Shown piece after piece: positions 1-64,000 of a stretch of 64,000 nucleotides of DNA. Origin of the DNA: Nocardioidaceae bacterium (GTDB taxonomy: Bacteria; Actinomycetota; Actinomycetes; Propionibacteriales; Nocardioidaceae); the NCBI GenBank assembly GCA_030655315.1, contig JAURVT010000043.1, forward strand, positions 1 through 64,000, written 5' to 3'. A model generated the notes under the pieces. The model saw only the letters and a program-made list of their open reading frames with translations, ran no database searches and was not told the origin of the DNA. A program made the translations under genes and the position numbers. Numbering within the stretch: the first letter of the stretch is position 1; each line of letters starts with the position of its first letter.

Positions 1-165
1 GGTGCGGGCTCGCAGGAGGTCGCCGCGACGCACCGTCAGGCGTTCGAGCGGTTCACCGAGGCGCACGACGCGATGACGCAGCAGTCCTCGACGGACCGTC
101 AGACCCAGGACATCAACCACCAGGCCGTGCCGCGGATGCAGGGCTTCTTCGGCAACCGCGCCTGA
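1..165 (+). CDS. C-terminal end of a WXG100/ESX-like protein (truncated by window start)
   Basis: The reading frame is open from the first base and ends with TGA at 163-165, giving 54 residues of a mostly helical, Gln/Asp/Thr-rich chain that finishes in MQGFFGNRA. It lies 45 bases before another WXG100-like gene and in the same ESX neighbourhood, so I infer the tail of a small secreted helical-hairpin protein. The WXG turn itself would lie upstream of the window and cannot be seen. The identification therefore rests on composition and neighbours only. Confidence 0.5.
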   Translation, partial: GAGSQEVAATHRQAFERFTEAHDAMTQQSSTDRQTQDINHQAVPRMQGFFGNRA

Positions 166-210
166 CGCACCCACCCTCCCCACCCACCCCACCACGCTGA
201 GGAGACCACC

Positions 211-1434
211 ATGAGCGGGGGCATGTACGGCGGTGACATGAGTCACCTGCACGACGCCGGCACCACGATGGCGCAGATGTCCGAGGAGATGGACGCGCTC
301 ACCGGACGCGTCAAGCACGCGGTGAACGACGTCGAGGTCGACCGCTCGGGCGACTTCGCCACGGCCGGTGGGGACGTGACGGCCGGTCTCGAGAGCTACC
401 GCGAGCTGGTCAACACCACCGGTGTCGACCTCTCGACCAGCATCGAGAACCTGGGCACCAACACCGCCAACGGCGCGACCGAGGGTCAGCAGACCCAGGA
501 CGAGACCACGTCGCTGCAGAACGGCAACGGCAACCCCGTCAACCAGCCCACGGCGGCCAGCGCCCCCATCACCAGTGGTGGCGGTGGCGGCGGTGGCGGC
601 GGTGGCGGCGGCGGCGGCGGCGGTGGACAGTCCCAGTTCGCGGCGCAGGTCGTGGAGTTCGAGCCGGGCGGTGGCGCACCGGTGGTCGACGCGCAGCTGG
701 TGCAGATGTCACCGGACGGCGGTCGCCCGGACGAGGGTGCCCAGATCGTCGAGATGCCGACGGACGGTGGGCCGCCGGTCTTCGACTCGCAGATCGTGGA
801 CGCTCCTGCGGACGGTGGTCCCGGAGGGGATGCCGCGGAGCTGGTGCAGGAGCCGCTCGTCGCCGAGCCGGTCGTCGACTCCCAGATCGTGGACGCTCCT
901 GCGGACGGTGGTCCCGGAGGTGACGCCGCGGAGCTGGTGCAGGAGCCCCTCGTCGCCGAGCCGGTCGTCGACTCGCAGATCGTGGACGCTCCGGTCGACG
1001 GCGGTCCCGGTGGGGATGCTGCGGAGCTGGTGGACGGGTCCGTCGGCGGCGATGCCGTGGAGGCGATCCTCGAGCCGAGCGCCCCGGACGACGAGCTCCC
1101 CACGGGGCAGGCGTGGGGGGACGGAGCGTCCGGCCCCTTCGATCTCTCGGCCTCGGACGGCGCGGACGTCGACTCGACGGTGGTCGCGGACACCGGGTCG
1201 ACCGACGCCGCCGACGCCTCCGACCACCTCGGCAACGGTGAGGGCGAGGGCGACGCACCGGGCGATGCGTCCTCGAGCGACGCGACGGACCGTCCGACGG
1301 ACCCCTACGGCAACGGTGAGGGCGAGGGGAACGCACCGGGCGATGCGTCCTCGAGCGACGCGACGGACCGTCCGACGGACCCGTACGGCAACGGTGAGGG
1401 CGAGGGCAACAGGCCGCTCTACGCACGCGCCTGA
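211..1434 (+). CDS. WXG100-like protein with a repeat-rich acidic C-terminal extension
   Basis: The protein has 407 residues and an ATG start after a GAGGAGACC ribosome site. Residues 1-95 are helical and polar (HLHDAGTTMAQMSEEMDALT and following), the size and style of a WXG100 ESX substrate, although no clear WXG triplet is visible. A linker leads to 17 consecutive glycines (residues 123-139). The tail then holds three copies of a 31-residue unit beginning DSQIVDAP (from residue 192) and a 26-residue unit beginning GNGEGEG, present twice in full and once in part near the C terminus. There is no signal peptide. The neighbours (lipoprotein, EccC, EccD) suggest a secreted or surface-exposed ESX client. 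The long low-complexity tail is unusual, as typical WXG100 proteins are about 100 residues. The function is not known. Confidence 0.7.
   Translation: MSGGMYGGDMSHLHDAGTTMAQMSEEMDALTGRVKHAVNDVEVDRSGDFATAGGDVTAGLESYRELVNTTGVDLSTSIENLGTNTANGATEGQQTQDETTSLQNGNGNPVNQPTAASAPITSGGGGGGGGGGGGGGGGGQSQFAAQVVEFEPGGGAPVVDAQLVQMSPDGGRPDEGAQIVEMPTDGGPPVFDSQIVDAPADGGPGGDAAELVQEPLVAEPVVDSQIVDAPADGGPGGDAAELVQEPLVAEPVVDSQIVDAPVDGGPGGDAAELVDGSVGGDAVEAILEPSAPDDELPTGQAWGDGASGPFDLSASDGADVDSTVVADTGSTDAADASDHLGNGEGEGDAPGDASSSDATDRPTDPYGNGEGEGNAPGDASSSDATDRPTDPYGNGEGEGNRPLYARA
784..1032 (+). repeat. 93-base coding tandem repeat (2 full copies plus a partial)
   Basis: Copies begin at 784, 877 and 970. The period is exactly 93 bases, so the frame is kept (31 residues per unit, starting DSQIVDAP). 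Copies one and two are almost identical at DNA level, which points to recent duplication. The third diverges after about 60 bases. Confidence 0.85.
1231..1410 (+). repeat. 78-base coding tandem repeat (2 full copies plus a partial)
   Basis: Copies start at 1231, 1309 and 1387 with a 78-base period (26 residues, beginning GNGEGEG). The first two are nearly identical and the third is cut short by the C terminus. Confidence 0.85.
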
Positions 1435-1449
1435 CCACAGATCAGATCA

Positions 1450-1488
1450 CACGAGCACCCCGGGCCGGCCAGGCCCGGGGTGCTCGTG
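1450..1488 (+). terminator. Intrinsic terminator hairpin after the WXG100-like gene
   Basis: A perfect 17-bp inverted repeat (arms 1450-1466 and 1472-1488) with a 5-base loop lies 16 bases after the stop codon. It has no T run, as is usual for high-GC actinobacterial terminators. Confidence 0.8.
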
Positions 1489-1540
1489 CGTCCGGGGTCG
1501 GTCGGCTCCGCGTCGGGGCCGGGGTGACCCTTTCGGCCGC

Positions 1541-1546
1541 TAGCGT
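1541..1546 (+). promoter_or_regulatory. Candidate -10 box (TAGCGT) for the 827-residue protein gene
   Basis: TAGCGT lies 35 bases before the ATG at 1582 and after the terminator at 1450-1488. No convincing -35 box is seen. A strong ribosome site (GGAGGAG) sits in the leader. Confidence 0.45.
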
Positions 1547-1581
1547 TCTGCTCGACTTCAACGCACGGAGGAGACGGCACG

Positions 1582-4065
1582 ATGGCGTTCGACAACTACT
1601 TCAAGGTTCACATGCCCGCGGGATCTGCGGTGGTCAGCGCGGGGCAGGCCATCCAGAACAAGTCCGGCGACGTGGAGAACTTCTCGGCCGACGTGCAGAG
1701 CGGGCAGGACCAGGCGATGCAGGGCGCCGCCGGCCTGATCGCCGTCGCCATGGAGGACGCGCCCGCACCCGTGCTGCAGCGGGGTAACAACTTCGTGCAG
1801 ATGATCTTCGCCGGCGGTGGCGCGGTGATCGGCTACGGCAACGCGGTGGCCACCTTCAACGGACTGGTCCGCGACCTGAACGGCCAGATCAGTGCCGAGG
1901 AGGACGAGGAGCGGCCGGAGAAGCGAGCCGAGCTGGAAGGTCAGTACCAGGGCTACCTCGACACGCTGAACGCCGCGGCCCGTGCCGCCAAGGGCCAGCT
2001 CGAGGACCCGACGGCCCCGGAGAACGTGCAGGCCATCAGCAAGGCGGGAGGTCTGCCTCCGGCCAAGACCAACCTGTTCCCGGGCGTCGACTTCAGCCAG
2101 TACGAGCCCACCCAGCTGCTGCCTCCCGACGTGGCGGCCATGTCGGCCGAGGACCAGGCCCAGTGGGTCCGCGACAATCCCGACGTGCTGCCCCAGATCG
2201 CCGCCCTGGTCACGCCGGCCGCTCAGGAGATCCTCGCCAACGGGGTGTCCGAGGACGTCCGCAACGACGAGGTCGATGCCGAGACCGTCCGGCTGCTGGA
2301 GATCTACCAGCGCCAGGCGCCGTTCAGCAACACCTTCTACGAGAACACCTCGCCCGACGAGCTCGCCCGGACCATCAAGTCGATGTCCGACGCCATCTAC
2401 GTGGACGGCCAGACCCAGACCCAGCTCGACCTCGCACCGGTCTACTCCGACTTCCTCAACGCCGCGGGCGTCGCCCTCGCGACGTACAGCAAGGGCTCGC
2501 GCGAGTACCCGCCGCCGGCCGACCTCGCCGACCGGTGGTTCGAGGCGATCACCGACGAGACCAACCCCGTCAACGCCTCGGCGCTGACGACCCTGATCCG
2601 CAACGGCGGCGAGCGGGAGTCCTTCGACCCGGACTTCCTGGCCGATCTCACCAGCCAGACCTACGAGTGGGAGCGCGAGGCCGGTGGAGACCCCGTCTGG
2701 GGCCCGCTCAACGACGACGTGACCGTCGGCTCGCGTGGTGTCATCGACCCGACCAACCTCGACGAGCAGAACGGGCTGGCCGAGGGGTCCAACCGCTTCG
2801 ACGGCCTCGCGAACCTCCTGCACGCGATGGAGAACACGCCCGAGGCTGCGGAGCAGTTCTTCGACGACGGCGGCACCACCACGTACGACAGCCCCAAGGA
2901 CGGCGTCGACGACGTGCAGGTCAACGACCGCCTGCACTACCTGATGATGGAGCGCCAGTGGCCCACCGACGACGGTGACGGACTCGGTGAGGCCCTGGTG
3001 GGGGCCACCACCCACTCGCGCGGGACCGACGAGGCCGGCCACGACTCCGCCGAGCTCGCCGGACAGGCCGCCTTCATGATCGGCAACCACGTCGGCGAGG
3101 AGGAGACCTGGTACAACATGGACGGCACCGACGGGTGGCAGATCCCGTCCGGCATGCGTGACGACGTCGGCGAGATGATGGCGTCCTACATCCCCGACGT
3201 GAACCGCGCGGTCAACACCAGCGGCGAGTCCGACCCGGCCGCGCTCGGATTCGTCCACGACGACCCCGACGCGACCGGCATGGCCCTCTCGAACGACAAC
3301 CTCGACGCCATCTTGAACAGCCTCGGCGAGGGCGACGACAAGAAGGGCCTGGAGTACATGTCTGCCGCCGCCCTGACCTACCAGGACCAGCAGATCGGCG
3401 ACGCGTTCGACAACGCGCGCATGCCCGACGGCTCGCGGCCCGAGACCATGGCCGACCTGCGCGAGGCCATCATCACCGACGAGGACGGCCACGAGAGCAC
3501 GTTCGCGGACCGCTTCGGCGCCGAGTCGTCCTTCGGCGGCAACACGCTGTCGACGATCATCGACGAGGGGTACAAGGGCGGCAAGGCCGACGAGGCCATC
3601 GACCAGGCGGCGCGGGAGTCCCTGAGCCGCGCCTTCGGAGCCGCGACGAGCTTCGTCCCCTCGCCGACCAACGCGGTGGCCGGGGCGATCACCTCCGAGG
3701 GGCTGTCGTTCCTGGGCGAGCAGATGGAGAACCAGCCCGACAGCGCGAGCGACGCCTGGGCCGAGGACGCCGACCAGTCGATCGAGCAGTCGCTGCGCTA
3801 CAGCACCTACGACCACATGCTCCGCAACGGGTTGATCGCCGAGGGCGGTCCCGGAGGCCTGCCCGACGGTGCCGTGATCGAGGGCGACGACGGCCAGCCG
3901 CGCATCAACCCCGAGCTCTACGCCAACGCTCCCGAGGGCGTCGATCCCCAGCTGGAGCAGGACTTCAACAACTGGTTGATCCAGTACGGCGAGTCCGACT
4001 ACAGCCAGGACCTCGTCAACGACTACCGGTCGAACTTCCCGCAGTTCGGCCCGACGCCCGGGTGA
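1582..4065 (+). CDS. Large conserved ESX-associated protein of unknown function
   Basis: The protein has 827 residues, with an ATG preceded by CGGAGGAGAC. The first 110 residues form a helical, Gln/Ala-rich segment resembling the N-terminal modules of type VII substrates. The remainder is a hydrophilic, acidic globular chain with no signal peptide or clear membrane segment. A hydrophobic stretch near residues 74-90 (VQMIFAGGGAVIGYG) could be a buried helix. It resembles the large actinobacterial proteins found next to WXG100 genes (possibly DUF6571-type, recalled from memory). Its place between two WXG100-like genes and the lipoprotein/EccC pair suggests an ESX client or effector. No toxin motif could be recognised at the C terminus. 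Confidence 0.6.
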   Translation: MAFDNYFKVHMPAGSAVVSAGQAIQNKSGDVENFSADVQSGQDQAMQGAAGLIAVAMEDAPAPVLQRGNNFVQMIFAGGGAVIGYGNAVATFNGLVRDLNGQISAEEDEERPEKRAELEGQYQGYLDTLNAAARAAKGQLEDPTAPENVQAISKAGGLPPAKTNLFPGVDFSQYEPTQLLPPDVAAMSAEDQAQWVRDNPDVLPQIAALVTPAAQEILANGVSEDVRNDEVDAETVRLLEIYQRQAPFSNTFYENTSPDELARTIKSMSDAIYVDGQTQTQLDLAPVYSDFLNAAGVALATYSKGSREYPPPADLADRWFEAITDETNPVNASALTTLIRNGGERESFDPDFLADLTSQTYEWEREAGGDPVWGPLNDDVTVGSRGVIDPTNLDEQNGLAEGSNRFDGLANLLHAMENTPEAAEQFFDDGGTTTYDSPKDGVDDVQVNDRLHYLMMERQWPTDDGDGLGEALVGATTHSRGTDEAGHDSAELAGQAAFMIGNHVGEEETWYNMDGTDGWQIPSGMRDDVGEMMASYIPDVNRAVNTSGESDPAALGFVHDDPDATGMALSNDNLDAILNSLGEGDDKKGLEYMSAAALTYQDQQIGDAFDNARMPDGSRPETMADLREAIITDEDGHESTFADRFGAESSFGGNTLSTIIDEGYKGGKADEAIDQAARESLSRAFGAATSFVPSPTNAVAGAITSEGLSFLGEQMENQPDSASDAWAEDADQSIEQSLRYSTYDHMLRNGLIAEGGPGGLPDGAVIEGDDGQPRINPELYANAPEGVDPQLEQDFNNWLIQYGESDYSQDLVNDYRSNFPQFGPTPG

Positions 4066-4096
4066 TCGACCGGGGGCGTGTGGCAGAGTTCGGGAC

Positions 4097-4696
4097 GTGA
4101 TCGCGGTGAGCCGGCTTCGAGTCCGTGGGCGTGTCCTGCCCGCCGTGGTCGTCGCCGCGGCGGTGCTCCTGTCCGGTTGCAGCGGCGACGATCCTGACCC
4201 CGGCCCGTCGGCGGCGACGCCGTCGGAGCCCCCGGGCTGCACGGTGCTCGACACCGCGGACGTGGCCCTGCTGCTGGGGGTCGACGACGTCGAGGCCCAG
4301 GACGCCACCACGTCCCTCAGCGGACGCGACCCCAACCTCGGCTGCCGCTGGGAGTCGGCCGTGGACGGCACCGCCCTGACCGTGAAGGTCGTCTCGACCA
4401 TGGACGACCAGACGCCCGAGGCCGCCGTCGCGGGCTGGCGGCAGGCGTGCTCGACGCCGACCGATCTCGACCTCGCGGGCGCGGTCGGCGCGATCTGCGG
4501 CGACGGGGCCTTCGACCGCGAGGGCACCGAGCTGTTCGCCGTCTACGACGACGGCGGCATGACCATGCGCCTGGGACTGCGCCGCGACGGCGGGGCCGAG
4601 GCCGACGACCCGGCCACGCTCGTCGACGTGGCCCGCCGGCTGACCGACGACGTCACCCTCGACGACTACGAGCGCCTCGTCGACCGGGTCTCCTGA
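4097..4696 (+). CDS. Putative ESX-linked lipoprotein
   Basis: The protein has 199 residues with a GTG start. It has a basic N terminus, a hydrophobic core and a lipobox LSGC with the lipidated cysteine at residue 28. The mature part carries three further cysteines around residues 50-150, in a layout like DUF3558-type lipoproteins that often sit beside actinobacterial ESX genes. That family link is a guess from the pattern. It is convergent with eccC, with only 17 bases between the stops. It is probably anchored on the outer face of the membrane, with an unknown role. Confidence 0.7.
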   Translation: MIAVSRLRVRGRVLPAVVVAAAVLLSGCSGDDPDPGPSAATPSEPPGCTVLDTADVALLLGVDDVEAQDATTSLSGRDPNLGCRWESAVDGTALTVKVVSTMDDQTPEAAVAGWRQACSTPTDLDLAGAVGAICGDGAFDREGTELFAVYDDGGMTMRLGLRRDGGAEADDPATLVDVARRLTDDVTLDDYERLVDRVS

Positions 4697-4713
4697 CCTC
4701 GGCACCGACGCCT

Positions 4714-7700
4714 TCAGTCGTCGACCAGTGCCGTCTGCACCTGGCCCACCAGGCCGTTGCGGTTGACGAACTGCGCCCGCCCGTGGGGCAGGCGTGCCGG
4801 CGCGACGCCGCTCATCAGGCGACCCTCCAAGCGGTCACCGGAGAACATGAACCCGGGCGCCGACACGTCGGTGAGGCGCTGCAGGAACGGCTCGAACTGG
4901 GCCCGGGCCAGACCGTTGATGCGTCGGGCCACCACGATGTGGAGGCCGAGGTCGTTGCCCTGGGGGATGTAGTCGACGAGCGGTGCCAGCGGGTTGCCCG
5001 ACGAGGTGGACACGAGGTCGAAGTCGTCGATGACGACCAGCAGCTCGAGCCCCTTCCACCAGCTGCGGGCCTTGAGCTGCTCGGACGTCACGTCGGGGCC
5101 GGGCAGACGCTCCTTGAGCGCGGCCGCGAGGTCGTGCGCGACCTGCTCGGTCTGCTCCCGGCTCGTGCAGTACGCGACCTGGTACTCCTCGGGCACGACG
5201 TCGAGCAGCGTCCGCCGCAGGTCGACGAGCACGATGCCGAGCTGCTCTGGGGGCATCAGCTTGGTGTAGCCGGTCGCGATCCGCTTGAGCATGTTGGTCT
5301 TGCCGGTCTCGGGGTCGCCGTAGACGAGCATGTGCGGGTTGGACCCGATCAGGTTGACCGACAGCGCCTGCAGGTTGCGGTCGAGGACGCCGACGGGGAC
5401 ACCCGGGTACGCGGGGTCGACCGCTGGGAGCTGGCTCGTGGTGACCAGCTGCGGCAGGGTCTCGACCTGGGCGACCTGGGCGCCCTGCCACCGCTTGCTG
5501 ACGAGGTCGATGATCTGCTGCTGGGCCGCGGCGAGGTCGCCGACCTCCTTCACCCCGTCGATCCGGGGCGCGGCGGCCTGGAACAGCCGGTCGCCCTCCA
5601 GCGCCCCGCGGCCGGGCACGTCCTTGGGGATCTGCTCGGCGATCTTGCGACCGAACTGGCTGTCGTACTTGTCGTTCAGCCGCAGCTCGATCCGGCCGCC
5701 GAAGGACGGCTGCATGCGCATCCGGACCTGCATGGACTGCGTGACGGTGATGACGACGTGGACGCCGTAGCTGGACCCGCGGGCGGCGATGTCGGCGATC
5801 TGGAAGTCCAGGTCCTCGTGGTCCTCGCGGAACGTGCCCCAACCGTCGACGACGAGGAAGACGTCGGCGACGGTCCCGGCCGGGAGCCGGCCCTCGTGGT
5901 GCGCCCGGCGGAACGCGGCCATGTTCTCGAGGTCGTGGGTGCGGAACAGGCCCTCGCGGGCGTCGAGGATGCCGCTCACCTCGTGGACGGTGCGGTACAT
6001 CCGCTCGGGGTCGGTCCGCGAGGTCACGGCCGCCACGTGGGGCAGGGATCGCACGGCCGAGAGCGCGCCACCGCCGTAGTCGATGCAGTAGAACGCCACG
6101 GTGCCCGGCGGGTACCGCAAGGCCAGTGAGCTCATCATCGTGCGGAGCAGCAGGCTCTTGCCGGTCTGCGGGGCGCCGGCGATCACCAGGTTGCCGCCCG
6201 AGCCGGTGAAGTCCCACTCGAGCGGGTACTGCGACTGCTTGGCCGGCTCGTCGACCAGCCCGAGCGCGGCCTTGACGGTGGCGACGTCCCCCCCTTCCTC
6301 GACCGGGTGCACCGCGTCGAGGGTGAGGACCGGAGGGAGGGGATCGAGCCACACCGGGCGCACGTGACGCGAGCCGGTGTCGGCGATCTGCCCGCACAGC
6401 ACGTCGAGGACGCTCGGGGCGGACCTGCTCACCGTGCTCGACGCGGCGGCCGCCTCCGCGGACTCCGCGGCTGCCACCTGGTCGGCCATCCAGGCGCCGA
6501 GGCCGTTGACGGCCAGGTAGGGCACGACCGGGACGATGGTCTTGGGGCCATCGCTCGGGGGGACGTAGGTGGACGACACGAGCGCGGCCTTGAAGCGCTC
6601 GAAGACCGTGGTGTCGACCTTCAGGTACCCCGAACCCGGCTCGGGTGGCAGGTGGTAGGCGTCGGGGACGCCGATGGCGTCCCGGCTCTCGGACTCCGAG
6701 AACGTGCGCAGGCTGATGCGGTAGGACAGGTGCGACTCCAGGCCACGGATGGAGCCCGTCTCGAGCTTCTGGGTGGCCAGCAGGAGGTGCACGCCGATGG
6801 AGCGGCCGATGCGGCCGATCGCGACGAAGAGCTCGGCGAAGTCGGGCTTGGCGGTGAGCAGCTCGGAGAACTCGTCGACGATCACGAGCAGGTGGGGGAG
6901 CGGGTCGAGGTCCTCGCCCGCGTCGATGCGGTCCTGGTAGGCGGTGACGTTGGGCAGGTTGCCCGCCTGCTTGAGGATCTCCTGGCGCCGCTGCATCTCC
7001 CCGAAGAGGGCGTCGCGCATCCGGTCGACGAGCGTGAGGTCGTCCTGGAGGTTGGTGATCATCCCGGCGATGTGCGGGATCTCGTCCATCGACGCGAACG
7101 TCGCACCGCCCTTGAAGTCCACCAGCATCAGCGCGAGGCGGTCGGGGCCGTGGCCGACGACGAGCGAGCTGACGAGGGTGCGCAGCATCTCGGACTTGCC
7201 CGAGCCGGTCGCGCCCACGACCAGGCCGTGCGGGCCCATGCCGCCGTGCGCTGACTCCTTGAGGTCGATCATCACCGTGGTGCCGTTGCCGCCGACGCCG
7301 ATCGGCACGCGCAGCTGGTCGCGGAGCGCGCGCGGACGCCACGTGCGGCGCAGGTCGAGGCGCGCCGGGTCCTCGACGCCGAGGATCTCGGGCAGGCCCA
7401 CCGTGTCGTTGGTGATGCCCTCCTCGCCCTCGTCGACGGTGAGACGCAGGGCCGACATCTGGCGTGCCACCACCGTCTCGACCCCCGGCTGCACGAGGTC
7501 GAGGGTGAACGGGTCGGGCCGCGAGGCGAGCGCCGCACTGCCGTCGGGCCTGACCATCACGCGCTCCTCGACGCCCTCGGGCTCGTCACGCTGGTCGGTC
7601 ACGAGGGAGACGACGTGGATGCCGAGCGCCGCGGGCGAGGTGCCGCCGCCGAGCTCGAGGTGCTGGTGGGGCGGCAGCCCGTCGCGGTCGACGAAGACCA

Positions 7701-8655
7701 CGAGGTGCTGGGGCGCGGCGGCGTTGGTGCCGCGGGCGCGCTGCAGGCGGTCCAGACGGGCCTCGACGTCGGGGGCGAGCAGCCGCTCCATCGCCCCGAT
7801 GCTGTCGGCGACCAGGCGCGCGGGCACGTCGCCGTCGAGGGTGACGCCGTCCTGGGTGTGGGGGAGCCACTTGACCCAGTCCCAGTCCTCGGCACTCCGC
7901 TCGGAGCGCACGACGGCCACCTGGACGTCGTTGGGGGAGTGCAGGGAGGTCAGCTGCAAGGCCATCGCGCGGGCCGCGGCCCGCGCGGCGCCGGGGTTGC
8001 CGAGCACGCTGAGGCGCCCGACCTGGCGCAGGTCGACGGTGATGGGCTGGTCGCTCAGGGACGCGTACCGGCTCTGCAGCTCCTGCGCGGCCTGCAGGCA
8101 GACGGGATCGAACTCGTTCAGCGGCCCGGTGTCGGCGCTCATGGTGAGGCCGGATGCGAGGGGCACCTCTCCCGTCCCCACCCGGAGGACGAGGAAGTCG
8201 GAGTGGTGCTGGCGACGCTCCCAGCGGCGCGAGTCGTCCTGGCAGACGTCGACGAGCTGGTCGGCACGAGGGTGCCGCCAGGCCTGCTCCCGACGTTGCG
8301 CCGACACCTGGTCGCGGACGGTGTGCCGCAGCTCCTCGACGTAGTCGAGGTACCGCTCGCGGGCCTCGCGCATCTGACGACGCGCGCCGCCGCGCTGGCT
8401 GGCGATCATGATGACGCCCACGGCGATCGAGCCGACGAGGAACAGGAACCCGCCCACCACGAGGATCGGGCGATTCTGGGTGACGGCGACCGTGAGGGAG
8501 CCGGTGCCGCTCATGATCGGCATCATCAGCATGCCCGCGCCGGCCGCGGCCGGGGGCTGGCTGGGGCGTCCTGGGGGCTCCACGATCGAGAGCGGCGTGG
8601 GGTCCGCCGAAGGCGGTTGCGTGCGGGCGGGTCGCTTCACCAGCGTCGTCGTCAT
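4714..8655 (-). CDS. eccC: Type VII secretion ATPase EccC (three FtsK/SpoIIIE domains)
   Basis: This is the motor ATPase of the ESX machine and has 1313 residues, the full fused EccCa+EccCb length. Two N-terminal membrane segments (about 38-54 and 63-86) are followed by three P-loop domains. Walker A motifs are GATGSGKSE (about 480), GAPQTGKSL (about 833) and GDPETGKTN (about 1112). Walker B in domain 1 is LLVIVDEFSELL. In domain 2 it is degenerate (VVDGWG, no DE), and in domain 3 it is VVIDDFD. A catalytically active first domain with weaker later domains that bind substrate is typical of the family. It is transcribed divergently from eccD. ATG is the start, with GGGGGACG upstream. Confidence 0.95.
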   Translation of the reverse strand: MTTTLVKRPARTQPPSADPTPLSIVEPPGRPSQPPAAAGAGMLMMPIMSGTGSLTVAVTQNRPILVVGGFLFLVGSIAVGVIMIASQRGGARRQMREARERYLDYVEELRHTVRDQVSAQRREQAWRHPRADQLVDVCQDDSRRWERRQHHSDFLVLRVGTGEVPLASGLTMSADTGPLNEFDPVCLQAAQELQSRYASLSDQPITVDLRQVGRLSVLGNPGAARAAARAMALQLTSLHSPNDVQVAVVRSERSAEDWDWVKWLPHTQDGVTLDGDVPARLVADSIGAMERLLAPDVEARLDRLQRARGTNAAAPQHLVVFVDRDGLPPHQHLELGGGTSPAALGIHVVSLVTDQRDEPEGVEERVMVRPDGSAALASRPDPFTLDLVQPGVETVVARQMSALRLTVDEGEEGITNDTVGLPEILGVEDPARLDLRRTWRPRALRDQLRVPIGVGGNGTTVMIDLKESAHGGMGPHGLVVGATGSGKSEMLRTLVSSLVVGHGPDRLALMLVDFKGGATFASMDEIPHIAGMITNLQDDLTLVDRMRDALFGEMQRRQEILKQAGNLPNVTAYQDRIDAGEDLDPLPHLLVIVDEFSELLTAKPDFAELFVAIGRIGRSIGVHLLLATQKLETGSIRGLESHLSYRISLRTFSESESRDAIGVPDAYHLPPEPGSGYLKVDTTVFERFKAALVSSTYVPPSDGPKTIVPVVPYLAVNGLGAWMADQVAAAESAEAAAASSTVSRSAPSVLDVLCGQIADTGSRHVRPVWLDPLPPVLTLDAVHPVEEGGDVATVKAALGLVDEPAKQSQYPLEWDFTGSGGNLVIAGAPQTGKSLLLRTMMSSLALRYPPGTVAFYCIDYGGGALSAVRSLPHVAAVTSRTDPERMYRTVHEVSGILDAREGLFRTHDLENMAAFRRAHHEGRLPAGTVADVFLVVDGWGTFREDHEDLDFQIADIAARGSSYGVHVVITVTQSMQVRMRMQPSFGGRIELRLNDKYDSQFGRKIAEQIPKDVPGRGALEGDRLFQAAAPRIDGVKEVGDLAAAQQQIIDLVSKRWQGAQVAQVETLPQLVTTSQLPAVDPAYPGVPVGVLDRNLQALSVNLIGSNPHMLVYGDPETGKTNMLKRIATGYTKLMPPEQLGIVLVDLRRTLLDVVPEEYQVAYCTSREQTEQVAHDLAAALKERLPGPDVTSEQLKARSWWKGLELLVVIDDFDLVSTSSGNPLAPLVDYIPQGNDLGLHIVVARRINGLARAQFEPFLQRLTDVSAPGFMFSGDRLEGRLMSGVAPARLPHGRAQFVNRNGLVGQVQTALVDD

Positions 8656-8735
8656 GCGTCGTCCCCCAGGACGCGGCGAGCCGCGTCATCCGTCGTCGTT
8701 GCGTGAACCGCCACGTCGGTGGCCTCGGGCAACGA

Positions 8736-8741
8736 TAGGCT
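8736..8741 (+). promoter_or_regulatory. Candidate -10 box (TAGGCT) for the eccD operon
   Basis: TAGGCT lies in the 156-base divergent region between eccC and eccD, 70 bases before the chosen GTG at 8812. No clear -35 box is seen. Confidence 0.45.
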
Positions 8742-8811
8742 GCCCGGCGTCCGGCCACCGCAGGTCTCGCGGTCTCGTGTCGGGGTGCCAGCAGTCGTCC
8801 GGGGGGAATGC

Positions 8812-10161
8812 GTGCTCACTGCCTACAGCCGTGTCACGGTCGTGACCACGGAGCGGACGGTGGACCTCGCCCTGCCGAGCTCGCTGCCCATCGCCGACGT
8901 CGTGCCGCAGGTGCTGCGGTTCTGCGGACCGACGGCCGGCGCCGACCCGGTCTCGTGGACGCTCGCCCGCCTCGGCGGTGCGTCGCTCCCGCTGAGCCAG
9001 ACGCTGTCCGACGCCGGGGTGCTCGACGGCGACCTTCTCGAGCTGCGCTCGCAGAACGACGACGTGCGGCCCGCCGTCGTCGAGGACGTCCGTGACGCGA
9101 TCGAGGACAGTGCGGACGCCGCCGGCGGCGCCTGGGGCCCCCGCACCACCCTGACCTTCGTCCTCCTGGCCGGAGCCGCGGCGCTCGCGGTGCTCGCCGG
9201 CGTCCTGCTGGTGGCGCCGTCCCTGCTCGACAAGGACCCGGGCGTCGAAGTCACCAGCGCCGTCGTCACGACGGCCGCCCTGCTCGGCATGGTCGTCTGG
9301 GGCGCCCGGTTCGCGCACGCCTGGGTGGCGCAGGTCTGTGCCGGCGTGGCCATGCTCTGGGGCCTGGTCGCCGGACGGCTGCTGGCCGACTCCGCCGGTG
9401 CGGGCGCCGAGGTGCAGCTCGTCGCGGCCGTCGGGCTCGTCGCCGTGGTGGCCGGCGCTGCACGGCTCCTCACCCCCGCGGCCACCGGGCACCTGGCGGC
9501 CGCGGTGGTCGCTCTCGTCGCCAGCGTCGCGATCTCCGTCGGCGAGGTCTCCTCGGTCGACGTCGGACAGCTGTACCGGATCCTCCCGGTGCTCGGGATC
9601 CTCGTGGTCGGCGTGCTGCCGCGGCTCTCGCTCTCGGTCGGGGGCCTGGCGAGCGCCGACTACCGCGTCCGCCACGTCGGCCAGATGACGATGGAGCGCC
9701 TCCGCGCCCGTTACCGGGAGTCCAACGCCATCCTCGTCGGCGCCATCTGGGGCATCGCGGCCGGCGCGGGCTACTGCGCGCTGCAGCTGACGTTCAGCGG
9801 ACGACCGTGGGACCGCTACCTCGGTGCCGCCGTGGGCGTCACCGCCCTGCTGCGCTCGCGGGTCTTCTCGCGCGTCCAGCACATGGTGGCGCTGCGCGTG
9901 CTCGGCGTCCTGGTGCTCGGCATGCAGCTGGTGCGGATCTCGCGGGACGTGCCCGGCCTCGACCAGTGGCTCACCCTCCTGGTGGTGCTCGCGGTCGCGC
10001 TCGGCGTCGGCGTCAGCACCCTGACGATGTCGGACATCACGCGGGCCCGTGTCAAGCGCACGCTGAACGTCGTCGAGTTCCTGTCGGTGGTCGTCCTCGT
10101 GGTGCTGCTGTGCGGCGCGACCGGGGTGTTCGACCGTCTCGGCCACCTGGTGGAGCGATGA
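8812..10161 (+). CDS. eccD: Type VII secretion integral membrane protein EccD
   Basis: EccD is the multi-span channel component of ESX. The chosen start is GTG at 8812 behind GGGGGGAA, giving 449 residues. The frame extends upstream, but the ubiquitin-like N-terminal domain begins right here (LTAYSRVTVVTTERTVDLAL). That cytosolic domain covers about residues 1-85. About eleven hydrophobic helices follow from residue 120 on, the normal EccD topology. The stop overlaps a tiny ORF (10158-10202) that leads to the EspI-like gene, so the operon looks translationally coupled. Confidence 0.9.
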   Translation: MLTAYSRVTVVTTERTVDLALPSSLPIADVVPQVLRFCGPTAGADPVSWTLARLGGASLPLSQTLSDAGVLDGDLLELRSQNDDVRPAVVEDVRDAIEDSADAAGGAWGPRTTLTFVLLAGAAALAVLAGVLLVAPSLLDKDPGVEVTSAVVTTAALLGMVVWGARFAHAWVAQVCAGVAMLWGLVAGRLLADSAGAGAEVQLVAAVGLVAVVAGAARLLTPAATGHLAAAVVALVASVAISVGEVSSVDVGQLYRILPVLGILVVGVLPRLSLSVGGLASADYRVRHVGQMTMERLRARYRESNAILVGAIWGIAAGAGYCALQLTFSGRPWDRYLGAAVGVTALLRSRVFSRVQHMVALRVLGVLVLGMQLVRISRDVPGLDQWLTLLVVLAVALGVGVSTLTMSDITRARVKRTLNVVEFLSVVVLVVLLCGATGVFDRLGHLVER

Positions 10162-10202
10162 CGACCACCACCTCCGACCCCACCTGCGGGAGCCCGCGAT
10201 GA
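10158..10202 (+). other. 14-codon mini-ORF linking eccD and the EspI-like gene
   Basis: ATG at 10158 overlaps the eccD stop as ATGA. The frame runs 14 codons to a TGA that itself overlaps the ATG of the next gene at 10199 as ATGA. It may only serve to pass ribosomes from eccD to the next gene, which has a weak ribosome site. There is no evidence of a functional peptide. Confidence 0.3.
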
Positions 10203-11389
10203 GCGACGACGACCGTCCCGAGGACGAGGCCGCCGAGGACGCGGCCCGACGTCGCACGTCCGCGCAGGGGGCGGCCGCCGACCTCGCCCGCATGGGCATC
10301 GACCCCCGCAGCCTCGGCCTCGACGCGCCCGGCCAGTCGCGGCCGCCGGCCACCCAGCCGCCCGCACCGCCGACCCCCGACCCGTCCGCGGGCGGTGGCC
10401 GCGTGGTGCCCATCCGGCCGGGCATGGGCGGTCCTCCGCAGCCGTCGCCGCCGCCGGACCCGGGCCCGCCGCCAGTCGGCCAGGACCCCTCGGCCCCGCC
10501 CGACCTCGTCCGCGTGCGCACCACCGCCGAGGCGCTGCTCGCCCGCACCGAGACGGCCAAGCCGGCTCCCCGCCCGGTCGGACGGCTGCTGCGCGCGCTC
10601 ACGCTCGGCCTGGTGACGCCTGACGCCGCCGAGGCCTCGGGCAACGAGCGCGACCTCGTCGCCGCGGTGCGCCACCGCCAGACCGAGCGCCGGATCGTCA
10701 CCTTCCTCGCCGGCAAGGGGGGCGTGGGCACCACGACCGTGATGAGCGGAGTCGGCGCCGCGTTCGCCGCGCTGCGCGACGACCGCACGGTGATCGTCGA
10801 CCTGCAGCCCGGTGCCCCGTCGCTGGCCCGTCATCACGGGCTCGAGCAGGGCGTGCGGGCGACCACGCTGCTGCGCGGTGGTCCGGACCAGGCCGTCCCC
10901 CAGACCGCCGCCGGTCTCGGTGTCGTGGACGGGGGCGGCTGGGAGCAGGCGCTGCAGCGCCGCGACGTCGTCGGCCTCCTCGACCGGCTCGGCGCCGACT
11001 ACGCGTTCAACCTCGTCGACGTCGGTCGCGATCCGGGCGACGCCTCGCACGCCGCGCTCGCACGCTGCGACCGGGCCGTCGTGGTCACCGGACTCGGAGC
11101 CTCGGGCACCGCGGCGCTCGAGGTCGCCATGCAGCGGCTCTCGCAGGTCAACCCCCGGACGGTCGCGTCGGCCGTCGTCGTGGTGGTGTGCCAGCACGCC
11201 GAGGGCTACCGCACCGCGCACCGCGAGGTCAGCCGCCAGCTCGGGGCGGTGCCGGCCCGCGTCGTCGTCGTGCCGCCCGACCCGGCCCTGCGCGGGGGCG
11301 GCTCGTTCGACGTCGGGTCCCTCTCGGCTGCGACGCGCGAGTCTATGCTCGAGGTGGGCGCGGCCATCGCGCTGCCCGAGGGCCGCTGA
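10199..11389 (+). CDS. EspI-like ESX ATPase (proline-rich N terminus, MinD/ParA domain)
   Basis: The protein has 396 residues. Residues 1-110 are disordered and rich in Pro, Gly and Asp. Residues about 160-390 are a MinD/ParA-type P-loop NTPase with a deviant Walker A GKGGVGTT at 172-179 and a following IVDLQPGAPS strand. This two-part design matches EspI of mycobacterial ESX loci, a cytosolic ATPase thought to tune secretion with energy status. That role is known for the family but not shown here. It is the third gene of the eccD operon, and its stop overlaps the next ATG (TGATG). Confidence 0.8.
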   Translation: MSDDDRPEDEAAEDAARRRTSAQGAAADLARMGIDPRSLGLDAPGQSRPPATQPPAPPTPDPSAGGGRVVPIRPGMGGPPQPSPPPDPGPPPVGQDPSAPPDLVRVRTTAEALLARTETAKPAPRPVGRLLRALTLGLVTPDAAEASGNERDLVAAVRHRQTERRIVTFLAGKGGVGTTTVMSGVGAAFAALRDDRTVIVDLQPGAPSLARHHGLEQGVRATTLLRGGPDQAVPQTAAGLGVVDGGGWEQALQRRDVVGLLDRLGADYAFNLVDVGRDPGDASHAALARCDRAVVVTGLGASGTAALEVAMQRLSQVNPRTVASAVVVVVCQHAEGYRTAHREVSRQLGAVPARVVVVPPDPALRGGGSFDVGSLSAATRESMLEVGAAIALPEGR

Positions 11390-11862
11390 TGAGCGAGCAG
11401 ACCCCCGGTGGGGGCGGGTCCCCGCAGCGGCCGGCCCCCCAGGCGCCCGTCTTCCAGACCACGCCCAACGCCGAGAAGTACGTCCTCGAGGCCGACGCGA
11501 TGCGCCGCCGGCAGCTGCGCTCGGCCCTGCTCCACGGCTCGGACCGCACCTGGCGCGAGCACCGCAAGGTCTGGCCCGCGGTGGCCATCGGGGTGGTCGT
11601 CACCGCCGTCGGCATCGCCGGCATCACCATGGCTGACGCCCTGCAGATCGAGCTCGGCAACCGGCGCGCCCAGGAGCGCGAGCAGGTGCAGCAGCAGAAG
11701 GAGCAGGAGCAGCAGGAGCGCGAGCAGCAGCTCCAGCAGGAGGAGGCCGAGCGCGAGCGCCAGCAGCAGCAGGCCTCGCCCGGGCCGTCCGTGCCCTCGT
11801 CGGCCGTGCCGTCGGTGCCGGTGACGCCGTCGGTGCCGGTGTCGCCGGCGCCTGCGCCCTGA
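11389..11862 (+). CDS. Single-pass membrane protein with Gln/Glu-rich coiled coil
   Basis: The protein has 157 residues. ATG at 11389 shares a base with the previous stop. Residues 1-60 are cytosolic and proline-rich, then charged. One membrane helix follows (about 64-83, AVAIGVVVTAVGIAGITM). Then comes a highly charged Gln/Glu/Arg coiled coil (about 93-130) and a Pro/Ser/Val tail that would be outside. It is the last gene of the eccD operon. It has no recognised family. It occupies the place where other ESX loci keep EccE or accessory membrane proteins, but it lacks EccE's two N-terminal helices, so I do not call it EccE. Confidence 0.65.
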   Translation: MSEQTPGGGGSPQRPAPQAPVFQTTPNAEKYVLEADAMRRRQLRSALLHGSDRTWREHRKVWPAVAIGVVVTAVGIAGITMADALQIELGNRRAQEREQVQQQKEQEQQEREQQLQQEEAERERQQQQASPGPSVPSSAVPSVPVTPSVPVSPAPAP

Positions 11863-12214
11863 GGGGTTCTGCCGACGTCCTCGGCCGATGGGCCGGTCGG
11901 CGTCCGAGCCGGCTGCCTGCTCGTCGGGGTGCTCGCACGACGGCGCTGACCCGTCCGTTCGCCGGTCCTCCGTCCGCTCGGAGGTCCTCCACGGTCGCTG
12001 CGGGTGGCTCGGGCGGACGGACACCGCCGAACATTCAGATCAGCTCACCGGTGACGACCTCGCCCAGAGCCCGGGGCTGACCGGGGACCGGACAAATCGT
12101 CCCTCCGGGGGTGGAGGGGGTTTGCGGCCTGTACCTTGCTGCTTGAGTGAGTTGGTCGGGGGACGACGCTCGTTCCTCGTGCGCTGTCGTCCCTGAGCCT
12201 CGAGAGGACCCTGC
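11863..12214. other. Intergenic region between the ESX and Tad operons
   Basis: These 352 bases have no credible gene. They hold a small hairpin (CCTCCG/CGGAGG around 11968-11985) inside longer complementary arms (GTCCGT near 11952 and ACGGAC near 12016), and a terminator-like hairpin at 12101-12123. TACCTT at 12132-12137 could be a -10 box for the Tad operon, but no -35 box supports it. Confidence 0.5.
12101..12123 (+). terminator. Possible terminator upstream of the Tad operon
   Basis: CCCTCC (12101-12106) pairs with GGAGGG (12113-12118), followed by GGTTT. It would end read-through from the ESX operon about 240 bases after its last stop. Confidence 0.4.
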
Positions 12215-12901
12215 ATGGCGAAGAACCGTCCGGCCCCGGGCAACCGGTCGGCAGCGCAGCAGCCGACCCGGTTGCCGTCGACGCGCGAGCGCCGTCCGGC
12301 GCTGGCCGCCCTGGCGGTGCTGCTGATCGTCGGCGGTGCCCTGGCGTCCGGGTGGCTCGCGCTGCGGGCCGGCGACCGGGTCGAGTTCCTGCAGGTCCGC
12401 GACGAGATCGCGCAGGGCCAGCAGGTCCAGGCCGACGACCTCGAGGTGGTCCGGCTCCCGCGCAGCTTCGGCGACGGCGTGTCCGCCGACGACCGCGGCC
12501 AGGTCGTCGGACGGGTCGCGACGACCCGGCTGGTGCCGGGCACCGTGCTGAACCCGCAGATGTACCGCGACGGCGGCGGCGTCGCCGAGGGCACCGCCCA
12601 GGTCACCGTGCCGGTCGCGTCCGCCGCCGCGTCCGACCTCACGAGCGGCACGGCGGTCGCCATGACCGTGCCCAGCGCCGACGGCGCCCGGCCCCAGATC
12701 GTCCTGGGCGAGGTCGCCCGGCTGCTCACGACCGACAGCAGCGGGGGAATCGCCTCCAACGACTCCGAGGTGCTGCTCCTGGTCGGCATCGACGTGCAGT
12801 GCCTCGGGACGGTCGCGCCGGGTCTGTCCGACGGCGACATCCAGGTCGTCCGCATCGACAAGGCCGACTCCACCGCGCTCGCCTCCGCCTGCGGGAGCTG
12901 A
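12215..12901 (+). CDS. cpaB: SAF-domain pilus assembly protein, CpaB/RcpC type
   Basis: The protein has 228 residues; ATG follows CGAGAGGA. A basic cytosolic N terminus (1-28) leads to a membrane helix (about 29-50, ALAALAVLLIVGGALASGWL) and then a SAF domain (about 56-120, with VRDEIAQGQQVQADDLEVV). CpaB/RcpC proteins act outside the membrane in Tad pilus assembly. It is the first gene of a ten-kilobase operon in which nearly all junctions overlap or nearly touch, which fixes its role by context. Confidence 0.85.
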   Translation: MAKNRPAPGNRSAAQQPTRLPSTRERRPALAALAVLLIVGGALASGWLALRAGDRVEFLQVRDEIAQGQQVQADDLEVVRLPRSFGDGVSADDRGQVVGRVATTRLVPGTVLNPQMYRDGGGVAEGTAQVTVPVASAAASDLTSGTAVAMTVPSADGARPQIVLGEVARLLTTDSSGGIASNDSEVLLLVGIDVQCLGTVAPGLSDGDIQVVRIDKADSTALASACGS

Positions 12902-12904
12902 CCG

Positions 12905-13699
12905 GTGGCCCTCATCGCCGTCGCGTCCGCCAAGGGCTCCCCGGGCGCCACCACGCTCGGGCTCGTCCTGGGCGGCCTCTGGCCGCGCCCGGTGATCTTT
13001 GCCGAGTGCGACCCCGCCGGCAGCGACGTCGCCATCCGCCTCCCGGCGATCGACGGCACCGTGCTCGACCCGCAGCGCGGGCTGCTGAGCCTGGTGGCGG
13101 CCGGCCGCAAGGAGCTGCACCCCGGCCTCGTGCGCGAGCACACCCAGACGCTGATCGGCGGCCTCGACGTCCTCGTCGGGATCGGCGTGCCCGAGCAGGC
13201 GGCGGCGCTCTCTCGCCAGTGGACGCAGTTCGGGCCGCTGTTCGCCGACCTCGCCGGCACCGACGTGATCGCCGACCTCGGCCGGATCGGCGCGACGACC
13301 CCGCAGAACAACCTGCTGGGGTCCGCGGACGCCGTGGTGCTCGTCGTCGACGCCACCCCCAGCAACGTCGTGCACGTCCGCGAGCGGCTGCACACCGTCA
13401 TCACCAACCTCGGCGGTCCCCTGGGCACCCCGGTGCACGTGGTCGTCGTGACCGAGCCCAAGCGCACCCGGGCGGTCCGCGAGGTGCGCGACGCGCTGGA
13501 GCGCGCCGAGGTGCCCGTGCGGGGCGTCCACCACGTCGCGCACGACCACCGCGGCGCCCTCGCGTTCCAGGGCCAGATCAAGGGCGACAGCAGCCGCACC
13601 GCGCTCGTCCGGTCCGCCGCGCCGCTGGTCCGCATCCTCTCCGACGACACCGAGGCCCGGTTCACGTCCGTGCCGGACGCCCAGGAGGTCCGCCTGTGA
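12905..13699 (+). CDS. cpaE: CpaE/TadZ-like ParA-family ATPase
   Basis: The protein has 264 residues with a GTG start 3 bases after cpaB. It has a MinD/ParA fold with a variant P-loop KGSPGATT (10-17), a switch-like FAECDPAGSD segment and a VVLVVDATPSN strand. TadZ/CpaE proteins place the pilus assembly machine at the cell envelope. There is no N-terminal receiver-like domain, so it is shorter than Caulobacter CpaE. Its stop overlaps the next GTG by four bases. Confidence 0.8.
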   Translation: MALIAVASAKGSPGATTLGLVLGGLWPRPVIFAECDPAGSDVAIRLPAIDGTVLDPQRGLLSLVAAGRKELHPGLVREHTQTLIGGLDVLVGIGVPEQAAALSRQWTQFGPLFADLAGTDVIADLGRIGATTPQNNLLGSADAVVLVVDATPSNVVHVRERLHTVITNLGGPLGTPVHVVVVTEPKRTRAVREVRDALERAEVPVRGVHHVAHDHRGALAFQGQIKGDSSRTALVRSAAPLVRILSDDTEARFTSVPDAQEVRL

Positions 13700-15003
13700 T
13701 CAACCACGACCTCGTCCGCCAGCTGCGCTCGCAGGTGGCCGACCGGCTGAACGAGCAGCGCCGTCGCGACCAGGTGAGCGGCGTGACGCCGATGTCCGTC
13801 GACGACGAGCGCGAGTACGCCCGCTCGTTGATCGTGCAGGTCCTGGAGGACCACGCGCGCTACGAGATCGCCGAGGGCCGCGCCCCGATCCCCGCCGACG
13901 ACGAGGCGCAGGTCGCGTCGGCCATCCACTCCGCGCTGTTCGGCGTCGGCCGGCTGCAGCCGCTGCTGGAGGACCCCGACGTCGAGAACATCGACATCAA
14001 CGGCTGCGACCAGGTGTTCGTCCAGTACGGCGACGGCCACGAGGAGAACCATCCGCCGGTCGCCGAGTCCGACGAGGAGCTCGTCGAGCTGATCCAGGTG
14101 CTCGCGGCCCACAGCGGCCTGTCGAGCCGGCCGTTCGACAGCGCCAACCCCCAGCTCGACCTGCGCCTGCCCGACGGGTCGCGGCTGTCGGCGGTGATGA
14201 ACGTGTGCGCACGACCGTCGATCTCGGTGCGCAAGTCGCGTCTCGGCCGGGTGTTCCTGGACGAGCTGATCGGCAACGGCACGATGAGCCGCGACGTCGG
14301 GCAGTTCCTGCGCGCCGCCGTCCGCGCCCGCAAGAACATCATGATCGCGGGGGCCACCAACGCCGGCAAGACCACGATGCTGCGCTCGCTGGCCAACGAG
14401 ATCGACGCCTCGGAGCGGCTCGTCACCGTCGAGCGGGCGCTCGAGCTCGGGCTGGGGGAGTACACCGACCTGCACCCGAACGTCGTCGCGTTCGAGGAGC
14501 GGCTGCCCAACTCCGAGGGCCTGGGTGGCGTCCCGATGGCCGACCTCGTCCGCCGCTCGTTGCGCATGAACCCCTCGCGCGTGATCGTGGGCGAGGTGCT
14601 CGGCGACGAGATCGTCACCATGCTCAACGCGATGAGCCAGGGCAACGACGGCTCGCTGTCGACGATCCACGCCAACTCCTCGCTCGAGGTGTTCAACCGC
14701 ATCGGCACCTACGCGATCCAGTCGCGCGAGCGCCTGCCGCTCGAGGCCACGACGCTGCTCATCGCCGGAGCGCTCGACTTCGTCGTGTTCGTGCGCAAGC
14801 ACAACGACCACGCCTCCGGCGGCAGCCAGGCGCGCGTGGTGGAGAGCATCCGCGAGGTCGTCGGGCACGACGGGCAGGTGCTCTCCAGCGAGGTGTTCGC
14901 CCCCGACTCCGAGGGACGGGCGATGCCGCACGCCCCGATCGCCTGCATCGGCGACCTCGAGGAGCACGGCTACCAGCCGATGGTGCACGGGGCCTGGGCA
15001 TGA
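13696..15003 (+). CDS. tadA: Tad pilus secretion ATPase TadA/CpaF
   Basis: The hexameric motor ATPase of the Tad system has 435 residues. The frame is open far upstream, but GTG at 13696, overlapping the cpaE stop (GTGA), gives the expected CpaF length and N terminus. Walker A is GATNAGKTT at 219-227, Walker B-like RVIVGEVLGDE, and the His box TIHANSS are all present in the usual order for the type II/IV secretion ATPase family. It powers pilin polymerisation through TadB/TadC. Its stop overlaps tadB by four bases. Confidence 0.93.
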   Translation: MINHDLVRQLRSQVADRLNEQRRRDQVSGVTPMSVDDEREYARSLIVQVLEDHARYEIAEGRAPIPADDEAQVASAIHSALFGVGRLQPLLEDPDVENIDINGCDQVFVQYGDGHEENHPPVAESDEELVELIQVLAAHSGLSSRPFDSANPQLDLRLPDGSRLSAVMNVCARPSISVRKSRLGRVFLDELIGNGTMSRDVGQFLRAAVRARKNIMIAGATNAGKTTMLRSLANEIDASERLVTVERALELGLGEYTDLHPNVVAFEERLPNSEGLGGVPMADLVRRSLRMNPSRVIVGEVLGDEIVTMLNAMSQGNDGSLSTIHANSSLEVFNRIGTYAIQSRERLPLEATTLLIAGALDFVVFVRKHNDHASGGSQARVVESIREVVGHDGQVLSSEVFAPDSEGRAMPHAPIACIGDLEEHGYQPMVHGAWA

Positions 15004-15887
15004 GCTTCGACCTCGAGATCGCGCTCTTCGTCACCAGCGGCGCCCTGGTCGGGCTCGGCATCACGCTGCTCGTCGTCGCCCTGCAGGGTCGCGAGCCGCA
15101 GTCGGTGACGCCGCGACGCCACTTCTCCCCGCGCCAGATGCAGCGGCAGGTCCGCTTCCTGGTGGCGGGGGTGCTGGCCTTCGTCGTGGTCCTGGCCCTG
15201 ACGCAGTGGATCGTCCTCGCGGTCGCGATGGGCGCCCTCGTCGCCCTCTGGGACCGGCTGTTCGGCGGCTCGCGCGAGGAGCGCCAGGCGATCAACCGCA
15301 TCGACGGGCTCGCGGCCTGGACGGAGTCGCTGCGCGACACCATCGCCGGCGCGGTCGGCCTGGAGCAGGCGATCCCGGCCACGGCCACCAACGCCGCCCC
15401 GTCCATCCGCCCCTCGCTCAACCTGCTCGTCGACCGGCTGCGGGTGCGCGAGCCGCTGCCCGACGCCCTGGTCAAGTTCGCCGACGACCTCGACGACCCC
15501 TCGGCCGACCTCGTCGTCGCCTCGCTGATCCTCAACGCCCGCCTGCGCGGGCCCGGCCTGCGCGACGTCCTCACCGCGCTCGCCGACTCCGCCCGCGACG
15601 AGCTCGACCTGCGCCGACGCGTCGAGAGCAGCCGCCGGAGCACGCGCCGCAGCGTCCAGATCGTCGTCGGCGTCATCGTGGTGATGTCCGGCGGCCTGAT
15701 CCTGCTGAACGGCGAGTACGTCGCGCCCTACGGCACGGTCGAGGGCCAGGCGGTCCTGGCCGTCGTCATCACCCTCTTCGCGCTCAGCGTGTGGTGGCTG
15801 CGCCGGCTGTCCGGCGTCGACGTGCCCGACCGCTTCCTGGTCGCGGCCTCGACGACCGACCGTGTGCCGCTGGGGGACGTCGGATGA
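15000..15887 (+). CDS. tadB: Tad pilus inner-membrane platform protein TadB
   Basis: The protein has 295 residues; ATG overlaps the tadA stop (ATGA). There are two hydrophobic segments near the N terminus, one near residues 50-85, a cytosolic type II secretion F (GspF) domain around 100-210 and two C-terminal helices. The order directly after TadA and before a second GspF-type protein is the standard tadABC arrangement. With TadC it forms the membrane platform on which TadA acts. Confidence 0.87.
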   Translation: MSFDLEIALFVTSGALVGLGITLLVVALQGREPQSVTPRRHFSPRQMQRQVRFLVAGVLAFVVVLALTQWIVLAVAMGALVALWDRLFGGSREERQAINRIDGLAAWTESLRDTIAGAVGLEQAIPATATNAAPSIRPSLNLLVDRLRVREPLPDALVKFADDLDDPSADLVVASLILNARLRGPGLRDVLTALADSARDELDLRRRVESSRRSTRRSVQIVVGVIVVMSGGLILLNGEYVAPYGTVEGQAVLAVVITLFALSVWWLRRLSGVDVPDRFLVAASTTDRVPLGDVG

Positions 15888-16783
15888 TCCTCTCCCTGCT
15901 CTCCGGCGCGGCCGTCGGTGCCGGCGTCCTGCTGATGACCTGGGTGCTGGCCGCCCCCACGCCCGGCATCGGCGCCACGCTCGCCCGCCTCGACGGCGGG
16001 CAGCGGCAGCGCCGGTCGTTGACGCTCAGCGGCGCCGGGGCCGGTGTCGACGGTCGTCTCGAGGTGATCAAGGAGTCGATCGGCGAGCGCATCCTCGTCG
16101 AGCTGGAGGCCCGGGGCCGCCAGCTGCCGCGCACCCGCGCCGACCTGGCCGTGATGAACCGCTCCATCACCACCCACCTCGGCTCCAAGGTCCTGCTCGG
16201 CCTCGCCGCCCTCGTCTGGTTCCCGCTCGTGCTGCTGCTGCTCGGCATCGGCGTCGTCGGCGTGCCGACGATCGTCGTCGTGGCGCTCGCCGCGGGCGCG
16301 TTCATGCTCCCCGACCTGCAGCTGCACCGTGAGGCCGAGGCCCGACGCCGCGACTTCCGGCACGTCATGGGTTCCTTCCTCGACCTCGTCGCGATGAACC
16401 TCGCGGGTGGCCGCGGCCTGCCCGAGGCGCTGATGGCGGCGTCGTCGATCGGCGACCACTGGGGCATGGTCCGCATCCGCCAGGCGCTGTCCAACGCCCG
16501 GCTGGCCGGCTGGACGCCCTGGGAGGGGATCGCCCACCTCGGCCGCGAGCTCGGCATCGAGGAGCTGCGCGACCTCGCGTCGGCGCTCGCCCTCGCCGGC
16601 GACGAGGGCGCGAAGATCCGGGCCTCCCTGATGGCGCGCTCGGAGAGCATGCGCCGCAAGGAGATGGTCGACGTCGAGGGCGCGGCGGGCGAGAGCTCGC
16701 AGTCCATGCTCATGGCGCAGCTGCTGATGTGCGGCGCCTTCCTGATATTCCTGGCGTATCCAGCGATCCAGCAGCTGCGGTGA
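15884..16783 (+). CDS. tadC: Tad pilus inner-membrane platform protein TadC
   Basis: The protein has 299 residues; ATG overlaps the tadB stop. It has an N-terminal helix, a basic cytosolic region, a strongly hydrophobic hairpin (about 105-145), a GspF domain with DFRHVMGSFLDLVAMNLAGG, and a final membrane helix ending at AYPAIQQLR. It is the partner of TadB. A 32-base gap with GAGAGGAAAC follows before the pilin gene. Confidence 0.87.
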   Translation: MILSLLSGAAVGAGVLLMTWVLAAPTPGIGATLARLDGGQRQRRSLTLSGAGAGVDGRLEVIKESIGERILVELEARGRQLPRTRADLAVMNRSITTHLGSKVLLGLAALVWFPLVLLLLGIGVVGVPTIVVVALAAGAFMLPDLQLHREAEARRRDFRHVMGSFLDLVAMNLAGGRGLPEALMAASSIGDHWGMVRIRQALSNARLAGWTPWEGIAHLGRELGIEELRDLASALALAGDEGAKIRASLMARSESMRRKEMVDVEGAAGESSQSMLMAQLLMCGAFLIFLAYPAIQQLR

Positions 16784-16815
16784 CGCCCCCATGACACCGA
16801 CGAGAGGAAACCTTC

Positions 16816-17034
16816 GTGTCCCTTCAGTTCCAGTACGCCCAGATGCTGATCGTCCTGGTCCGCGGTCGCGCCGAGCAGGCGCGTCGCGACGGCCGCAACC
16901 AGGTCGGCGCCTCCGCGATCGAGTGGGCGATCATCTCGGCCATCGTGGTGACGCTCGCCCTGGGCATCTTCACCGTGATCAAGAACGTCGTCGACGAGCG
17001 CACCGCGGAGATCCAGGACGGCGCGAACGGCTGA
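16816..17034 (+). CDS. Flp-type pilin
   Basis: The protein has 72 residues, with a GTG start after GAGAGGAAAC. A basic leader ends at Gly31, followed by ASAIEW and a hydrophobic helix (to about residue 55). Cleavage after Gly31 puts glutamate at +5, the hallmark of type IV/Flp prepilins. This is probably the major pilus subunit, polymerised by TadABC. A prepilin peptidase would be required, but none is encoded in the window. Confidence 0.85.
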   Translation: MSLQFQYAQMLIVLVRGRAEQARRDGRNQVGASAIEWAIISAIVVTLALGIFTVIKNVVDERTAEIQDGANG

Positions 17035-17066
17035 CGTCGCCCTGCCCGACCCGGCGCCCCTGGTGG

Positions 17067-17468
17067 GTGCGGGGCCGTGGTGACTCCGGGACCAGCGCGA
17101 TCGAGTTCGTCATCGTCGCGCCGGTCTTCCTCGCCCTGATCTTCCTGCTCGTGCAGGCGGGTCTGTTCTTCTACGGCCGCAACGTCGCCGAGACGGCGGC
17201 CCGTGAGGGCGTCTCCTACCTGCGCCTGGCCGGCAACAACGCCGACCCGGACGCGTTCGAGCCCGAGGCCGAGCGGGTGGCGATCATCTATGCCGAGCGG
17301 ATCGGCTCCCTGAAGGGACCGACCGCGGAGGCCTCGATCGACGAGGCCAACGGCCGCGTCAGCGTGGTGGTCACCGGCACGATCGCTTCGCCCGGGGGGA
17401 CCGTCGAGATCCGGCGCGAGGCCACCGCCACGCTCGAGCAGTTCCGCGGCGACCAGGTGATCGCATGA
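17067..17468 (+). CDS. TadE-like pseudopilin
   Basis: It has 133 residues if GTG at 17067 is used. The start is uncertain because the ribosome site is weak and the frame is open upstream. The signature GDSGTSAIEFVIVAPVF is followed by one membrane helix and a small extracellular domain, as in TadE minor pseudopilins. The TSAIEF segment mirrors the Flp prepilin motif. The stop overlaps the next ATG by four bases. Confidence 0.8.
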   Translation: MRGRGDSGTSAIEFVIVAPVFLALIFLLVQAGLFFYGRNVAETAAREGVSYLRLAGNNADPDAFEPEAERVAIIYAERIGSLKGPTAEASIDEANGRVSVVVTGTIASPGGTVEIRREATATLEQFRGDQVIA

Positions 17469-17917
17469 GCGCCCGCACGGACGAGCGGGGCTCGGCCTCG
17501 CTCGAGCTCGTCATCCTCGCGCCGCTGCTGTTCGCGGTGCTGTCGATGATCTTCGCCTTCGGCTGGTTCTCCCAGACCGAGAGCCTCGTCGACCAGGCGG
17601 CACGCGACGCGGCTCGCGCGGCGACGGCGCAGAACGCCCGCTCGGAGGTCGATCCGCTGGCCGACGAGATCACCGCAGAGACCCTCGTCGACGCGCCCAG
17701 CTCGTGCGCGAGGACGGGCCGGGTCGAGCGGACCGAGCTGTCGGCGGGGGCGTTCGAGGTCACCGACGTGACCGACCCCGACCAGATCGAGACGGTCAGC
17801 GTCACCGTCACGTGCGACCTCGACCTCAGCACGCTCGCCTTCATCCCCCGGCTGCCACCCGTGACGGTCAGCCGGACCTTCACCAGCCCGCTCGACCGCT
17901 ACCGGGGCTACCAGTGA
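17465..17917 (+). CDS. TadE/TadF-like pseudopilin
   Basis: The protein has 150 residues; ATG overlaps the previous stop. Its N terminus ERGSASLELVILAPLLF is again a prepilin-like signature with a membrane helix, followed by an extracytoplasmic domain with two cysteines (about 80 and 118) that could form a disulfide. It is probably the second minor pseudopilin of the locus. Confidence 0.78.
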   Translation: MSARTDERGSASLELVILAPLLFAVLSMIFAFGWFSQTESLVDQAARDAARAATAQNARSEVDPLADEITAETLVDAPSSCARTGRVERTELSAGAFEVTDVTDPDQIETVSVTVTCDLDLSTLAFIPRLPPVTVSRTFTSPLDRYRGYQ

Positions 17918-18753
17918 CGCCGCGGTGGCGCGACGAGCGCGGGTCGATCACGCCGTTCACGATCATCGTGCTGATCGCCCTGCTCGCGCTCGCGGGCCTC
18001 GTCATCGACGGCGGGCGCCAGCTGAACGCCAAGGGCCGCGCCGTCGCCTACGCCCAGGAGGCCGCGCGCGCCGGCGTCCAGTCGATCGACCTCGCCCTCC
18101 AGGTCGAGTTCGTCAACAAGGAGCGGGCCGAGCGCGTCATCTCGGCCTACTGCGAGCAGGCGCAGGCGGCCGACGAGCGGCTCACCACCTGCGAGCCCGA
18201 CATCACCGAGCCGGCCGACGTGCTGGGCAACGTCGACGTGATCGGCGTGCGCACCGAGGTGACGACCAACCCCATCCTGCTCAACATGTTCGGCGTCGGG
18301 CCGCTGATGTCGAGCGCCCAGGCGCAGGCCCGTCCGATCGGCGGCGTCACCGAGGCCGACAGCGGCGACATCGAGTCCAACCCGCCGCCCTCGCTCGGCG
18401 AGCCCGGCGACCCCGGCTTTAGCAGCCTGCCCCCCGGCGAGGTCACCACGCCCCCGTCCGAGGCCGTGCCCACCTGCATCGAGCCGCCGGACGACGACGA
18501 CCCCCCTGGCGGGACACCGGCCGACCCGCCGTCGGACGACCAGCCGGAGCCACCCGAGCAGCCGGATCAACCTGGTCAGCCCGGCCAGGACGAGGAGGAG
18601 CCGGACGACGGCCCCACCGGACCGATCTGCGTCTCGAGCGCACCCACCGTGCCCGTCCAGCCCACGCAGCCGACGGTGCCCACCGAGACGACCGAGCCCA
18701 CCGACCCGATCGACCCCGCCGAGCCGCCCGCCGACGAAGGAGCCCAGCCGTGA
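17914..18753 (+). CDS. TadG-like pilus-associated protein with Pro/Asp-rich tail
   Basis: The protein has 279 residues; GTG at 17914 overlaps the previous stop (GTGA). DERGSITPFTIIVLIALLAL is the usual TadG-type start, with one helix and then a short helical region. From residue about 150 the chain is a long extension rich in Pro, Asp, Glu and Thr (PTQPTVPTETTEPTDP), probably wall-spanning and unstructured. Only the N-terminal TadE/TadG-like part is conserved, and the long repeat tail is unusual. Confidence 0.75.
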   Translation: MTPRWRDERGSITPFTIIVLIALLALAGLVIDGGRQLNAKGRAVAYAQEAARAGVQSIDLALQVEFVNKERAERVISAYCEQAQAADERLTTCEPDITEPADVLGNVDVIGVRTEVTTNPILLNMFGVGPLMSSAQAQARPIGGVTEADSGDIESNPPPSLGEPGDPGFSSLPPGEVTTPPSEAVPTCIEPPDDDDPPGGTPADPPSDDQPEPPEQPDQPGQPGQDEEEPDDGPTGPICVSSAPTVPVQPTQPTVPTETTEPTDPIDPAEPPADEGAQP

Positions 18754-18766
18754 CCCCCAGCGCCGA

Positions 18767-18772
18767 TAGCCT
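18767..18772 (+). promoter_or_regulatory. Possible internal -10 box (TAGCCT)
   Basis: TAGCCT sits 47 bases before the secreted-protein start at 18819 and just after the TadG-like stop. It could give the last two genes extra transcription. Confidence 0.3.
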
Positions 18773-18818
18773 GGTCCCTCGCCGTGTGCTCACGAGAGAC
18801 CCAGCCGGAAGGACCGCC

Positions 18819-19847
18819 ATGGACAAGCGCCTGATCGCCCTCGCCGCGGTCCTGCTGGGCCTCGTGACGTCGCTGCTGGCCTCGCCGGCGCCCTCGGTCG
18901 CCGCGGGCGGCGGGGGATCGGCGGCGGCGGGCAACTGCACCGTCTACGCCACCGGCACGGGCATGGGCTCGTACTGCGCCAACGGCGCCGGCGGCGACGT
19001 CGCCACGCTCACCGAGCGGTTCGGCAACCAGGTCTCCACCTTCCAGAACTGCAAGTACCAGTCGATGGACGACGACGCACCGGGACGCCCGGCCGGCCTC
19101 AAGCGCCCCGCCAACACCAACCCCGAGCGCGGCGAGTGGTGGCTCGCCACCTGCCTGCGCGGCATCGACTTCGACTCCGCGTTCGGCGGCACCGACCGTC
19201 GCGTCGAGGTGTTCTTCGTCTTCCTCGACCACGGCTTCGACACCGACTACGACGACACGCCGCTGTCGGACTTCCTGTGGGACATCGCGGCCGAGACCGT
19301 CCGCTTCCCGGCCCCGTTCGCCGACATGGAGCCCACCGCCACGCCGCGCGTCGGCGTCCCGACCTTCTTCACCTTCCGCTGGCTCGACCCCATCACGCAG
19401 GACCCGCTCGGCGACGGCGAGTTCGAGGGGGCCCCGCGCGGCGGCCCGTTCATCCGCACCGTCAACCGGGGCCTGGAGATGGAGGCACGCGCCACCCAGA
19501 CCGTGGTCGACCCGCGCCAGCGCGACATCGAGGCGGCGACCTGCGGCCCGGGCAACCCCGAGTACGACCCCGAGATCCCGGTCGAGCGCTCCGACGAGCA
19601 GGACTCGACCTGCTTCATCACCTTCCCGCGGTCCTCGGCCACCGCGGCCGAGCGGAGCACGGTGGAGATCCCGAGCTACGTGGGAGACAGCTACTTCGCC
19701 CAGGTCCGCGTGACCTGGACCGTCCGGTACCGCCAGGGCGGCGGGGCCTGGACGCAGCTGGGCAGCTTCCCGATGCTCGCCAACCAGCCGATCCTCGTGC
19801 GCGAGGTCCAGGCGAACAACATTCCCCCGAGGTTCGAGATCTCATGA
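18819..19847 (+). CDS. Secreted protein of the Tad operon, unknown function
   Basis: It has 342 residues from the ATG at 18819, chosen because GGAAGGA precedes it and a Sec signal peptide starts there (KRLIALAAVLLGLVTSLLAS, cleavage near ASPAPSVAA). An in-frame GTG overlapping the previous stop at 18750 is the alternative. The mature protein has several cysteines, an extended beta-rich look and no known motif. Its ATGA overlap with the next gene ties it to the pilus operon, so it may be an exported adhesin or assembly factor. This is inference from context. Confidence 0.65.
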   Translation: MDKRLIALAAVLLGLVTSLLASPAPSVAAGGGGSAAAGNCTVYATGTGMGSYCANGAGGDVATLTERFGNQVSTFQNCKYQSMDDDAPGRPAGLKRPANTNPERGEWWLATCLRGIDFDSAFGGTDRRVEVFFVFLDHGFDTDYDDTPLSDFLWDIAAETVRFPAPFADMEPTATPRVGVPTFFTFRWLDPITQDPLGDGEFEGAPRGGPFIRTVNRGLEMEARATQTVVDPRQRDIEAATCGPGNPEYDPEIPVERSDEQDSTCFITFPRSSATAAERSTVEIPSYVGDSYFAQVRVTWTVRYRQGGGAWTQLGSFPMLANQPILVREVQANNIPPRFEIS

Positions 19848-22639
19848 GCTCCACCCGAAGCAGGCGCCAGCAGCTGCCCGTCGTCGACGTGCCGAGTCGC
19901 GGCGCACAGGTCGCCCAGGGCGTCGCCGCCCTGATCGGCACGGTGCTCATCGTGGTGGGCGTCCCGCTCGTCCTCCTCGCGGCGTTCGACGTGCCGTGGC
20001 CCAGCGAGCCGCCCAGCACCGCCTGGCTCACCGCACGCCTCGACGTCGACGCGCTGATGGGCGTGCTCGCCGCGGTCGTGTGGATCGCCTGGGCGCACTT
20101 CTGCGTCTGCCTGGTGGTCGAGGCCGTCAACGAGCGGGGCGTGCGCGGCCTCGCGCCCCGGGTGCCCGGTGGCGGCATCGGCACCCAGGGCCTCGCCCGG
20201 CGCCTCGTCGCGGCCATCGTGCTGCTGGTCGGCACGGCCGCCGTGACGATGCCGTCGGCCCAGGCGGTCACCGCGGGACCGCAGCACTCGATCACGTCGG
20301 TCAGCTCGCTCGCGTCGCTGTCGCCCACGATGGACTCGGCCGCATCGGCGATCGAGGACCTCCCGTCCGAGGACGAGCTCACCCGCGCCACGGCGGCCGA
20401 CGTCGCCGACCAGGACCAGGGCGTCGTCACGTACTACGACGTGAAGCCGCCGGACCACCGCAACTACGACACCCTCTGGGACATCGCCGACCGCTACCTC
20501 GGCGACGGGTTCCGCTACCGCGAGATCTACGACCTCAACAAGGGCGCCACGCAGCCCGACGGGCGCACGCTCACCCAGGCCGACCTGATCCACCCGGGCT
20601 GGGTGCTGCAGATGCCCAACGACGCCAAGGGCCCCGGGCTCAAGGTCGTCGAGAGCGGGCTGCGCGGACCGGTCGCCCCCGAGCCCGCGGCCCCGATCGC
20701 CCCCGACGCCCCCGACGACGCGGGCGACGACGTCGTCACGGCCGTCGCACCCGCCGCCGACGACGGCGGCACCTCCCTCGCGGGGTGGGCGCCCATGTTC
20801 GGCGTCGCCGGCGGACTGCTCGCCGGAGGGCTCGCGCTGCGCCTGCGTCGCCAGCGCGCCACCCTCGGCACCGCCCAGCTGTGGGCCGCCCGCGGCTCCA
20901 CCCCCGACCCCGATCCCGACGGCCCCCGGCCCGACGGCCCGCCGCCGGGCGTCCGCCTGCGCGACGAGGCCGACGCCGACGGCGCCCGGTGGTTCGACCG
21001 CGCGCTCCGGGCCTGGGGCGACGCCGCCCACGGGGCCCTGCCCGCACCCAGCCGGTGCTCGGTCGGCGACGCCGGCCTGGTGCTGGCCTTCTCCGAGGCG
21101 CCCACCACGCCGGTCCCGGCCGGCTGGACCGTCAGCGACGACGGCCGCGTGCTCAGCCTCGACCGCGCCGTCGACGTGCGGCACGTCGACGCCGTCGCCC
21201 CGCTCCCCGGCCTGGTCACGGTGGGCCGCCGGGACGACGGCACCATGCTCCTGATCGACCTCGAGTCGGTGCCCGGCGTGATGAGCCTCGGCGGTGACGG
21301 CGACAGCGCCCGCGCGCTCGCCATGAGCATCGCCCTCGACACCGCGACCCACCCCTGGGCCGACCAGCGCGTCGTCACCCTGGTGGGCTTCGCCGACGAC
21401 GTGGTGCCCGTGGCGCCGGAGTCCGTCCGCCAGGTCGACGACGTCGAGCGCGTGCTCGAGTCGCTCGAGAACGTCGCGCGGCAGCAGCGCGCGGACTGCC
21501 GTCGGGCCGACACGGTCTCGGCCCGCGAGGCACGCCTGCGCACCGGCGACCGCCAGGCATGGACCTACCACCTGGTGGTCTGCTCGGGCCGCCCCGGCGC
21601 CGCCGAGCTGGAGCGGCTCGGCGACCTCGCCGCCGACCAGCAGGTCGCGCTCGGCGTCGTCGTGGTCGGCGACACCGCCGAGGCCTCGCTGCGCCTCGCG
21701 CTCACCCCGGCCGGCCGGCTGTCCGCCCCGTACCACGGCATCGACGTCCAGGCCCAGCAGCTGACGGTGGAGAGCATGCGGCTCCTCGGCGACCTCCTCC
21801 CGGCGGCGCCCGAGGGCGCTCCGCGCGTCGAGCTGGGCGACGTCGCCCACGCGCTCGGTGCCGGCCAGGTCGACGACCAGCCGCCCGCGGTCACCATCGG
21901 CCTGCTGGGCCCGATCGAGGTCGACGGCGCCGGCGAGGCCGACCCCGACCGCGTCGCGCTCTGGACCGAGGTGGCCGTCTACCTCGCCGTCCACCCCGAC
22001 GGCGCCCACCTCAACCGGCTCACCTCGGCCATCTGGCCCCGCGGCGTCGGTGACGACGTCCGCGACGCCACCCTGGAGCAGGTCGGCGCCTGGCTCGGGG
22101 CGGGCGAGGACGGCAGCCCGCGCCTGCGCACCGACGGCGGCATCGTGTCGCTCGACCACGAGCAGGTCCGCGTCGACTGGGACCGGTTCCGCTCCGAGCT
22201 CAACCGCGGGGCCCGGCTCGACGGGCCCGCCCGTGTCGAGACCCTGCGTGGCGCGCTCGGACTCGTCCGCGGACGCGCCTGGGCCGACCTGCCGACCCGG
22301 CGCTACAGCTGGCTCGCGTCGATGACCGTCGAGTCCGACATGGAGCTCGCCGTCAGCGTGGCCGCCCGCGTCCTGGCCGAGCACGGCGCCCAGAACGAGG
22401 ACGGCGACGCCGCGCGCGACGCACTCCAGCAGGGCCTGGTGATGTGCCCGGCCAGCGAGGAGCTCTGGCGTGCCGCGCTGCGTCTCGCGGACCGCTTCGG
22501 CGGCCGGGGCGACGTCCGCGCGGTTGCCGACCAGATGTACGCTGAGATCGCCGAGCACGGATCTCCGCTCGGGGCCTCCGCGCAGACCGACGCCCTCGTC
22601 GACGAGCTGCTGCCGGGACATCGCACACGCGCTGCGTGA
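19844..22639 (+). CDS. Membrane LysM protein with C-terminal SARP/BTAD-like domain
   Basis: It has 931 residues from the ATG overlapping the previous stop (ATGA). There are three membrane helices (about 22-46, 66-88, 123-143), then a LysM-like peptidoglycan-binding module (about 195-262, with DTLWDIADRYLGDGFRYREI). A further helix lies at about 305-325. A long middle region follows, then a C-terminal part (about 685-931) starting IGLLGPIEVDG that resembles the winged-helix plus BTAD region of SARP activators (LNRLTSAIWP, HEQVRVDWDRFR). Proteins of this layout are common last genes of actinobacterial Tad loci. Whether it binds DNA while anchored is unknown. Confidence 0.75.
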   Translation: MSSTRSRRQQLPVVDVPSRGAQVAQGVAALIGTVLIVVGVPLVLLAAFDVPWPSEPPSTAWLTARLDVDALMGVLAAVVWIAWAHFCVCLVVEAVNERGVRGLAPRVPGGGIGTQGLARRLVAAIVLLVGTAAVTMPSAQAVTAGPQHSITSVSSLASLSPTMDSAASAIEDLPSEDELTRATAADVADQDQGVVTYYDVKPPDHRNYDTLWDIADRYLGDGFRYREIYDLNKGATQPDGRTLTQADLIHPGWVLQMPNDAKGPGLKVVESGLRGPVAPEPAAPIAPDAPDDAGDDVVTAVAPAADDGGTSLAGWAPMFGVAGGLLAGGLALRLRRQRATLGTAQLWAARGSTPDPDPDGPRPDGPPPGVRLRDEADADGARWFDRALRAWGDAAHGALPAPSRCSVGDAGLVLAFSEAPTTPVPAGWTVSDDGRVLSLDRAVDVRHVDAVAPLPGLVTVGRRDDGTMLLIDLESVPGVMSLGGDGDSARALAMSIALDTATHPWADQRVVTLVGFADDVVPVAPESVRQVDDVERVLESLENVARQQRADCRRADTVSAREARLRTGDRQAWTYHLVVCSGRPGAAELERLGDLAADQQVALGVVVVGDTAEASLRLALTPAGRLSAPYHGIDVQAQQLTVESMRLLGDLLPAAPEGAPRVELGDVAHALGAGQVDDQPPAVTIGLLGPIEVDGAGEADPDRVALWTEVAVYLAVHPDGAHLNRLTSAIWPRGVGDDVRDATLEQVGAWLGAGEDGSPRLRTDGGIVSLDHEQVRVDWDRFRSELNRGARLDGPARVETLRGALGLVRGRAWADLPTRRYSWLASMTVESDMELAVSVAARVLAEHGAQNEDGDAARDALQQGLVMCPASEELWRAALRLADRFGGRGDVRAVADQMYAEIAEHGSPLGASAQTDALVDELLPGHRTRAA

Positions 22640-22691
22640 CGCCGACGGCCCCCGCTCGCGCCCCTGATCCTCTAGCGAGCTGAGTTCCCCC

Positions 22692-24290
22692 ATGTTGAGC
22701 GTCCACGACCTCGAGCTGCGCGTCGGCGCCCGCGTGCTGATGAGCGGCGTCACGTTCCGCGTCGGCGACGGCGACAAGGTGGGCCTGGTCGGGCGCAACG
22801 GTGCCGGCAAGACCACCCTCACCAAGATCCTCTCCGGCGACGGCGAGCCCGCCGCCGGCTCGATCACGGTGAGCGGCACCATCGGCTACCTGCCGCAGGA
22901 CCCGCGCACCGGCGACACCGAGAGCACGGCCCGCGACCGCATCCTCGGCGCCCGCGGCCTGGACGAGGTGGTCCGCAAGCTGCGCAAGGCCGAGATCGAC
23001 ATGGGCTCCGAGGACGACAAGGTCCGCGACAAGGCCATGCGTCGCTACGAGCGCGCCGACGCCGAGCTGCACGCCGGCGGCGGCTACGCGGCCGCGGCCG
23101 AGGCCGCCACCATGGCCGCCAGCCTCGGCCTGCCCGACCGCGTGCTCGACCAGAAGATCGGCACCCTGTCCGGTGGTCAGCGCCGCCGCGTCGAGCTGGC
23201 CCGGATCCTGTTCTCCGGAGCCGACACCCTGCTCCTCGACGAGCCCACCAACCACCTCGATGCCGACTCGGTGGTCTGGCTGCGCGACTACCTGAAGAAC
23301 CACCGCGGCGGCCTCGTGGTCATCAGCCACGACGTGGCGCTGCTCGGCGACACCGTCAACAAGGTGCTCCACCTCGACGGCGACCGGGCCGAGGTCGACA
23401 CCTACAACATGAGCTGGAAGGCGTACCTCCAGCAGCGCGAGACCGACCAGCGTCGGCGCAAGCGCGAGTGGGACAACGCCGAGCGCAAGGCCGGCCAGCT
23501 GATGGCGCAGGCCGACAAGATGAAGGCCAAGGCCACCAAGGCCGTCGCCGCGCAGAACATGGCGCGTCGGGCCGAGCGGATGATGAGCGGCCTCGAGGGG
23601 GTCCGCAGCGCCGAGCGGGTCGCCAAGATCTCGTTCCCCACCCCCGCGCCCTGCGGCAAGACGCCCCTGATGGCCGAGGCGCTGAGCAAGTCCTACGGCT
23701 CGCTCGAGATCTTCACCGACGTCGACCTCGCCATCGACCGTGGCAGCCGCGTGGTCGTCCTCGGGCTCAACGGCGCCGGCAAGACCACCCTGCTCAAGCT
23801 GCTCTCGGGCACCGAGGCCGCCGACACCGGCGAGATCCAGCCCGGCCACGGCCTGCGCCTCGGCTACTACGCCCAGGAGCACGAGACCCTCGACACCAGC
23901 CGCACGGTGCTGGAGAACATGCAGTCCTCGGCCCCCAACCTCACCGACACCCAGGCCCGCAGCGTGCTCGGTGCGTTCCTGTTCACCGGCGACGACTCGC
24001 ACAAGCCCGCCGGCGTGCTCTCCGGTGGCGAGAAGACGCGTCTCGCGCTGGCCGCGCTGATCGTCTCGGCCGCCAACGTGCTGCTCCTCGACGAGCCCAC
24101 CAACAACCTGGACCCCGCCTCCCGCGAGGAGGTCCTCGGCGCCATCCGGGCCTACGAGGGCGCCATCGTCCTCGTCACCCACGACGAGGGCGCCGTCGAG
24201 GCCCTCTCGCCCGACCGCGTCCTCATCCTCCCCGACGGCGTCGAGGATCTCTGGACCGACGACTACCGAGACCTCGTCTCCCTGGCGTAG
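22692..24290 (+). CDS. ABC-F family ATPase (ribosome-associated)
   Basis: The protein has 532 residues; ATG follows the Tad operon by 52 bases. It has two ABC domains in one chain without membrane segments: Walker A GRNGAGKTT (34-42) and GLNGAGKTT (about 358), signatures LSGGQ (about 159) and LSGGE (about 443), Walker B LLLDEPTNHLD and LLLDEPTNNLD. The linker around 235-300 is Lys/Arg/Met-rich. ABC-F proteins act on ribosomes as translation factors or in antibiotic resistance. This one cannot be assigned to EttA, Uup or a resistance type by eye. A large hairpin overlaps its stop codon. Confidence 0.9.
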   Translation: MLSVHDLELRVGARVLMSGVTFRVGDGDKVGLVGRNGAGKTTLTKILSGDGEPAAGSITVSGTIGYLPQDPRTGDTESTARDRILGARGLDEVVRKLRKAEIDMGSEDDKVRDKAMRRYERADAELHAGGGYAAAAEAATMAASLGLPDRVLDQKIGTLSGGQRRRVELARILFSGADTLLLDEPTNHLDADSVVWLRDYLKNHRGGLVVISHDVALLGDTVNKVLHLDGDRAEVDTYNMSWKAYLQQRETDQRRRKREWDNAERKAGQLMAQADKMKAKATKAVAAQNMARRAERMMSGLEGVRSAERVAKISFPTPAPCGKTPLMAEALSKSYGSLEIFTDVDLAIDRGSRVVVLGLNGAGKTTLLKLLSGTEAADTGEIQPGHGLRLGYYAQEHETLDTSRTVLENMQSSAPNLTDTQARSVLGAFLFTGDDSHKPAGVLSGGEKTRLALAALIVSAANVLLLDEPTNNLDPASREEVLGAIRAYEGAIVLVTHDEGAVEALSPDRVLILPDGVEDLWTDDYRDLVSLA

Positions 24291-24385
24291 GCATCCTGCC
24301 TGGCGGCGTTGCTCGCGGCTTCGACGAACAAACCCAGTTCGCCTTCGCCGCGGCGCCTTGCCAGCCAGGCGCCCCACCAGGGAGA
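24277..24385 (+). terminator. Large palindrome overlapping the ABC-F stop codon
   Basis: Outer arms TCTCCCTGG (24277-24285) and CCAGGGAGA (24377-24385) are perfectly complementary. A second pair, GCCTGGC (24298-24304) and GCCAGGC (24364-24370), lies inside, and an inner CGAA/TTCG stem closes on a CAAACCCAG loop. The left arm covers the last codons and the stop. It is probably a terminator, and could also be a structured RNA element. Confidence 0.55.
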
Positions 24386-24437
24386 TTCGATGTCCCGCCA
24401 CCTCTGGGGCCCGGGCCTGGCTACCGGCGGGTAGTCC

Positions 24438-24443
24438 TAGGGT
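24438..24443 (+). promoter_or_regulatory. Leaderless promoter -10 box (TAGGGT)
   Basis: It ends 7 bases before the ATG at 24451, placing transcription start at or next to the start codon. No ribosome site is present. Confidence 0.6.
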
Positions 24444-24450
24444 GGGCGGC

Positions 24451-25266
24451 ATGAGTGACGCCACCAGCCAGAGCCCCCTGCCCACCGCCGACGAGCTGGC
24501 CGCGGCGGGGTTGGGGGTGGACGTCGACGGGGCGGTGCTGACGGTGTCGCTGACGCGGCCCGAGGCGCGCAACGCGCAGACGCCGCGGACGTGGCGGGCG
24601 CTGGCCGCGATCGGGCGGGCGGTGCCCGCGGAGGTGCGGGTGGTGGTGGTGCGGGGCGAGGGGTCGTCGTTCTCGGCCGGCCTCGACCGCGCCATGCTCA
24701 GCGCCGCGGGGGTGCCGGGGGAGCGGACGTTCCCCGAGGTCGCGGCCCTCGACGACGAGCGGCTCGACGAGCAGATCGCCGAGTACCAGAGCGGGTTCAC
24801 CTGGCTGCGGTCGCCGCAGTTCGTGTCCGTCGCGGTCGTCCAGGGCCACGCCGTCGGCGGCGGGTTCCAGCTCGCGCTCGCCTGCGACCTGCGGGTCGCG
24901 GCCGAGGACGCGCAGTTCTGCATGAAGGAGTCCGCGCTCGGCATCGTGCCCGACCTCACCGGCACCAAGGCCCTGGTGGAGATCGTCGGCTACTCCCGCG
25001 CGCTCGAGATCTGCGCGACGGCCCGCGTCGTCGGTGCCGCCGAGGCGCAGGCGCTGGGCATCACGACCGCGGTGGTGCCGAACGACGCCCTCGAGGCGAC
25101 CACCCGCGAGCTCGTCGCCGCACTGACCTCACCGCCGCACCAGACCGTCAGCGCCCTCAAGGGCCTGCTGCTCGGTGCGGCCGAGCGCGACCTGGTCGAG
25201 CAGGCCGCCGCCGAGCGCCGGGCCCAGGCCGGGCTCCTGCGGATGCTCGCGAGCCACCTGCGCTGA
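24451..25266 (+). CDS. Enoyl-CoA hydratase/isomerase family protein
   Basis: It has 271 residues using ATG 24451, where a leaderless -10 box ends 7 bases upstream. It has the crotonase fold: SLTRPEARNAQ near residue 32, GEGSSFSAGLDRAML (oxyanion-hole strand), and GHAVGGGFQLALACDLRVA in the middle. The position of the usual hydratase glutamates is not clear, so the exact reaction (hydration, isomerisation or other acyl-CoA chemistry) cannot be set. It is monocistronic and convergent with the SURF1 gene. Confidence 0.87.
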   Translation: MSDATSQSPLPTADELAAAGLGVDVDGAVLTVSLTRPEARNAQTPRTWRALAAIGRAVPAEVRVVVVRGEGSSFSAGLDRAMLSAAGVPGERTFPEVAALDDERLDEQIAEYQSGFTWLRSPQFVSVAVVQGHAVGGGFQLALACDLRVAAEDAQFCMKESALGIVPDLTGTKALVEIVGYSRALEICATARVVGAAEAQALGITTAVVPNDALEATTRELVAALTSPPHQTVSALKGLLLGAAERDLVEQAAAERRAQAGLLRMLASHLR

Positions 25267-25275
25267 GGTCGCGGG

Positions 25276-26061
25276 TCAGACCGACGTGGGGGTGGGCGCC
25301 CGCCGCCCCGGCGCGGGACTGCCGCGCCGTGGCTTCGGGTTGGCCTCGGCGTAGGCGAAGTAGAAGTAGCCGGTGATGGCCATGGCCGCGAAGAACCACC
25401 ACTGCCAGGCGTAGAACAGGCTCGGCCCGATGCCCAGGCTCGGGCGCGGCTCGGCGACGAGCGCGTCGTCGCGCGACGGCGCCGGGTCCTGGGTGCGGAG
25501 GTCGAGGAAGCCCCGGTGCAGGTCGTAGTCGGTGGTCGTCGCGATGCCCGCGGACGACACCGCGCGCACCTGCCCGCGGGACGGGACGACGGCGCTGTCC
25601 TTGGCTCCGCTGTCCTCGCGCCACCAGCCGACCACGGTGACCGGGCCGGTGGGCGGCGCAGGCACCTGGGTGATGCTCTGGCCGCTGTTGTCGCTGGAGG
25701 TCCAGCCGCGGTCGACGAGCACCGCGCGCCCGGACTCGAGCACCAGCGGCGTGACGACGTCGACGCCGGGTCCGTCGTCGCGCGTCTGGTACTTCACGGT
25801 GACCTGCCGGTCGACGTCGTAGGTGCCGCGCACCTCGACCCGCTTCCACTCGTCCTCGGACGTGGGCGTGCGACCGTCGCCGTCGATGGCGTCGATCGAC
25901 ACCGGGGCACTGTCGAGGTTGGCCGCGACGACGCGGTTCTCCTCGCCCCGCTGGTGGTAGCGGTCGAGCTGCCAGAACCCCAGTCGGATCGTCAGACCCG
26001 CGAACAGGATGACGAACAGGGCGAAGCCGAGCCAGCGACGGCTCAGCATGAAGCGGTACAC
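25276..26061 (-). CDS. SURF1 family cytochrome oxidase assembly protein
   Basis: It has 261 residues. GTG at 26061 was chosen because TACCGT ends 6 bases before it; a longer version would start at 26097. Two membrane helices, residues 5-27 (LGFALFVILFAGLTIRLGFW) and 215-235 (WQWWFFAAMAITGYFYFAYA), flank an outside domain with GFWQLDRY, a VLVDRGW segment and YAWQWW near the end, all typical of SURF1. It helps insert heme into aa3-type oxidase. Confidence 0.9.
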   Translation of the reverse strand: MYRFMLSRRWLGFALFVILFAGLTIRLGFWQLDRYHQRGEENRVVAANLDSAPVSIDAIDGDGRTPTSEDEWKRVEVRGTYDVDRQVTVKYQTRDDGPGVDVVTPLVLESGRAVLVDRGWTSSDNSGQSITQVPAPPTGPVTVVGWWREDSGAKDSAVVPSRGQVRAVSSAGIATTTDYDLHRGFLDLRTQDPAPSRDDALVAEPRPSLGIGPSLFYAWQWWFFAAMAITGYFYFAYAEANPKPRRGSPAPGRRAPTPTSV

Positions 26062-26067
26062 GTGACG

Positions 26068-26073
26068 ACGGTA
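26068..26073 (-). promoter_or_regulatory. Leaderless promoter -10 box (TACCGT) for SURF1
   Basis: On the minus strand TACCGT ends 6 bases before the GTG start at 26061. Confidence 0.55.
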
Positions 26074-26132
26074 TCGGGTGCCCCCGCACGCGCTCACCGA
26101 GGGACGACCGGCCGATCGCCCCTACCGGCCCG

Positions 26133-26138
26133 TAGACT
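26133..26138 (+). promoter_or_regulatory. Leaderless promoter -10 box (TAGACT) for moaA
   Basis: TAGACT ends 6 bases before the moaA ATG at 26145, and no ribosome site fits between them. Confidence 0.65.
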
Positions 26139-26144
26139 CGGTGG

Positions 26145-27158
26145 ATGACCGCCTCGCTGGAGAAGACGACACCGCTCGTGGACCGTCACGGGCGCGTCGC
26201 CACGGACCTCCGGGTCTCCCTGACCGACCGCTGCAACCTCCGCTGCCAGTACTGCATGCCCGCCGAGGGCCTGGACTGGATGCCCACCGAGGAGACGCTG
26301 AGCGACGACGAGATGGTCCGTCTCGTCGGCATCGCGGTCCAGCGCCTCGGCGTCACCGAGGTCCGGTTCACCGGGGGAGAGCCGCTGCTGCGACGCGGCC
26401 TGCCGGGCATCGTGTCGGCCGTCAAGGCGTTCGACCCCGAGGTCCGCACCTCGATCACGTCGAACGGGCTCGGCCTCAAGCACACCGCGCAGGCGCTCGC
26501 CGACGCCGGTCTCGACCGCGTGAACATCAGCCTCGACACCGTCCGTCCCGAGACCTTCCTCGAGATCACCCGCCGCGACCGCTTCAAGGACGTCGTCGCC
26601 GGTCTCGAGGCCGCGCACGCCGCCGGCCTGCGTCCGGTCAAGATCAACGCCGTGCTGATCCGCGGCGTCAACGACGACCAGGCACCCGAGCTGCTGCAGT
26701 GGTGCCTCGAGCGCGACTACCAGCTGCGCTTCATCGAGCAGATGCCGCTCGACGCGCAGCACCAGTGGAGCCGCGACGGCATGATCACCGCCGACGAGAT
26801 CTTCGCCAGCCTCGCGACCCGGTTCACCCTGACGCCCGCGGGTCGCGCACGGGGCTCGGCGCCCGCCGAGGAGTTCGCCGTCGACGGTGGCCCGGCCACC
26901 GTCGGCGTCATCGCCTCGGTGACCCGCCCCTTCTGCGGCGACTGCGACCGGGTGCGACTCACCGCCGACGGCCAGGTGCGCAACTGCCTGTTCGCCCGCG
27001 AGGAGTCCGACCTGCGCGGGGCGATGCGTGCCGGGGCCGACGACGCCGAGCTCGCCGAGCGCTGGCGCGCGGCCCTGTGGACTAAGCTGCCCGGCCACGG
27101 GATCGACGACCCCGGGTTCCTGCAGCCCGTCCGCCCGATGTCGGCCATCGGTGGCTGA
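26145..27158 (+). CDS. moaA: GTP 3',8-cyclase MoaA (molybdenum cofactor)
   Basis: This radical SAM enzyme catalyses the first step of molybdopterin synthesis (GTP to cyclic intermediate, with MoaC). It has 337 residues. The SAM cluster is CNLRCQYC (Cys30, 34, 37), and the second cluster is formed by Cys264, Cys267 and Cys281 (CGDCDRV and RNC). FTGGEPLLR is the SAM-binding GGE motif. The C-terminal double glycine (AIGG), important in activation, is intact. A small gene overlaps its 3' end by 8 bases. Confidence 0.95.
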   Translation: MTASLEKTTPLVDRHGRVATDLRVSLTDRCNLRCQYCMPAEGLDWMPTEETLSDDEMVRLVGIAVQRLGVTEVRFTGGEPLLRRGLPGIVSAVKAFDPEVRTSITSNGLGLKHTAQALADAGLDRVNISLDTVRPETFLEITRRDRFKDVVAGLEAAHAAGLRPVKINAVLIRGVNDDQAPELLQWCLERDYQLRFIEQMPLDAQHQWSRDGMITADEIFASLATRFTLTPAGRARGSAPAEEFAVDGGPATVGVIASVTRPFCGDCDRVRLTADGQVRNCLFAREESDLRGAMRAGADDAELAERWRAALWTKLPGHGIDDPGFLQPVRPMSAIGG

Positions 27159-27375
27159 GGGCGACGTGGCCGAGACCGCCACCGAGCCGCTGACCTGCTC
27201 GTCCAAGGGCTGCCAGGCCGCTGCGCACTACGCTGTCCTGTGGAACAACCCCAAGATCCACACGCCGGAGCGCCGCAAGACCTGGCTCGCGTGCCCCGAG
27301 CACGAGATGACGCTGCGTGCGTTCCTGTCGGCTCGGGGGTTCTACCGGGAGACCCGGCCCGTCGACGCGCTCTGA
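27151..27375 (+). CDS. Small conserved actinobacterial protein, Cys-containing
   Basis: It has 74 residues from GTG 27151, overlapping moaA; GTG 27166 is an alternative (69 residues). It has two cysteines in CSSKGC and one in LACPEHE with histidines nearby, suggesting a small metal-binding or disulfide fold, and a conserved core WNNPKIHTPERRKTWLAC. Similar proteins are widespread in actinobacteria and are sometimes labelled acetone carboxylase in databases, which the size does not support. Function is unknown. Confidence 0.75.
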   Translation: MAEGDVAETATEPLTCSSKGCQAAAHYAVLWNNPKIHTPERRKTWLACPEHEMTLRAFLSARGFYRETRPVDAL

Positions 27376-27387
27376 GCGCGTCGACGC

Positions 27388-27687
27388 TCAGCGCTGCTGG
27401 GGGTCCGAGCCGCGCAGCTCGCCCATCGGCTCGGGCGTGATGACCTCGGGGTCGTCGGTCCCGTTCTCGCTGCTCGTGTTGGCGAAGATGACGGCCACGT
27501 AGGGCAGGAACACCGCGCCGAAGATGAAGATCCAGCGCAGGGGGCCGGAGGCGACGACGGCCAGCACGAAGCAGATCGTGCGGATCATCATCGAGACCAG
27601 GTAGCGGGTCTGCCGGTTGCGGAGATCGACGCTTCGTCCGGGTCGTGCACTGGTGATGCTGACGGTATCGGCCTTGCGGTTCTCCAT
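27388..27687 (-). CDS. DUF3099-type small membrane protein
   Basis: It has 99 residues from ATG 27687, where TACCGT ends 7 bases upstream. The N terminus has ITSARPGRSVDLRNRQTRYL, then two membrane helices separated by a short turn (about 34-70), then an acidic cytosolic tail. The segment MMIRTICFVLAVV followed by RWIFIFGAVFLPYVAV matches my memory of DUF3099. Function is unknown. Confidence 0.75.
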   Translation of the reverse strand: MENRKADTVSITSARPGRSVDLRNRQTRYLVSMMIRTICFVLAVVASGPLRWIFIFGAVFLPYVAVIFANTSSENGTDDPEVITPEPMGELRGSDPQQR

Positions 27688-27694
27688 GTCTCCC

Positions 27695-27700
27695 ACGGTA
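27695..27700 (-). promoter_or_regulatory. Leaderless promoter -10 box (TACCGT) for the DUF3099 gene
   Basis: It ends 7 bases before the ATG on the minus strand. GGGAGAC in the gap could also act as a ribosome site if transcription begins further upstream. Confidence 0.5.
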
Positions 27701-27787
27701 CGCCGGGCGGGGTCGTCGGTCAGATCGGACCGCCCGCCTCCCCGGGGCTCGCTCGGGCGAGGTGGGGGCGTCGTCCATGATGGCCCC

Positions 27788-28003
27788 ATGAGCGACCGCA
27801 CCTACCGCATCAGCGAGATCGTCGGCACGTCCCCCGAGGGCGTCGACCAGGCGATCACCAACGGCATCAAGCGCGCCGGCCAGACCCTGCGCCACCTCGA
27901 CTGGTTCGAGGTCACGGGCATCCGGGGCCAGGTGACGGGGACCGACGCGTCCCACTACCAGGTCACGATGAAGATCGGCTTCCGCCTGGAGGACGACGAG
28001 TAG
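27788..28003 (+). CDS. Dodecin family flavin-binding protein
   Basis: It has 71 residues, the normal dodecin length, from ATG 27788. The sequence YRISEIVGTSPEGVDQAI, then GIKRAGQTLRHLDWFEV and a final beta strand HYQVTMKIGFRLED, is typical. Trp39 near the middle matches the residue that stacks on flavin in dodecins. The protein forms dodecamers that store or buffer flavin. It is monocistronic. Confidence 0.9.
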   Translation: MSDRTYRISEIVGTSPEGVDQAITNGIKRAGQTLRHLDWFEVTGIRGQVTGTDASHYQVTMKIGFRLEDDE

Positions 28004-28043
28004 CTCGTCCCGCCGGTGATTACGCCTACGCTTCGGTAGCCGA

Positions 28044-28049
28044 TAGCGT
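28044..28049 (+). promoter_or_regulatory. Candidate -10 box (TAGCGT) for fabG-inhA
   Basis: TAGCGT lies 33 bases before the fabG GTG at 28083, with a ribosome site (CAGGAGGC) in the leader. A second TANNNT (TACGCT) is at 28027-28032. Confidence 0.45.
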
Positions 28050-28082
28050 CACAGCGAACTCGACCCGTAACAGGAGGCACGC

Positions 28083-28787
28083 GTGGGCAGGTCCGTCCTC
28101 GTCACCGGAGGCAACCGAGGCATCGGGCTCGCGATCGCTCACGCGTTCCGCGAGGCCGGCGATGACGTGGCGGTCACGTACCGCTCCGGCGAGCCGCCCG
28201 AGGGGTTCCTCGGCGTCCGCTGCGACGTCACCGACGGCGCGCAGGTCGACGCCGCGTTCGCCGAGATCGAGGAGAAGCAGGGCCCGGTCGAGGTGCTCGT
28301 CGCCAACGCCGGCATCACCCGCGACACCCTCGTGATGCGGATGTCGGACGACGACTGGGACAGCGTCCTCGCGACCAACCTCACCGGCTCGTTCCGCGTC
28401 GCCAAGCGCGCCTCGAAGGGCATGCTGCGGCTCAAGCGCGGACGCATCATCTTCATCTCCTCGGTGGTCGGGCTGCTCGGCAGCGCCGGCCAGGTCAACT
28501 ACGCGGCCAGCAAGTCCGGGCTCGTGGGCATGGCCCGCTCGCTCGCCCGCGAGCTCGGCAGCCGGGGCATCACCGCCAACGTGGTGGCGCCCGGCTTCGT
28601 CGAGACCGACATGACCGCCGAGCTCCCCGAGGCGCAGCGCGAGCAGTACCTCGCCCAGATCCCGCTCAAGCGGTACGCGAGCGTCGACGAGGTCGCGGGC
28701 GTCACCGTCTTCGTGGCCTCCGACGCCGCGGCCTACGTCACCGGTGCGGTGCTGCCGGTCGACGGCGGCCTCGGCATGGGTCACTGA
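28083..28787 (+). CDS. fabG: 3-oxoacyl-ACP reductase FabG/MabA
   Basis: NADPH-dependent reduction of 3-oxoacyl-ACP in type II fatty-acid synthesis. It has 234 residues, with a GTG start behind CAGGAGGC. Cofactor motif TGGNRGIG (9-16), NAG strand VANAGITRD, catalytic Ser in ISSVVGLLG and YxxxK in NYAASK are all present, and the C terminus DGGLGMGH is standard. It is followed after 50 bases by an InhA-like enoyl reductase, the same order as mabA-inhA of mycobacteria. Confidence 0.94.
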   Translation: MGRSVLVTGGNRGIGLAIAHAFREAGDDVAVTYRSGEPPEGFLGVRCDVTDGAQVDAAFAEIEEKQGPVEVLVANAGITRDTLVMRMSDDDWDSVLATNLTGSFRVAKRASKGMLRLKRGRIIFISSVVGLLGSAGQVNYAASKSGLVGMARSLARELGSRGITANVVAPGFVETDMTAELPEAQREQYLAQIPLKRYASVDEVAGVTVFVASDAAAYVTGAVLPVDGGLGMGH

Positions 28788-28837
28788 CCACCCCCTCGCA
28801 CCACCCCCTCAGACCGACCCCCCAGCAAGGAGCACCC

Positions 28838-29617
28838 GTGGGCATCCTCGACGGCAAGAAGCTGCTCGTCACCGGCGTGACGATGGACAACTCGATCGCG
28901 TTCGCGGTGGCCCGTGTCGCCCAGGAGCAGGGCGCCACGGTGGTGGTGTCCAACTTCGGTCGCGCGCTCGGCATCACGCGCCGCATCGTCAAGCGGCTGC
29001 CGCAGCCCGCCGAGGTGCTCGAGCTCGACGTGACCGACCAGACCCACCTGGACGGCCTGGCCGACGCGGTCCGCGCGGTCCCGGGCTTCGAGGACGGCCT
29101 CGACGGCGTCTTCCACTCGATCGCCTACGGCAACCCCGAGACGATCCTCGGCGGCAAGTTCATGACGGGTCCGTGGGCCGACGTGTCGCAGGCCGTGCAG
29201 GTGTCGGCGTACTCGCTGATGAGCCTCGCCGCGGCCACCCGTCCGCTGCTGTCACCCGGCGGCAGCGTCGTCGGCATGACGTTCGACGCGACCGTGGCCT
29301 GGCCGGCCTACGACTGGATGGGCATCGCCAAGGCGGGCCTGGAGTCGTGCGCCCGCTACCTCGCCCGCGACCTCGGCCCCGAGGGCATCCGGGTGAACCT
29401 GGTCTCGGCCGGTCCGCTGAAGACCCTGGCCGCCAAGGCCATCCCGGGCATGGAGGAGATCGAGGGCGTCTGGTCCGAGCGCGCCCCGCTCGGCTGGGAC
29501 AACACCGACACCGAGCCCACCGCCAAGACCGTCGTGGGCCTGATGAGCGACTTCTTCCCCGCCACGACCGGCGAGATCGTCCACGTCGACGGCGGCTTCC
29601 ACGCGATGGGCGTCTGA
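28838..29617 (+). CDS. inhA: NADH-dependent enoyl-ACP reductase, InhA type
   Basis: The last step of fatty-acid elongation. It has 259 residues, GTG start behind CAAGGAGC. It has the FabI/InhA pattern: GVTMDNSIAFAVAR (cofactor loop), RIVKRLP, VHSI-like VFHSIAYGN, and a YxxxxxxK active site YDWMGIAK. The last motif and the RIVKRLP segment follow mycobacterial InhA more closely than E. coli FabI. A strong terminator follows at 29642. By family knowledge it would be a target of InhA/FabI inhibitors, though this was not tested. Confidence 0.92.
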   Translation: MGILDGKKLLVTGVTMDNSIAFAVARVAQEQGATVVVSNFGRALGITRRIVKRLPQPAEVLELDVTDQTHLDGLADAVRAVPGFEDGLDGVFHSIAYGNPETILGGKFMTGPWADVSQAVQVSAYSLMSLAAATRPLLSPGGSVVGMTFDATVAWPAYDWMGIAKAGLESCARYLARDLGPEGIRVNLVSAGPLKTLAAKAIPGMEEIEGVWSERAPLGWDNTDTEPTAKTVVGLMSDFFPATTGEIVHVDGGFHAMGV

Positions 29618-29641
29618 CCTCCCGGTCGCACCCGGACAGAC

Positions 29642-29671
29642 GAACGCCCCGGCCACCTGGCCGGGGCGTTC
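29642..29671 (+). terminator. Intrinsic terminator after inhA
   Basis: A perfect 13-bp stem (29642-29654 with 29659-29671) and loop ACCT, 24 bases after the inhA stop. It may serve both directions, as csbD ends at 29705 on the other strand. Confidence 0.82.
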
Positions 29672-29704
29672 TGCGCGTCGCCGTGAGGCGTCAGCGCGGG
29701 GACG

Positions 29705-29878
29705 TCACTTCTTGAAGGCGTCCTTGACGTTCTCGCCGGCCTGCTTGGCGCTGGACTTGCTCTGGTCGGCCTTGCCCTCCGCCTTCAGCGAGTCGTCGTT
29801 CTTGGCGTCGCCGACGGCCTCCTTGGCCTTGCCCTTGAGGTCCTCCGCCGCGTTGCTGATCTTGTCTCCGAGGCCCAT
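29705..29878 (-). CDS. CsbD-like stress protein
   Basis: It has 57 residues from ATG 29878, with GAAGGAGGG upstream. It is a small, highly charged helical protein (MGLGDKISNAAEDLKGKAKE) rich in Lys, Asp and Ala, as in the CsbD family of general-stress proteins. It has no membrane segment. In other bacteria such genes respond to osmotic or sigma-B-type stress; no alternative-sigma promoter could be recognised here. Confidence 0.87.
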   Translation of the reverse strand: MGLGDKISNAAEDLKGKAKEAVGDAKNDDSLKAEGKADQSKSSAKQAGENVKDAFKK

Positions 29879-30009
29879 GAGGACCCTCCTTCGGTCGATC
29901 TGTGTGGCTGACGCGACCAGCCTGTCACCAGGGTGGTGACGGCGCACCCCGAGCGGCCCCCGGAGCCCGCCCGTTCGCGTGGTGTTCCCGGGTCCGGCAC
30001 GATGACGCC

Positions 30010-30522
30010 ATGGACGAGACCCCCACCCGTCATCTCGTGGTCGTGCGCCACGGCAAGGCCGAGGGCGTCGGCCCCAGCGACCACGCCCGGCGGCTCGCCG
30101 ACCGCGGCGTGGAGGACGCCGCCCGGCTCGGGACCTGGCTGGCCGGGCTCGGCCTCGTCGGACCCGCGGTCGCGTACGTCTCGTCCGCGGCCCGCACCAC
30201 GGCGACGTGGGAGCAGCTGGCCCCCTCGCTCACCGCCTGGGACGTCGAGGTGGAGGTCCGTGACGACCTCTACGCCGCCGGAGCCGACGAGGTCGCGGCC
30301 GTCGTCGCCGGCACCGACGACGAGGTCCGCACCGTCGTCGTCGTCGGCCACAACCCGACCATGACCGCCCTCGCGCTCGGCCTGACCTCGCCCGGCGGCG
30401 ACGCCCACGACCGGCTCGCCCAGCAGGGCCTCCCCACGTGCGGCTGCGCGGTCGTCGGGCTGGACCGGTGGGACGCCCCCGGTGGCGACCTGACCGCCTT
30501 CGTCACCCCGCGGGAGTACTAG
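30010..30522 (+). CDS. SixA-type histidine phosphatase
   Basis: It has 170 residues from ATG 30010. The RHG motif VVVRHGKAEG has its catalytic His at residue 14, and the second catalytic His is in GHNPTM at 114. The size fits the short phosphohistidine phosphatase branch (SixA) rather than full phosphoglycerate mutases. The substrate could be a histidine-phosphorylated protein or a small phosphate ester. It is convergent with serB. Confidence 0.85.
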   Translation: MDETPTRHLVVVRHGKAEGVGPSDHARRLADRGVEDAARLGTWLAGLGLVGPAVAYVSSAARTTATWEQLAPSLTAWDVEVEVRDDLYAAGADEVAAVVAGTDDEVRTVVVVGHNPTMTALALGLTSPGGDAHDRLAQQGLPTCGCAVVGLDRWDAPGGDLTAFVTPREY

Positions 30523-30543
30523 TCAGCCCACCCGATGCGTCCC

Positions 30544-30564
30544 GGTGGTGGCTCAGCCACCACC
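30544..30564. terminator. Hairpin between convergent sixA-type gene and serB
   Basis: GGTGGTGGCT (30544-30553) is directly complementary to AGCCACCACC (30555-30564), separated by one base, so the apex must open to a small loop. It probably stops transcription from both sides. Confidence 0.6.
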
Positions 30565-30570
30565 CCTGCG

Positions 30571-31800
30571 TCAGTAGTCGACGCGCTCGAAGCCCTCGAG
30601 GTCGTCGGCGGCCTCGACCTCCTCGCGGGTGATGCCGAGGAGGTAGACGATGGCGTCGAGGTAGGGGACGGTGAGGGAGGTGTCGGCGGCCTCGCGGACG
30701 ACGGGCTTGGCGTTGAAGGCGATGCCGAGGCCCGCGGCGCCGAGCATGTCGAGGTCGTTGGCCCCGTCGCCGATGGCGACCGTGTGGGCCACGGGGATGC
30801 CGGCCCGGTCGGCGAAGCGGCGCAGGGCGGTGGCCTTGCCGGCCCGGTCGACGATCGGCCCGTCGACGCGGCCCGTGAGGACGCCGTCCACCACCTGCAG
30901 GTCGTTGGCGGCGTAGTAGTCGACGCCGAGGTCGGCCGCGATCCGCTCGATCACCTGGGTGAAGCCACCGCTGACGAGCGCGAACCGGTACCCGAGGCGC
31001 TTGAGCGTGCGCACCATCGTCTTCGCGCCGCGGCTGTAGACCAGGTGCTCGTACACGTCGTCGAGCGCGCTGACGGGGGTCCCGGCGAGCAGGGCCACCC
31101 GGGCCTCGAGCGACTCGGCGAAGTCGAGCTCGCCGCGCATCGCGGCCTCGGTGACCGCGCGGACCTGCTCCTCGCACCCGGCGTGCGCCGCGAGCATCTC
31201 GATCACCTCGCCCTGGATCAGGGTGGAGTCGACGTCCATCACCACCAGGCGCTGGGCGTGCCGCTGCAGCCCGGACTCCTGCACGGCGACGTCGATGCCC
31301 TGCGCTGCGGCCTCGACGGCGAGGGCGGCGCGGAGGCGGTCGTGCTCGGCGCCGGAGACGTCGAGGTCGATCGCGGTGACGGGGTAGCGCGCCATCCGGA
31401 CGATGCGGTCGATGTTGGCGCCGGTCTCGGCGATGCGCGCGGCGACGGCCGCGAAGGCGCCCGGCAGCAGGGGCATCCCGAGCACCGTGACGTGGGAGCG
31501 TCCGAGCCGGCGCGGACGGTTGTCGCCGGTGCCCGGCACCACGTCCACGTCCACGGCGAGACGGGTGCGGACGGCGTCGACGGCGGCGTCGAACGCCGGC
31601 CGGTCCTCGGGCTGGGTGAGCAGGACGCCGAGCACCAGGCGCCCCCTGATGACGATCTGCTCGATGTCGACCACCTCGACGCCGAGCGGCGCCAGCGCCT
31701 CGAACAGCACCTGGGTGACGCCGGGCTGGTCGCGACCGGTGAGGGTCAGCGAGACCGTCGGCTCGTCGAGCACGGGCATCGGTGCGGGGCGTTCGTCCAC
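30571..31800 (-). CDS. serB: Phosphoserine phosphatase SerB with two ACT domains
   Basis: Final step of serine synthesis. It has 409 residues from GTG 31800; TAGGCT ends 8 bases upstream. Residues about 12-80 and 102-170 are ACT-type regulatory domains (TLTGRDQPGVTQVLFEALA, TVLGMPLLPGAFAAVAARI). The HAD phosphatase domain starts with DVDST (189-193, nucleophile Asp189 and Asp191), followed by SGGFTQV and GDGANDLDML. This two-ACT form is the mycobacterial SerB2 type, where serine feeds back through the ACT domains. Confidence 0.93.
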   Translation of the reverse strand: MDERPAPMPVLDEPTVSLTLTGRDQPGVTQVLFEALAPLGVEVVDIEQIVIRGRLVLGVLLTQPEDRPAFDAAVDAVRTRLAVDVDVVPGTGDNRPRRLGRSHVTVLGMPLLPGAFAAVAARIAETGANIDRIVRMARYPVTAIDLDVSGAEHDRLRAALAVEAAAQGIDVAVQESGLQRHAQRLVVMDVDSTLIQGEVIEMLAAHAGCEEQVRAVTEAAMRGELDFAESLEARVALLAGTPVSALDDVYEHLVYSRGAKTMVRTLKRLGYRFALVSGGFTQVIERIAADLGVDYYAANDLQVVDGVLTGRVDGPIVDRAGKATALRRFADRAGIPVAHTVAIGDGANDLDMLGAAGLGIAFNAKPVVREAADTSLTVPYLDAIVYLLGITREEVEAADDLEGFERVDY

Positions 31801-31808
31801 GGCACGGG

Positions 31809-31814
31809 AGCCTA
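31809..31814 (-). promoter_or_regulatory. Leaderless promoter -10 box (TAGGCT) for serB
   Basis: On the minus strand TAGGCT ends 8 bases before the serB GTG at 31800. It lies in the 26-base gap after the preceding gene, so serB may be read both from this promoter and from upstream. Confidence 0.5.
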
Positions 31815-31826
31815 CGGGCCGCCGGC

Positions 31827-32555
31827 TCAGCGCATCAGTGCAGGCTCGCTGGCCGCGGCCACGAGCGCGTGGCGCGCCGACCGACGCAGCGCGACGAGGT
31901 GCTGCTCGCGCTGACCGTGCTCCCACGACGACACCGCGCCGCTGCTGACGTCGGCCGCGAGGGTGCCGATCGCGAGGCAGCGGGTGGCCAGGGCGGCGAC
32001 GCGGCCCGCACGGGCGCTGTAGCCGTCGGGCAGGACCGGGTCGGCGGACGAGCGCAGGTCGCTGAGCGCGTCGGCGACCTCGGGACGCCAGCGGGCGACG
32101 TCGAGCTCCATCAGGGCCCGGGCGGTGTGCGCGAGCTGCTCGCGCAGCGCGCGCTCGGCGTCGGCGACCGACGGCACGTGCGCGCCGCCTCGGGCGGGGT
32201 GCAGCTGCCAGAACACGCCGGCGCCGACGACCGTGGGCACCAGGCCGAGGCCCGCGCCCTCGACCACGACGGCCTCGCCCGCGTCGAGCGCGGCACCGTT
32301 GAACTCCGGCGGCCCCGAGAGGCCGGTCAGGTCGCCGGGCTCGACTACCACGGGTCGGGCCGCGGTGGCACCGCGGCCCCTCAGGCGGCCCCAGGCGAGG
32401 ATCAGCGGCGTCGTGCCGTCGTCCTCGAGCCCGACGACGTCGTGCGCGGCGTCGTCGCCGACCACGGCGTCACGGGCGTCGTCCAGCGACACCTGGCCGT
32501 CCAGCCACGCGTTGAACCAGCACGCCCAGCGCACCGAGACAGGGATCTCCCACAC
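31827..32555 (-). CDS. Conserved hypothetical actinobacterial protein
   Basis: It has 242 residues from GTG 32555, where TATCCT ends 6 bases upstream (the gap CGGAGG could also be a ribosome site). It is a soluble protein of mixed charge with no signal peptide or known motif. It begins MWEIPVSVRWACWFNAWLDG and has an alanine-rich helical second half. It stands 26 bases upstream of serB and is divergent from an ABC ATPase. The family was not recognised. Confidence 0.75.
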   Translation of the reverse strand: MWEIPVSVRWACWFNAWLDGQVSLDDARDAVVGDDAAHDVVGLEDDGTTPLILAWGRLRGRGATAARPVVVEPGDLTGLSGPPEFNGAALDAGEAVVVEGAGLGLVPTVVGAGVFWQLHPARGGAHVPSVADAERALREQLAHTARALMELDVARWRPEVADALSDLRSSADPVLPDGYSARAGRVAALATRCLAIGTLAADVSSGAVSSWEHGQREQHLVALRRSARHALVAAASEPALMR

Positions 32556-32561
32556 CCTCCG

Positions 32562-32567
32562 AGGATA
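32562..32567 (-). promoter_or_regulatory. Leaderless promoter -10 box (TATCCT)
   Basis: On the minus strand it ends 6 bases before the GTG start at 32555. Confidence 0.5.
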
Positions 32568-32581
32568 CGGGGCCGCTCGTA

Positions 32582-32587
32582 TAGGTT
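32582..32587 (+). promoter_or_regulatory. Candidate -10 box (TAGGTT) for the ABC ATPase gene
   Basis: It is 51 bases before the ATG at 32639 and 15 bases from the divergent -10 box of the opposite gene, so the two promoters lie nearly back to back. Confidence 0.45.
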
Positions 32588-32638
32588 GGTCGGGTCCCAG
32601 CCCACAACGTCGCTCCCGCGTCGTACGGAAGGTCGTGC

Positions 32639-33424
32639 ATGGTCGCCGTCATCGAGCTCGTCGACGTCGCCGTCCGCCGCGGTGACGCCCTGCTGCTGGA
32701 CGACGTGTCGTGGACCGTCGGCGAGGGCGAGCGCTGGGTGGTCCTCGGCCCCAACGGCGCCGGCAAGACGACGCTCCTGCAGGTCGTCGGCGCGCAGCTG
32801 CACCCCACCACCGGCATGGCCGGCGTGCTGGACGAGGTGATGGGCGCGGTCGACGTGTTCGAGCTGCGGCCCCGGATCGGGCACACGAGCGCGATGCTCG
32901 CCGACCGCATCCCGCGCTCGGAGCGCGTGTCGGACGCGGTCGTGTCGGCGTCCTACGCGGTGCTCGGACGCTGGCGCGAGGAGTACGACGAGCTCGACCA
33001 CGAACGCGCGGCGCAGCTGCTCGCGCAGGTCGGCGTCGCCCACCTCGCCGACCGCACCTTCGGCACCCTCAGCGACGGCGAGCGCAAGCGCGTGATGATC
33101 GCCCGGGCCCTGATGACCGACCCCGAGCTGCTGCTCCTCGACGAGCCCGGTGCGGGCCTCGACCTCGGCGGCCGCGAGGATCTCGTCACGTTCCTCACCG
33201 ACTTCGCGCGCGACCCGTCCAGCCCGGCCACGGTGATGGTGTCGCACCACGTCGAGGAGATCCCGGCGGGCTTCACCCACGTGCTGCTGATGCGCGACGG
33301 GCGCGTGGTGGCGCAGGGTCCGATCGAGACGACGATGAACGCCGACACCCTCGGCCGCACCTACGGACTGCCGCTCGACGTCGACCACGTCGACGGTCGC
33401 TGGACGGCCCGACGCGCCCGCTGA
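32639..33424 (+). CDS. ABC transporter ATP-binding protein (no permease nearby)
   Basis: It has 261 residues from ATG 32639 (GGAAGG upstream). Walker A GPNGAGKTTL, signature LSDGERKRV (Asp in place of the usual second Gly), Walker B LLLLDEPGAGLD and the H-loop VSHHVEE are all intact. The DEPGAGLD and LSDGERKRVMIARAL style is that of the ModF/PhoT-like single-domain ATPases. No membrane component or binding protein lies within 10 kb, so the partner or substrate is unknown. Confidence 0.87.
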   Translation: MVAVIELVDVAVRRGDALLLDDVSWTVGEGERWVVLGPNGAGKTTLLQVVGAQLHPTTGMAGVLDEVMGAVDVFELRPRIGHTSAMLADRIPRSERVSDAVVSASYAVLGRWREEYDELDHERAAQLLAQVGVAHLADRTFGTLSDGERKRVMIARALMTDPELLLLDEPGAGLDLGGREDLVTFLTDFARDPSSPATVMVSHHVEEIPAGFTHVLLMRDGRVVAQGPIETTMNADTLGRTYGLPLDVDHVDGRWTARRAR

Positions 33425-33451
33425 CCTGGCCGTCGTCGCCCCCGCCCCCAC

Positions 33452-33457
33452 TAGGGT
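33452..33457 (+). promoter_or_regulatory. Leaderless promoter -10 box (TAGGGT) for nfeD
   Basis: It ends 7 bases before GTG 33465. This decides against an in-frame GTG at 33456, which would lie inside the box. Confidence 0.6.
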
Positions 33458-33464
33458 GGGTGGT

Positions 33465-33926
33465 GTGAACGACTTCTGGCAGTGGTGGGGGGACAACAGC
33501 TGGGCGGCCTGGGCCACCGGCGGCGTCCTGCTCGCCGCGGCCGAGCTCGTCAGCCTCGACCTGGTCCTGCTGATGCTCGCCTCCGGGGCCTTCGCCGGCG
33601 CGATCGGTGACGGCCTGGGCGCCCCCCTCGCGGTCAACATCGGCCTCGCGGTGGTGGTGGCGGTCTCGATGCTGGGACTGGTCCGACCGCCGATGATGCG
33701 CAAGCTGCACCGCGGCGCGCACCTCGAGGACGGCGCGCGGGCGCTCGTCGGCACCGATGCGGTGGTGACCACCGCGGTCAGCCGCGACGGCGGCCAGGTG
33801 CGGATGCACGGCGAGATCTGGACCGCCCGGTCCTACGACGAGACCGCGGTGCTGGAGCCCGGCACCCGGGTGCAGGTGTTCGAGATCGACGGCGCGACCG
33901 CCGTCGTGTACCCCCACGACATGTAG
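33465..33926 (+). CDS. NfeD-like membrane protein
   Basis: It has 153 residues from GTG 33465. It has two or three membrane helices (about 15-70) followed by a small soluble OB-fold domain (about 85-153, ALVGTDAVVTTAVSRDGGQV). NfeD proteins partner SPFH/stomatin proteins in membrane microdomains, and the SPFH gene follows after 32 bases here. The protease domain of long NfeD forms is absent. Confidence 0.85.
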   Translation: MNDFWQWWGDNSWAAWATGGVLLAAAELVSLDLVLLMLASGAFAGAIGDGLGAPLAVNIGLAVVVAVSMLGLVRPPMMRKLHRGAHLEDGARALVGTDAVVTTAVSRDGGQVRMHGEIWTARSYDETAVLEPGTRVQVFEIDGATAVVYPHDM

Positions 33927-33958
33927 CTGGTGTCGGGAACGAAGGGAACGGTGGAGCA

Positions 33959-35113
33959 ATGGGAGCACTGACCATCATCGTGGCCGTGATCGCTGTCCTC
34001 GCGATCGCCACGTTGGCCATGACCATCAAGATCGTCCCGCAGGCGCGGGCCGGGATCGTCGAGCGGTTCGGCAAGTACCAGCGGACGCTCAACCCCGGGC
34101 TGAACATCATCACCCCGTTCATCGACAAGATGCGCTACCTGATCGACGTGCGCGAGCAGGTGGTCTCGTTCCCGCCGCAGCCGGTGATCACCGAGGACAA
34201 CCTCGTGGTCTCCATCGACACCGTCATCTACTTCCAGGTCACCGACCCGACGGCCGCGACCTACCGCATCGCCAACTACATCCAGGCGATCGAGCAGCTC
34301 ACCATGACCACGCTGCGCAACATCATCGGTGGCATGACGCTCGAGCGGACGCTGACCAGCCGCGACCAGATCAACACCGCGCTGCGTGGCGAGCTCGACG
34401 GCGCCACCGGACAGTGGGGCATCCGCGTCAACCGTGTCGAGCTCAAGGGCATCGACCCGCCGCCGTCCATCAAGGACTCGATGGAGAAGCAGATGCGCGC
34501 CGACCGCGACAAGCGCGCGGCCATCCTCACCGCCGAGGGCCAGCGCCAGTCGGCGATCCTGTCGGCCGAGGGCGAGAAGCAGTCGCAGATCCTGTCGGCC
34601 GAGGGCGCGCGAGAGGCCCAGATCCTGCGGGCCCAGGCCGAGCGCGAGTCGCAGATCCTGAGGGCCCAGGGCGAGGGCCAGGCCATCCAGACGGTGTTCC
34701 AGGCGATCCACGACGGTCGTCCGGACCAGTCGCTGCTGGCCTACCAGTACCTGCAGATGCTGCCGAAGATCGCCGACGGCGAGGCCAACAAGATGTTCTT
34801 CATCCCCAGCGAGATCGGGGACGCGCTCAAGGGCCTCGGCCAGGCCGTCGGCTCGATCCCGGTGCACACCGACGGCCCCGCCAAGCGCGTCGACATCGAG
34901 ACGCCGCCCTCGACGCCCGAGCTCACCACCGACCGTCGCGAGCCGTCGGACGCCGTCAAGGAGGCCCTGAAGGCGGCCGAGGAGGCAGCGGCCCCGGCGG
35001 GTCCGGGCACCTCGGGAGGGATCGACACCCTCACCGAGCCGGCGCAGCCGACCGAGCAGCCCCCTGCCGGCGACGACCCGCAGGGTCCGCCGCCGGGTGG
35101 TCCGACCGCCTGA
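33959..35113 (+). CDS. SPFH/band 7 (stomatin, QmcA-like) protein
   Basis: It has 384 residues from ATG 33959 (GGTGGAGC upstream). An N-terminal membrane helix (1-25) leads to a band 7 domain (about 26-185, IVPQARAGIVERFGKYQRTL, ERTLTSRDQIN). The long coiled coil at about 187-241 is built of 11-12-residue repeats of the type AILSAEG/QILRAQ. The end is a Pro/Ala-rich tail. It assembles large rings on the cytosolic or outer face and works with the NfeD protein encoded just upstream. Confidence 0.9.
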   Translation: MGALTIIVAVIAVLAIATLAMTIKIVPQARAGIVERFGKYQRTLNPGLNIITPFIDKMRYLIDVREQVVSFPPQPVITEDNLVVSIDTVIYFQVTDPTAATYRIANYIQAIEQLTMTTLRNIIGGMTLERTLTSRDQINTALRGELDGATGQWGIRVNRVELKGIDPPPSIKDSMEKQMRADRDKRAAILTAEGQRQSAILSAEGEKQSQILSAEGAREAQILRAQAERESQILRAQGEGQAIQTVFQAIHDGRPDQSLLAYQYLQMLPKIADGEANKMFFIPSEIGDALKGLGQAVGSIPVHTDGPAKRVDIETPPSTPELTTDRREPSDAVKEALKAAEEAAAPAGPGTSGGIDTLTEPAQPTEQPPAGDDPQGPPPGGPTA

Positions 35114-35114
35114 C

Positions 35115-35600
35115 GTGCACGACCACGGTCCCGGACCGAGCCACCCGCCGTACCCCGCCGGCCTCCTGCTGGTGGGACGGCGGGTGGTCGTCGTCGGTGG
35201 GGGACGGGTGGCCCGCCGACGGATCCGCACGCTGCTCGAGGCGGGGGCGCGCGTCCACGTCGTCGCGCCCGACGTGCTCGACGAGATCCGCGACCACGTG
35301 CGGCACGGGCGGGTGTCGCTGGCCGAGCGCGGCTACGTCGCCGGCGACCTCGACGGCGCCTGGTACGCAATGGCGGCCACCGACGACCCGTCGGTCAACG
35401 AGGCGGTCGTCGCCGAGGCGGAGGGGGCGCGGATGTTCTGCGTGCGTGCCGACGACGCCCTGCGCGGCACCGCCTGGACACCGGCCTCGGGCCACCACGG
35501 CGCCATCACCGTCGCGGTGATGGCCAACCGCGACCCCGAGACGGCCGCCGCCACCCGCGACACGCTGATGCGGGCTCTCGAGGACGGCGCCGGTGGCTGA
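35115..35600 (+). CDS. Siroheme synthase N-terminal domain (precorrin-2 dehydrogenase)
   Basis: It has 161 residues from GTG 35115, one base after the SPFH stop; a longer start at 35097 is possible. The dinucleotide motif VVVVGGGRVARRRI, then VHVVAPDVL and MAATDDPSVNEAV, match the NAD-dependent dehydrogenase module of CysG/Met8. It lacks the dimerisation/chelatase part and the SUMT methylase of full CysG, so another protein must supply those steps. It converts precorrin-2 to sirohydrochlorin. It overlaps the methylase gene by 8 bases. Confidence 0.82.
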   Translation: MHDHGPGPSHPPYPAGLLLVGRRVVVVGGGRVARRRIRTLLEAGARVHVVAPDVLDEIRDHVRHGRVSLAERGYVAGDLDGAWYAMAATDDPSVNEAVVAEAEGARMFCVRADDALRGTAWTPASGHHGAITVAVMANRDPETAAATRDTLMRALEDGAGG

Positions 35601-36396
35601 CGTCGTCGAGGTCGCCGACCCGACCGACCCCCGGCTCGCCGACTACGTCGACCTGCGCGACGTGCAGCTGCGCAAGCTGCTCGAGACCGAGCGGGGCCTG
35701 TTCCTCGCCGAGGGCGAGAAGGTGGTGCGCCGCGCGGTCGAGGCCGGGCACGTCCCGCGCTCGTTCCTGATGGCGCCGCGGTGGGTGGAGTCCCTGGCGG
35801 ACGTGCTGGCGGCGTCCGATGCCCCCTGCTACGTGCTGCCCGAGAAGCAGATCGAGGCGCTCACGGGGTTCCACGTGCACCGCGGCGCGCTGGCGTCGCT
35901 GGAGCGCGCACCGCTCGCGTCCGTGGACGACGTGCTCGACGGCGCGACGCACGTCGTGGTGGTCGAGGACCTGAGCGACCACACCAACGTGGGCGCGGTC
36001 TTCCGCAGCGTCGCCGCCCTCGGGTTCGACGCCGTCCTGCTGTCGCCGCGCTGCGCCGACCCGCTCTACCGGCGGGCGATCAAGGTGTCGATGGGCTCGG
36101 TGTTCTGGCTGCCCTACGCCCGGGTCGAGGACTGGTACGGCACGCCGCAGATGCTCCGCGAGCGAGGCTTCACCACCGTCGCCATGACGCTCGCCGACGA
36201 CGCCGAGGACGTCGCCGGGCTCTTTGTCGACGGTCCCCTCGCGCTCATGCTCGGCGCCGAGGGCCCCGGTCTCAGCGCGCACTGGTCCCGCTCGGCCGAC
36301 CACCGCGCCGTCATCCCGATGGCCCCGGGCATCGACTCGCTCAACGTCGCCGCCGCGGCCGCCGTCGCCTGCTACGCCCTGCGCCCCGGCCGCTGA
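35593..36396 (+). CDS. SpoU/TrmH family RNA 2'-O-methyltransferase
   Basis: It has 267 residues; GTG at 35593 overlaps the upstream stop. It has the three SpoU motifs in order: VEDLSDHTNVGAVFRS, MLGAEGPGLS, and IPMAPGIDSLNVAAAAAV. The N-terminal 85 residues form a substrate-binding domain. SpoU enzymes methylate ribose in tRNA or rRNA; the target nucleotide cannot be told. It is convergent with def across a repeat-filled gap. Confidence 0.9.
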   Translation: MADVVEVADPTDPRLADYVDLRDVQLRKLLETERGLFLAEGEKVVRRAVEAGHVPRSFLMAPRWVESLADVLAASDAPCYVLPEKQIEALTGFHVHRGALASLERAPLASVDDVLDGATHVVVVEDLSDHTNVGAVFRSVAALGFDAVLLSPRCADPLYRRAIKVSMGSVFWLPYARVEDWYGTPQMLRERGFTTVAMTLADDAEDVAGLFVDGPLALMLGAEGPGLSAHWSRSADHRAVIPMAPGIDSLNVAAAAAVACYALRPGR

Positions 36397-36401
36397 CCCA
36401 C

Positions 36402-36533
36402 GATCCGTCGGTTCCGCTGGCCCGATCCGGCAGTTTCGCTGGTCCTGTCCGGGAGTTTGCCTCGCTCGCGCCGGGAGAACCGCCGGACGGCACCGGCAGA
36501 ACCGCCGGACGACGCCAGTGAAACCGCCGGATC
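36402..36533. repeat. Six-unit mirrored repeat cluster between convergent genes
   Basis: There are three units of about 19 bases on the plus strand (36402-36420, 36424-36442, 36446-36464, core GATCCGGCRGTTTCGCTGG) followed by three in reverse (about 36473-36488, 36495-36510, 36515-36533). Unit 1 or 2 with unit 6 pairs almost perfectly. It may act as a two-way terminator, but the tandem-then-inverted layout is unusual for one. Confidence 0.7.
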
Positions 36534-36537
36534 GTGG

Positions 36538-37137
36538 TCAGTCGGAGGAGGTGTCGCGGGGGGTGACGGGCCAGTCGGTGGGGTAGTCGTCGGCCACGGA
36601 GTCGTGCTGCTTGAACAGCTTCTTGCGGGCGCGGCTCGGCACGCGGTCGCCGAAGACGGTGCCGTGCAGGTGGTCGGTCTCGTGCTGCAGGCAGCGGGCG
36701 AGGGTGCCGCCCTCGCCGACGTACGTGACGGGCTCGCCGTCGGCGTCGGTGCCGTCGACCTGGGCCCAGTCCGGGCGCGCGCAGGCCGCGAACGCGCCGG
36801 GGAGCGACAGGCAGCCCTCGTCGTCGTCGTCGAGGTTGCGCTCGCGTCCCTCGGGGAGGGTGAGCACCGGGTTGCACACGACGCCCGCGAACCGCTCGTC
36901 CTCGTCGTCGGTGCAGTCGAACACGAAGACCTGGAGGTCGACGCCGATCTGGTTGGCGGCGAGGCCGGCGCCGTCCGCGGCGTACATCGTGGCGAACATG
37001 TCGGCCACGAGCGTGCGCAGCTCGTCGTCGTACGTGGTGACCGGCTTGAGCGCGTGGTGCATCACCGGCGTGCCCCAGCGCACGATCGGACGGACGGTGC
37101 CGCCGGACGGGACGGACGCGTCGGGCTGTCGGGGCAC
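36538..37137 (-). CDS. def: Peptide deformylase
   Basis: It removes the formyl group from new proteins. It has 199 residues from ATG 37137 with CAGGAGACC upstream. All three motifs are present: GAGLAANQIG (56-65), EGCLSLP (107-113, metal-binding Cys) and HETDH (152-156, two His metal ligands and catalytic Glu). The C-terminal tail is longer than in E. coli and charged. It converges on the SpoU gene through a mirrored repeat cluster. Confidence 0.95.
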   Translation of the reverse strand: MPRQPDASVPSGGTVRPIVRWGTPVMHHALKPVTTYDDELRTLVADMFATMYAADGAGLAANQIGVDLQVFVFDCTDDEDERFAGVVCNPVLTLPEGRERNLDDDDEGCLSLPGAFAACARPDWAQVDGTDADGEPVTYVGEGGTLARCLQHETDHLHGTVFGDRVPSRARKKLFKQHDSVADDYPTDWPVTPRDTSSD

Positions 37138-37173
37138 GGAGGTCTCCTGGGACGTGCGGAAGGGGGGCGCTCC

Positions 37174-37179
37174 AGGCTA
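37174..37179 (-). promoter_or_regulatory. Candidate -10 box (TAGCCT) for def
   Basis: On the minus strand it lies 36 bases before the def ATG, leaving room for the ribosome site at 37141-37148. Confidence 0.45.
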
Positions 37180-37240
37180 TCGGACGCCCCGCCCGCACCG
37201 GCACGTCGAGGGTGTGGTGCGGACGACTCCCCAAATGTGC

Positions 37241-37260
37241 AACTCGGAGTTACAGTTGGA
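37241..37260 (+). promoter_or_regulatory. Operator-like palindrome and -10 box before the acyl-CoA dehydrogenase operon
   Basis: AACTC-G-GAGTT (37241-37251) is a perfect palindrome, and CAACT (37240-37244) can also be mirrored by AGTTG (37254-37258). TACAGT (37251-37256) fits a -10 box, 44 bases before the GTG at 37301. A repressor bound here would block the promoter. The regulator is unknown; the MarR gene at 39940 is a candidate. Confidence 0.45.
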
Positions 37261-37300
37261 CCGGCAGCAGCACCCCGAGCACCGACACGAGGAGTCCATC

Positions 37301-38635
37301 GTGCCCTCAGCACCGACGTCACCGCACCGCCGCGACGCGATGGGCCTCGGGCTCGCCGCGATGAACAAGCTCGCCGGCCTGCCCGTGCTCGACCGGCTCG
37401 GCCTGCGGGCCGTCACCGAGCAGGCCGTCTACCACGGCGCGAAGGCGGGGTTCCAGACCGCCGGAGCGGTGTCGCGCCGCTTCCCGCGGCGCCGCGCCAC
37501 CGGTGGCGTCGTGCGGCACTCGCCGGCCCAGCGGTCCGGCGTCTTCGACCTGACGCCCACCGAGGACCAGCAGATGATGGTCGACGTCGTCGGCGAGTTC
37601 GCGGCCGAGGTGCTGCGGCCGGCCGCAGAGAAGGCCGACGACGCCTGCGAGGCGCCGGCCGACCTCCTGGCCCGCACCGCCGACCTCGGGCTCACGCTCG
37701 TCGGCGTCCCCGAGGACCTGGGCGGGCTGTCCGCCGAGCGCTCGGCCACGACCGGCGTGCTCGTCGGCGAGGCCCTCGCCCACGGCGACATGGGTCTCGC
37801 GGTCGCGTGCCTCGCGCCCCACGCCGTCGCGACGGCCCTCGCGAGCTGGGGCACCGCGGACCAGCAGGCCACCTACCTCGGCGCGTTCACCGGCGAGGAC
37901 GTGCCCGCCGCCGCGCTGGCCGTCGCCGAGCCGCACGCGTTCTTCGACCCGTTCGCGCTGCGCACCACCGCCACCCGCAGCGCCGCCGGGTTCCGCCTCG
38001 ACGGCGTCAAGGCCGCCGTCGTCCGCGGACCCGAGTGCGAGTTGTTCGTGGTCGCCGCGCACCTCGAGGGATCGGGTCCGGCGCTGTTCCTGCTCGAGTC
38101 GGGCACGCCCGGCATCGTCGTCGAGGCCGAGCCGTCGATGGGCGTCCGCGCCGCCGGCCTGAGCCGCCTGGTGCTCGACGGGGTCGAGGTGCCCTGGGAC
38201 GCGCTGCTCGGCGACGGTGACGCGGCCGTCTACGCCGACTGCGTCCGACGCGCCCGCATCGCCTGGTGCTCCCTCGCGCTCGGCACCGGCCGGGCGGTCC
38301 TCGACTACGTCGTCCCGTACGTCAAGGAGCGCAAGGCGTTCGGCGAGCCCGTCGCGCACCGCCAGAGCGTCGCGTTCATGGTGGCCAACATCGGCATCGA
38401 GCTGGAGGGCATGCGCCTGACGACCCTGCGGGCCGCGTCCCGCGCCGACCAGGGGCTCGACTTCGCGCGGGAGACGGCCGTCGCACGGCGCCTGTGCTCC
38501 GAGCACGGCATGCGGATCGGCACCGACGGCGTCCAGCTGCTCGGAGGCCACGGATTCGTCAAGGAGCACCCGGTGGAGCGGTGGTACCGCGACCTGCGGG
38601 CGATCGGCGTGATGGAGGGCGGGCTCCTGGTCTGA
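37301..38635 (+). CDS. Acyl-CoA dehydrogenase family protein (first of a pair)
   Basis: It has 444 residues from GTG 37301 behind GAGGAG; the frame is open upstream, but this start fits the family and the promoter. An N-terminal extension of about 80 residues, basic and Ala-rich, precedes the FAD-linked acyl-CoA dehydrogenase fold (VVGEFAAEVLRPAAEKAD, LASWGTADQQATYLGAF, AVAEPHAFFDPFALRTTATR, GVQLLGGHGFVKEHPVERWYRDLRAI). The usual flavin-contact segment after AxxEP is altered, and the C-terminal base may be in VMEG. It is probably a fatty-acid beta-oxidation subunit paired with the next gene. Confidence 0.85.
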   Translation: MPSAPTSPHRRDAMGLGLAAMNKLAGLPVLDRLGLRAVTEQAVYHGAKAGFQTAGAVSRRFPRRRATGGVVRHSPAQRSGVFDLTPTEDQQMMVDVVGEFAAEVLRPAAEKADDACEAPADLLARTADLGLTLVGVPEDLGGLSAERSATTGVLVGEALAHGDMGLAVACLAPHAVATALASWGTADQQATYLGAFTGEDVPAAALAVAEPHAFFDPFALRTTATRSAAGFRLDGVKAAVVRGPECELFVVAAHLEGSGPALFLLESGTPGIVVEAEPSMGVRAAGLSRLVLDGVEVPWDALLGDGDAAVYADCVRRARIAWCSLALGTGRAVLDYVVPYVKERKAFGEPVAHRQSVAFMVANIGIELEGMRLTTLRAASRADQGLDFARETAVARRLCSEHGMRIGTDGVQLLGGHGFVKEHPVERWYRDLRAIGVMEGGLLV

Positions 38636-38677
38636 GGCCGCACGGCCCCGCGACCAGGACCCCACGAAAGGACACCA

Positions 38678-39895
38678 GTGATGATCAACCTCGAGAGCCC
38701 CAGGAAGTTCCGCGCCTTCGTCGACCAGGCGCACCAGGTGGCCGCGGAGTTCCTGCGCGCCAACTCGCGCAAGTACGACCGCGCCGAGCACGCGTACCCC
38801 AAGGAGCTGGACCTGCTCGCCTCGCTCGTCGACGGCATGGGCGACTCCGGCCAGGGACAGGGTGCCGGCGCCGCGGGCGTCCGTCGCTCGACCACCGACG
38901 GCGGGGACGCCGGCGTCAGGAACGGCACCAACATGTCGTCGGTCCTGTCGGTGATGGAGATGTGCTGGGGCGACGTCGGCCTGCTGCTGTCGATGCCGCG
39001 ACAGGGCCTCGGCAACTCCGCGATCGCCTCGGTGGCCAGCGACGAGCAGCTGGCGCGGTTCGACGGCACGTGGGCCGCGATGGCGATCACCGAGCCCGGC
39101 TGCGGGTCGGACTCCGCCGCGATCCGCACCACCGCCGTCAAGGACGGCGACCACTACGTGCTCAACGGCGAGAAGATCTACGTGACGTCCGGTGGGCGCG
39201 CCGACTCCGTCGTGGTCTGGGCGACGCTCGACCAGGAGCGGGGACGTGCGGCGATCAAGTCGTTCGTGGTGCCCAAGGACCTGCCCGGCATCCGCGTCGA
39301 GCGCCTCGAGCACAAGCTCGGCATCAGGGCCTCCGACACCGCCACGATCATCCTGGACGACTGCCGGGTGCCCGCCGAGAACCTCCTCGGCAGCCCCGAG
39401 ATCGACACCAAGCAGGGGTTCGCGGGCGTCATGCAGACGTTCGACAACACCCGCCCGCTGGTGGCCGCGATGGCCGTCGGCTGCGCCCGGGCGGCGCTCG
39501 AGGAGCTGGGGCGGCTGCTCGACGAGGCCGGGATGGTCGTCGACCACGACCGCCCCGCGCACCTGCAGGTCGGCGCGGTGGCGACGTTCCTCGCGCTGGA
39601 GGCCGAGTGGGACGCCGCCTACCTGCTGACGCTCGAGGCGGCCTGGCTCGCCGACAACCGTGAGCCCAACTCGCTCCAGGCGTCGATGGCCAAGGCCAAG
39701 GCCGGCCGCGTCGGCACCGAGATCACCCTGCGGTGCGTCGAGCTGGCGGGCACCCTCGGGTACGGCGAGAACGAGCTGCTGGAGAAGTGGGCGCGGGACT
39801 CCAAGATCCTCGACATCTTCGAGGGCACCCAGCAGATCCAACAGCTGATCGTCGCCCGGCGGCTCCTCGGGCTGTCCTCGTCCGAGCTCAAGTGA
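38678..39895 (+). CDS. Acyl-CoA dehydrogenase family protein (second of a pair)
   Basis: It has 405 residues from GTG 38678; ATG 38681 directly after is equally possible behind GAAAGGA. FAD-contact motif AITEPGCGSDSAAIRTTA, GEKIYVTSGGRADSVVVWAT and the C-terminal IFEGTQQIQQLIVAR with the catalytic Glu are well conserved, more so than in the first protein of the pair. The two are probably co-transcribed (42-base gap) and may form a mixed oligomer. The acyl chain length is unknown. Confidence 0.9.
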   Translation: MMINLESPRKFRAFVDQAHQVAAEFLRANSRKYDRAEHAYPKELDLLASLVDGMGDSGQGQGAGAAGVRRSTTDGGDAGVRNGTNMSSVLSVMEMCWGDVGLLLSMPRQGLGNSAIASVASDEQLARFDGTWAAMAITEPGCGSDSAAIRTTAVKDGDHYVLNGEKIYVTSGGRADSVVVWATLDQERGRAAIKSFVVPKDLPGIRVERLEHKLGIRASDTATIILDDCRVPAENLLGSPEIDTKQGFAGVMQTFDNTRPLVAAMAVGCARAALEELGRLLDEAGMVVDHDRPAHLQVGAVATFLALEAEWDAAYLLTLEAAWLADNREPNSLQASMAKAKAGRVGTEITLRCVELAGTLGYGENELLEKWARDSKILDIFEGTQQIQQLIVARRLLGLSSSELK

Positions 39896-39927
39896 GCCGC
39901 AGGGCCCACGGGCTGGGCGCGGGACGA

Positions 39928-39933
39928 TAGCCT
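39928..39933 (+). promoter_or_regulatory. Leaderless promoter -10 box (TAGCCT) for marR
   Basis: It ends 6 bases before the ATG at 39940, within the 44-base gap after the acyl-CoA dehydrogenase pair. Confidence 0.6.
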
Positions 39934-39939
39934 CGCCGC

Positions 39940-40407
39940 ATGGCCCCGGACACCGCCGCTGACCACGACGTCGAGTACGAGCTCGTGCGACTGATGCGCC
40001 GCTCACGCATCCGCAGCATGCAGCTCGTCACCGAGATCCACCCGGACCTCGACTACGCCTCGTACCTGATGCTGATCGCGGTGAGCGAGTCCACCGACGC
40101 CTCGGGCACCGGCGTGCGGGGGAGCGACCTCGCCGACAGCATCGGTGTGCACAAGTCGACCATCAGCCGCGGCCTCGCGTCGCTGGAGAAGCTGCACCTG
40201 GTGGAGCGGGTCCCCGACCCCACCGACGGACGGGCGCGCCTGGTCGTGGTCACCGACGACGCCGCCACGCGGCTCTCGAGCGTGCGCCAGCAGCGCCACG
40301 ACAACCTCGTCCACGCCCTCGAGGACTGGGACGACGCCGAGCTGCTGGCGTTCGCCGGCCAGCTCGGACGCCTCAACCTCGCGCTGGACGCCGCCGCCGA
40401 GGGCTGA
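39940..40407 (+). CDS. MarR family transcriptional regulator
   Basis: It has 155 residues from ATG 39940 with a leaderless -10 box. The winged-helix core is clear: GSDLADSIGVHKSTISRGLASLEKLHLVERVPDPTDGRARLVVVT. N- and C-terminal helices form the dimer. It follows the acyl-CoA dehydrogenase pair and precedes an aldo/keto reductase, so it could control either. Its ligand is unknown. Confidence 0.92.
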   Translation: MAPDTAADHDVEYELVRLMRRSRIRSMQLVTEIHPDLDYASYLMLIAVSESTDASGTGVRGSDLADSIGVHKSTISRGLASLEKLHLVERVPDPTDGRARLVVVTDDAATRLSSVRQQRHDNLVHALEDWDDAELLAFAGQLGRLNLALDAAAEG

Positions 40408-40517
40408 CCACCAGCCCCGACTGGGAATGCGAGGCGGTTGCTCGCGTGTTCGCATGGGTGCGGCGTCCTCGACGGGACGTCCACCCTGATGTCCACACCC
40501 ACGAGGAGCGATCACCT

Positions 40518-41342
40518 GTGACCCAGGTCCCCAGCCTGTCCCTCAACAACGGCAACCAGATCCCGCAGCTCGGCTTCGGTGTCTGGCAGGTCGAGCCCGA
40601 CGAGGTCGAGAAGGCCATCGGCGCCGCCCTGGACGCGGGCTACCGGCACATCGACACCGCCGCGATGTACGGCAACGAGGAGGGCGTCGGACGTGCCATC
40701 GCCGCCTCCGGCATCGACCGCGGCGAGCTGTTCGTCACCACGAAGCTCAACAACGACGCCCACGGCGAGGACGAGGCGGTCGCCGCCCTCGAGGAGAGCC
40801 TCGGCAAGCTGGGCCTGGACTACGTCGACCTGTACCTGATCCACTGGCCGCTGCCGGGCCTGGACCGCTACGTCGAGTCCTGGAGGGGCTTCGAGAAGCT
40901 CTACGCCGACGGCAAGGCGCGCTCGATCGGCGTCTCGAACTTCCACGAGAACCACCTGAACCGCCTGGCGACCGAGGCCGACGTGACGCCCGCCGTCAAC
41001 CAGGTCGAGGTGCACCCCTTCTTCACGCAGACCGCGCTCCGCCAGGTCAACGCCGACCGCGGCATCCTCACCGAGGCCTGGACGCCGCTCGGCCGCGGTG
41101 ACCTCGAGTCGCCCACGATCGGCGGCATCGCCGAGGAGCTCGGCAAGAGCCCGGCCCAGGTCGTGCTGCGCTGGCACGTCCAGCTGGGCAACGTCGTCTT
41201 CCCCAAGTCGGTGACGCCCTCGCGGATCGTCGAGAACTTCGACATCTTCGACTTCGAGCTGAGCGACGCCCAGGTCACCTCCATCACCGCGCTGGACGAG
41301 GGCGCCCGCACCGGCCCGAACCCCGACGAGTTCCTGTCCTGA
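40518..41342 (+). CDS. Aldo/keto reductase
   Basis: It has 274 residues from GTG 40518 behind GAGGAG. It has the AKR5-like signature set: GFGVWQV, GYRHIDTAAMYGNEEGVG (Asp and Tyr of the catalytic tetrad), LFVTTKLNN (Lys) and LYLIHWPLP (His), with the NADPH segment VVFPKSVTPSRIVENFDIFDF. It is a small-molecule carbonyl reductase of the 2,5-diketo-gluconate/methylglyoxal type. It is probably co-transcribed with the FKBP gene 12 bases downstream. Confidence 0.93.
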   Translation: MTQVPSLSLNNGNQIPQLGFGVWQVEPDEVEKAIGAALDAGYRHIDTAAMYGNEEGVGRAIAASGIDRGELFVTTKLNNDAHGEDEAVAALEESLGKLGLDYVDLYLIHWPLPGLDRYVESWRGFEKLYADGKARSIGVSNFHENHLNRLATEADVTPAVNQVEVHPFFTQTALRQVNADRGILTEAWTPLGRGDLESPTIGGIAEELGKSPAQVVLRWHVQLGNVVFPKSVTPSRIVENFDIFDFELSDAQVTSITALDEGARTGPNPDEFLS

Positions 41343-41354
41343 GAGGCTGCTGCC

Positions 41355-41723
41355 ATGACTGACCTCACCAAGCCCGAGATCGACTTCCCCGGCGGAGACG
41401 CGCCGACCACGCTGCAGTCCACCGACGTCGTCGTCGGCGACGGCGACGAGGCCAAGCCCGGCGACCGCGTCGAGGTGCACTACGTCGGCGTCGAGTTCGA
41501 CTCCGGCGAGCAGTTCGACGCCTCCTGGGACCGCGGCGAGTCGATCACGTTCCCGCTGCAGGGCCTGATCGCCGGCTGGCAGGAGGGCATCCCCGGGATG
41601 AGGGTCGGCGGACGTCGCCAGCTCGTCATCCCGCCGGAGCTCGCCTACGGTCCCGCCGGCGGTGGCCACCGCCTGTCCGGCCAGACCCTGATCTTCGTCA
41701 TCGACCTGCTGGGTGTGGGCTGA
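41355..41723 (+). CDS. FKBP-type peptidyl-prolyl isomerase
   Basis: It has 122 residues, cytosolic, with no signal peptide. It has a single FKBP domain with GDRVEVHYVGVEFDSGEQFDAS, SITFPLQGLIAGWQEGIPGM, GGRRQLVIPPELAYG and IFVIDLLGV. It catalyses proline cis-trans isomerisation during folding. A large palindrome follows the stop. Confidence 0.95.
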   Translation: MTDLTKPEIDFPGGDAPTTLQSTDVVVGDGDEAKPGDRVEVHYVGVEFDSGEQFDASWDRGESITFPLQGLIAGWQEGIPGMRVGGRRQLVIPPELAYGPAGGGHRLSGQTLIFVIDLLGVG

Positions 41724-41739
41724 TCACCCCCTGATCCAC

Positions 41740-41811
41740 CCGCACACCCCGAGTTGGCGGTGCCTCACCGGCCCATGGGCCTGTGAGGCACCGACAACTT
41801 CTGCGTGTGGG
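41740..41811. terminator. Long imperfect palindrome between convergent fkbp and hrpA
   Basis: The core CGGTGCCTCA (41758-41767) pairs with TGAGGCACCG (41783-41792) around a GGCCC/GGGCC top. Outer bases (CGCACACC... with ...GCGTGTG) extend the stem to about 30 bp with mismatches. It lies between the stops of opposing genes and probably ends both. Confidence 0.7.
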
Positions 41812-41813
41812 GG

Positions 41814-44800
41814 TCAGCGCAGGGCGTCGAGGGCCTTGCGGACGCGCTTCTCCGAGACCGGGCCCGACGTGCGCAGGCGCTGCGCGAACAGCTGGACGCG
41901 CAGCTCCTCCAGCATCCAGCGGCACTGCCGGACCGGGGCGGTGTCGCGCCGGATCTCGGGCAGCGACTGGACCACCTCGTGCAGCTCGGCCTCCAGGTCC
42001 TGGACGGTGGCCGTGCGCTCGGCATCGACGCGCACGTCCACACCGTCGGCGAAGCGCGACGTCGCCGCCTTGAGGTAGCGCGGCAGGTGCGGCAGCCGGG
42101 CTGCGCCGGTCTCGCGGACGAAGCCCGCGAACACCAGCCACGACACCTGCACCCGCACGTCGTCCGCCGTGGCGGCACGTGCCGGCGGTGCGTCGGCCAC
42201 GGCCTGACGGACCTCGCCCCACGCGTGCAGCGTGGCGACGACCTGGCGCAGCACGCGCTCGGTGGCGTCGTGCACCTCGGCACGCACGTGCTCGCGGAGC
42301 CGGGCGAACGCGTCGGCGTCCCAGACCGGCCCTCCGGCCGCGGCGATCAGCTCCTCGACGGCGGCCAGCCGGCAGTCCTCGACGAGGTCGGCGACCGTCG
42401 CGTACGGGCTGGTCGCCAGCACCAGCGTGTCGGTGCGCGACAGAGACCGCATGATGTTCGGCACCGGGGAGCCGGTGTTCAGCACGACCAGCCGCGCCAG
42501 GCCGGCCGTCGTCCGGGCCGCCTGGACGTCCGAGGACTCCACGACGGTGAGGTCGACGCTGCGGCCGCGGTCGAGCAGCGCCGGGTACGCGGTGACCTGG
42601 TGGCCGGAGATCTCGGTGGTGACCGAGCGGGGCACGGTGCCGAACGCCCAGGTGGTCTCGCCCGTGCGCTCGATCCCGGCGGACGCCGCGGACAGCACGC
42701 TGCGGGCCTTGGGGCGCAGCTCCTCGCGCAGCGCGGCGAGGTCCTTGCCGCGCCCGACCTCGCGGCCGTCGTCGAGGACGCGGAACGTGGGACGCAGGTG
42801 CGCCGGCAGCGCGTCGACGGCGAACTCCTGGGCCGGCACCACGACGCCCGTCATCCGGCGCAGCTCGTCGGCGACCGTCGCCGCGAGGTCGCCCTCGGTG
42901 CTGCCGATGCGCTCGAGCACCCGGCGCGCGTAGTCCGGCGCCGGCACGAACTGCTTGCGCCAGCTCTTGGGCAGCGTGCGGATCAGGGCCGTCACGAGCT
43001 CCTCGCGGTGGCCCGGCACGTTCCAGGCGAACTCCGACTCCTCCACCCGCGGGAGCAGCGCGAGCGGGACGTCGACGGTGATGCCGTCGGTCTCGGTGCC
43101 GGGCTCGAAGACGTAGCTCAGCGGCATCGCCGGCGCGTCGTCGCCGGAGGTCCACGAGGTGGGGAAGGCGTCGGCGTCGACGAGCGCGCCGTCGCGGCGC
43201 AGCTGGTCGGGGTCGAGGTCGAGCAGGGCGGGGGAGTCGCGACGGGTGCGCTTCCACCAGGTGTCGAAGTGCCGGCCGGACACCACGTCGGCGGGGACCC
43301 GCGCGTCGTAGAACGCGAACAGGGTGTCGTCGTCGATCCGGATGTCGCGGCGGCGGACGCGCTCCTCGAGGTCCTCGACGTCGTCGAGCAGGGCCCGGTT
43401 GCGGTCGAAGAAGTGGTGCTGGGTGTCCCACTCGCCCTGCACGAGAGCGTGCCGCAGGAACAGGTCGCGCGACGTCACGGGGTCGATGCGTCCGTAGGTG
43501 ACGACGCGGTCGGCGGCGAGCGGGATGCCGTAGAGCGTGACGCGCTCGCGCGCCATCACCGACCCGCGGCTCTTGGACCAGTGCGGCTCGGAGTACGAGC
43601 GCTTGACGAGGTGGGCCGCGGCCTCCTCCACCCAGCCGGGCTCGACCTTGGCGACGGTGCGCGCCCAGAGCCTGCTGGTCTCGACCAGCTCGCCGGCCAT
43701 CACCCAGCGCGGCGGCTTCTTGGCCAGCGCCGAGCCCGGGAACACCGCGAACTTGGCTCCGCGCGCGCCCAGGTAGTCGCGACCCTCGGGCTCCTGCAGG
43801 CCGATGTGCGACAGCAGTCCGGCCAGCAGCGACTGGTGCACGACGTCGGCGCCGGCGGGCGGGGTGTCGAGCGACCACCGCAGGTCCTTGGCGCTCTGCC
43901 TCAGCAGCCCGTGCACGTCCTGCCACTCGCGCACCCGCAGGTAGTGCAGGTACTCGTCGCGGCACATCCGCCGGAAGGCGCTGCCCGAGAGCGCCTTGCG
44001 CTGCTCGCGCAGGTAGTCCCACAGGTGCAGGTAGGACGCGAAGTCCGAGCCCTTGTCGGCGAAGCGGGCGTGCTTGGTGTCGGCGGCCTGCTGCGCGTCG
44101 GACGGACGCTCGCGCGGGTCCTGCACCGACAGGCCCGAGACGATGACGAGCACCTCGCGCAGGCACCCGTTGCGCTGCGCCTCGACGAGCATCCGGGCGA
44201 GCCGCGGGTCGAGGGGGAGCCCCGCGACCACGCGTCCGACGTCGGTCAGGCGGTGGTTCTGGCCCTCGACCTCCGGCTCGAGCGCACCGAGCTCGAGCAG
44301 CAGCTCGACGCCGTCGCGCACCGACCGCTTGTCGGGCGGGTCCATGAAGGGGAAGTCCTCGACGGCCCCGAGGTCGGCCGAGGCCATCTGGAGCAGGACG
44401 GACGCGAGGTTGGTGCGCAGGATCTCGGGGTCGGTGTACTCGGGACGACCGTCGTAGTCCTCCTCGGAGTACAGCCGGATGCAGATGCCGTCGGCGACGC
44501 GCCCGCACCGGCCGGCGCGCTGGTTGGCGCTGGCCTGCGAGATCGGCTCGATCGGGAGGCGCTGGACCTTGAGCCGCTGGCTGTACCGCGAGATGCGCGC
44601 GGTGCCCGCGTCGACGACGTAGCGGATGCCGGGCACCGTCAGCGACGTCTCGGCGACGTTGGTGGCCAGCACGACGCGTCGTCCGGTGTGGGGCTGGAAG
44701 ATCTTGTGCTGGTCGGCGGCCGAGAGCCGTCCGTAGAGCGGCAGCACCTCGGTGCGGCGCCAGCTGCGACGGTTGAGCACGTCGGTGGCGTCGCGGATCT

Positions 44801-45707
44801 CACGCTCGCCGGACAGGAACACGAGCACGTCGCCGTCGCCCTCGGTGCCGAGCTCCTCGACGGCGTCGGCCACGGCCTCGAACGGGTCGGTGTCGTCGCG
44901 GTCGACCACCGGGCGGTAGCGGACCTCGACGGGGAAGGTGCGTCCGCTGACCTCGATGATCGGGGCGCCGCCGAACAGCGCCGCGAACCGCTCGGGGTCG
45001 ATCGTCGCCGAGGTGATGACGACCTTCAGGTCGGGGCGCCGGGGGAGCAGGCGCTGCAGGTAGCCCAGCAGGAAGTCGATGGACAGCGACCGCTCGTGCG
45101 CCTCGTCGATGATGATCGTGTCGTACTGCCGCAGGAACGGGTCGCTGCGGATCTCGGCGAGCAGGATGCCGTCGGTCATCACCTTGACGAGTGTGTCGTC
45201 GGAGACCTGGTCGTGGAACCGGACGGTGTAGCCGACGGTGCCGCCGAGCTCGCCCCCGCACTCCTCGGCGATGCGCTCGGCGACGGTGCGCGCGGCGATG
45301 CGTCGGGGCTGGGTGTGCCCGATGCGTCCACGGACGCCCCGGCCGAGCCCGAGCAGGATGCGGGGGATCTGGGTGGTCTTGCCCGACCCGGTCTCGCCCG
45401 CGACGACGACCACCTGGTGGTCGGTGATGGCCTGGGCGATCTCCTCGGCGCGTCCGGAGACGGGCAGCTCGGGCGGCAGGTCGAGGCGGGGCTCCAGCGA
45501 GGCGCGGTGCTCCACCTTGGCCTCGGCGCTCGACACGTCCTGGACGAGGCGCTCGAGGTCGGCGACGCGCCGGGCCTGGTCGCGCTGGCCCCGCAGCTGG
45601 TCGAGACGGCGGCGGAGGCGGCGCTCGTCGCGCAGGCCGACGGTGCCGATCCGGCGACGGAGGTCGCGCAGGTCGGGGGCGGTGGTGGACGCGGAGGAGC
45701 TGGTCAT
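41814..45707 (-). CDS. hrpA: ATP-dependent RNA helicase HrpA (DEAH-box)
   Basis: It has 1297 residues, close to E. coli HrpA. ATG 45707 has GGAGGGG upstream, while the frame could extend 10 codons more. A charged helical N terminus precedes GETGSGKTT (Walker A, 104-112), TQPRRIAARTVAERI, IIDEAHERSL (DEAH box), VITSATIDP (SAT), TNVAETSLTVPGI and QRAGRCGRV. The HA2, OB and C-terminal HrpA regions follow. It unwinds RNA and rescues stalled ribosomes in other bacteria. Confidence 0.94.
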   Translation of the reverse strand: MTSSSASTTAPDLRDLRRRIGTVGLRDERRLRRRLDQLRGQRDQARRVADLERLVQDVSSAEAKVEHRASLEPRLDLPPELPVSGRAEEIAQAITDHQVVVVAGETGSGKTTQIPRILLGLGRGVRGRIGHTQPRRIAARTVAERIAEECGGELGGTVGYTVRFHDQVSDDTLVKVMTDGILLAEIRSDPFLRQYDTIIIDEAHERSLSIDFLLGYLQRLLPRRPDLKVVITSATIDPERFAALFGGAPIIEVSGRTFPVEVRYRPVVDRDDTDPFEAVADAVEELGTEGDGDVLVFLSGEREIRDATDVLNRRSWRRTEVLPLYGRLSAADQHKIFQPHTGRRVVLATNVAETSLTVPGIRYVVDAGTARISRYSQRLKVQRLPIEPISQASANQRAGRCGRVADGICIRLYSEEDYDGRPEYTDPEILRTNLASVLLQMASADLGAVEDFPFMDPPDKRSVRDGVELLLELGALEPEVEGQNHRLTDVGRVVAGLPLDPRLARMLVEAQRNGCLREVLVIVSGLSVQDPRERPSDAQQAADTKHARFADKGSDFASYLHLWDYLREQRKALSGSAFRRMCRDEYLHYLRVREWQDVHGLLRQSAKDLRWSLDTPPAGADVVHQSLLAGLLSHIGLQEPEGRDYLGARGAKFAVFPGSALAKKPPRWVMAGELVETSRLWARTVAKVEPGWVEEAAAHLVKRSYSEPHWSKSRGSVMARERVTLYGIPLAADRVVTYGRIDPVTSRDLFLRHALVQGEWDTQHHFFDRNRALLDDVEDLEERVRRRDIRIDDDTLFAFYDARVPADVVSGRHFDTWWKRTRRDSPALLDLDPDQLRRDGALVDADAFPTSWTSGDDAPAMPLSYVFEPGTETDGITVDVPLALLPRVEESEFAWNVPGHREELVTALIRTLPKSWRKQFVPAPDYARRVLERIGSTEGDLAATVADELRRMTGVVVPAQEFAVDALPAHLRPTFRVLDDGREVGRGKDLAALREELRPKARSVLSAASAGIERTGETTWAFGTVPRSVTTEISGHQVTAYPALLDRGRSVDLTVVESSDVQAARTTAGLARLVVLNTGSPVPNIMRSLSRTDTLVLATSPYATVADLVEDCRLAAVEELIAAAGGPVWDADAFARLREHVRAEVHDATERVLRQVVATLHAWGEVRQAVADAPPARAATADDVRVQVSWLVFAGFVRETGAARLPHLPRYLKAATSRFADGVDVRVDAERTATVQDLEAELHEVVQSLPEIRRDTAPVRQCRWMLEELRVQLFAQRLRTSGPVSEKRVRKALDALR

Positions 45708-45760
45708 GGGCCCCTCCAGTGTCGCAAGACCGGCCAACGTGCCCCGGCGGTGGCCCCCAC

Positions 45761-45829
45761 GTCCGCGATCTGATGCCCTGTGGTGGTCACGGCGGTCCGA
45801 TGAGGACCACAGGGCATCAGATAGCGGAC
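45761..45829 (-). terminator. 24-bp-armed palindrome after the CPBP protease gene
   Basis: Arms 45761-45784 and 45806-45829 are complementary in 23 of 24 positions, with a 21-base spacer that holds GGTC/GACC-like bases. On the minus strand it follows the stop of the gene at 45840 by 10 bases. It is longer than a normal terminator stem. Confidence 0.7.
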
Positions 45830-45839
45830 GGGGGCGGCG

Positions 45840-46604
45840 TCACGGCAGGCCGAGCAGATCCTTGAACAGGGCGTACCCGACGAACGCGACCACGTCGAGG
45901 ATGGTGTGGGCGACCACGAGCGGCAGGACGCGTCCGAACCGGTGGTAGAAGTAGCCGAACACCAGGCCCATGACGACGTTGCCGATGCCGGCACCGATGC
46001 CCTGGTAGAGGTGGTACGAGCCGCGGACGAGCGCGCTGGTGACGATCGTCGCGACCGGCGACCAGCCGATCTGGCGCAGGCGCGTCATCAGGTAGCCGAC
46101 GACGACGACCTCCTCGAGCACCGCGTTCTGCAGCGCCGAGACCACCAGCACCGGCACCGTCCACCAGTAGGCGTCCAAGCCGCTCGGCACGACGGTCGCG
46201 GTGATGCCGATCGCCCGGCCGACGAAGTACAGCGCGAGGCCCGGCAGGCCGATCAGGGCGGCCAGGCCCGCCCCCTCGAGCGTCGCGCGCCCGCGGCCGC
46301 CGCGGCCGAGGCCCAGCACCTGGCGGATCCGGTGGCCGCCGGTGTGGAGCAGGAACAGCGCCAGCACCACCGGGACGAGGGCGAAGCCGATGCCGAGCAG
46401 CTGGTAGGTGAGGTCGAGGTACTCCCGTGAGCTGCGCGAGGCGTTGAGCGTCGCGGTCTGGTCCCGCAGGGGCCCGGCGGTGAGCTTGGCGACCAGGCTG
46501 ACGAGGGCGTAGACGCCCGACTGCCCGAGCGAGAGACCGAGGACGATCCAGACCTCGATGCCCAGCTGGCGACGGGTGGGTGCGGGCCGCGTCTCAGAGG
46601 TCAC
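45840..46604 (-). CDS. CPBP family intramembrane protease
   Basis: It has 254 residues with about seven hydrophobic segments. The paired glutamates EE (164-165) in NAVLEEVVVVGYL, a histidine in RGSYHLYQG and HTILD near the end give the three metal-site motifs of the CAAX-type (Rce1-like) family. The usual Arg after the EExxx motif is replaced (EEVVVVGY). It may process prenylated-like or bacteriocin-type peptides, or act in protection; none of this can be judged from sequence. It overlaps the metalloprotease gene by 11 bases. Confidence 0.85.
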   Translation of the reverse strand: MTSETRPAPTRRQLGIEVWIVLGLSLGQSGVYALVSLVAKLTAGPLRDQTATLNASRSSREYLDLTYQLLGIGFALVPVVLALFLLHTGGHRIRQVLGLGRGGRGRATLEGAGLAALIGLPGLALYFVGRAIGITATVVPSGLDAYWWTVPVLVVSALQNAVLEEVVVVGYLMTRLRQIGWSPVATIVTSALVRGSYHLYQGIGAGIGNVVMGLVFGYFYHRFGRVLPLVVAHTILDVVAFVGYALFKDLLGLP

Positions 46605-47508
46605 TGGTGGTCAACGTGTCGCAGCGCTGCAGCGTGCCCGACTCGTAGCCGGTGGTGAACCAGCGCTGACGCTGGGCGGCCGACCCGTGCGTCCACGCCT
46701 CGGGGTTCACCTGCCCGCCGGAGGCCTGCTGGATGCGGTCGTCGCCCACGGCGGCCGCGGCCGACAGCGCGGACTCGACGTCGCGGCGCGTCAGCGGCTC
46801 GAGCAGCGCCTCGCCGCTCTCGTCGCGCGTGGTGGAGGCGTGGTTGGCCCAGACGCCCGCGAGGCAGTCGGCCATCAGCTCGATCCGCACCGATCCGCTC
46901 TCGGCGCCCTGGCGGTCGCGCTGGGCCGCGCCGAGCACGCCCAGCACCTGCTGCACGTGGTGCCCGTACTCGTGCGCGACGACGTACATCTGCGCGAGCG
47001 CGCCACCGTCGGCCCCGTAGGTCCGGGTGAGCTCGTCGAAGAACGACGCGTCGATGTAGACCTGCTCGTCGGAGGGACAGTAGAACGGGCCGGTGGCCAT
47101 GGACGCCGTGCCGCACGGTGACTGCGTCTGGCCGGAGTACAGGACGGTCCGGGCCTCGCGGTACTCGCGGTTGCCGTCGGCCGGGAGGGCGTCCTGCCAG
47201 TAGTCCTGGACGCTGTTGACGGTGCCGATCACGCGGCAGGTGTCGTTGGCGTTGGCGTCCGCGCCGGTCTGGCACTCCTCGAACGCCTTGCCCGACAGGC
47301 CGTCCTGCTGTCCCTGCTGGCTGATGCTGCCCGGGTCGAAGCCGAGACCACCGCCTCCCGAGCCGCCGAGGACGTCGCCGCCGAAGATCAGGCCGAGCAC
47401 GAGGAGCAGGATGCTGCCCGCTCCACCGCCGATGATGGCGCCACCCCGGCCGCCACCGCCCGACGTCACCTGGCTGGTGTCGAGCTGCGCGCCCTCGCGG
47501 AAGGTCAT
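46594..47508 (-). CDS. YpfJ-type neutral zinc metallopeptidase
   Basis: It has 304 residues from ATG 47508 with a leaderless -10 box 7 bases upstream. A short cytosolic N terminus and a membrane helix (about 23-42) with Gly-rich flanks precede the protease domain. The zinc motif is HEYGHH (His179, Glu180), followed by ELMADCLAGVWA with the third ligand. Several cysteines suggest an extracytoplasmic site. YpfJ-family proteins are widespread but their substrates are unknown. Confidence 0.9.
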   Translation of the reverse strand: MTFREGAQLDTSQVTSGGGGRGGAIIGGGAGSILLLVLGLIFGGDVLGGSGGGGLGFDPGSISQQGQQDGLSGKAFEECQTGADANANDTCRVIGTVNSVQDYWQDALPADGNREYREARTVLYSGQTQSPCGTASMATGPFYCPSDEQVYIDASFFDELTRTYGADGGALAQMYVVAHEYGHHVQQVLGVLGAAQRDRQGAESGSVRIELMADCLAGVWANHASTTRDESGEALLEPLTRRDVESALSAAAAVGDDRIQQASGGQVNPEAWTHGSAAQRQRWFTTGYESGTLQRCDTLTTSDL

Positions 47509-47515
47509 GCGCGGG

Positions 47516-47521
47516 AGTCTA
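47516..47521 (-). promoter_or_regulatory. Leaderless promoter -10 box (TAGACT) for the YpfJ-type gene
   Basis: On the minus strand it ends 7 bases before ATG 47508, and faces a second leaderless promoter 52 bases away. Confidence 0.6.
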
Positions 47522-47573
47522 GGACGCTCTCGCGGGTTCGGCGGGCCCGCGGGCCCCCCGGCTCGGCACGGCC

Positions 47574-47579
47574 TAGGTT
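47574..47579 (+). promoter_or_regulatory. Leaderless promoter -10 box (TAGGTT) for the DUF445 gene
   Basis: It ends 6 bases before GTG 47586. Together with the box at 47516-47521 the whole divergent control region is 77 bases. Confidence 0.6.
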
Positions 47580-47585
47580 GGGCCC

Positions 47586-48857
47586 GTGAGCACTCGGACC
47601 CCCCTGCAGCTGAACGTCCCCGGCAGCGGCGACGCCGACGCGGCCCGCCTCAAGGGCCTGCGACGCATGCAGGCCGTCGCGCTGTCGCTGCTCGTGCTCG
47701 CCGCGGTCGTCTTCGTGGCGACGCTCGGCCGGGACGGCGTCTGGGGGTTCGTCAACGCCGCCGCCGAGGCCAGCATGGTCGGGGCGATCGCCGACTGGTT
47801 CGCCGTCACGGCGCTGTTCCGCCACCCGTTGGGGCTGCCGATCCCGCACACCGCGCTGATCCCCACCCGCAAGGCCGCCCTCGGACAGAGCCTGCAGGAG
47901 TTCGTCACCGACAACTTCCTGTCCCAGGAGGTGGTGCGCGAGCGGGTGATGAGCGCCCAGGTGAGCCGGCGCATCGGCGTCTGGGTGTCCGACGAGGCGC
48001 ACGGCGCGCGCGTGGTGGCCGAGGTCGCCAAGATCGCCCGCCAGGCCGTCGTGCGCATCAAGGACGACGACGTGCGCGCGCTGATCGAGCAGACGCTGAT
48101 CCCGCGGCTGGCCGACGAGGAGCTGAGCCCCGTCGCCGGGCAGCTGCTCCAGGAGGTGGTGGCCGAGGGCGCGCACCACGGCCTGGTGGACCTCGCCGTC
48201 GGCGAGCTGCACCGGTACCTGACCGACCACGAGGGCGACATCGTGGCGGTCGTCCAGGAGCGGGCCCCGTGGTGGACCCCCCAGTGGGTCGACGAGCGCG
48301 TCTCCGAGCGCCTGATCCGCGAGGCCATCGCCTTCGCCGCCGACGTCCGCGACGACCCCGAGCACCGCGCCCGCAAGGCTCTCGACGACTTCCTGGCCCA
48401 GCTGGCCGACGACCTCCAGCACGACGCCGACACCCGCGAGCGGGCCGAGCGCCTCAAGCGCCGCGTGCTGGCCCAGCCCAAGGTCGGCGACAGCGCCGTC
48501 TCGATCTGGAACGCCCTGCGCAACGCCCTGGCCGACGCCCTGGCCGACGAGGACAGCGTGCTGCGTCGCCGCGGTGTGGAGGCGCTGGTGGGCTACGGGC
48601 GCACCGTCGTCGAGGACCCCGAGGCCCAGCACCGCCTCGACACCATGCTCAGCGACGCCGCCGCCTTCCTGGTCGAGAACTACGGCAGCGAGCTGGCGAC
48701 CGTCATCTCCGAGACCGTCGACCGCTGGGACGGCCACGAGGCCGCGCGGCGCATCGAGCTGCACGTCGGCCGCGACCTGCAGTTCATCCGGATCAACGGC
48801 ACCGTCGTCGGCGGGCTGGTCGGGCTCGTGATCCACACCTTCGTCGTCCTGGTCTGA
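47586..48857 (+). CDS. DUF445 domain membrane protein
   Basis: It has 423 residues from GTG 47586. An N-terminal membrane helix (about 25-47) and the family mark ASMVGAIADWFAVTALFRHP (about 60-80) precede a long helical, charged region with repeated RRIGVW/ARKALDDFL motifs, and a C-terminal hydrophobic helix (VGGLVGLVIHTFVVLV). This is the YjiN/DUF445 family, of unknown function. Confidence 0.9.
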   Translation: MSTRTPLQLNVPGSGDADAARLKGLRRMQAVALSLLVLAAVVFVATLGRDGVWGFVNAAAEASMVGAIADWFAVTALFRHPLGLPIPHTALIPTRKAALGQSLQEFVTDNFLSQEVVRERVMSAQVSRRIGVWVSDEAHGARVVAEVAKIARQAVVRIKDDDVRALIEQTLIPRLADEELSPVAGQLLQEVVAEGAHHGLVDLAVGELHRYLTDHEGDIVAVVQERAPWWTPQWVDERVSERLIREAIAFAADVRDDPEHRARKALDDFLAQLADDLQHDADTRERAERLKRRVLAQPKVGDSAVSIWNALRNALADALADEDSVLRRRGVEALVGYGRTVVEDPEAQHRLDTMLSDAAAFLVENYGSELATVISETVDRWDGHEAARRIELHVGRDLQFIRINGTVVGGLVGLVIHTFVVLV

Positions 48858-48866
48858 GCCGCCGGC

Positions 48867-50498
48867 CTACCGCCGGCGCCGACCCGCCGCGAGCAGGTCG
48901 GGGACGGTGGCCAGCTTGACGCGCGGACGTCCGGCGAGCTCGCCGGCCTCGCGCTCGGTGCGGTCGATGTTCTTCACGTGGCGCAGGCCGAGCGCGTCGC
49001 CCTGGCGCTTGCGCACCAACCGGGCGAACGCGGCCGAGCCGCGGGGCGGCGCGTGCACGCGGTCGTGGGCGAGGTCGTCCAGCAGCGTCGCGACGGTCTC
49101 GGCCGCGCACGACCGGTTGGCGCCGATCCCGCCCGACGGGCCGCGCTTGATCCAGCCCGCCACGTAGGTGCCGGGCACCCGCTCGCCGTCGGCGTCGACC
49201 ACGCCGCCCGCGCGGTGGGGGACCGTGCCCGACACGTCGTCGAACGGCAGGTCGGCGACGGGACGGCCGCGGTAGCCGACCGCGCGCACCACCAGGCCGG
49301 CCACGACCGACCCGGTGGGGGCGTCGGCGTCGCCGGCCCCGGTCAGCACCGCCTCGACCCGGTCGCCGCCGACGAGCCCGGTGGTGGGTCGACCGAACGC
49401 GAGGACGATCCGTCGGCCGGGTGCCGGGGGAGCAGTGAGGTCGACGTCGACCAGCGGGACGTCGCGCAGCAGCGCCGCCCTGGTGCCGGGTGCGGCCTCC
49501 GCGATGGTGGCGCGCGTCACCGGGTCGTCGGCGACGACGAGCTCGGCGTCGAGACGGTGGGCCAGGGCCAGCAGCTCGGGCCCGGTGTAGGCGGCGTGCT
49601 CGGGGCCGCGCCGGCCGAGCACGACGACCTCGTGGAGCGCGCCGTCGCGCAGGGCCGCCAGAGCATCGTCGGAGATGTCGGTGGAGGCCAGACGCTCGGG
49701 GTCGCCGGTGAGGATGCGGGCGACGTCGAGACCGACGTTGCCGTTGCCCACCACCACCGCGCGCGGCGAGGTGAGGACCGGTGCCTCGACCCGGGCGAGC
49801 GGGTCGCCGTTGTACCACCGGACGACGTCGGTGGCGCTGATGCTGCCGGGGAGGTCCTCGCCGGGCACGTCGAGCGCCCGGTCCGACGCCGCGCCCGTGG
49901 CGTAGACGACCGCGTGGTGGTGGTCGAGGACGTCGGCACGGGTGACGTCGCGTCCCACGTCGAGGTTGGCCACCAGGTGCAGCCGCGGGTTGTCCCACAT
50001 CGAGGCGAACGTGTCGCCGATGCGCTTGGTGGACGGGTGGTCGGGTGCGACGCCGGCCCGCACGAGACCGCCGGGCACGGGCAGCCGGTCGATCATCGTC
50101 ACCTCGGCGTCGGTGGCGTAGAGCAGCTCCTGCGCGGTGTACGACGCCGCCGGGCCGGTGCCCACCACCGCGACGCGCAGGCCCCGGCTCGGCGACGGGA
50201 GCGACGCGGGGAACTGCGGCTCGCCCCAGGCGTGGTCGACCTCGCGGTCGGCGTAGTAGGCCCGGTTGAGGTCCACGAAGATCGACTGCGGTCCGAGGAG
50301 CCGGTCGGCCGGGCGGATCGCGTCGACCGGGCAAGCGTCGGCGCAGGCCCCGCAGTCGATGCAGGTGTCCTCGTCGATGTAGAGCATGTCGGTGGTACCG
50401 AAGTCGGGCTCGTCCGGCGTCGGGTGGATGCAGTTGACCGGGCACACCGAGACGCACGTGGCGTCGCTGCAGCAGCTCTGCGTGATCGCGTAGGACAT
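48867..50498 (-). CDS. fprB: Ferredoxin-fused ferredoxin-NADP reductase (FprB type)
   Basis: It has 543 residues. Residues 1-62 form a two-cluster ferredoxin (Cys9, 10, 15, 19, 23 and CIDCGACADACP from 46). The rest is an adrenodoxin-reductase-type FAD/NADP domain: VVGTGPAASYTAQELL, GGLVRAGVAPDH, VVGNGNVGLDVAR, GWIKRGPSGGIGANR. It moves electrons between NADPH and ferredoxin. It begins 3 bases after the stop of the AurF-like gene, so its physiological partner may be that diiron enzyme. The same pairing exists around mycobacterial fprB as far as I recall. Confidence 0.92.
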   Translation of the reverse strand: MSYAITQSCCSDATCVSVCPVNCIHPTPDEPDFGTTDMLYIDEDTCIDCGACADACPVDAIRPADRLLGPQSIFVDLNRAYYADREVDHAWGEPQFPASLPSPSRGLRVAVVGTGPAASYTAQELLYATDAEVTMIDRLPVPGGLVRAGVAPDHPSTKRIGDTFASMWDNPRLHLVANLDVGRDVTRADVLDHHHAVVYATGAASDRALDVPGEDLPGSISATDVVRWYNGDPLARVEAPVLTSPRAVVVGNGNVGLDVARILTGDPERLASTDISDDALAALRDGALHEVVVLGRRGPEHAAYTGPELLALAHRLDAELVVADDPVTRATIAEAAPGTRAALLRDVPLVDVDLTAPPAPGRRIVLAFGRPTTGLVGGDRVEAVLTGAGDADAPTGSVVAGLVVRAVGYRGRPVADLPFDDVSGTVPHRAGGVVDADGERVPGTYVAGWIKRGPSGGIGANRSCAAETVATLLDDLAHDRVHAPPRGSAAFARLVRKRQGDALGLRHVKNIDRTEREAGELAGRPRVKLATVPDLLAAGRRRR

Positions 50499-50501
50499 GG
50501 C

Positions 50502-51431
50502 TCAGAGCATGTTGATCTTGCGGTAGACCTTGGCCGCACGGGGCGTCAGCAGGCCGACCTCGGACAGGAAGTGCATGAGGTGCGCGCAGCTGGTGCGCAT
50601 CATCGCCTTGCGGTGCTCGCTCCGGGCGGCCTCGCGGACGGCCCGCCGGGTGTCGAGCCCCGCGGCGGCGTACACGCCGGGGTTCACCATGCTGGTGACG
50701 ATGAAGTAGGCGGCCATCGAGATCACGAAGGCGCTGGTGCGGCGGCGACGCTCGCTGACGCCGACCATCGACTCGCGGATCTCCTCGCGGGCGAACTTCA
50801 TGTGCCGCGACTCCTCGACCACGTGGATCCTGCTGGTGCCGCGCACGATGGGGAGCACCTGCTCGCCGCGCATCCAGTCGCGCTGCATGACGTCGAGGAC
50901 CTCCTCGGCGACCAGGATGCCGCCGTACGCCGCCTCGGCGTTGGCCAACGTCTTGAAGGCGCGGGCCACCTCGACGGTGAGTCGGCGCGGGATGTAGTTC
51001 GGCACGTCCATCTTGGCGCAGGCGCGCGCGAACATGATCGAGTGTCGGCACTCGTCGGCGATCTCGGTGAGCGCGAACTGGAACTCCGAGGTGGAGGGGT
51101 CCTGGACGTACTGGTCGCGCAGGATCATCTGCTGCAGGATCATCTCGAACCAGATGCCGGTGCTCATGATCGAGCAGACCTCGTGCCGGGTCAGCGTGAC
51201 GCGCTGCTCCTCGCTCATCTCGTCCCACAGCGGCGTGCCGAACAGCGAGCACCACTCGGGGTTCAGGCCGTACAGGTCCGGCTCCAGCGGCGCGTCCCAG
51301 TCCAGGTCGGTGGCGGGGTCGTACGAGAGCGTCGCGGCGGAGTCGAGCAGGCGTGCGGCGACGTCGTCGTGGTCGCCCTCGGGCGCCTCGTCGCGGGTGC
51401 TGCCGGCGGGACGGGTCGTGGTGCTGGTCAT
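50502..51431 (-). CDS. AurF-like diiron oxygenase
   Basis: It has 309 residues from ATG 51431, chosen because CGGAGG sits 7 bases upstream; another ATG at 51455 is possible. It is helical and soluble. Glu/His motifs EFQFALTEIADECRHSIMF, GILVAEEVLDVMQRD and IHVVEESRHMKFAREEI give the ExxH-type carboxylate/histidine ligands of a diiron site, as in the arylamine N-oxygenase AurF. The substrate is unknown. It is followed directly by fprB, a likely electron donor. Confidence 0.82.
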   Translation of the reverse strand: MTSTTTRPAGSTRDEAPEGDHDDVAARLLDSAATLSYDPATDLDWDAPLEPDLYGLNPEWCSLFGTPLWDEMSEEQRVTLTRHEVCSIMSTGIWFEMILQQMILRDQYVQDPSTSEFQFALTEIADECRHSIMFARACAKMDVPNYIPRRLTVEVARAFKTLANAEAAYGGILVAEEVLDVMQRDWMRGEQVLPIVRGTSRIHVVEESRHMKFAREEIRESMVGVSERRRRTSAFVISMAAYFIVTSMVNPGVYAAAGLDTRRAVREAARSEHRKAMMRTSCAHLMHFLSEVGLLTPRAAKVYRKINML

Positions 51432-51455
51432 CGGGCCACCTCCGAAGTGGTTCAT

Positions 51456-51490
51456 TACTGACGCGATGAATGATACATCGTGAATGTCAT
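51456..51490. promoter_or_regulatory. Operator-like inverted repeat before the AurF-like gene
   Basis: CGATG (51463-51467) and CATCG (51475-51479) are mirrored around AATGATA, with TGAC/GTCA further out (51459 and 51486). The region is AT-richer than its surroundings and contains possible -10 boxes on both strands. It resembles a TetR/MarR-type site; no regulator gene is next to it. Confidence 0.4.
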
Positions 51491-51596
51491 ATGGCTACTC
51501 TCACACGAGATTCGCTCCGAATGCCCGCAATCGGAGGCCACGGCCGGTCCGGGGAAGGCACCATGGAGGGGACACCCGCGGACCTGGGGAGGGCCC

Positions 51597-52031
51597 ATGG
51601 CGTCGTTCCGACGTGAGCTGACCACCGACCTGTCGATCGAGGACACGTGGACGGTGGTGACGGACCTGACCGGTCCGGGCTACTGGGGGCGACGGCTGCG
51701 CGCGTTCTCGCCCGACGACGTCCCGGTGGTCGAGGGGACCCGACTGACCTCGGCCACCCTGGTCGCCGACGTCGTGGTCGTCGCCGACGTGACGGTGGTG
51801 CGCTGCGAGCCGGGACCCCACGGGTGGCTGGTCCTGCACACCGAGAGCGAGATCGGCGACTCCACCGAGAACGTCAGGGTGGTGGCGACGCCGGGCCGCG
51901 GCACGGTGGTGGAGTACGAGGTCAGCGTCGACTCGAGGGTCGACGAGTCCGCGATGCGGATGTGGGGCGGGCAGTTCGCCGACGAGTGCCGGGACGGCCT
52001 GGTCGCGGCGCTGGCGGGCTCAGCGGCCTGA
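51597..52031 (+). CDS. SRPBCC superfamily protein
   Basis: It has 144 residues from ATG 51597 behind GGGGAGGG; an upstream in-frame start is less likely. It begins MASFRRELTTDLSIEDTW and has the beta-rich, helix-grip pattern of START/polyketide-cyclase-like proteins (VTDLTGPGYWGRRLRAFSPD). It binds a hydrophobic ligand in known relatives. It is divergent from the AurF-like gene and its 3' end overlaps the convergent glycosyltransferase gene by 12 bases. Confidence 0.72.
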   Translation: MASFRRELTTDLSIEDTWTVVTDLTGPGYWGRRLRAFSPDDVPVVEGTRLTSATLVADVVVVADVTVVRCEPGPHGWLVLHTESEIGDSTENVRVVATPGRGTVVEYEVSVDSRVDESAMRMWGGQFADECRDGLVAALAGSAA

Positions 52032-53573
52032 GGGGCACTCCGCCGGCGGTGCGGGCAGTCGGCGCTGCACGTCGTCACGGAGCAGCATCGCGAACCCGCA
52101 CACCGTCGAGACCTGCCGGTACCGGTCCCGGACGACGGGCTGCGCGGCGGCGGGGTCGATGCCCCACGACCGCAGCGTGCCCTGCCACAGGACGATCCAC
52201 TCCGGCGCGTCCGGCCCGGCCAGCACGGCGGCCAGCTCGGTGAGACGGGGGTCGCGGACGCGCACGGGGAGGCTCCAGACCATCGGGTACGGGCTCGTCA
52301 GCCCGGCCTCGTAGAGGATCCCGGGCTGGCCGTAGCCGATGACCGCGGTGTCGCCGGGGACGGTCGCGGCCCGCAGCCAGGAGGCCGCGGCGGACGGACG
52401 CGACCCCGTCTCGATCCGCTGCAGGCTGCTCGTCGTCCCGGCGATCACCGCCAGCACGAGCGCGTAGACGACGACGGGCCGCCCGACGCGCCGGGTGCGA
52501 CGGACGCCGCCCCCGGCGATGGCGGCCGCGAGGACTAGCCCGGGCAGCATCTCGAGCAGGTAGTGCAGCCAGTAGCTGCCGCCGGCGAAGACCGAGAACG
52601 TCGTCCAGGCCAGGACGGCCACGGCGCCGGTGCCGACGTGGTCCCGTCCGCGTCGTCGCACCACCGAGACCAGGGCGAGCGTGGCCAGGACGGCGCCGCC
52701 GCTGATCACGAACGACCCGATGATCCTCACCAGGCGCTCGCCGGTGGCGGGGCTCGCCGAGCTGGAGATCACGGCCGCTGCCTCGGCGCGGAAGGGGAAG
52801 AGGGCGTTCCACAGCTCGAGCAGGCCGGTGCCCCGCGACGCGGCCCAGATCAGCACGACCGTGGCCGTGGCGAGGGCGCCGACCACGCCGGCGAGCACGA
52901 CGCGGAGGCCCGCACGGCGGTCCATCCGGCCGACGAGCACGGCGACGCCGATCGCGACGACGGCGAAGACGAACCCGTCGACGATGTTCTGCTTGACCAG
53001 CGGGGCCAGCGCGGAGAGCGCGCCGGCGAGCAGTCCGCCGCGCAGCTGTCGGCCGCGGTCGGGCTCGTCGACCAGGCGCAGGACGACCGCGACCGCGGCC
53101 ATCACCGGGACGATGGCGAGCAGCTCGCCGCTGACCTCGGGGGCGCCGAACATCGAGGTGGTGAGGAAGGCTCCCGCGGCCATCGCCGCCCAGCGCCCGC
53201 CGGCGTCACCGCGGGCGGTGCGGCCGGCGTCGAAGGCGAGCAGCACCACGAGCGCCGCGGCCAGGCAGCCGATCAGGCGGAGCGGCACCGCGCCGCCGAG
53301 CGCGTCGGCCGCCCCGAAGATCGCGATGAGCAGCGGTGGACGGTCGACCCAGTAGGCGCCGTACAGCGATCCGTCGCCCGCGTGCCACTGCGACCCGAGG
53401 AGCAGGAACCCGCCCTCGTCGGCGCCGACGTGGAGCGTCAGGAACGGCAGGCGGGCCCCGACGACCAGCAGCACGCACAGCGCCACCCAGGTCCGGGTGC
53501 CGACGGGGGTGCGGGGCCGACGAGCCCGGGGCGACGGCGGCCCCGGCGCGCGCTCGACCGTCGTGACCCCCAC
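52020..53573 (-). CDS. GT-C family membrane glycosyltransferase
   Basis: It has 517 residues from GTG 53573. It has about ten to eleven membrane helices. The first outside loop carries GADEGGFLLLG, the acidic DE pair characteristic of ArnT/PMT-type GT-C enzymes that use polyprenyl-phosphate sugars, followed by WVDRPPLLIAIFG. A cysteine and Arg-rich domain forms the C terminus. The sugar and acceptor are unknown. GACAAT ends 6 bases before the start, a near match to the leaderless pattern. Confidence 0.82.
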   Translation of the reverse strand: MGVTTVERAPGPPSPRARRPRTPVGTRTWVALCVLLVVGARLPFLTLHVGADEGGFLLLGSQWHAGDGSLYGAYWVDRPPLLIAIFGAADALGGAVPLRLIGCLAAALVVLLAFDAGRTARGDAGGRWAAMAAGAFLTTSMFGAPEVSGELLAIVPVMAAVAVVLRLVDEPDRGRQLRGGLLAGALSALAPLVKQNIVDGFVFAVVAIGVAVLVGRMDRRAGLRVVLAGVVGALATATVVLIWAASRGTGLLELWNALFPFRAEAAAVISSSASPATGERLVRIIGSFVISGGAVLATLALVSVVRRRGRDHVGTGAVAVLAWTTFSVFAGGSYWLHYLLEMLPGLVLAAAIAGGGVRRTRRVGRPVVVYALVLAVIAGTTSSLQRIETGSRPSAAASWLRAATVPGDTAVIGYGQPGILYEAGLTSPYPMVWSLPVRVRDPRLTELAAVLAGPDAPEWIVLWQGTLRSWGIDPAAAQPVVRDRYRQVSTVCGFAMLLRDDVQRRLPAPPAECPSGR

Positions 53574-53603
53574 CCCGAGATTGTCCCCGCCCCACCTGAC
53601 CGG

Positions 53604-53652
53604 GGCCCGTCCAGGACGTGAACGACGGCGGTGACGTCCGGCACGTCGGGCC
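53604..53652 (-). terminator. Hairpin after the SDR gene
   Basis: GGCCCG (53604-53609) and GACGTG (53615-53620) pair with CACGTC (53642-53647) and CGGGCC (53647-53652). It lies just beyond the SDR stop on the minus strand. Confidence 0.45.
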
Positions 53653-53657
53653 GGGAC

Positions 53658-54611
53658 CTAGGAGGCGAAGGCGTCCACGCCGGTGAGCTCGGCGGAGACC
53701 GTCCAGAGGCGTGCGGCCTGCTCGGGGTCGACGGCGTGCGGGCGGACGCCGGACGACCCCTCGGTCGCGAGCGGGGCGACGTCGCAGTCCTCGCAGTAGA
53801 CGCCGCCGAGGCCGTCGAGCTGCGGCGAGGTGGCGGCCCAGACCTGGGTGGCGGCGCCCTGCGCGGGGGTCTTGAACGACGGGTTGAGGGGGTTGCCCTC
53901 CTCGTCGATCCAGCCCTTGTCGACCATCTCCTGCTTCGGGAGGTGGCGCTGGAGCGGCGTCAGGATGCCGCCCGGGTGCAGCGAGAACGCCCGGACGCCC
54001 GCGTCCTGGCCGAGCGCGTCGAGGTGCACCGCGAACAGGGCGTTCGCCGTCTTGGCCTGGCCGTAGGCCCTCCACTTGTCGTAGCCCTGCTCGAGCTGGA
54101 GGTCGTCCCAGACCATGGGGCTGTTCTTGTGGCCCGACGACGACACCGAGACGACGCGGGCGCCGCCGGTGGCGATCGCGGGCCAGAGCCGGTTGACGAG
54201 CGCGAAGTGGCCGAGGTGGTTGGTGGCGAGCTGGGCCTCCCAGCCGGGGCCGACGCGCGTCTCGGGGCACGCCATGATGCCGGCGTCGTCGATCATCAGG
54301 TCGATCGAGCGGCCGGACGCGAGGAAGCGGTCGGCGAACGCCGCGACGCTCGCCAGGTCGCCGAGGTCCAGCTCGTCGACCTCCACGCCGTCGATCCCGT
54401 CGAGTCGCTCGCGCGCCGCGTCGGGCCGGCGCGCGGGGACGACGACGTGGGCGCCGGCCCCGGCGAGCGCCCGGGTGGTCTCCAGGCCGAGACCGGAGTA
54501 GCCGCCGGTGACGACCGCCAGCCTCCCGCCGAGGTCGATCCCGGCGAGGACCTCGTCCGCGGTGGTGTCGGCGCCGAAGCCGGATCCGATGGGCTGCTGG
54601 GGGGTGCGCAT
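53658..54611 (-). CDS. Short-chain dehydrogenase/reductase
   Basis: It has 317 residues from ATG 54611 (leaderless -10 box 7 bases upstream). Cofactor motif TGGYSGLGLETTRAL near residue 34, NNAG position altered to DDAG (IDDAGIMACPE), catalytic Ser in SVSSSGHKNS and YGQAKTANALFAV (Tyr and Lys) are present. The length and the NHLGHFALVNRLWPAI segment resemble the retinol/protochlorophyllide-type classical SDRs. The first residue of the NNAG motif is unusual. The substrate is unknown. Confidence 0.88.
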   Translation of the reverse strand: MRTPQQPIGSGFGADTTADEVLAGIDLGGRLAVVTGGYSGLGLETTRALAGAGAHVVVPARRPDAARERLDGIDGVEVDELDLGDLASVAAFADRFLASGRSIDLMIDDAGIMACPETRVGPGWEAQLATNHLGHFALVNRLWPAIATGGARVVSVSSSGHKNSPMVWDDLQLEQGYDKWRAYGQAKTANALFAVHLDALGQDAGVRAFSLHPGGILTPLQRHLPKQEMVDKGWIDEEGNPLNPSFKTPAQGAATQVWAATSPQLDGLGGVYCEDCDVAPLATEGSSGVRPHAVDPEQAARLWTVSAELTGVDAFAS

Positions 54612-54618
54612 GACCGCG

Positions 54619-54624
54619 ACGCTA
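54619..54624 (-). promoter_or_regulatory. Leaderless promoter -10 box (TAGCGT) formed by the dedA stop codon
   Basis: On the minus strand TAGCGT ends 7 bases before the SDR ATG. Its first three bases are the TAG stop codon of the upstream dedA gene. Confidence 0.55.
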
Positions 54625-55254
54625 CGACCTCGAGCGCGGGGCGGCACGACCGCCTGCACGGTGACGTCGCCACAGGACGGCGAGGACGATCGCGACCACC
54701 ACGACGGCGGCGACCACCTCGCCGCCCCGACCGAGACCGGTCTCGAGGCGGCGGTACGACGCGCCGGCCAGGTAGCCCGCGACGCCCACGACGCCCACCC
54801 ACAGCGCCCCGCCCACGACGTTGGACACGGTGAAGGTCGTGCGGTGCATGCCCGCCATCCCGGCCACGCCCGGCACCAGCGCCCGTAGGGCCGCGGCCCA
54901 GCGCCCGACCACGACGGCCAGCCCGCCGCGTCGACGCACGAGGTCGAGGGCGCGGTCGAGGCCCCCGCCCGCGCGGACCCGCTCGGGAACGCGCTCGACC
55001 AGCGACGGTCCCCAGCGGCGTCCGACCAGGTAGCCCACCTGGTCCCCGAGCGCCGCACCCAGGGTGCCGACGACCAGCACCGACCAGAGCGGGATCGACC
55101 CGCCGTGCGCGACGACCCCACCCACGATGATCGCGATCTCCCCGGGCACGACCAGCCCGACGAACGCGGACGCCTCGACGGCCGGGAGGGCGAAGACCAG
55201 CAGCAGCACGACCCACGGCGGGAGCGACACCAGGGCGTCGACGACTCCGGACAC
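54622..55254 (-). CDS. DedA family membrane protein
   Basis: It has 210 residues from GTG 55254 (GAGGAGA upstream). Hydrophobic segments cover 10-60, 105-125 and 140-200. The DedA/SNARE-associated region shows VGLVVPGEIAIIVGGVVA, GDQVGYLVGRRWGP and GVAGMAGMHRTTFTVSNVVGG. DedA proteins are lipid flippases or antiporter-like proteins needed for membrane homeostasis. It is upstream of the SDR gene and probably gives some of its transcription. Confidence 0.88.
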   Translation of the reverse strand: MSGVVDALVSLPPWVVLLLVFALPAVEASAFVGLVVPGEIAIIVGGVVAHGGSIPLWSVLVVGTLGAALGDQVGYLVGRRWGPSLVERVPERVRAGGGLDRALDLVRRRGGLAVVVGRWAAALRALVPGVAGMAGMHRTTFTVSNVVGGALWVGVVGVAGYLAGASYRRLETGLGRGGEVVAAVVVVAIVLAVLWRRHRAGGRAAPRSRS

Positions 55255-55316
55255 AGGAGGTCTCCTCGATCGGCACGGGCCTGACGCGTCGATCCTGCCA
55301 CCGGTGCGAGGAGGGC

Positions 55317-55322
55317 TAACGT
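55317..55322 (+). promoter_or_regulatory. Leaderless promoter -10 box (TAACGT) for kup
   Basis: It ends 7 bases before GTG 55330 and supports this longer start over ATG 55375. Confidence 0.55.
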
Positions 55323-55329
55323 CGAGGAC

Positions 55330-57279
55330 GTGCAGACGACCGCGCGGTCCGCGTCCTCACCACCGTGGCGCCCGATGAGCGCCGAGCACCCGCACGCGGG
55401 CGGGGTCGTCGCCGTGGTCGGGGCCGTCGGGATCGTGTTCGGCGACATCGGCACCAGCGTCCTGTACGCGATGGGCACGGTGCTGCGCGAGGGGACGTCC
55501 CGCGGGCGGCCTCTCGATCCCGAGATCGTCTACGGGATGACCTCGACGGTGATCTGGTCGATGCTCCTCATCGTCACGGTGCTCTACGTCCGGCTGCTGC
55601 TGCGGGCCGACAACGACGGCGAGGGCGGGCTGCTCGCGCTGCTCGGCCTGCTGCGCGGACACGTCCGGACCGGGCGTGCGGCGGCGGTGCTGGCGCTGCT
55701 CGGCATGGTGGGAGCGGCGATGTTCCTGGGCGACAGCGTCATCACGCCGGCGATCTCGGTGCTCTCGGCCGCCGAGGGGCTCGAGCTGGCCTACCCGTCC
55801 CTCGCCCGCGCCGTGGTGCCGCTGGCCCTGGTGGTGCTCGCGGGCCTGTTCGTCCTGCAGCGCTTCGGCACCAGCCGGATCGGCCGGCTGTTCGGGCCGG
55901 TGATGATGCTCTGGTTCGCCGCGATCGCGGTGCTGGGGGTGGGCGCGATCGTGCGGGAGCCGTCGGTGCTCCAGGCGCTGTCGCCGCACTGGATCGTGCT
56001 CTACGTGCGCGACGAGCCGCTCGTCGCGTTCCTGTCCCTCGGCGCGGTCGTGCTCGCCGTCACCGGCGCCGAGGCGCTGTACGCCGACCTCGGTCACCTC
56101 GGACGTCAGGCCATCACCCGGGGCTGGCTGTTCGTGGTGTTCCCCGCGCTGGTGCTCAGCTACCTCGGTCAGGCGGCGGCGGTCGTCCGCGACCCGTCGG
56201 CCGCGGGCAACCCGTTCTTCGCCCTCGTGCCGTCGTGGGGCCGGCTGCCGATGGTGGCCCTGGCCACCCTGGCCACGATCATCGCGTCGCAGGCGGTGAT
56301 CTCGGGGGCGTTCACGGTGGTGCACCAGGCGACCCGGCTCGGCTTCCTGCCGCCGCTGAGGACCCTGCACACCTCGCGCAGCAACGTCGGCCAGATCTAC
56401 CTGCCCGCGGTGAACTGGATGCTCGCAGTGGTGGTGCTCGTCCTCGTCGTCGTGTTCGGCAGCTCGGCGTCGCTCGCGTCGGCGTACGGGGTGGCGGTGA
56501 CCACGACCATCACCGTCACCACGTCGATGTACCTGACGCTCACCTGGCAGCGCGAGCGCCGCGTCACCGGGAGCCTGGTGGTCGCGGGCGCGATCCTCCT
56601 GGTCGTGCTCGTGTTCCTGGCGGCCAACGTGCCGAAGGTCGAGTCCGGCGGCTGGCTGCCGCTCGGGCTGGGCGTGGTGATCGTGGTGGTGATGTCGACC
56701 TGGCGGGCCGGCCAGGGACGCATCGACGTCGCCCGGCACCACCACGAGACCTCGGTCCGCGCGATCCTCGACGAGGTCGCCGACGAGTCGTCGGCGACCC
56801 ACCGCACGCCGGGCAGCGCGGTCTTCTTCACCCGCCACCCCGGGCTCGCACCGATGGCGATGTGCACCTCGGTCCAGCAGAACCACGTGCTCCACCAGCA
56901 GGTGGTCCTGCTGAGCTGGAGCACCGCCGACACCCCGGCGGCGCCCGCGGACCGTCGCGTCGTGGTCGACCTGCTCGGGGACGCGGGCGACGGCGTCGTG
57001 CAGGTCACGGCCGTGTTCGGCTACCGCGAGCGGCCCGACGTCATCGGGGTCCTGGAGCGGGCCCGCGAGCTGGCCGACGGAGAGCTGGACGACCTCGACC
57101 CGTCCGAGGCGGTGTTCTTCGTGTCGCTCCCCGTGGTGCAGTTCAGCACCGCCAGCGACATGGCGCGGTGGCGCCAGCGGCTGTTCCTCGCCGTCACGCG
57201 GATGGTGCCCGACCCGGTCGAGCTGCTGCGGCTGCCGCGTGACCGCACCGTCGTCGTCGGGCGGGAGCTCACGCTCTGA
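55330..57279 (+). CDS. kup: Kup/KUP-type potassium transporter
   Basis: It has 649 residues, the normal KUP length, from GTG 55330. Twelve membrane helices span about 25-455, and a cytosolic C-terminal domain follows. The family motif in helix 1 reads [10 protein letters not shown] (38-47), with Val in place of the usual Pro. [13 protein letters not shown] and [17 protein letters not shown] are standard. It takes up K+ with H+. It stands alone, divergent from dedA. Confidence 0.93.
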
Positions 57280-57320
57280 CCCCGACGGGCGCGGCGGGGA
57301 CCGGCGGCGAGAATGGGGCC

Positions 57321-58166
57321 ATGACCGACACCGTTGACGCCGTCCCGACCACCTGGAACGCCTCGGGCGAGTACGAGGACATCCGCTACGAGACCACCGA
57401 CGACGGCATCGCCAAGATCACGATCTGCCGCCCCGAGGTGCACAACGCCTTCCGCCCGCAGACGATCGTCGAGATCTCGCAGGCGCTCACGGTGGCGCGC
57501 GAGGACACGTCGGTCGGCGTCATCATCCTCACCGGCGAGGGCGACAAGGCGTTCTGCTCCGGCGGGGACCAGCGCGTCCGGGGCGACAGCGGCTACCAGA
57601 GCGAGGCCGGCGCGGTCGGCCGGTTCCACGTCACCGACCTGCACGTGCAGATGCGCCGCTGCCCCAAGCCGATCGTGGCCATGGTCGCCGGCTGGGCCAT
57701 CGGCGGCGGCCACGTGCTGCACCTCGTCGCCGACCTGACGATCGCCGCCGACAACGGCCGCTTCGGCCAGGTGGGCCCCAAGGTCGGCTCGTTCGACGGC
57801 GGCTTCGGCGCCAGCGTGCTGTCGCAGCTCGTCGGGATGAAGAAGGCCAAGGAGATCTGGTTCCTGTGCCGCCAGTACGACGCCGCCGAGGCCCTCGAGA
57901 TGGGCCTGGTCAACACCGTCGTGCCGCTCGCGGACCTGGAGACCGAGACGGTGAAGTGGTGCCGCGAGATGCTCGCGCTGTCCCCGTTCGCCCTGCGCCT
58001 CCTCAAGGCCAGCTTCCACGCGGCCGAGGACGGCTACGCCGGCATCCAGCAGCTCGCCCACGACACCAACCTGCTCTTCTACGGCTCCGAGGAGGCGCAG
58101 GAGGGGCGCGACGCGTTCAAGGAGCGCCGCACGCCCGACTTCACCCAGTTCCCCCGCCGCGCCTGA
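57321..58166 (+). CDS. menB: 1,4-dihydroxy-2-naphthoyl-CoA synthase MenB
   Basis: Ring closure of o-succinylbenzoyl-CoA in menaquinone synthesis. It has 281 residues from ATG 57321. It is a crotonase-fold protein, with family marks [52 protein letters not shown] (active-site Asp) and the C-terminal [18 protein letters not shown] lies 6 bases before the ATG, close to a leaderless -10 box. No other men gene lies in the window. Confidence 0.95.
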
Positions 58167-58255
58167 CCTGAGGGTCCCGGCATCCCGCCTGACTGCGTCG
58201 CTCGGGGCTCCGACGGACACGAACGGTTCGGTGTCGGGATCGTGGCCGGCCCGGG

Positions 58256-58395
58256 GTCTCGGTGGGTGAGACGATCCGGCGCTGACCATGGCAAACAGGT
58301 GCCTCACACGGTGTATTCACCACGGGAAGCGCCCGTTTCCCTTGGTCGGTGTGACGCCTGTGGCGGGTGGGGTGGGCCGGTCCACCCACCGAGAC
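58256..58395 (+). ncRNA. Putative rod-like structured RNA element, copy 1
   Basis: The outer stem is 13 bp perfect (58256-58268 with 58383-58395). The inner hairpin at 58290-58341 (GGCAAAC...) has two weakened pairs compared with the other copies (right arm ends TTTCCC). The apex GGTG-TATT-CACC is the same in all copies. No promoter was found, so transcription is unproven. Confidence 0.4.
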
Positions 58396-58451
58396 GGCCA
58401 CCCGGCCGCAGGGAGTCGGCGGCGCGGCCCCGTCCGTAGGTGCCTGTCGGT

Positions 58452-58525
58452 GAGTACCCCGGCGGCGCCGCACTCGAACCGTGGGCGCGGTCAGTCGCCG
58501 TCGGTGCGGTGCCACCGGGGTGCTC
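58452..58525 (+). other. Second hairpin of unit 1
   Basis: A 22-bp stem (58452-58473 with 58504-58525); 19 pairs are Watson-Crick and the three differences are G-U compatible. Units 2 and 3 keep shorter versions (GCACCCC/GGGGTGC), and the truncated unit 4 has lost the right arm. Confidence 0.5.
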
Positions 58526-58587
58526 GAAGGACGAAGGGCGCAGCGAGGGACGGGGCCGCGGGGTGTCGGGCTTGTGGCCGGCCTCGG

Positions 58588-58727
58588 GTCTTGGTGGGTG
58601 AGACGATCCGGCGCTGACCGTGGCAAACAGGTGCTTCACACGGTGTATTCACCACGGGAGGCACCCGTTTGCCTCGGTCGGTGTGACGCCTGTGGCGGGT
58701 GGGGCGAGCCGGTCCACCCACCGAGAC
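58588..58727 (+). ncRNA. Putative rod-like structured RNA element, copy 2
   Basis: The outer stem 58588-58600 pairs with 58715-58727 with one G-U. The inner hairpin is 58622-58673. In the stem, positions that are G-U in copy 3 are A-U here, and the reverse. Confidence 0.4.
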
Positions 58728-58910
58728 GGTCACCCGGCCGCAGGGAGTCGGCGGCGCGGACCCGTCCGTAGGTGCCTGTCGGTGTGCACCCCGGCGGCGC
58801 CGCACCCGACCCGTCGGCGCGGTCGGTCGCGGTGGAGCTGGGGTGCTCGCACGTCGAAGGGCGCAGCGAGGAACGGGCCCGCGGGATGTCGGGCTCGTGG
58901 CCGGACACAG

Positions 58911-59050
58911 GTCTTGATGCGCGAGACGATCCGGCGCTGACCATGGCAAACAGGTGCTTCACACGGTGTATTCACCACGGGAAGCGCCCGTTTGCCTCGG
59001 TCGGTGTGACGCCTGTGGTGGGTGGTGCCAGCCGGTCCACCCACCGAGAC
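58911..59050 (+). ncRNA. Putative rod-like structured RNA element, copy 3
   Basis: The inner hairpin 58945-58996 has a 16-bp stem with one mismatch and one G-U. The outer stem (58911-58923 with 59038-59050) has decayed to partial pairing. Confidence 0.35.
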
Positions 59051-59233
59051 AGCCACCCGGCCGCGGGGAGTCGGCGGCGCGGCCCCGTCCGTAGGTGCCT
59101 GTCGGCGAGCACCCCGGCGGCGCCGCACTCGAACCGTCGGCGCGGTCGGCCGCGGTGGAGCTGGGGTGCTCGCACGTCGAAGGGCGCAGCGAGGGACGGG
59201 GCCGCGTGGTTTCGGGATGGTGGCCGGCCTCGG

Positions 59234-59373
59234 GTCTTGGTGGGTGAGACAACTCAGCGCTGAGCATGGCAAACAGGTGCTTCCCACGGTGTATTCACCA
59301 CGGGAAGCACCCGTTTGCCGTGGTCGGCGTGCCCCCTGTGGCAGGTGGGGCGGGCTGGTCCACCCACCGAGAC
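59234..59373 (+). ncRNA. Putative rod-like structured RNA element, copy 4
   Basis: The outer stem 59234-59246 pairs with 59361-59373 with one G-U. The inner hairpin 59268-59319 pairs further (GCTTCCC with GGGAAGC), a change that lengthens the stem compared with the other copies. Confidence 0.4.
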
Positions 59374-59460
59374 GGCCACCCGGCTGCCACGAGGAACTAC
59401 CGCCGGCCTCGTCCGTAGGTGCCTGTCGATGAGCACCCCAGCGGCGTCGCACCCGAGGCG

Positions 59461-59510
59461 CCGGCGCGGTCGGCCGTCGTCGCCGCGACGCGTGGCCGGC
59501 CGAGCGCCGG
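59461..59510 (-). terminator. Hairpin after the alpha/beta hydrolase gene
   Basis: CCGGCGC-GTCGGCC (59461-59475) pairs with GGCCGGCCGAGCGCCGG (59494-59510) with small bulges. It is 6 bases beyond the stop on the minus strand, at the edge of the repeat array. Confidence 0.55.
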
Positions 59511-59515
59511 ACCCC

Positions 59516-60301
59516 TCAGGACAGGAAGTCGCGCACCATCGGCAGCAGGTAGTCGGCGCGGAGGGTAACGGTCATGTGGGTGGTGCCGGGGAGGATGGCC
59601 AGGCGGGCGCCGGGGATCTTCTCGACCATCTGCGCGGCGTGGGCGTTGGTCGTGAAGTCGTGGTCGCCCTGGACGACCAGCGTGGGCGCGGCGATGGTGG
59701 CGAGCTGCTCGTCGGACCAGCCGACCAAGGTGGCGCCGAGGCCCTGCATCTTGGCCAGGAAGTCGTCGAAGTGCTCGGGGTGGGGCGAGAGCGCGTCGTA
59801 GGTCCGGCGCATCTCGGCGAAGTCGTCCGCGGTGGGCATCCGGGTGGACGTGGCCATCTTCCCGGGGTCGGTGAGGTCCTCGTGGATGCCGGAGGTGTCG
59901 ACCGACGCCGAGATCGGCACGATCGACCGGACACGCGACGGGTGGCTGATGGCCAGCTCGATCGCGATCGCGCCGCCGAGGCTGTGGCCGAGGACGTCGG
60001 CCGACTCGATGCCGAGGTGGTCGAGCACCGCGACGACGTCGGCGGCGAAGGTCCCGACGCTCATCGGACGGTCGGTGTCGTTGGTGCGGCCGTGGCCCTG
60101 GAGCTCGATGCCGATCACCTGGCGGGTCTCGGCGAGCGTGGGCAGCAGGGCGTGGAAGTCGAGGTCGATGGCCAGCACGCCGCCGTGCAGCAGCACGAGC
60201 GGAGGTCCCTCGCCGTGCACCTCGTGGTAGACGCGGACGCCGTCGACGTCGACGTGGCCGCTGCTGGTGGGCCCGGTCGGGGTGAGGGGCGTGGGGGTCA
60301 T
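59516..60301 (-). CDS. Alpha/beta hydrolase
   Basis: It has 261 residues from ATG 60301 (GCAGGAGGAACC upstream). Nucleophile elbow GHSLGG (Ser107), oxyanion segment LVLLHGGVLA, acid in VVQGDHDF and His in LPGTTHMTV form the triad. It has no lid-specific motif, so the substrate (ester, epoxide, or C-C bond) is open. It is probably the last gene of a leftward set with a heme-degrading-domain gene and an oxidoreductase. Confidence 0.9.
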   Translation of the reverse strand: MTPTPLTPTGPTSSGHVDVDGVRVYHEVHGEGPPLVLLHGGVLAIDLDFHALLPTLAETRQVIGIELQGHGRTNDTDRPMSVGTFAADVVAVLDHLGIESADVLGHSLGGAIAIELAISHPSRVRSIVPISASVDTSGIHEDLTDPGKMATSTRMPTADDFAEMRRTYDALSPHPEHFDDFLAKMQGLGATLVGWSDEQLATIAAPTLVVQGDHDFTTNAHAAQMVEKIPGARLAILPGTTHMTVTLRADYLLPMVRDFLS

Positions 60302-60377
60302 CTCGGTTCCTCCTGCGTCGTGGACCGGTCGTCGGCCGCACCAGGTCAGACCGGCGGGCCGGTCGGGACTGAGCGGG

Positions 60378-60854
60378 TCAGCGGCCTCGCGTGAGGTACC
60401 GCTCGAGGACGTCGACCACGAGGGCGTGGTCGTCGCGCTGGGGCAGGCCGGACACCGCGACGGTGCCGACGCAGCCGGTGCCGCGGACGAGCACCGGGAA
60501 CGCGCCGCCGTGGGCGGCGTAGACGCCGGGGTCCAGACGCGACCTGTCCTCGAAGGTGCCGCCGGCGACGCGGAACTGCTCGCCCACGAGCAGCGAGGAG
60601 TGGGCGTAGCGGTCGACGACGGCGCACTTGCGCTCGAGCCAGCCGTCGTTGTCGGCCGAGGCGCCGGGCAGCGCGGCGTGGAACAGCCGCTGGCCGTTGC
60701 GACGCACCGACATGGCCACCGGCAGCGACTGCGCCAGCGCCGCGTCGCGGAGTGCGACACCCACCTCCCAGGCGACGGTCTCGTCGAACGCGTCGAAGAC
60801 CAGGCGGTCCTCCTGCGCGAGCAGCTCGTCGAGCAGGGTGCGGTCGGTGCTCAT
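60378..60854 (-). CDS. Heme-degrading domain (UPF0303/HbpS-like) protein
   Basis: It has 158 residues from ATG 60854, which overlaps the upstream stop by 4 bases. The pattern MSVRRNGQRLFHAALPGASADNDGWLERKC, HSSLLVGEQFR, HGGAFPVLVRGTGCVGTVAVSGLPQRDDHALV is that of the UPF0303/HbpS-type small alpha-beta proteins. Relatives bind heme or corrinoid-like ligands. The fixed partner gene (oxidoreductase) suggests a shared pathway. Confidence 0.87.
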   Translation of the reverse strand: MSTDRTLLDELLAQEDRLVFDAFDETVAWEVGVALRDAALAQSLPVAMSVRRNGQRLFHAALPGASADNDGWLERKCAVVDRYAHSSLLVGEQFRVAGGTFEDRSRLDPGVYAAHGGAFPVLVRGTGCVGTVAVSGLPQRDDHALVVDVLERYLTRGR

Positions 60855-61876
60855 GCGACCACCTCCACCGACGTGCCGGAGGTGGCGCTGCGGCGTGCGG
60901 CGTCGAGCACCACCGCGGTGGCGACGGCGTCGGCGGGGTCGACCGGCACCGGGCCCTCGCCGCGGACGGCCCTTGCGAACGCGGGGTAGTAGACGTCCCA
61001 CGCACCGCGCTCCAGCTCGACCGTGGTGGTGACACCGGCCCGGTGCAGCCGGCCGGCGGCGGACGCGGGCTCGCGCCCCCAGGCGTCGGTGCCGGCCGGG
61101 CTCGCCCCGGTGAGGAGCACCTCCTCCTGCGAGTCGGCGGCCGGCGCGACGAACGAGGCGTCGGTGCCCGTCACGCGGAACCGGGGGCCGGGCGCGTGCT
61201 GGCCCCAGCTGCCCCAGAGGTGCGAGATCGCACCACCGGCGTGGCGCAGCGCCAGGAAGACGTCGTCGTCGAGCCCGCTCTCGCGGGTGCGCCACTCGGC
61301 GTGCACCGACGTGACGGGACCGAGGAGCACGAGCGCCTGGTCCACCAGGTGGCTGCAGAAGTCGAGCAGGACGCCGGCGCCGGCCGCGCCGGGGCCGTCG
61401 TCGGGCGCGTACCGCTCGAACCGCGACTCGAACCGGCGCACCTGGCCGAGCACGCCCTCGTCGACCAGCCGGCGCACGGTGAGGAACTCGGAGTCCCACC
61501 GCCGGTTCTGGTAGGGGCTGAGCGCGAGGCCGTGACGCTCGGCGAGCGCGAGGCTGGTGCGTGCCGCCGCGGCGTCGAGCGCGAACGGCTTGTCGCAGGC
61601 GACGGCCAGCCCGAGGCCGAGGGCCTCGTCGGTGACGCTGCTGTGGGTGTCGGCGGGGGTGGAGATCGCCACCGCCTCCACGCCCGCGTCGACGAGGTCC
61701 TGCAGCGAGCCCACCGTCGCGACGGTCGGGTGCTCGCGGGCGACGAGGGCGCGCCGCTCGTCCGACGACGTGACCACCGCGACGAGCTCGCACTCGGCGG
61801 CGCCCGCGAGCAGCGGGGCGTGGAAGTACCGGCCGCCGAAGCCGTAGCCGACCAGTCCGAACCTGACGGGCTCCAT
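60851..61876 (-). CDS. Gfo/Idh/MocA family oxidoreductase
   Basis: It has 341 residues from ATG 61876. It has an N-terminal Rossmann domain (LVGYGFGGRYFHAPLL, 8-23), the CDKP motif (94-97, variant of EKP), and a C-terminal sheet domain with LLDFCSHLVDQALVLLG and the catalytic-site His. It acts on sugars or related polyols with NAD(P). It overlaps the heme-degrading-domain gene by 4 bases, and both are probably expressed from one promoter. Confidence 0.9.
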   Translation of the reverse strand: MEPVRFGLVGYGFGGRYFHAPLLAGAAECELVAVVTSSDERRALVAREHPTVATVGSLQDLVDAGVEAVAISTPADTHSSVTDEALGLGLAVACDKPFALDAAAARTSLALAERHGLALSPYQNRRWDSEFLTVRRLVDEGVLGQVRRFESRFERYAPDDGPGAAGAGVLLDFCSHLVDQALVLLGPVTSVHAEWRTRESGLDDDVFLALRHAGGAISHLWGSWGQHAPGPRFRVTGTDASFVAPAADSQEEVLLTGASPAGTDAWGREPASAAGRLHRAGVTTTVELERGAWDVYYPAFARAVRGEGPVPVDPADAVATAVVLDAARRSATSGTSVEVVA

Positions 61877-62044
61877 GCGTGCTCCTGTCGTCGCGCGACG
61901 AGGACGTCCCGTCGGCCGCGCCCAGTGTGGCGGACGCCTCGGACACCGGCCCCGCAGGCCGGTCGGACATGGCCCGGACGGGCCATCTTCGGCGCGCGTG
62001 CTCGACCGTAGCGCCAGCGAGACGTGCCCGTAACAGGGAAAACC

Positions 62045-62050
62045 TAGGTT
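62045..62050 (+). promoter_or_regulatory. Candidate -10 box (TAGGTT) for the glutamine synthetase gene
   Basis: It is 75 bases before ATG 62126. GTAAC (62030-62034) just upstream recalls a GlnR half-site, but the second half does not fit the usual spacing. Confidence 0.4.
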
Positions 62051-62125
62051 CGTGGGGCGTGGGCACGGAGGACCGCCCGCGCCCCCGATCGCACCCACGC
62101 CGCCCTGCGCCCCCACAGGAGAACC

Positions 62126-64000
62126 ATGACCGCGAACCCCACCCGCATGAACGCCATCACCGAGGTGAAGGCCTACGTCCCGCCGAAGGTGTCCTTCGTG
62201 CCGGGCGAGACGCCGGGTCAGGTCTACGGCGAGAACGTCTTCAGCGTCACCGAGATGCAGAAGCGTCTGCCCAAGTCGATCTTCAAGTCGGTCGTGGCCA
62301 CCATCGAGCGCTCCGAGCGCCTCGACCCCGTCGTCGCCGACGCGGTCGCGTCGGCCATGAAGGACTGGGCGATGGAGAAGGGTGCGACGCACTACGCGCA
62401 CGTCTTCTACCCGCTGACCGGCTTCACGGCCGAGAAGCACGACAGCTTCCTCGAGCCCGTGGGCGACGGCACCGCGATCACCGAGTTCGCCGGCAAGACG
62501 CTGATCCAGGGCGAGCCCGACGCCTCCAGCTTCCCCAACGGCGGCCTGCGCAACACCTTCGAGGCGCGCGGCTACACCGGCTGGGACGTGATGAGCCCGG
62601 CCTACGTCCTGGAGAACCCCAACGGCACCACGCTGTGCATCCCGACGTTCTTCGTCTCGATGACCGGTGAGGCGCTGGACCACAAGACGCCGCTGCTGCG
62701 CTCGCAGCAGGCGATGTCGATCCACGCCGAGCGCGTGCTGCGCCTGTTCGGCCACGCCGACCCCGAGCGCGTCGTGTCCTTCTGCGGGCCCGAGCAGGAG
62801 TACTTCCTGGTCGACAGCCACTTCTTCTTCCAGCGTCCCGACCTGCTCAACGCGGGCCGCACCCTGTTCGGCGCCAAGCCCCCCAAGGGCCAGGAGTTCG
62901 ACGACCACTACTTCGGTGCCGTCCCCGAGCGCGTGCTGGGCTTCATGATGGACACCGAGCGCGAGCTGTTCAAGCTCGGCATCCCGGTCAAGACCCGCCA
63001 CAACGAGGTCGCGCCCGGGCAGTTCGAGGTCGCGCCGATGTTCGAGAAGTCCAACCTCGCCTCGGACCACCAGCAGCTGCTGATGACCACCTTCAAGGCG
63101 GTCGCGCGCCGGCACGGCATGGAGTGCCTGTTCCACGAGAAGCCGTTCGACGGCGTCAACGGCTCGGGCAAGCACGTCAACTTCTCGCTGGGCAACGGCG
63201 CGCAGGGCAACCTGCTCCTGCCCGGCGACACCCCCCACGACAACGCGCAGTTCCTCGTGTTCTGCGCCGCCGTGATCCGCGCGGTGCACCTGTACGGGGG
63301 CCTGCTGCGCGTCTCGGTGGCCTCGGCGAGCAACGACCACCGCCTGGGCGCCAACGAGGCCCCGCCGGCGATCATCTCGATCTTCCTCGGCGAGCAGCTG
63401 GCCGACGTGTTCGACCAGATCGCCAAGGGCGGCGCCACCCGCTCCAAGGAGAAGGGGACGCTCATCGTCGGCGTCGACACGCTCCCCGACCTCACGAAGG
63501 ACCCGGGCGACCGCAACCGCACCAGCCCGTTCGCGTTCACCGGCAACCGGTTCGAGTTCCGCGCGCCCGGCTCGCTGCAGACCGTCGCGGGCCCGATGGT
63601 CATGCTCAACACGATCATGGCCGAGTCGCTCGACCACTGCGCCAGCGTGCTCGAGGAGGCCGTCGCCGCCGGCACCGACTTCAACGAGGCGGTGCAGGAC
63701 CTGCTCACCGACATCGTCAGCGACCACGGCTCGGTCGTGTTCAACGGCAACGGCTACTCCGAGGAGTGGGAGGTCGAGGCCGAGCAGCGCGGGCTCGCGA
63801 ACCTGCGCACCACGGTCGACGCGCTGCCCGAGCTGATCACGCCCGAGGCCGTCGAGCTGTTCGGCAGGTACGGCGTCTTCAACGAGCGCGAGATGCACAG
63901 CCGCTACGAGGTCGGCATCGAGCAGTACGTGATGAGCGTCGGCGTGGAGGCCAACATCACGCTGGAGATGGCGAGCACGATCATCCTGCCCTCGGCCCTG
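62126..64000 (+). CDS. glnN: Type III glutamine synthetase (3' end beyond window)
   Basis: Joins ammonia to glutamate. ATG 62126 follows CAGGAGAACC. 625 residues are visible, and the frame is open at the window end; the family is about 700-730 residues. It has the GSIII markers: [29 protein letters not shown] (Glu ligands), [49 protein letters not shown] and [13 protein letters not shown]. It has no N-terminal adenylylation site and is unlike GSI. It is monocistronic, divergent from the oxidoreductase operon. Confidence 0.95.

Follow-up and report, generated by a model that had tools for sequence, protein, structure and literature searches.

A tandem array of nested palindromes in a Nocardioidaceae genome belongs to a dispersed intergenic repeat family

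Between two convergent genes of the DNA stretch analysed here (the window, 64,000 nucleotides at its full length), a gap of about 1.35 kb (58167-59515) is occupied by four palindromic units in tandem. What is such an array? A first-pass annotation of the window had proposed an array of small RNAs, a protein-binding site or a multicopy genomic repeat as alternatives, and had called for a covariance-model search of related genomes, a covariation test and a comparison with Rfam. It had also described the gap as gene-free, in agreement with our own codon-usage gene finder, which calls zero genes inside it.

The array as one locus of a dispersed repeat family

The four tandem copies are real: the units measure 323-332 bp and follow each other in register with spacings of 332, 323 and 323 bp (Table 1). 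The starts first given for them (58256, 58588, 58911 and 59234) were correct and correspond to the box B starts of units 1 to 4, and the GGTG-TATT-CACC apex was found to be the same in all four aligned units. The units show 75-90% identity to unit 2, with a mean column identity of 89% in the alignment of the four, and unit 1 resembles the other units only weakly at its left end, up to about position 58236. Boxes B and C are separated by 11 bp in units 1 to 4 alike and boxes C' and B' by 31 bp; units 3 and 4 also match a wider dyad pattern, and no box A was recognised in unit 1. CRISPR repeats are far shorter than these units. A coding reading, raised by a MAN... frame recurring on the + strand of three window units, was rejected on an in-frame stop observed by eye after box C in one C37 unit.

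Table 1. Coordinates of the array, its boxes and its flanking genes in the window
Feature	Coordinates	Strand	Remarks
Left flanking gene, enoyl-CoA hydratase/isomerase (PF00378)	57321..58166	+	
Unit 1	58174..58505	+	332 bp in register; weakly alike at left end
Unit 2	58506..58828	+	323 bp; most typical of the copies
Unit 3	58829..59151	+	323 bp; degenerate B box; outer stem not formed
Unit 4	59152..59480	+	Most diverged; right part without separate hairpin; end approximate
Box A	58533..58552 (unit 2); 58856..58875 (unit 3); 59179..59198 (unit 4)	+	3-4 mismatches to consensus
Box B	58256..58272 (unit 1); 58588..58604 (unit 2); 58911..58927 (unit 3); 59234..59250 (unit 4)	+	
Box C	58284..58296 (unit 1); 58616..58628 (unit 2); 58939..58951 (unit 3); 59262..59274 (unit 4)	+	
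Central dyad CACGGTGTATTCACCACGG	58307..58325 (unit 1); 58639..58657 (unit 2); 58962..58980 (unit 3); 59285..59303 (unit 4)	.	From sequence and alignment
Box C' (inverted)	58335..58347 (unit 1); 58667..58679 (unit 2); 58990..59002 (unit 3); 59313..59325 (unit 4)	-	
Box B' (inverted)	58379..58395 (unit 1); 58711..58727 (unit 2); 59034..59050 (unit 3); 59357..59373 (unit 4)	-	
Right flanking gene, alpha/beta hydrolase (PF00561)	59516..60301	-	Convergent with left gene

A 256-bp piece of unit 2 gave 37 blastn matches in the genome of the window (G000, 4.18 Mb). In the same genome, box C (GTTTGCCACGGTC, at most 1 mismatch) was matched 47 times and box B (GTCTCGGTNNGNGAGAC, at most 1 mismatch) 37 times, versus 0 for each reversed-pattern control; the 15-mer of box A was matched 53 times versus 14 in the control, and its 20-mer (at most 2 mismatches) 41 times versus 0. 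Four of the 47 box C matches and 7 of the 37 box B matches fall outside the mapped loci. From this genome 27 regions were taken. Element-like matches defined 22 of them; the other five surrounded isolated box matches and contained no element. Paired C-C' cores, 26 in number with a span of 62-64 bp (60-67 allowed), were located at 15 loci; at 16 loci B and C boxes follow each other in the order expected, and the union of both sets is 19 loci. The repeat family to which the window array belongs is thus dispersed over about 19 loci and often tandem, with two to four units per array as a common arrangement (C9, C27, C45, C19, C37, C54, C43 and C55). The 37 blastn matches and the 47 box C matches versus 0 establish the multicopy repeat among the alternatives first proposed. 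Where complete, the unit is a nested inverted repeat, A-B-C-dyad-C'-B'-A', whose linkers are nearly free in sequence and restricted in length.

Other forms were also observed. A short unit with A and A' only, in which B and C boxes were not recognised, lies between two full C54 units (L109:5200-5294). The two-unit locus L125:4415-5140 (C6, 50 kb) combines A boxes with a diverged core (ACGGCGAATTC) and is possibly a transitional form. A possible second family of long intergenic palindromes, with arms CGGTGCCT... / GCACCGACA, was encountered at 41752-41799 of the window, L117:1889-1942 and L121:8258-8307, two of these three CGGTGCCT-type palindromes being between convergent genes. Another long hairpin, with ATCTGATGCCCTGTGGT... 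arms and codirectional genes on either side, occupies 45756-45834 of the window.

Pairing, boxes and related palindromes in other genera

Folding of the 140-nt cores of units 1 to 4 with DNA parameters gave z values of -4.3, -5.8, -4.3 and -7.8, well beyond chance, and the whole 323-nt unit reached -6.9 with RNA parameters. An outer 13-bp stem enclosing a nested stem had been attributed to each unit, and a separate hairpin to most of them. In the best DNA folds, however, the outer stem is absent from unit 3, and unit 1 forms the outer stem without the nested one; as for the separate hairpin, unit 1 has a strong one (z -5.1), units 2 and 3 have weaker ones (z -3.3 and -2.4) and unit 4 has none (z +0.9), so that the earlier wording "in each" was inexact.

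The stem differences between copies had been interpreted as the sign of a conserved fold, an interpretation left unsupported after the other loci were added. In the alignment of 25 cores from the window's genome, 82.7% of the cells pair versus 80.5% in shuffles, none of 500 shuffles being as high. The covariation score of these cores exceeds that of 499 of 500 shuffles and is reached by the remaining one, yet three inner stem pairs are broken in 13, 13 and 10 of the 25 units, and relatedness alone can produce such a score. RNAalifold assigns to the 25 cores a covariation term of 0.06 kcal/mol. If pairing were important, the linkers would be expected to remain complementary. Between the arms, the B-C linkers are not: all 12 elements compared, which come from 9 loci, have z between -0.8 and 1.7. 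For the A-B linkers there is weak complementarity in each of 10 elements (z 1.0 to 3.2), three of 12 cores (window unit 2, C40_14k and C6) are complementary at z > 2, and the inner palindrome of C19 is perfect. The coordinates were entered by hand for this test and for those of gaps and divergence, box B' of unit 2 being off by one in the complementarity test. Core pairing and A-B complementarity are real, but relatedness, together with the symmetry of a binding site, can account for them; a fold maintained through compensatory substitutions is not supported.

In 16 arms from 12 loci, chosen for their 22-bp B-C gap, the pairwise difference is 55% in the B-C linker versus 11% in box B and 15% in box C, the box figures being flattered because the boxes were located by similarity. 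Three of the 22 linker columns (1, 14 and 21) are conserved, and two of these lie close to, or right at, the edge of a box. After merging the units of one array to one value per arm, and after removal of a C19 unit with a 49-bp B-C distance (C box with 3 mismatches) and of B hits overlapping box C or C', all 31 B-C gaps (16 loci) measure 11-12, 21-22 or 30-32 bp. Left and right gaps are unequal within one element, with 11 and 31 bp in the window and 22 and 31 bp in C54. The gap classes suggest whole-turn helical steps, a phasing that was not relied on: taking the three length classes as independent gives P of about 0.1, the best period among those tried is 9.5 and not 10.5, A-B gaps of 30, 32 and 38 bp do not fit whole-turn steps, and the B'-A' gaps are poorly phased.

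In the covariance-model search, 22 out of 294 family genomes, G000 being one of them, matched the core model with E no higher than 1e-4; of the matches that were folded, many are long palindromes whose central words are related. Of 394 genomes belonging to the class, two contain the dyad CTTCCCACGGYGNATTCRCCGTGGGAAG (at most 3 mismatches), namely G000 and its relative G113. In G113, an outer-box pattern gave 34 matches versus 3 in the control, 32 of which pair into 16 dispersed elements, and all 16 are exactly 88 bp long, spans of 40-140 bp being allowed. Their pairwise difference is 1.6% in the outer 19-bp boxes, 43.6% in the 11-bp spacers and 17.8% in the dyad. When the 23 variable column pairs were compared with the expectation from independent columns, 10 pair below it, 10 equal it and 3 exceed it (29/60, 30/59 and 37/52), and the five box substitutions are all one-sided.

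In another relative, G007, eight loci were read and yielded six elements built on a 22-bp palindromic box, of which five measure 84 bp and one 85 bp. Mumia quercus (Nocardioidaceae) carries one element with GTTTGCCACGGGCCCGTGGCAAAC on both sides. A pattern scan of GTDB species genomes for the long C...C' pair, which may omit the window's own genome, returned 36 stretches; seven were folded, and those of Mumia quercus and Leucobacter resembled long palindromes. Related genera display the same plan with box sequences of their own, and the common central words suggest that the sister families are probably homologous. Besides the main family, G007 contains another repeated palindrome with CGCCGAGGTACGGATTCC... 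arms (L202:5375-5436 and L204:2195-2264), and GCCGACCCGGCAGAAA words are repeated, in part as an inverted pair, in L088 of G279 (about 1441-1652).

A conserved hairpin was rejected in view of the RNAalifold term, the ambiguous pair counts, the unpaired B-C linkers and the little pairing constraint in the sister family. The same data bear on the small RNAs first proposed. An array of structured small RNAs would account for tandem units of low folding energy and for a core covariation score exceeding that of shuffles, but we consider it extremely improbable: pairing is not maintained in the linkers or in the sister family, a search for promoters of the sigma-70 type had no match in the array, and the comparison with Rfam gave 0 matches at gathering score for the whole window. 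The 22 matches obtained at a permissive Rfam threshold, 19 of them to miRNA models, with a best E of 0.025, are all far below the gathering scores and were discarded as hairpin noise. The conserved boxes, their kept spacing and the free linkers are easier to reconcile with a protein-binding platform of double-stranded DNA than with an RNA.

Position at gene ends, origin and proposed role

In G000, 21 of 21 loci are intergenic, 11 between convergent, 8 between codirectional and 2 between divergent genes; two more loci (L125, convergent, and L126, codirectional) bring these counts to 12, 9 and 2. The G113 sites are convergent in seven cases, codirectional in nine and divergent in none, and the six G007 sites are all codirectional. 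Background gaps were taken from the same stretches with the gene finder, a rough tool based on simple codon usage, whose training set was 22 long frames from the window. Divergent gaps are rare among the pooled sites of the three genomes (2/45 versus 68/299 gaps, P 9e-4); in G000, convergent gaps hold more sites than expected (12/23 versus 37/180, P 8e-4). The 23 loci include C13, C14, C7 and C6 at 50 kb, with partial or diverged matches only; a repeat count dropping these four, thus restricted to the 19 loci where a core is paired or both B and C boxes are present, gave 1/41 divergent (P 3e-4) and 9/19 convergent (P 0.008). For G000 alone, the divergent deficit has P 0.06 versus all gaps and P 0.002 versus gaps of at least 100 bp. 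Pfam matches were obtained for 16 of the 20 flanking proteins scanned (78 flank positions in total); they point to common enzymes, regulators and a membrane protease, and no functional theme common to the 20 was seen. Seven tRNA genes are present in 6 of 37 loci, one of which, L231, has its tRNA gene adjoining the element.

Such positions could also be those of bidirectional terminators, or of hairpins protecting the 3' ends of mRNAs, that act as RNA and consist of repeated sequence by chance. The strong folding of the units is compatible with this explanation, as are the 15 of 16 G113 elements at most 42 bp downstream of a stop codon and the 7 of 16 between convergent genes. It is nevertheless very unlikely in our judgement: no T-tract terminator was found in 58100-59560 (0 versus 0.3 in shuffles), pairing in G113 exceeds chance in only 3 of 23 variable column pairs, with five one-sided box substitutions, the B-C linkers are unpaired, and 1.3 kb with four units is far more than a terminator requires.

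The family is lineage-specific. Box A has 41 matches in G000 and 0-3 in each of 293 other genomes of the family, the relatives listed for comparison including no second genome of the genus of G000. A blastn search of 58 genomes matched 14, and outside G000 the matches were short and weak, the best having E 2.4e-7 over 56 query bases. At C27, two units separate a polyprenyl synthase gene (PF00348) from an Rv2175c-like gene (PF18367), a pair that is convergent in the relatives too. This junction was compared with 28 other loci (27 genomes), six of which were not readable across. The gap is 701 bp in G000 versus 0-42 bp in 11 of the 22 readable loci of relatives; one further gap measures 147 bp and ten 503-1028 bp, several of these containing, by eye, another reading frame. 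No long palindrome was seen in these other 11 junctions; where a best hairpin was computed for a relative, its score is at most 11, versus 16 in G000. As to a phage or plasmid origin, two patterns were without exact match in IMG/VR and unit 2 was without blastn match in plasmid and phage collections.

These observations bear on the chief rival of a binding platform, namely selfish, non-autonomous mobile repeats (MITE- or ERIC-like) whose boxes would bind a putative transposase or recombinase of their own and whose location at 3' ends would reflect tolerated insertion. Dispersal, lineage specificity, the intergenic position of all 21 loci and the C27 junction, with its short gap in half of the readable relatives, are all in agreement with mobility, and REPs likewise lie between codirectional and convergent genes (PMC3733652). 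We regard this rival as possible, though somewhat unlikely. On the other side, the boxes of G113 are near-identical while its spacers differ by 44%, which is not expected of inert copies of one master element; no clear element end or target duplication was delimited by eye in the outer flanks of 44 A boxes and 16 G113 elements; and a transposase partner was not found in a search for Y1_Tnp (PF01797). The earlier statement that the array has no transposase holds for Y1_Tnp, the only transposase searched, which is absent from G000 and from six of seven further genomes, G007 and G113 among them.

The lone Y1 transposase gene, in G009, adjoins a TnpB-like frame (TnpB by eye) and therefore looks like part of an ordinary IS605-type element. 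A sister palindrome lies about 1.5 kb from it on contig C33 (28142-28233 and 29765-30130). A Y1/RAYT partner, being absent from G000, was discarded, and the proximity in G009 was treated as a probable coincidence.

Among the alternatives first proposed, the protein-binding site is the best-supported function, as judged from the G113 boxes, spacers and pairing and from the linker divergence in G000. Because the boxes are conserved, their spacing kept, the plan two-fold symmetric and the linkers free and unpaired, we read the units as binding platforms. One or more putative proteins would occupy the double helix in a complex of two-fold symmetry, in which case the box sequence and the spacing matter and base pairing of the arms does not. 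At sites that follow stop codons closely and often separate convergent genes, this complex could form a transcription boundary or roadblock, or alternatively play an architectural role as a chromosome anchor. That the boxes are half-sites of putative sequence-specific DNA-binding protein(s) acting in one of these ways at gene ends is a proposal that we believe about as much as we doubt. The elements may have spread in this lineage after its split from the related genera, local multiplication into tandem arrays following. Gene conversion could be another way to keep the boxes alike.

A broader generalization is more speculative, and on present evidence unlikely: Nocardioidaceae would share a class of nested-palindrome sites behind genes, with boxes that changed along with each lineage's fast-evolving putative protein, these sites serving as boundaries or anchors and being tandem-expanded in the present genome.

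Comparison with known intergenic palindromes

Dispersed bacterial palindromes, such as REPs, ERIC repeats and terminators, are usually taken as hairpins. The sister family separates this reading from that of a binding site, box sequence and spacing being kept and pairing not. If the binding platform is true, there would be a putative sequence-specific protein acting at gene ends, with exact sites available to isolate it, and other "structured" intergenic repeats of high-GC bacteria would merit the same test.

Bidirectional intrinsic terminators are likewise palindromes right behind stop codons and between convergent genes. The present family differs from them by an array without T-tract, strictly conserved boxes and little pairing constraint in G113.

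REPs are partnered with RAYT, whereas a Y1 (RAYT-type) transposase was not found in G000, G007 or G113. REPs are intergenic dispersed palindromes of 20-40 bp between codirectional and convergent genes (PMC3733652), and BIMEs combine several palindromes and are, together with REPs, reported to bind several proteins (PMC2817692). The G000 family is similarly made of dispersed intergenic palindromes between codirectional and convergent genes. In contrast to the REP length given in PMC3733652, the units here measure 84-332 bp (323-332 bp in G000, 88 bp in G113 and 84-85 bp in G007), and they combine several box types at restricted spacing in tens, not hundreds, of copies. Predicted REP candidates number thousands per genome in three Actinomycetota genomes (PMC12306157), so that the mere presence of short palindromes is no novelty in that phylum. 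No literature on such elements in Nocardioides or Nocardioidaceae was found among the matches listed.

ERIC repeats are imperfect palindromes, and the present family is, as they and MITE-like repeats are, a dispersed, imperfect and lineage-specific palindrome. It is distinguished from them by its tandem arrays, its near-random linkers of restricted length, the lack of a recognised target duplication and the reuse of the same plan with other boxes in related genera. E. coli K-12 has some 30 ERIC copies (PMC10969869); the ERIC type is closer than REPs in length and copy number, and the RU-1 and RU-2 intergenic repeats measure 127 and 168 bp (PMC2759123). The family described here is a new variant among the dispersed intergenic palindromes of the REP/BIME/ERIC-like kind.
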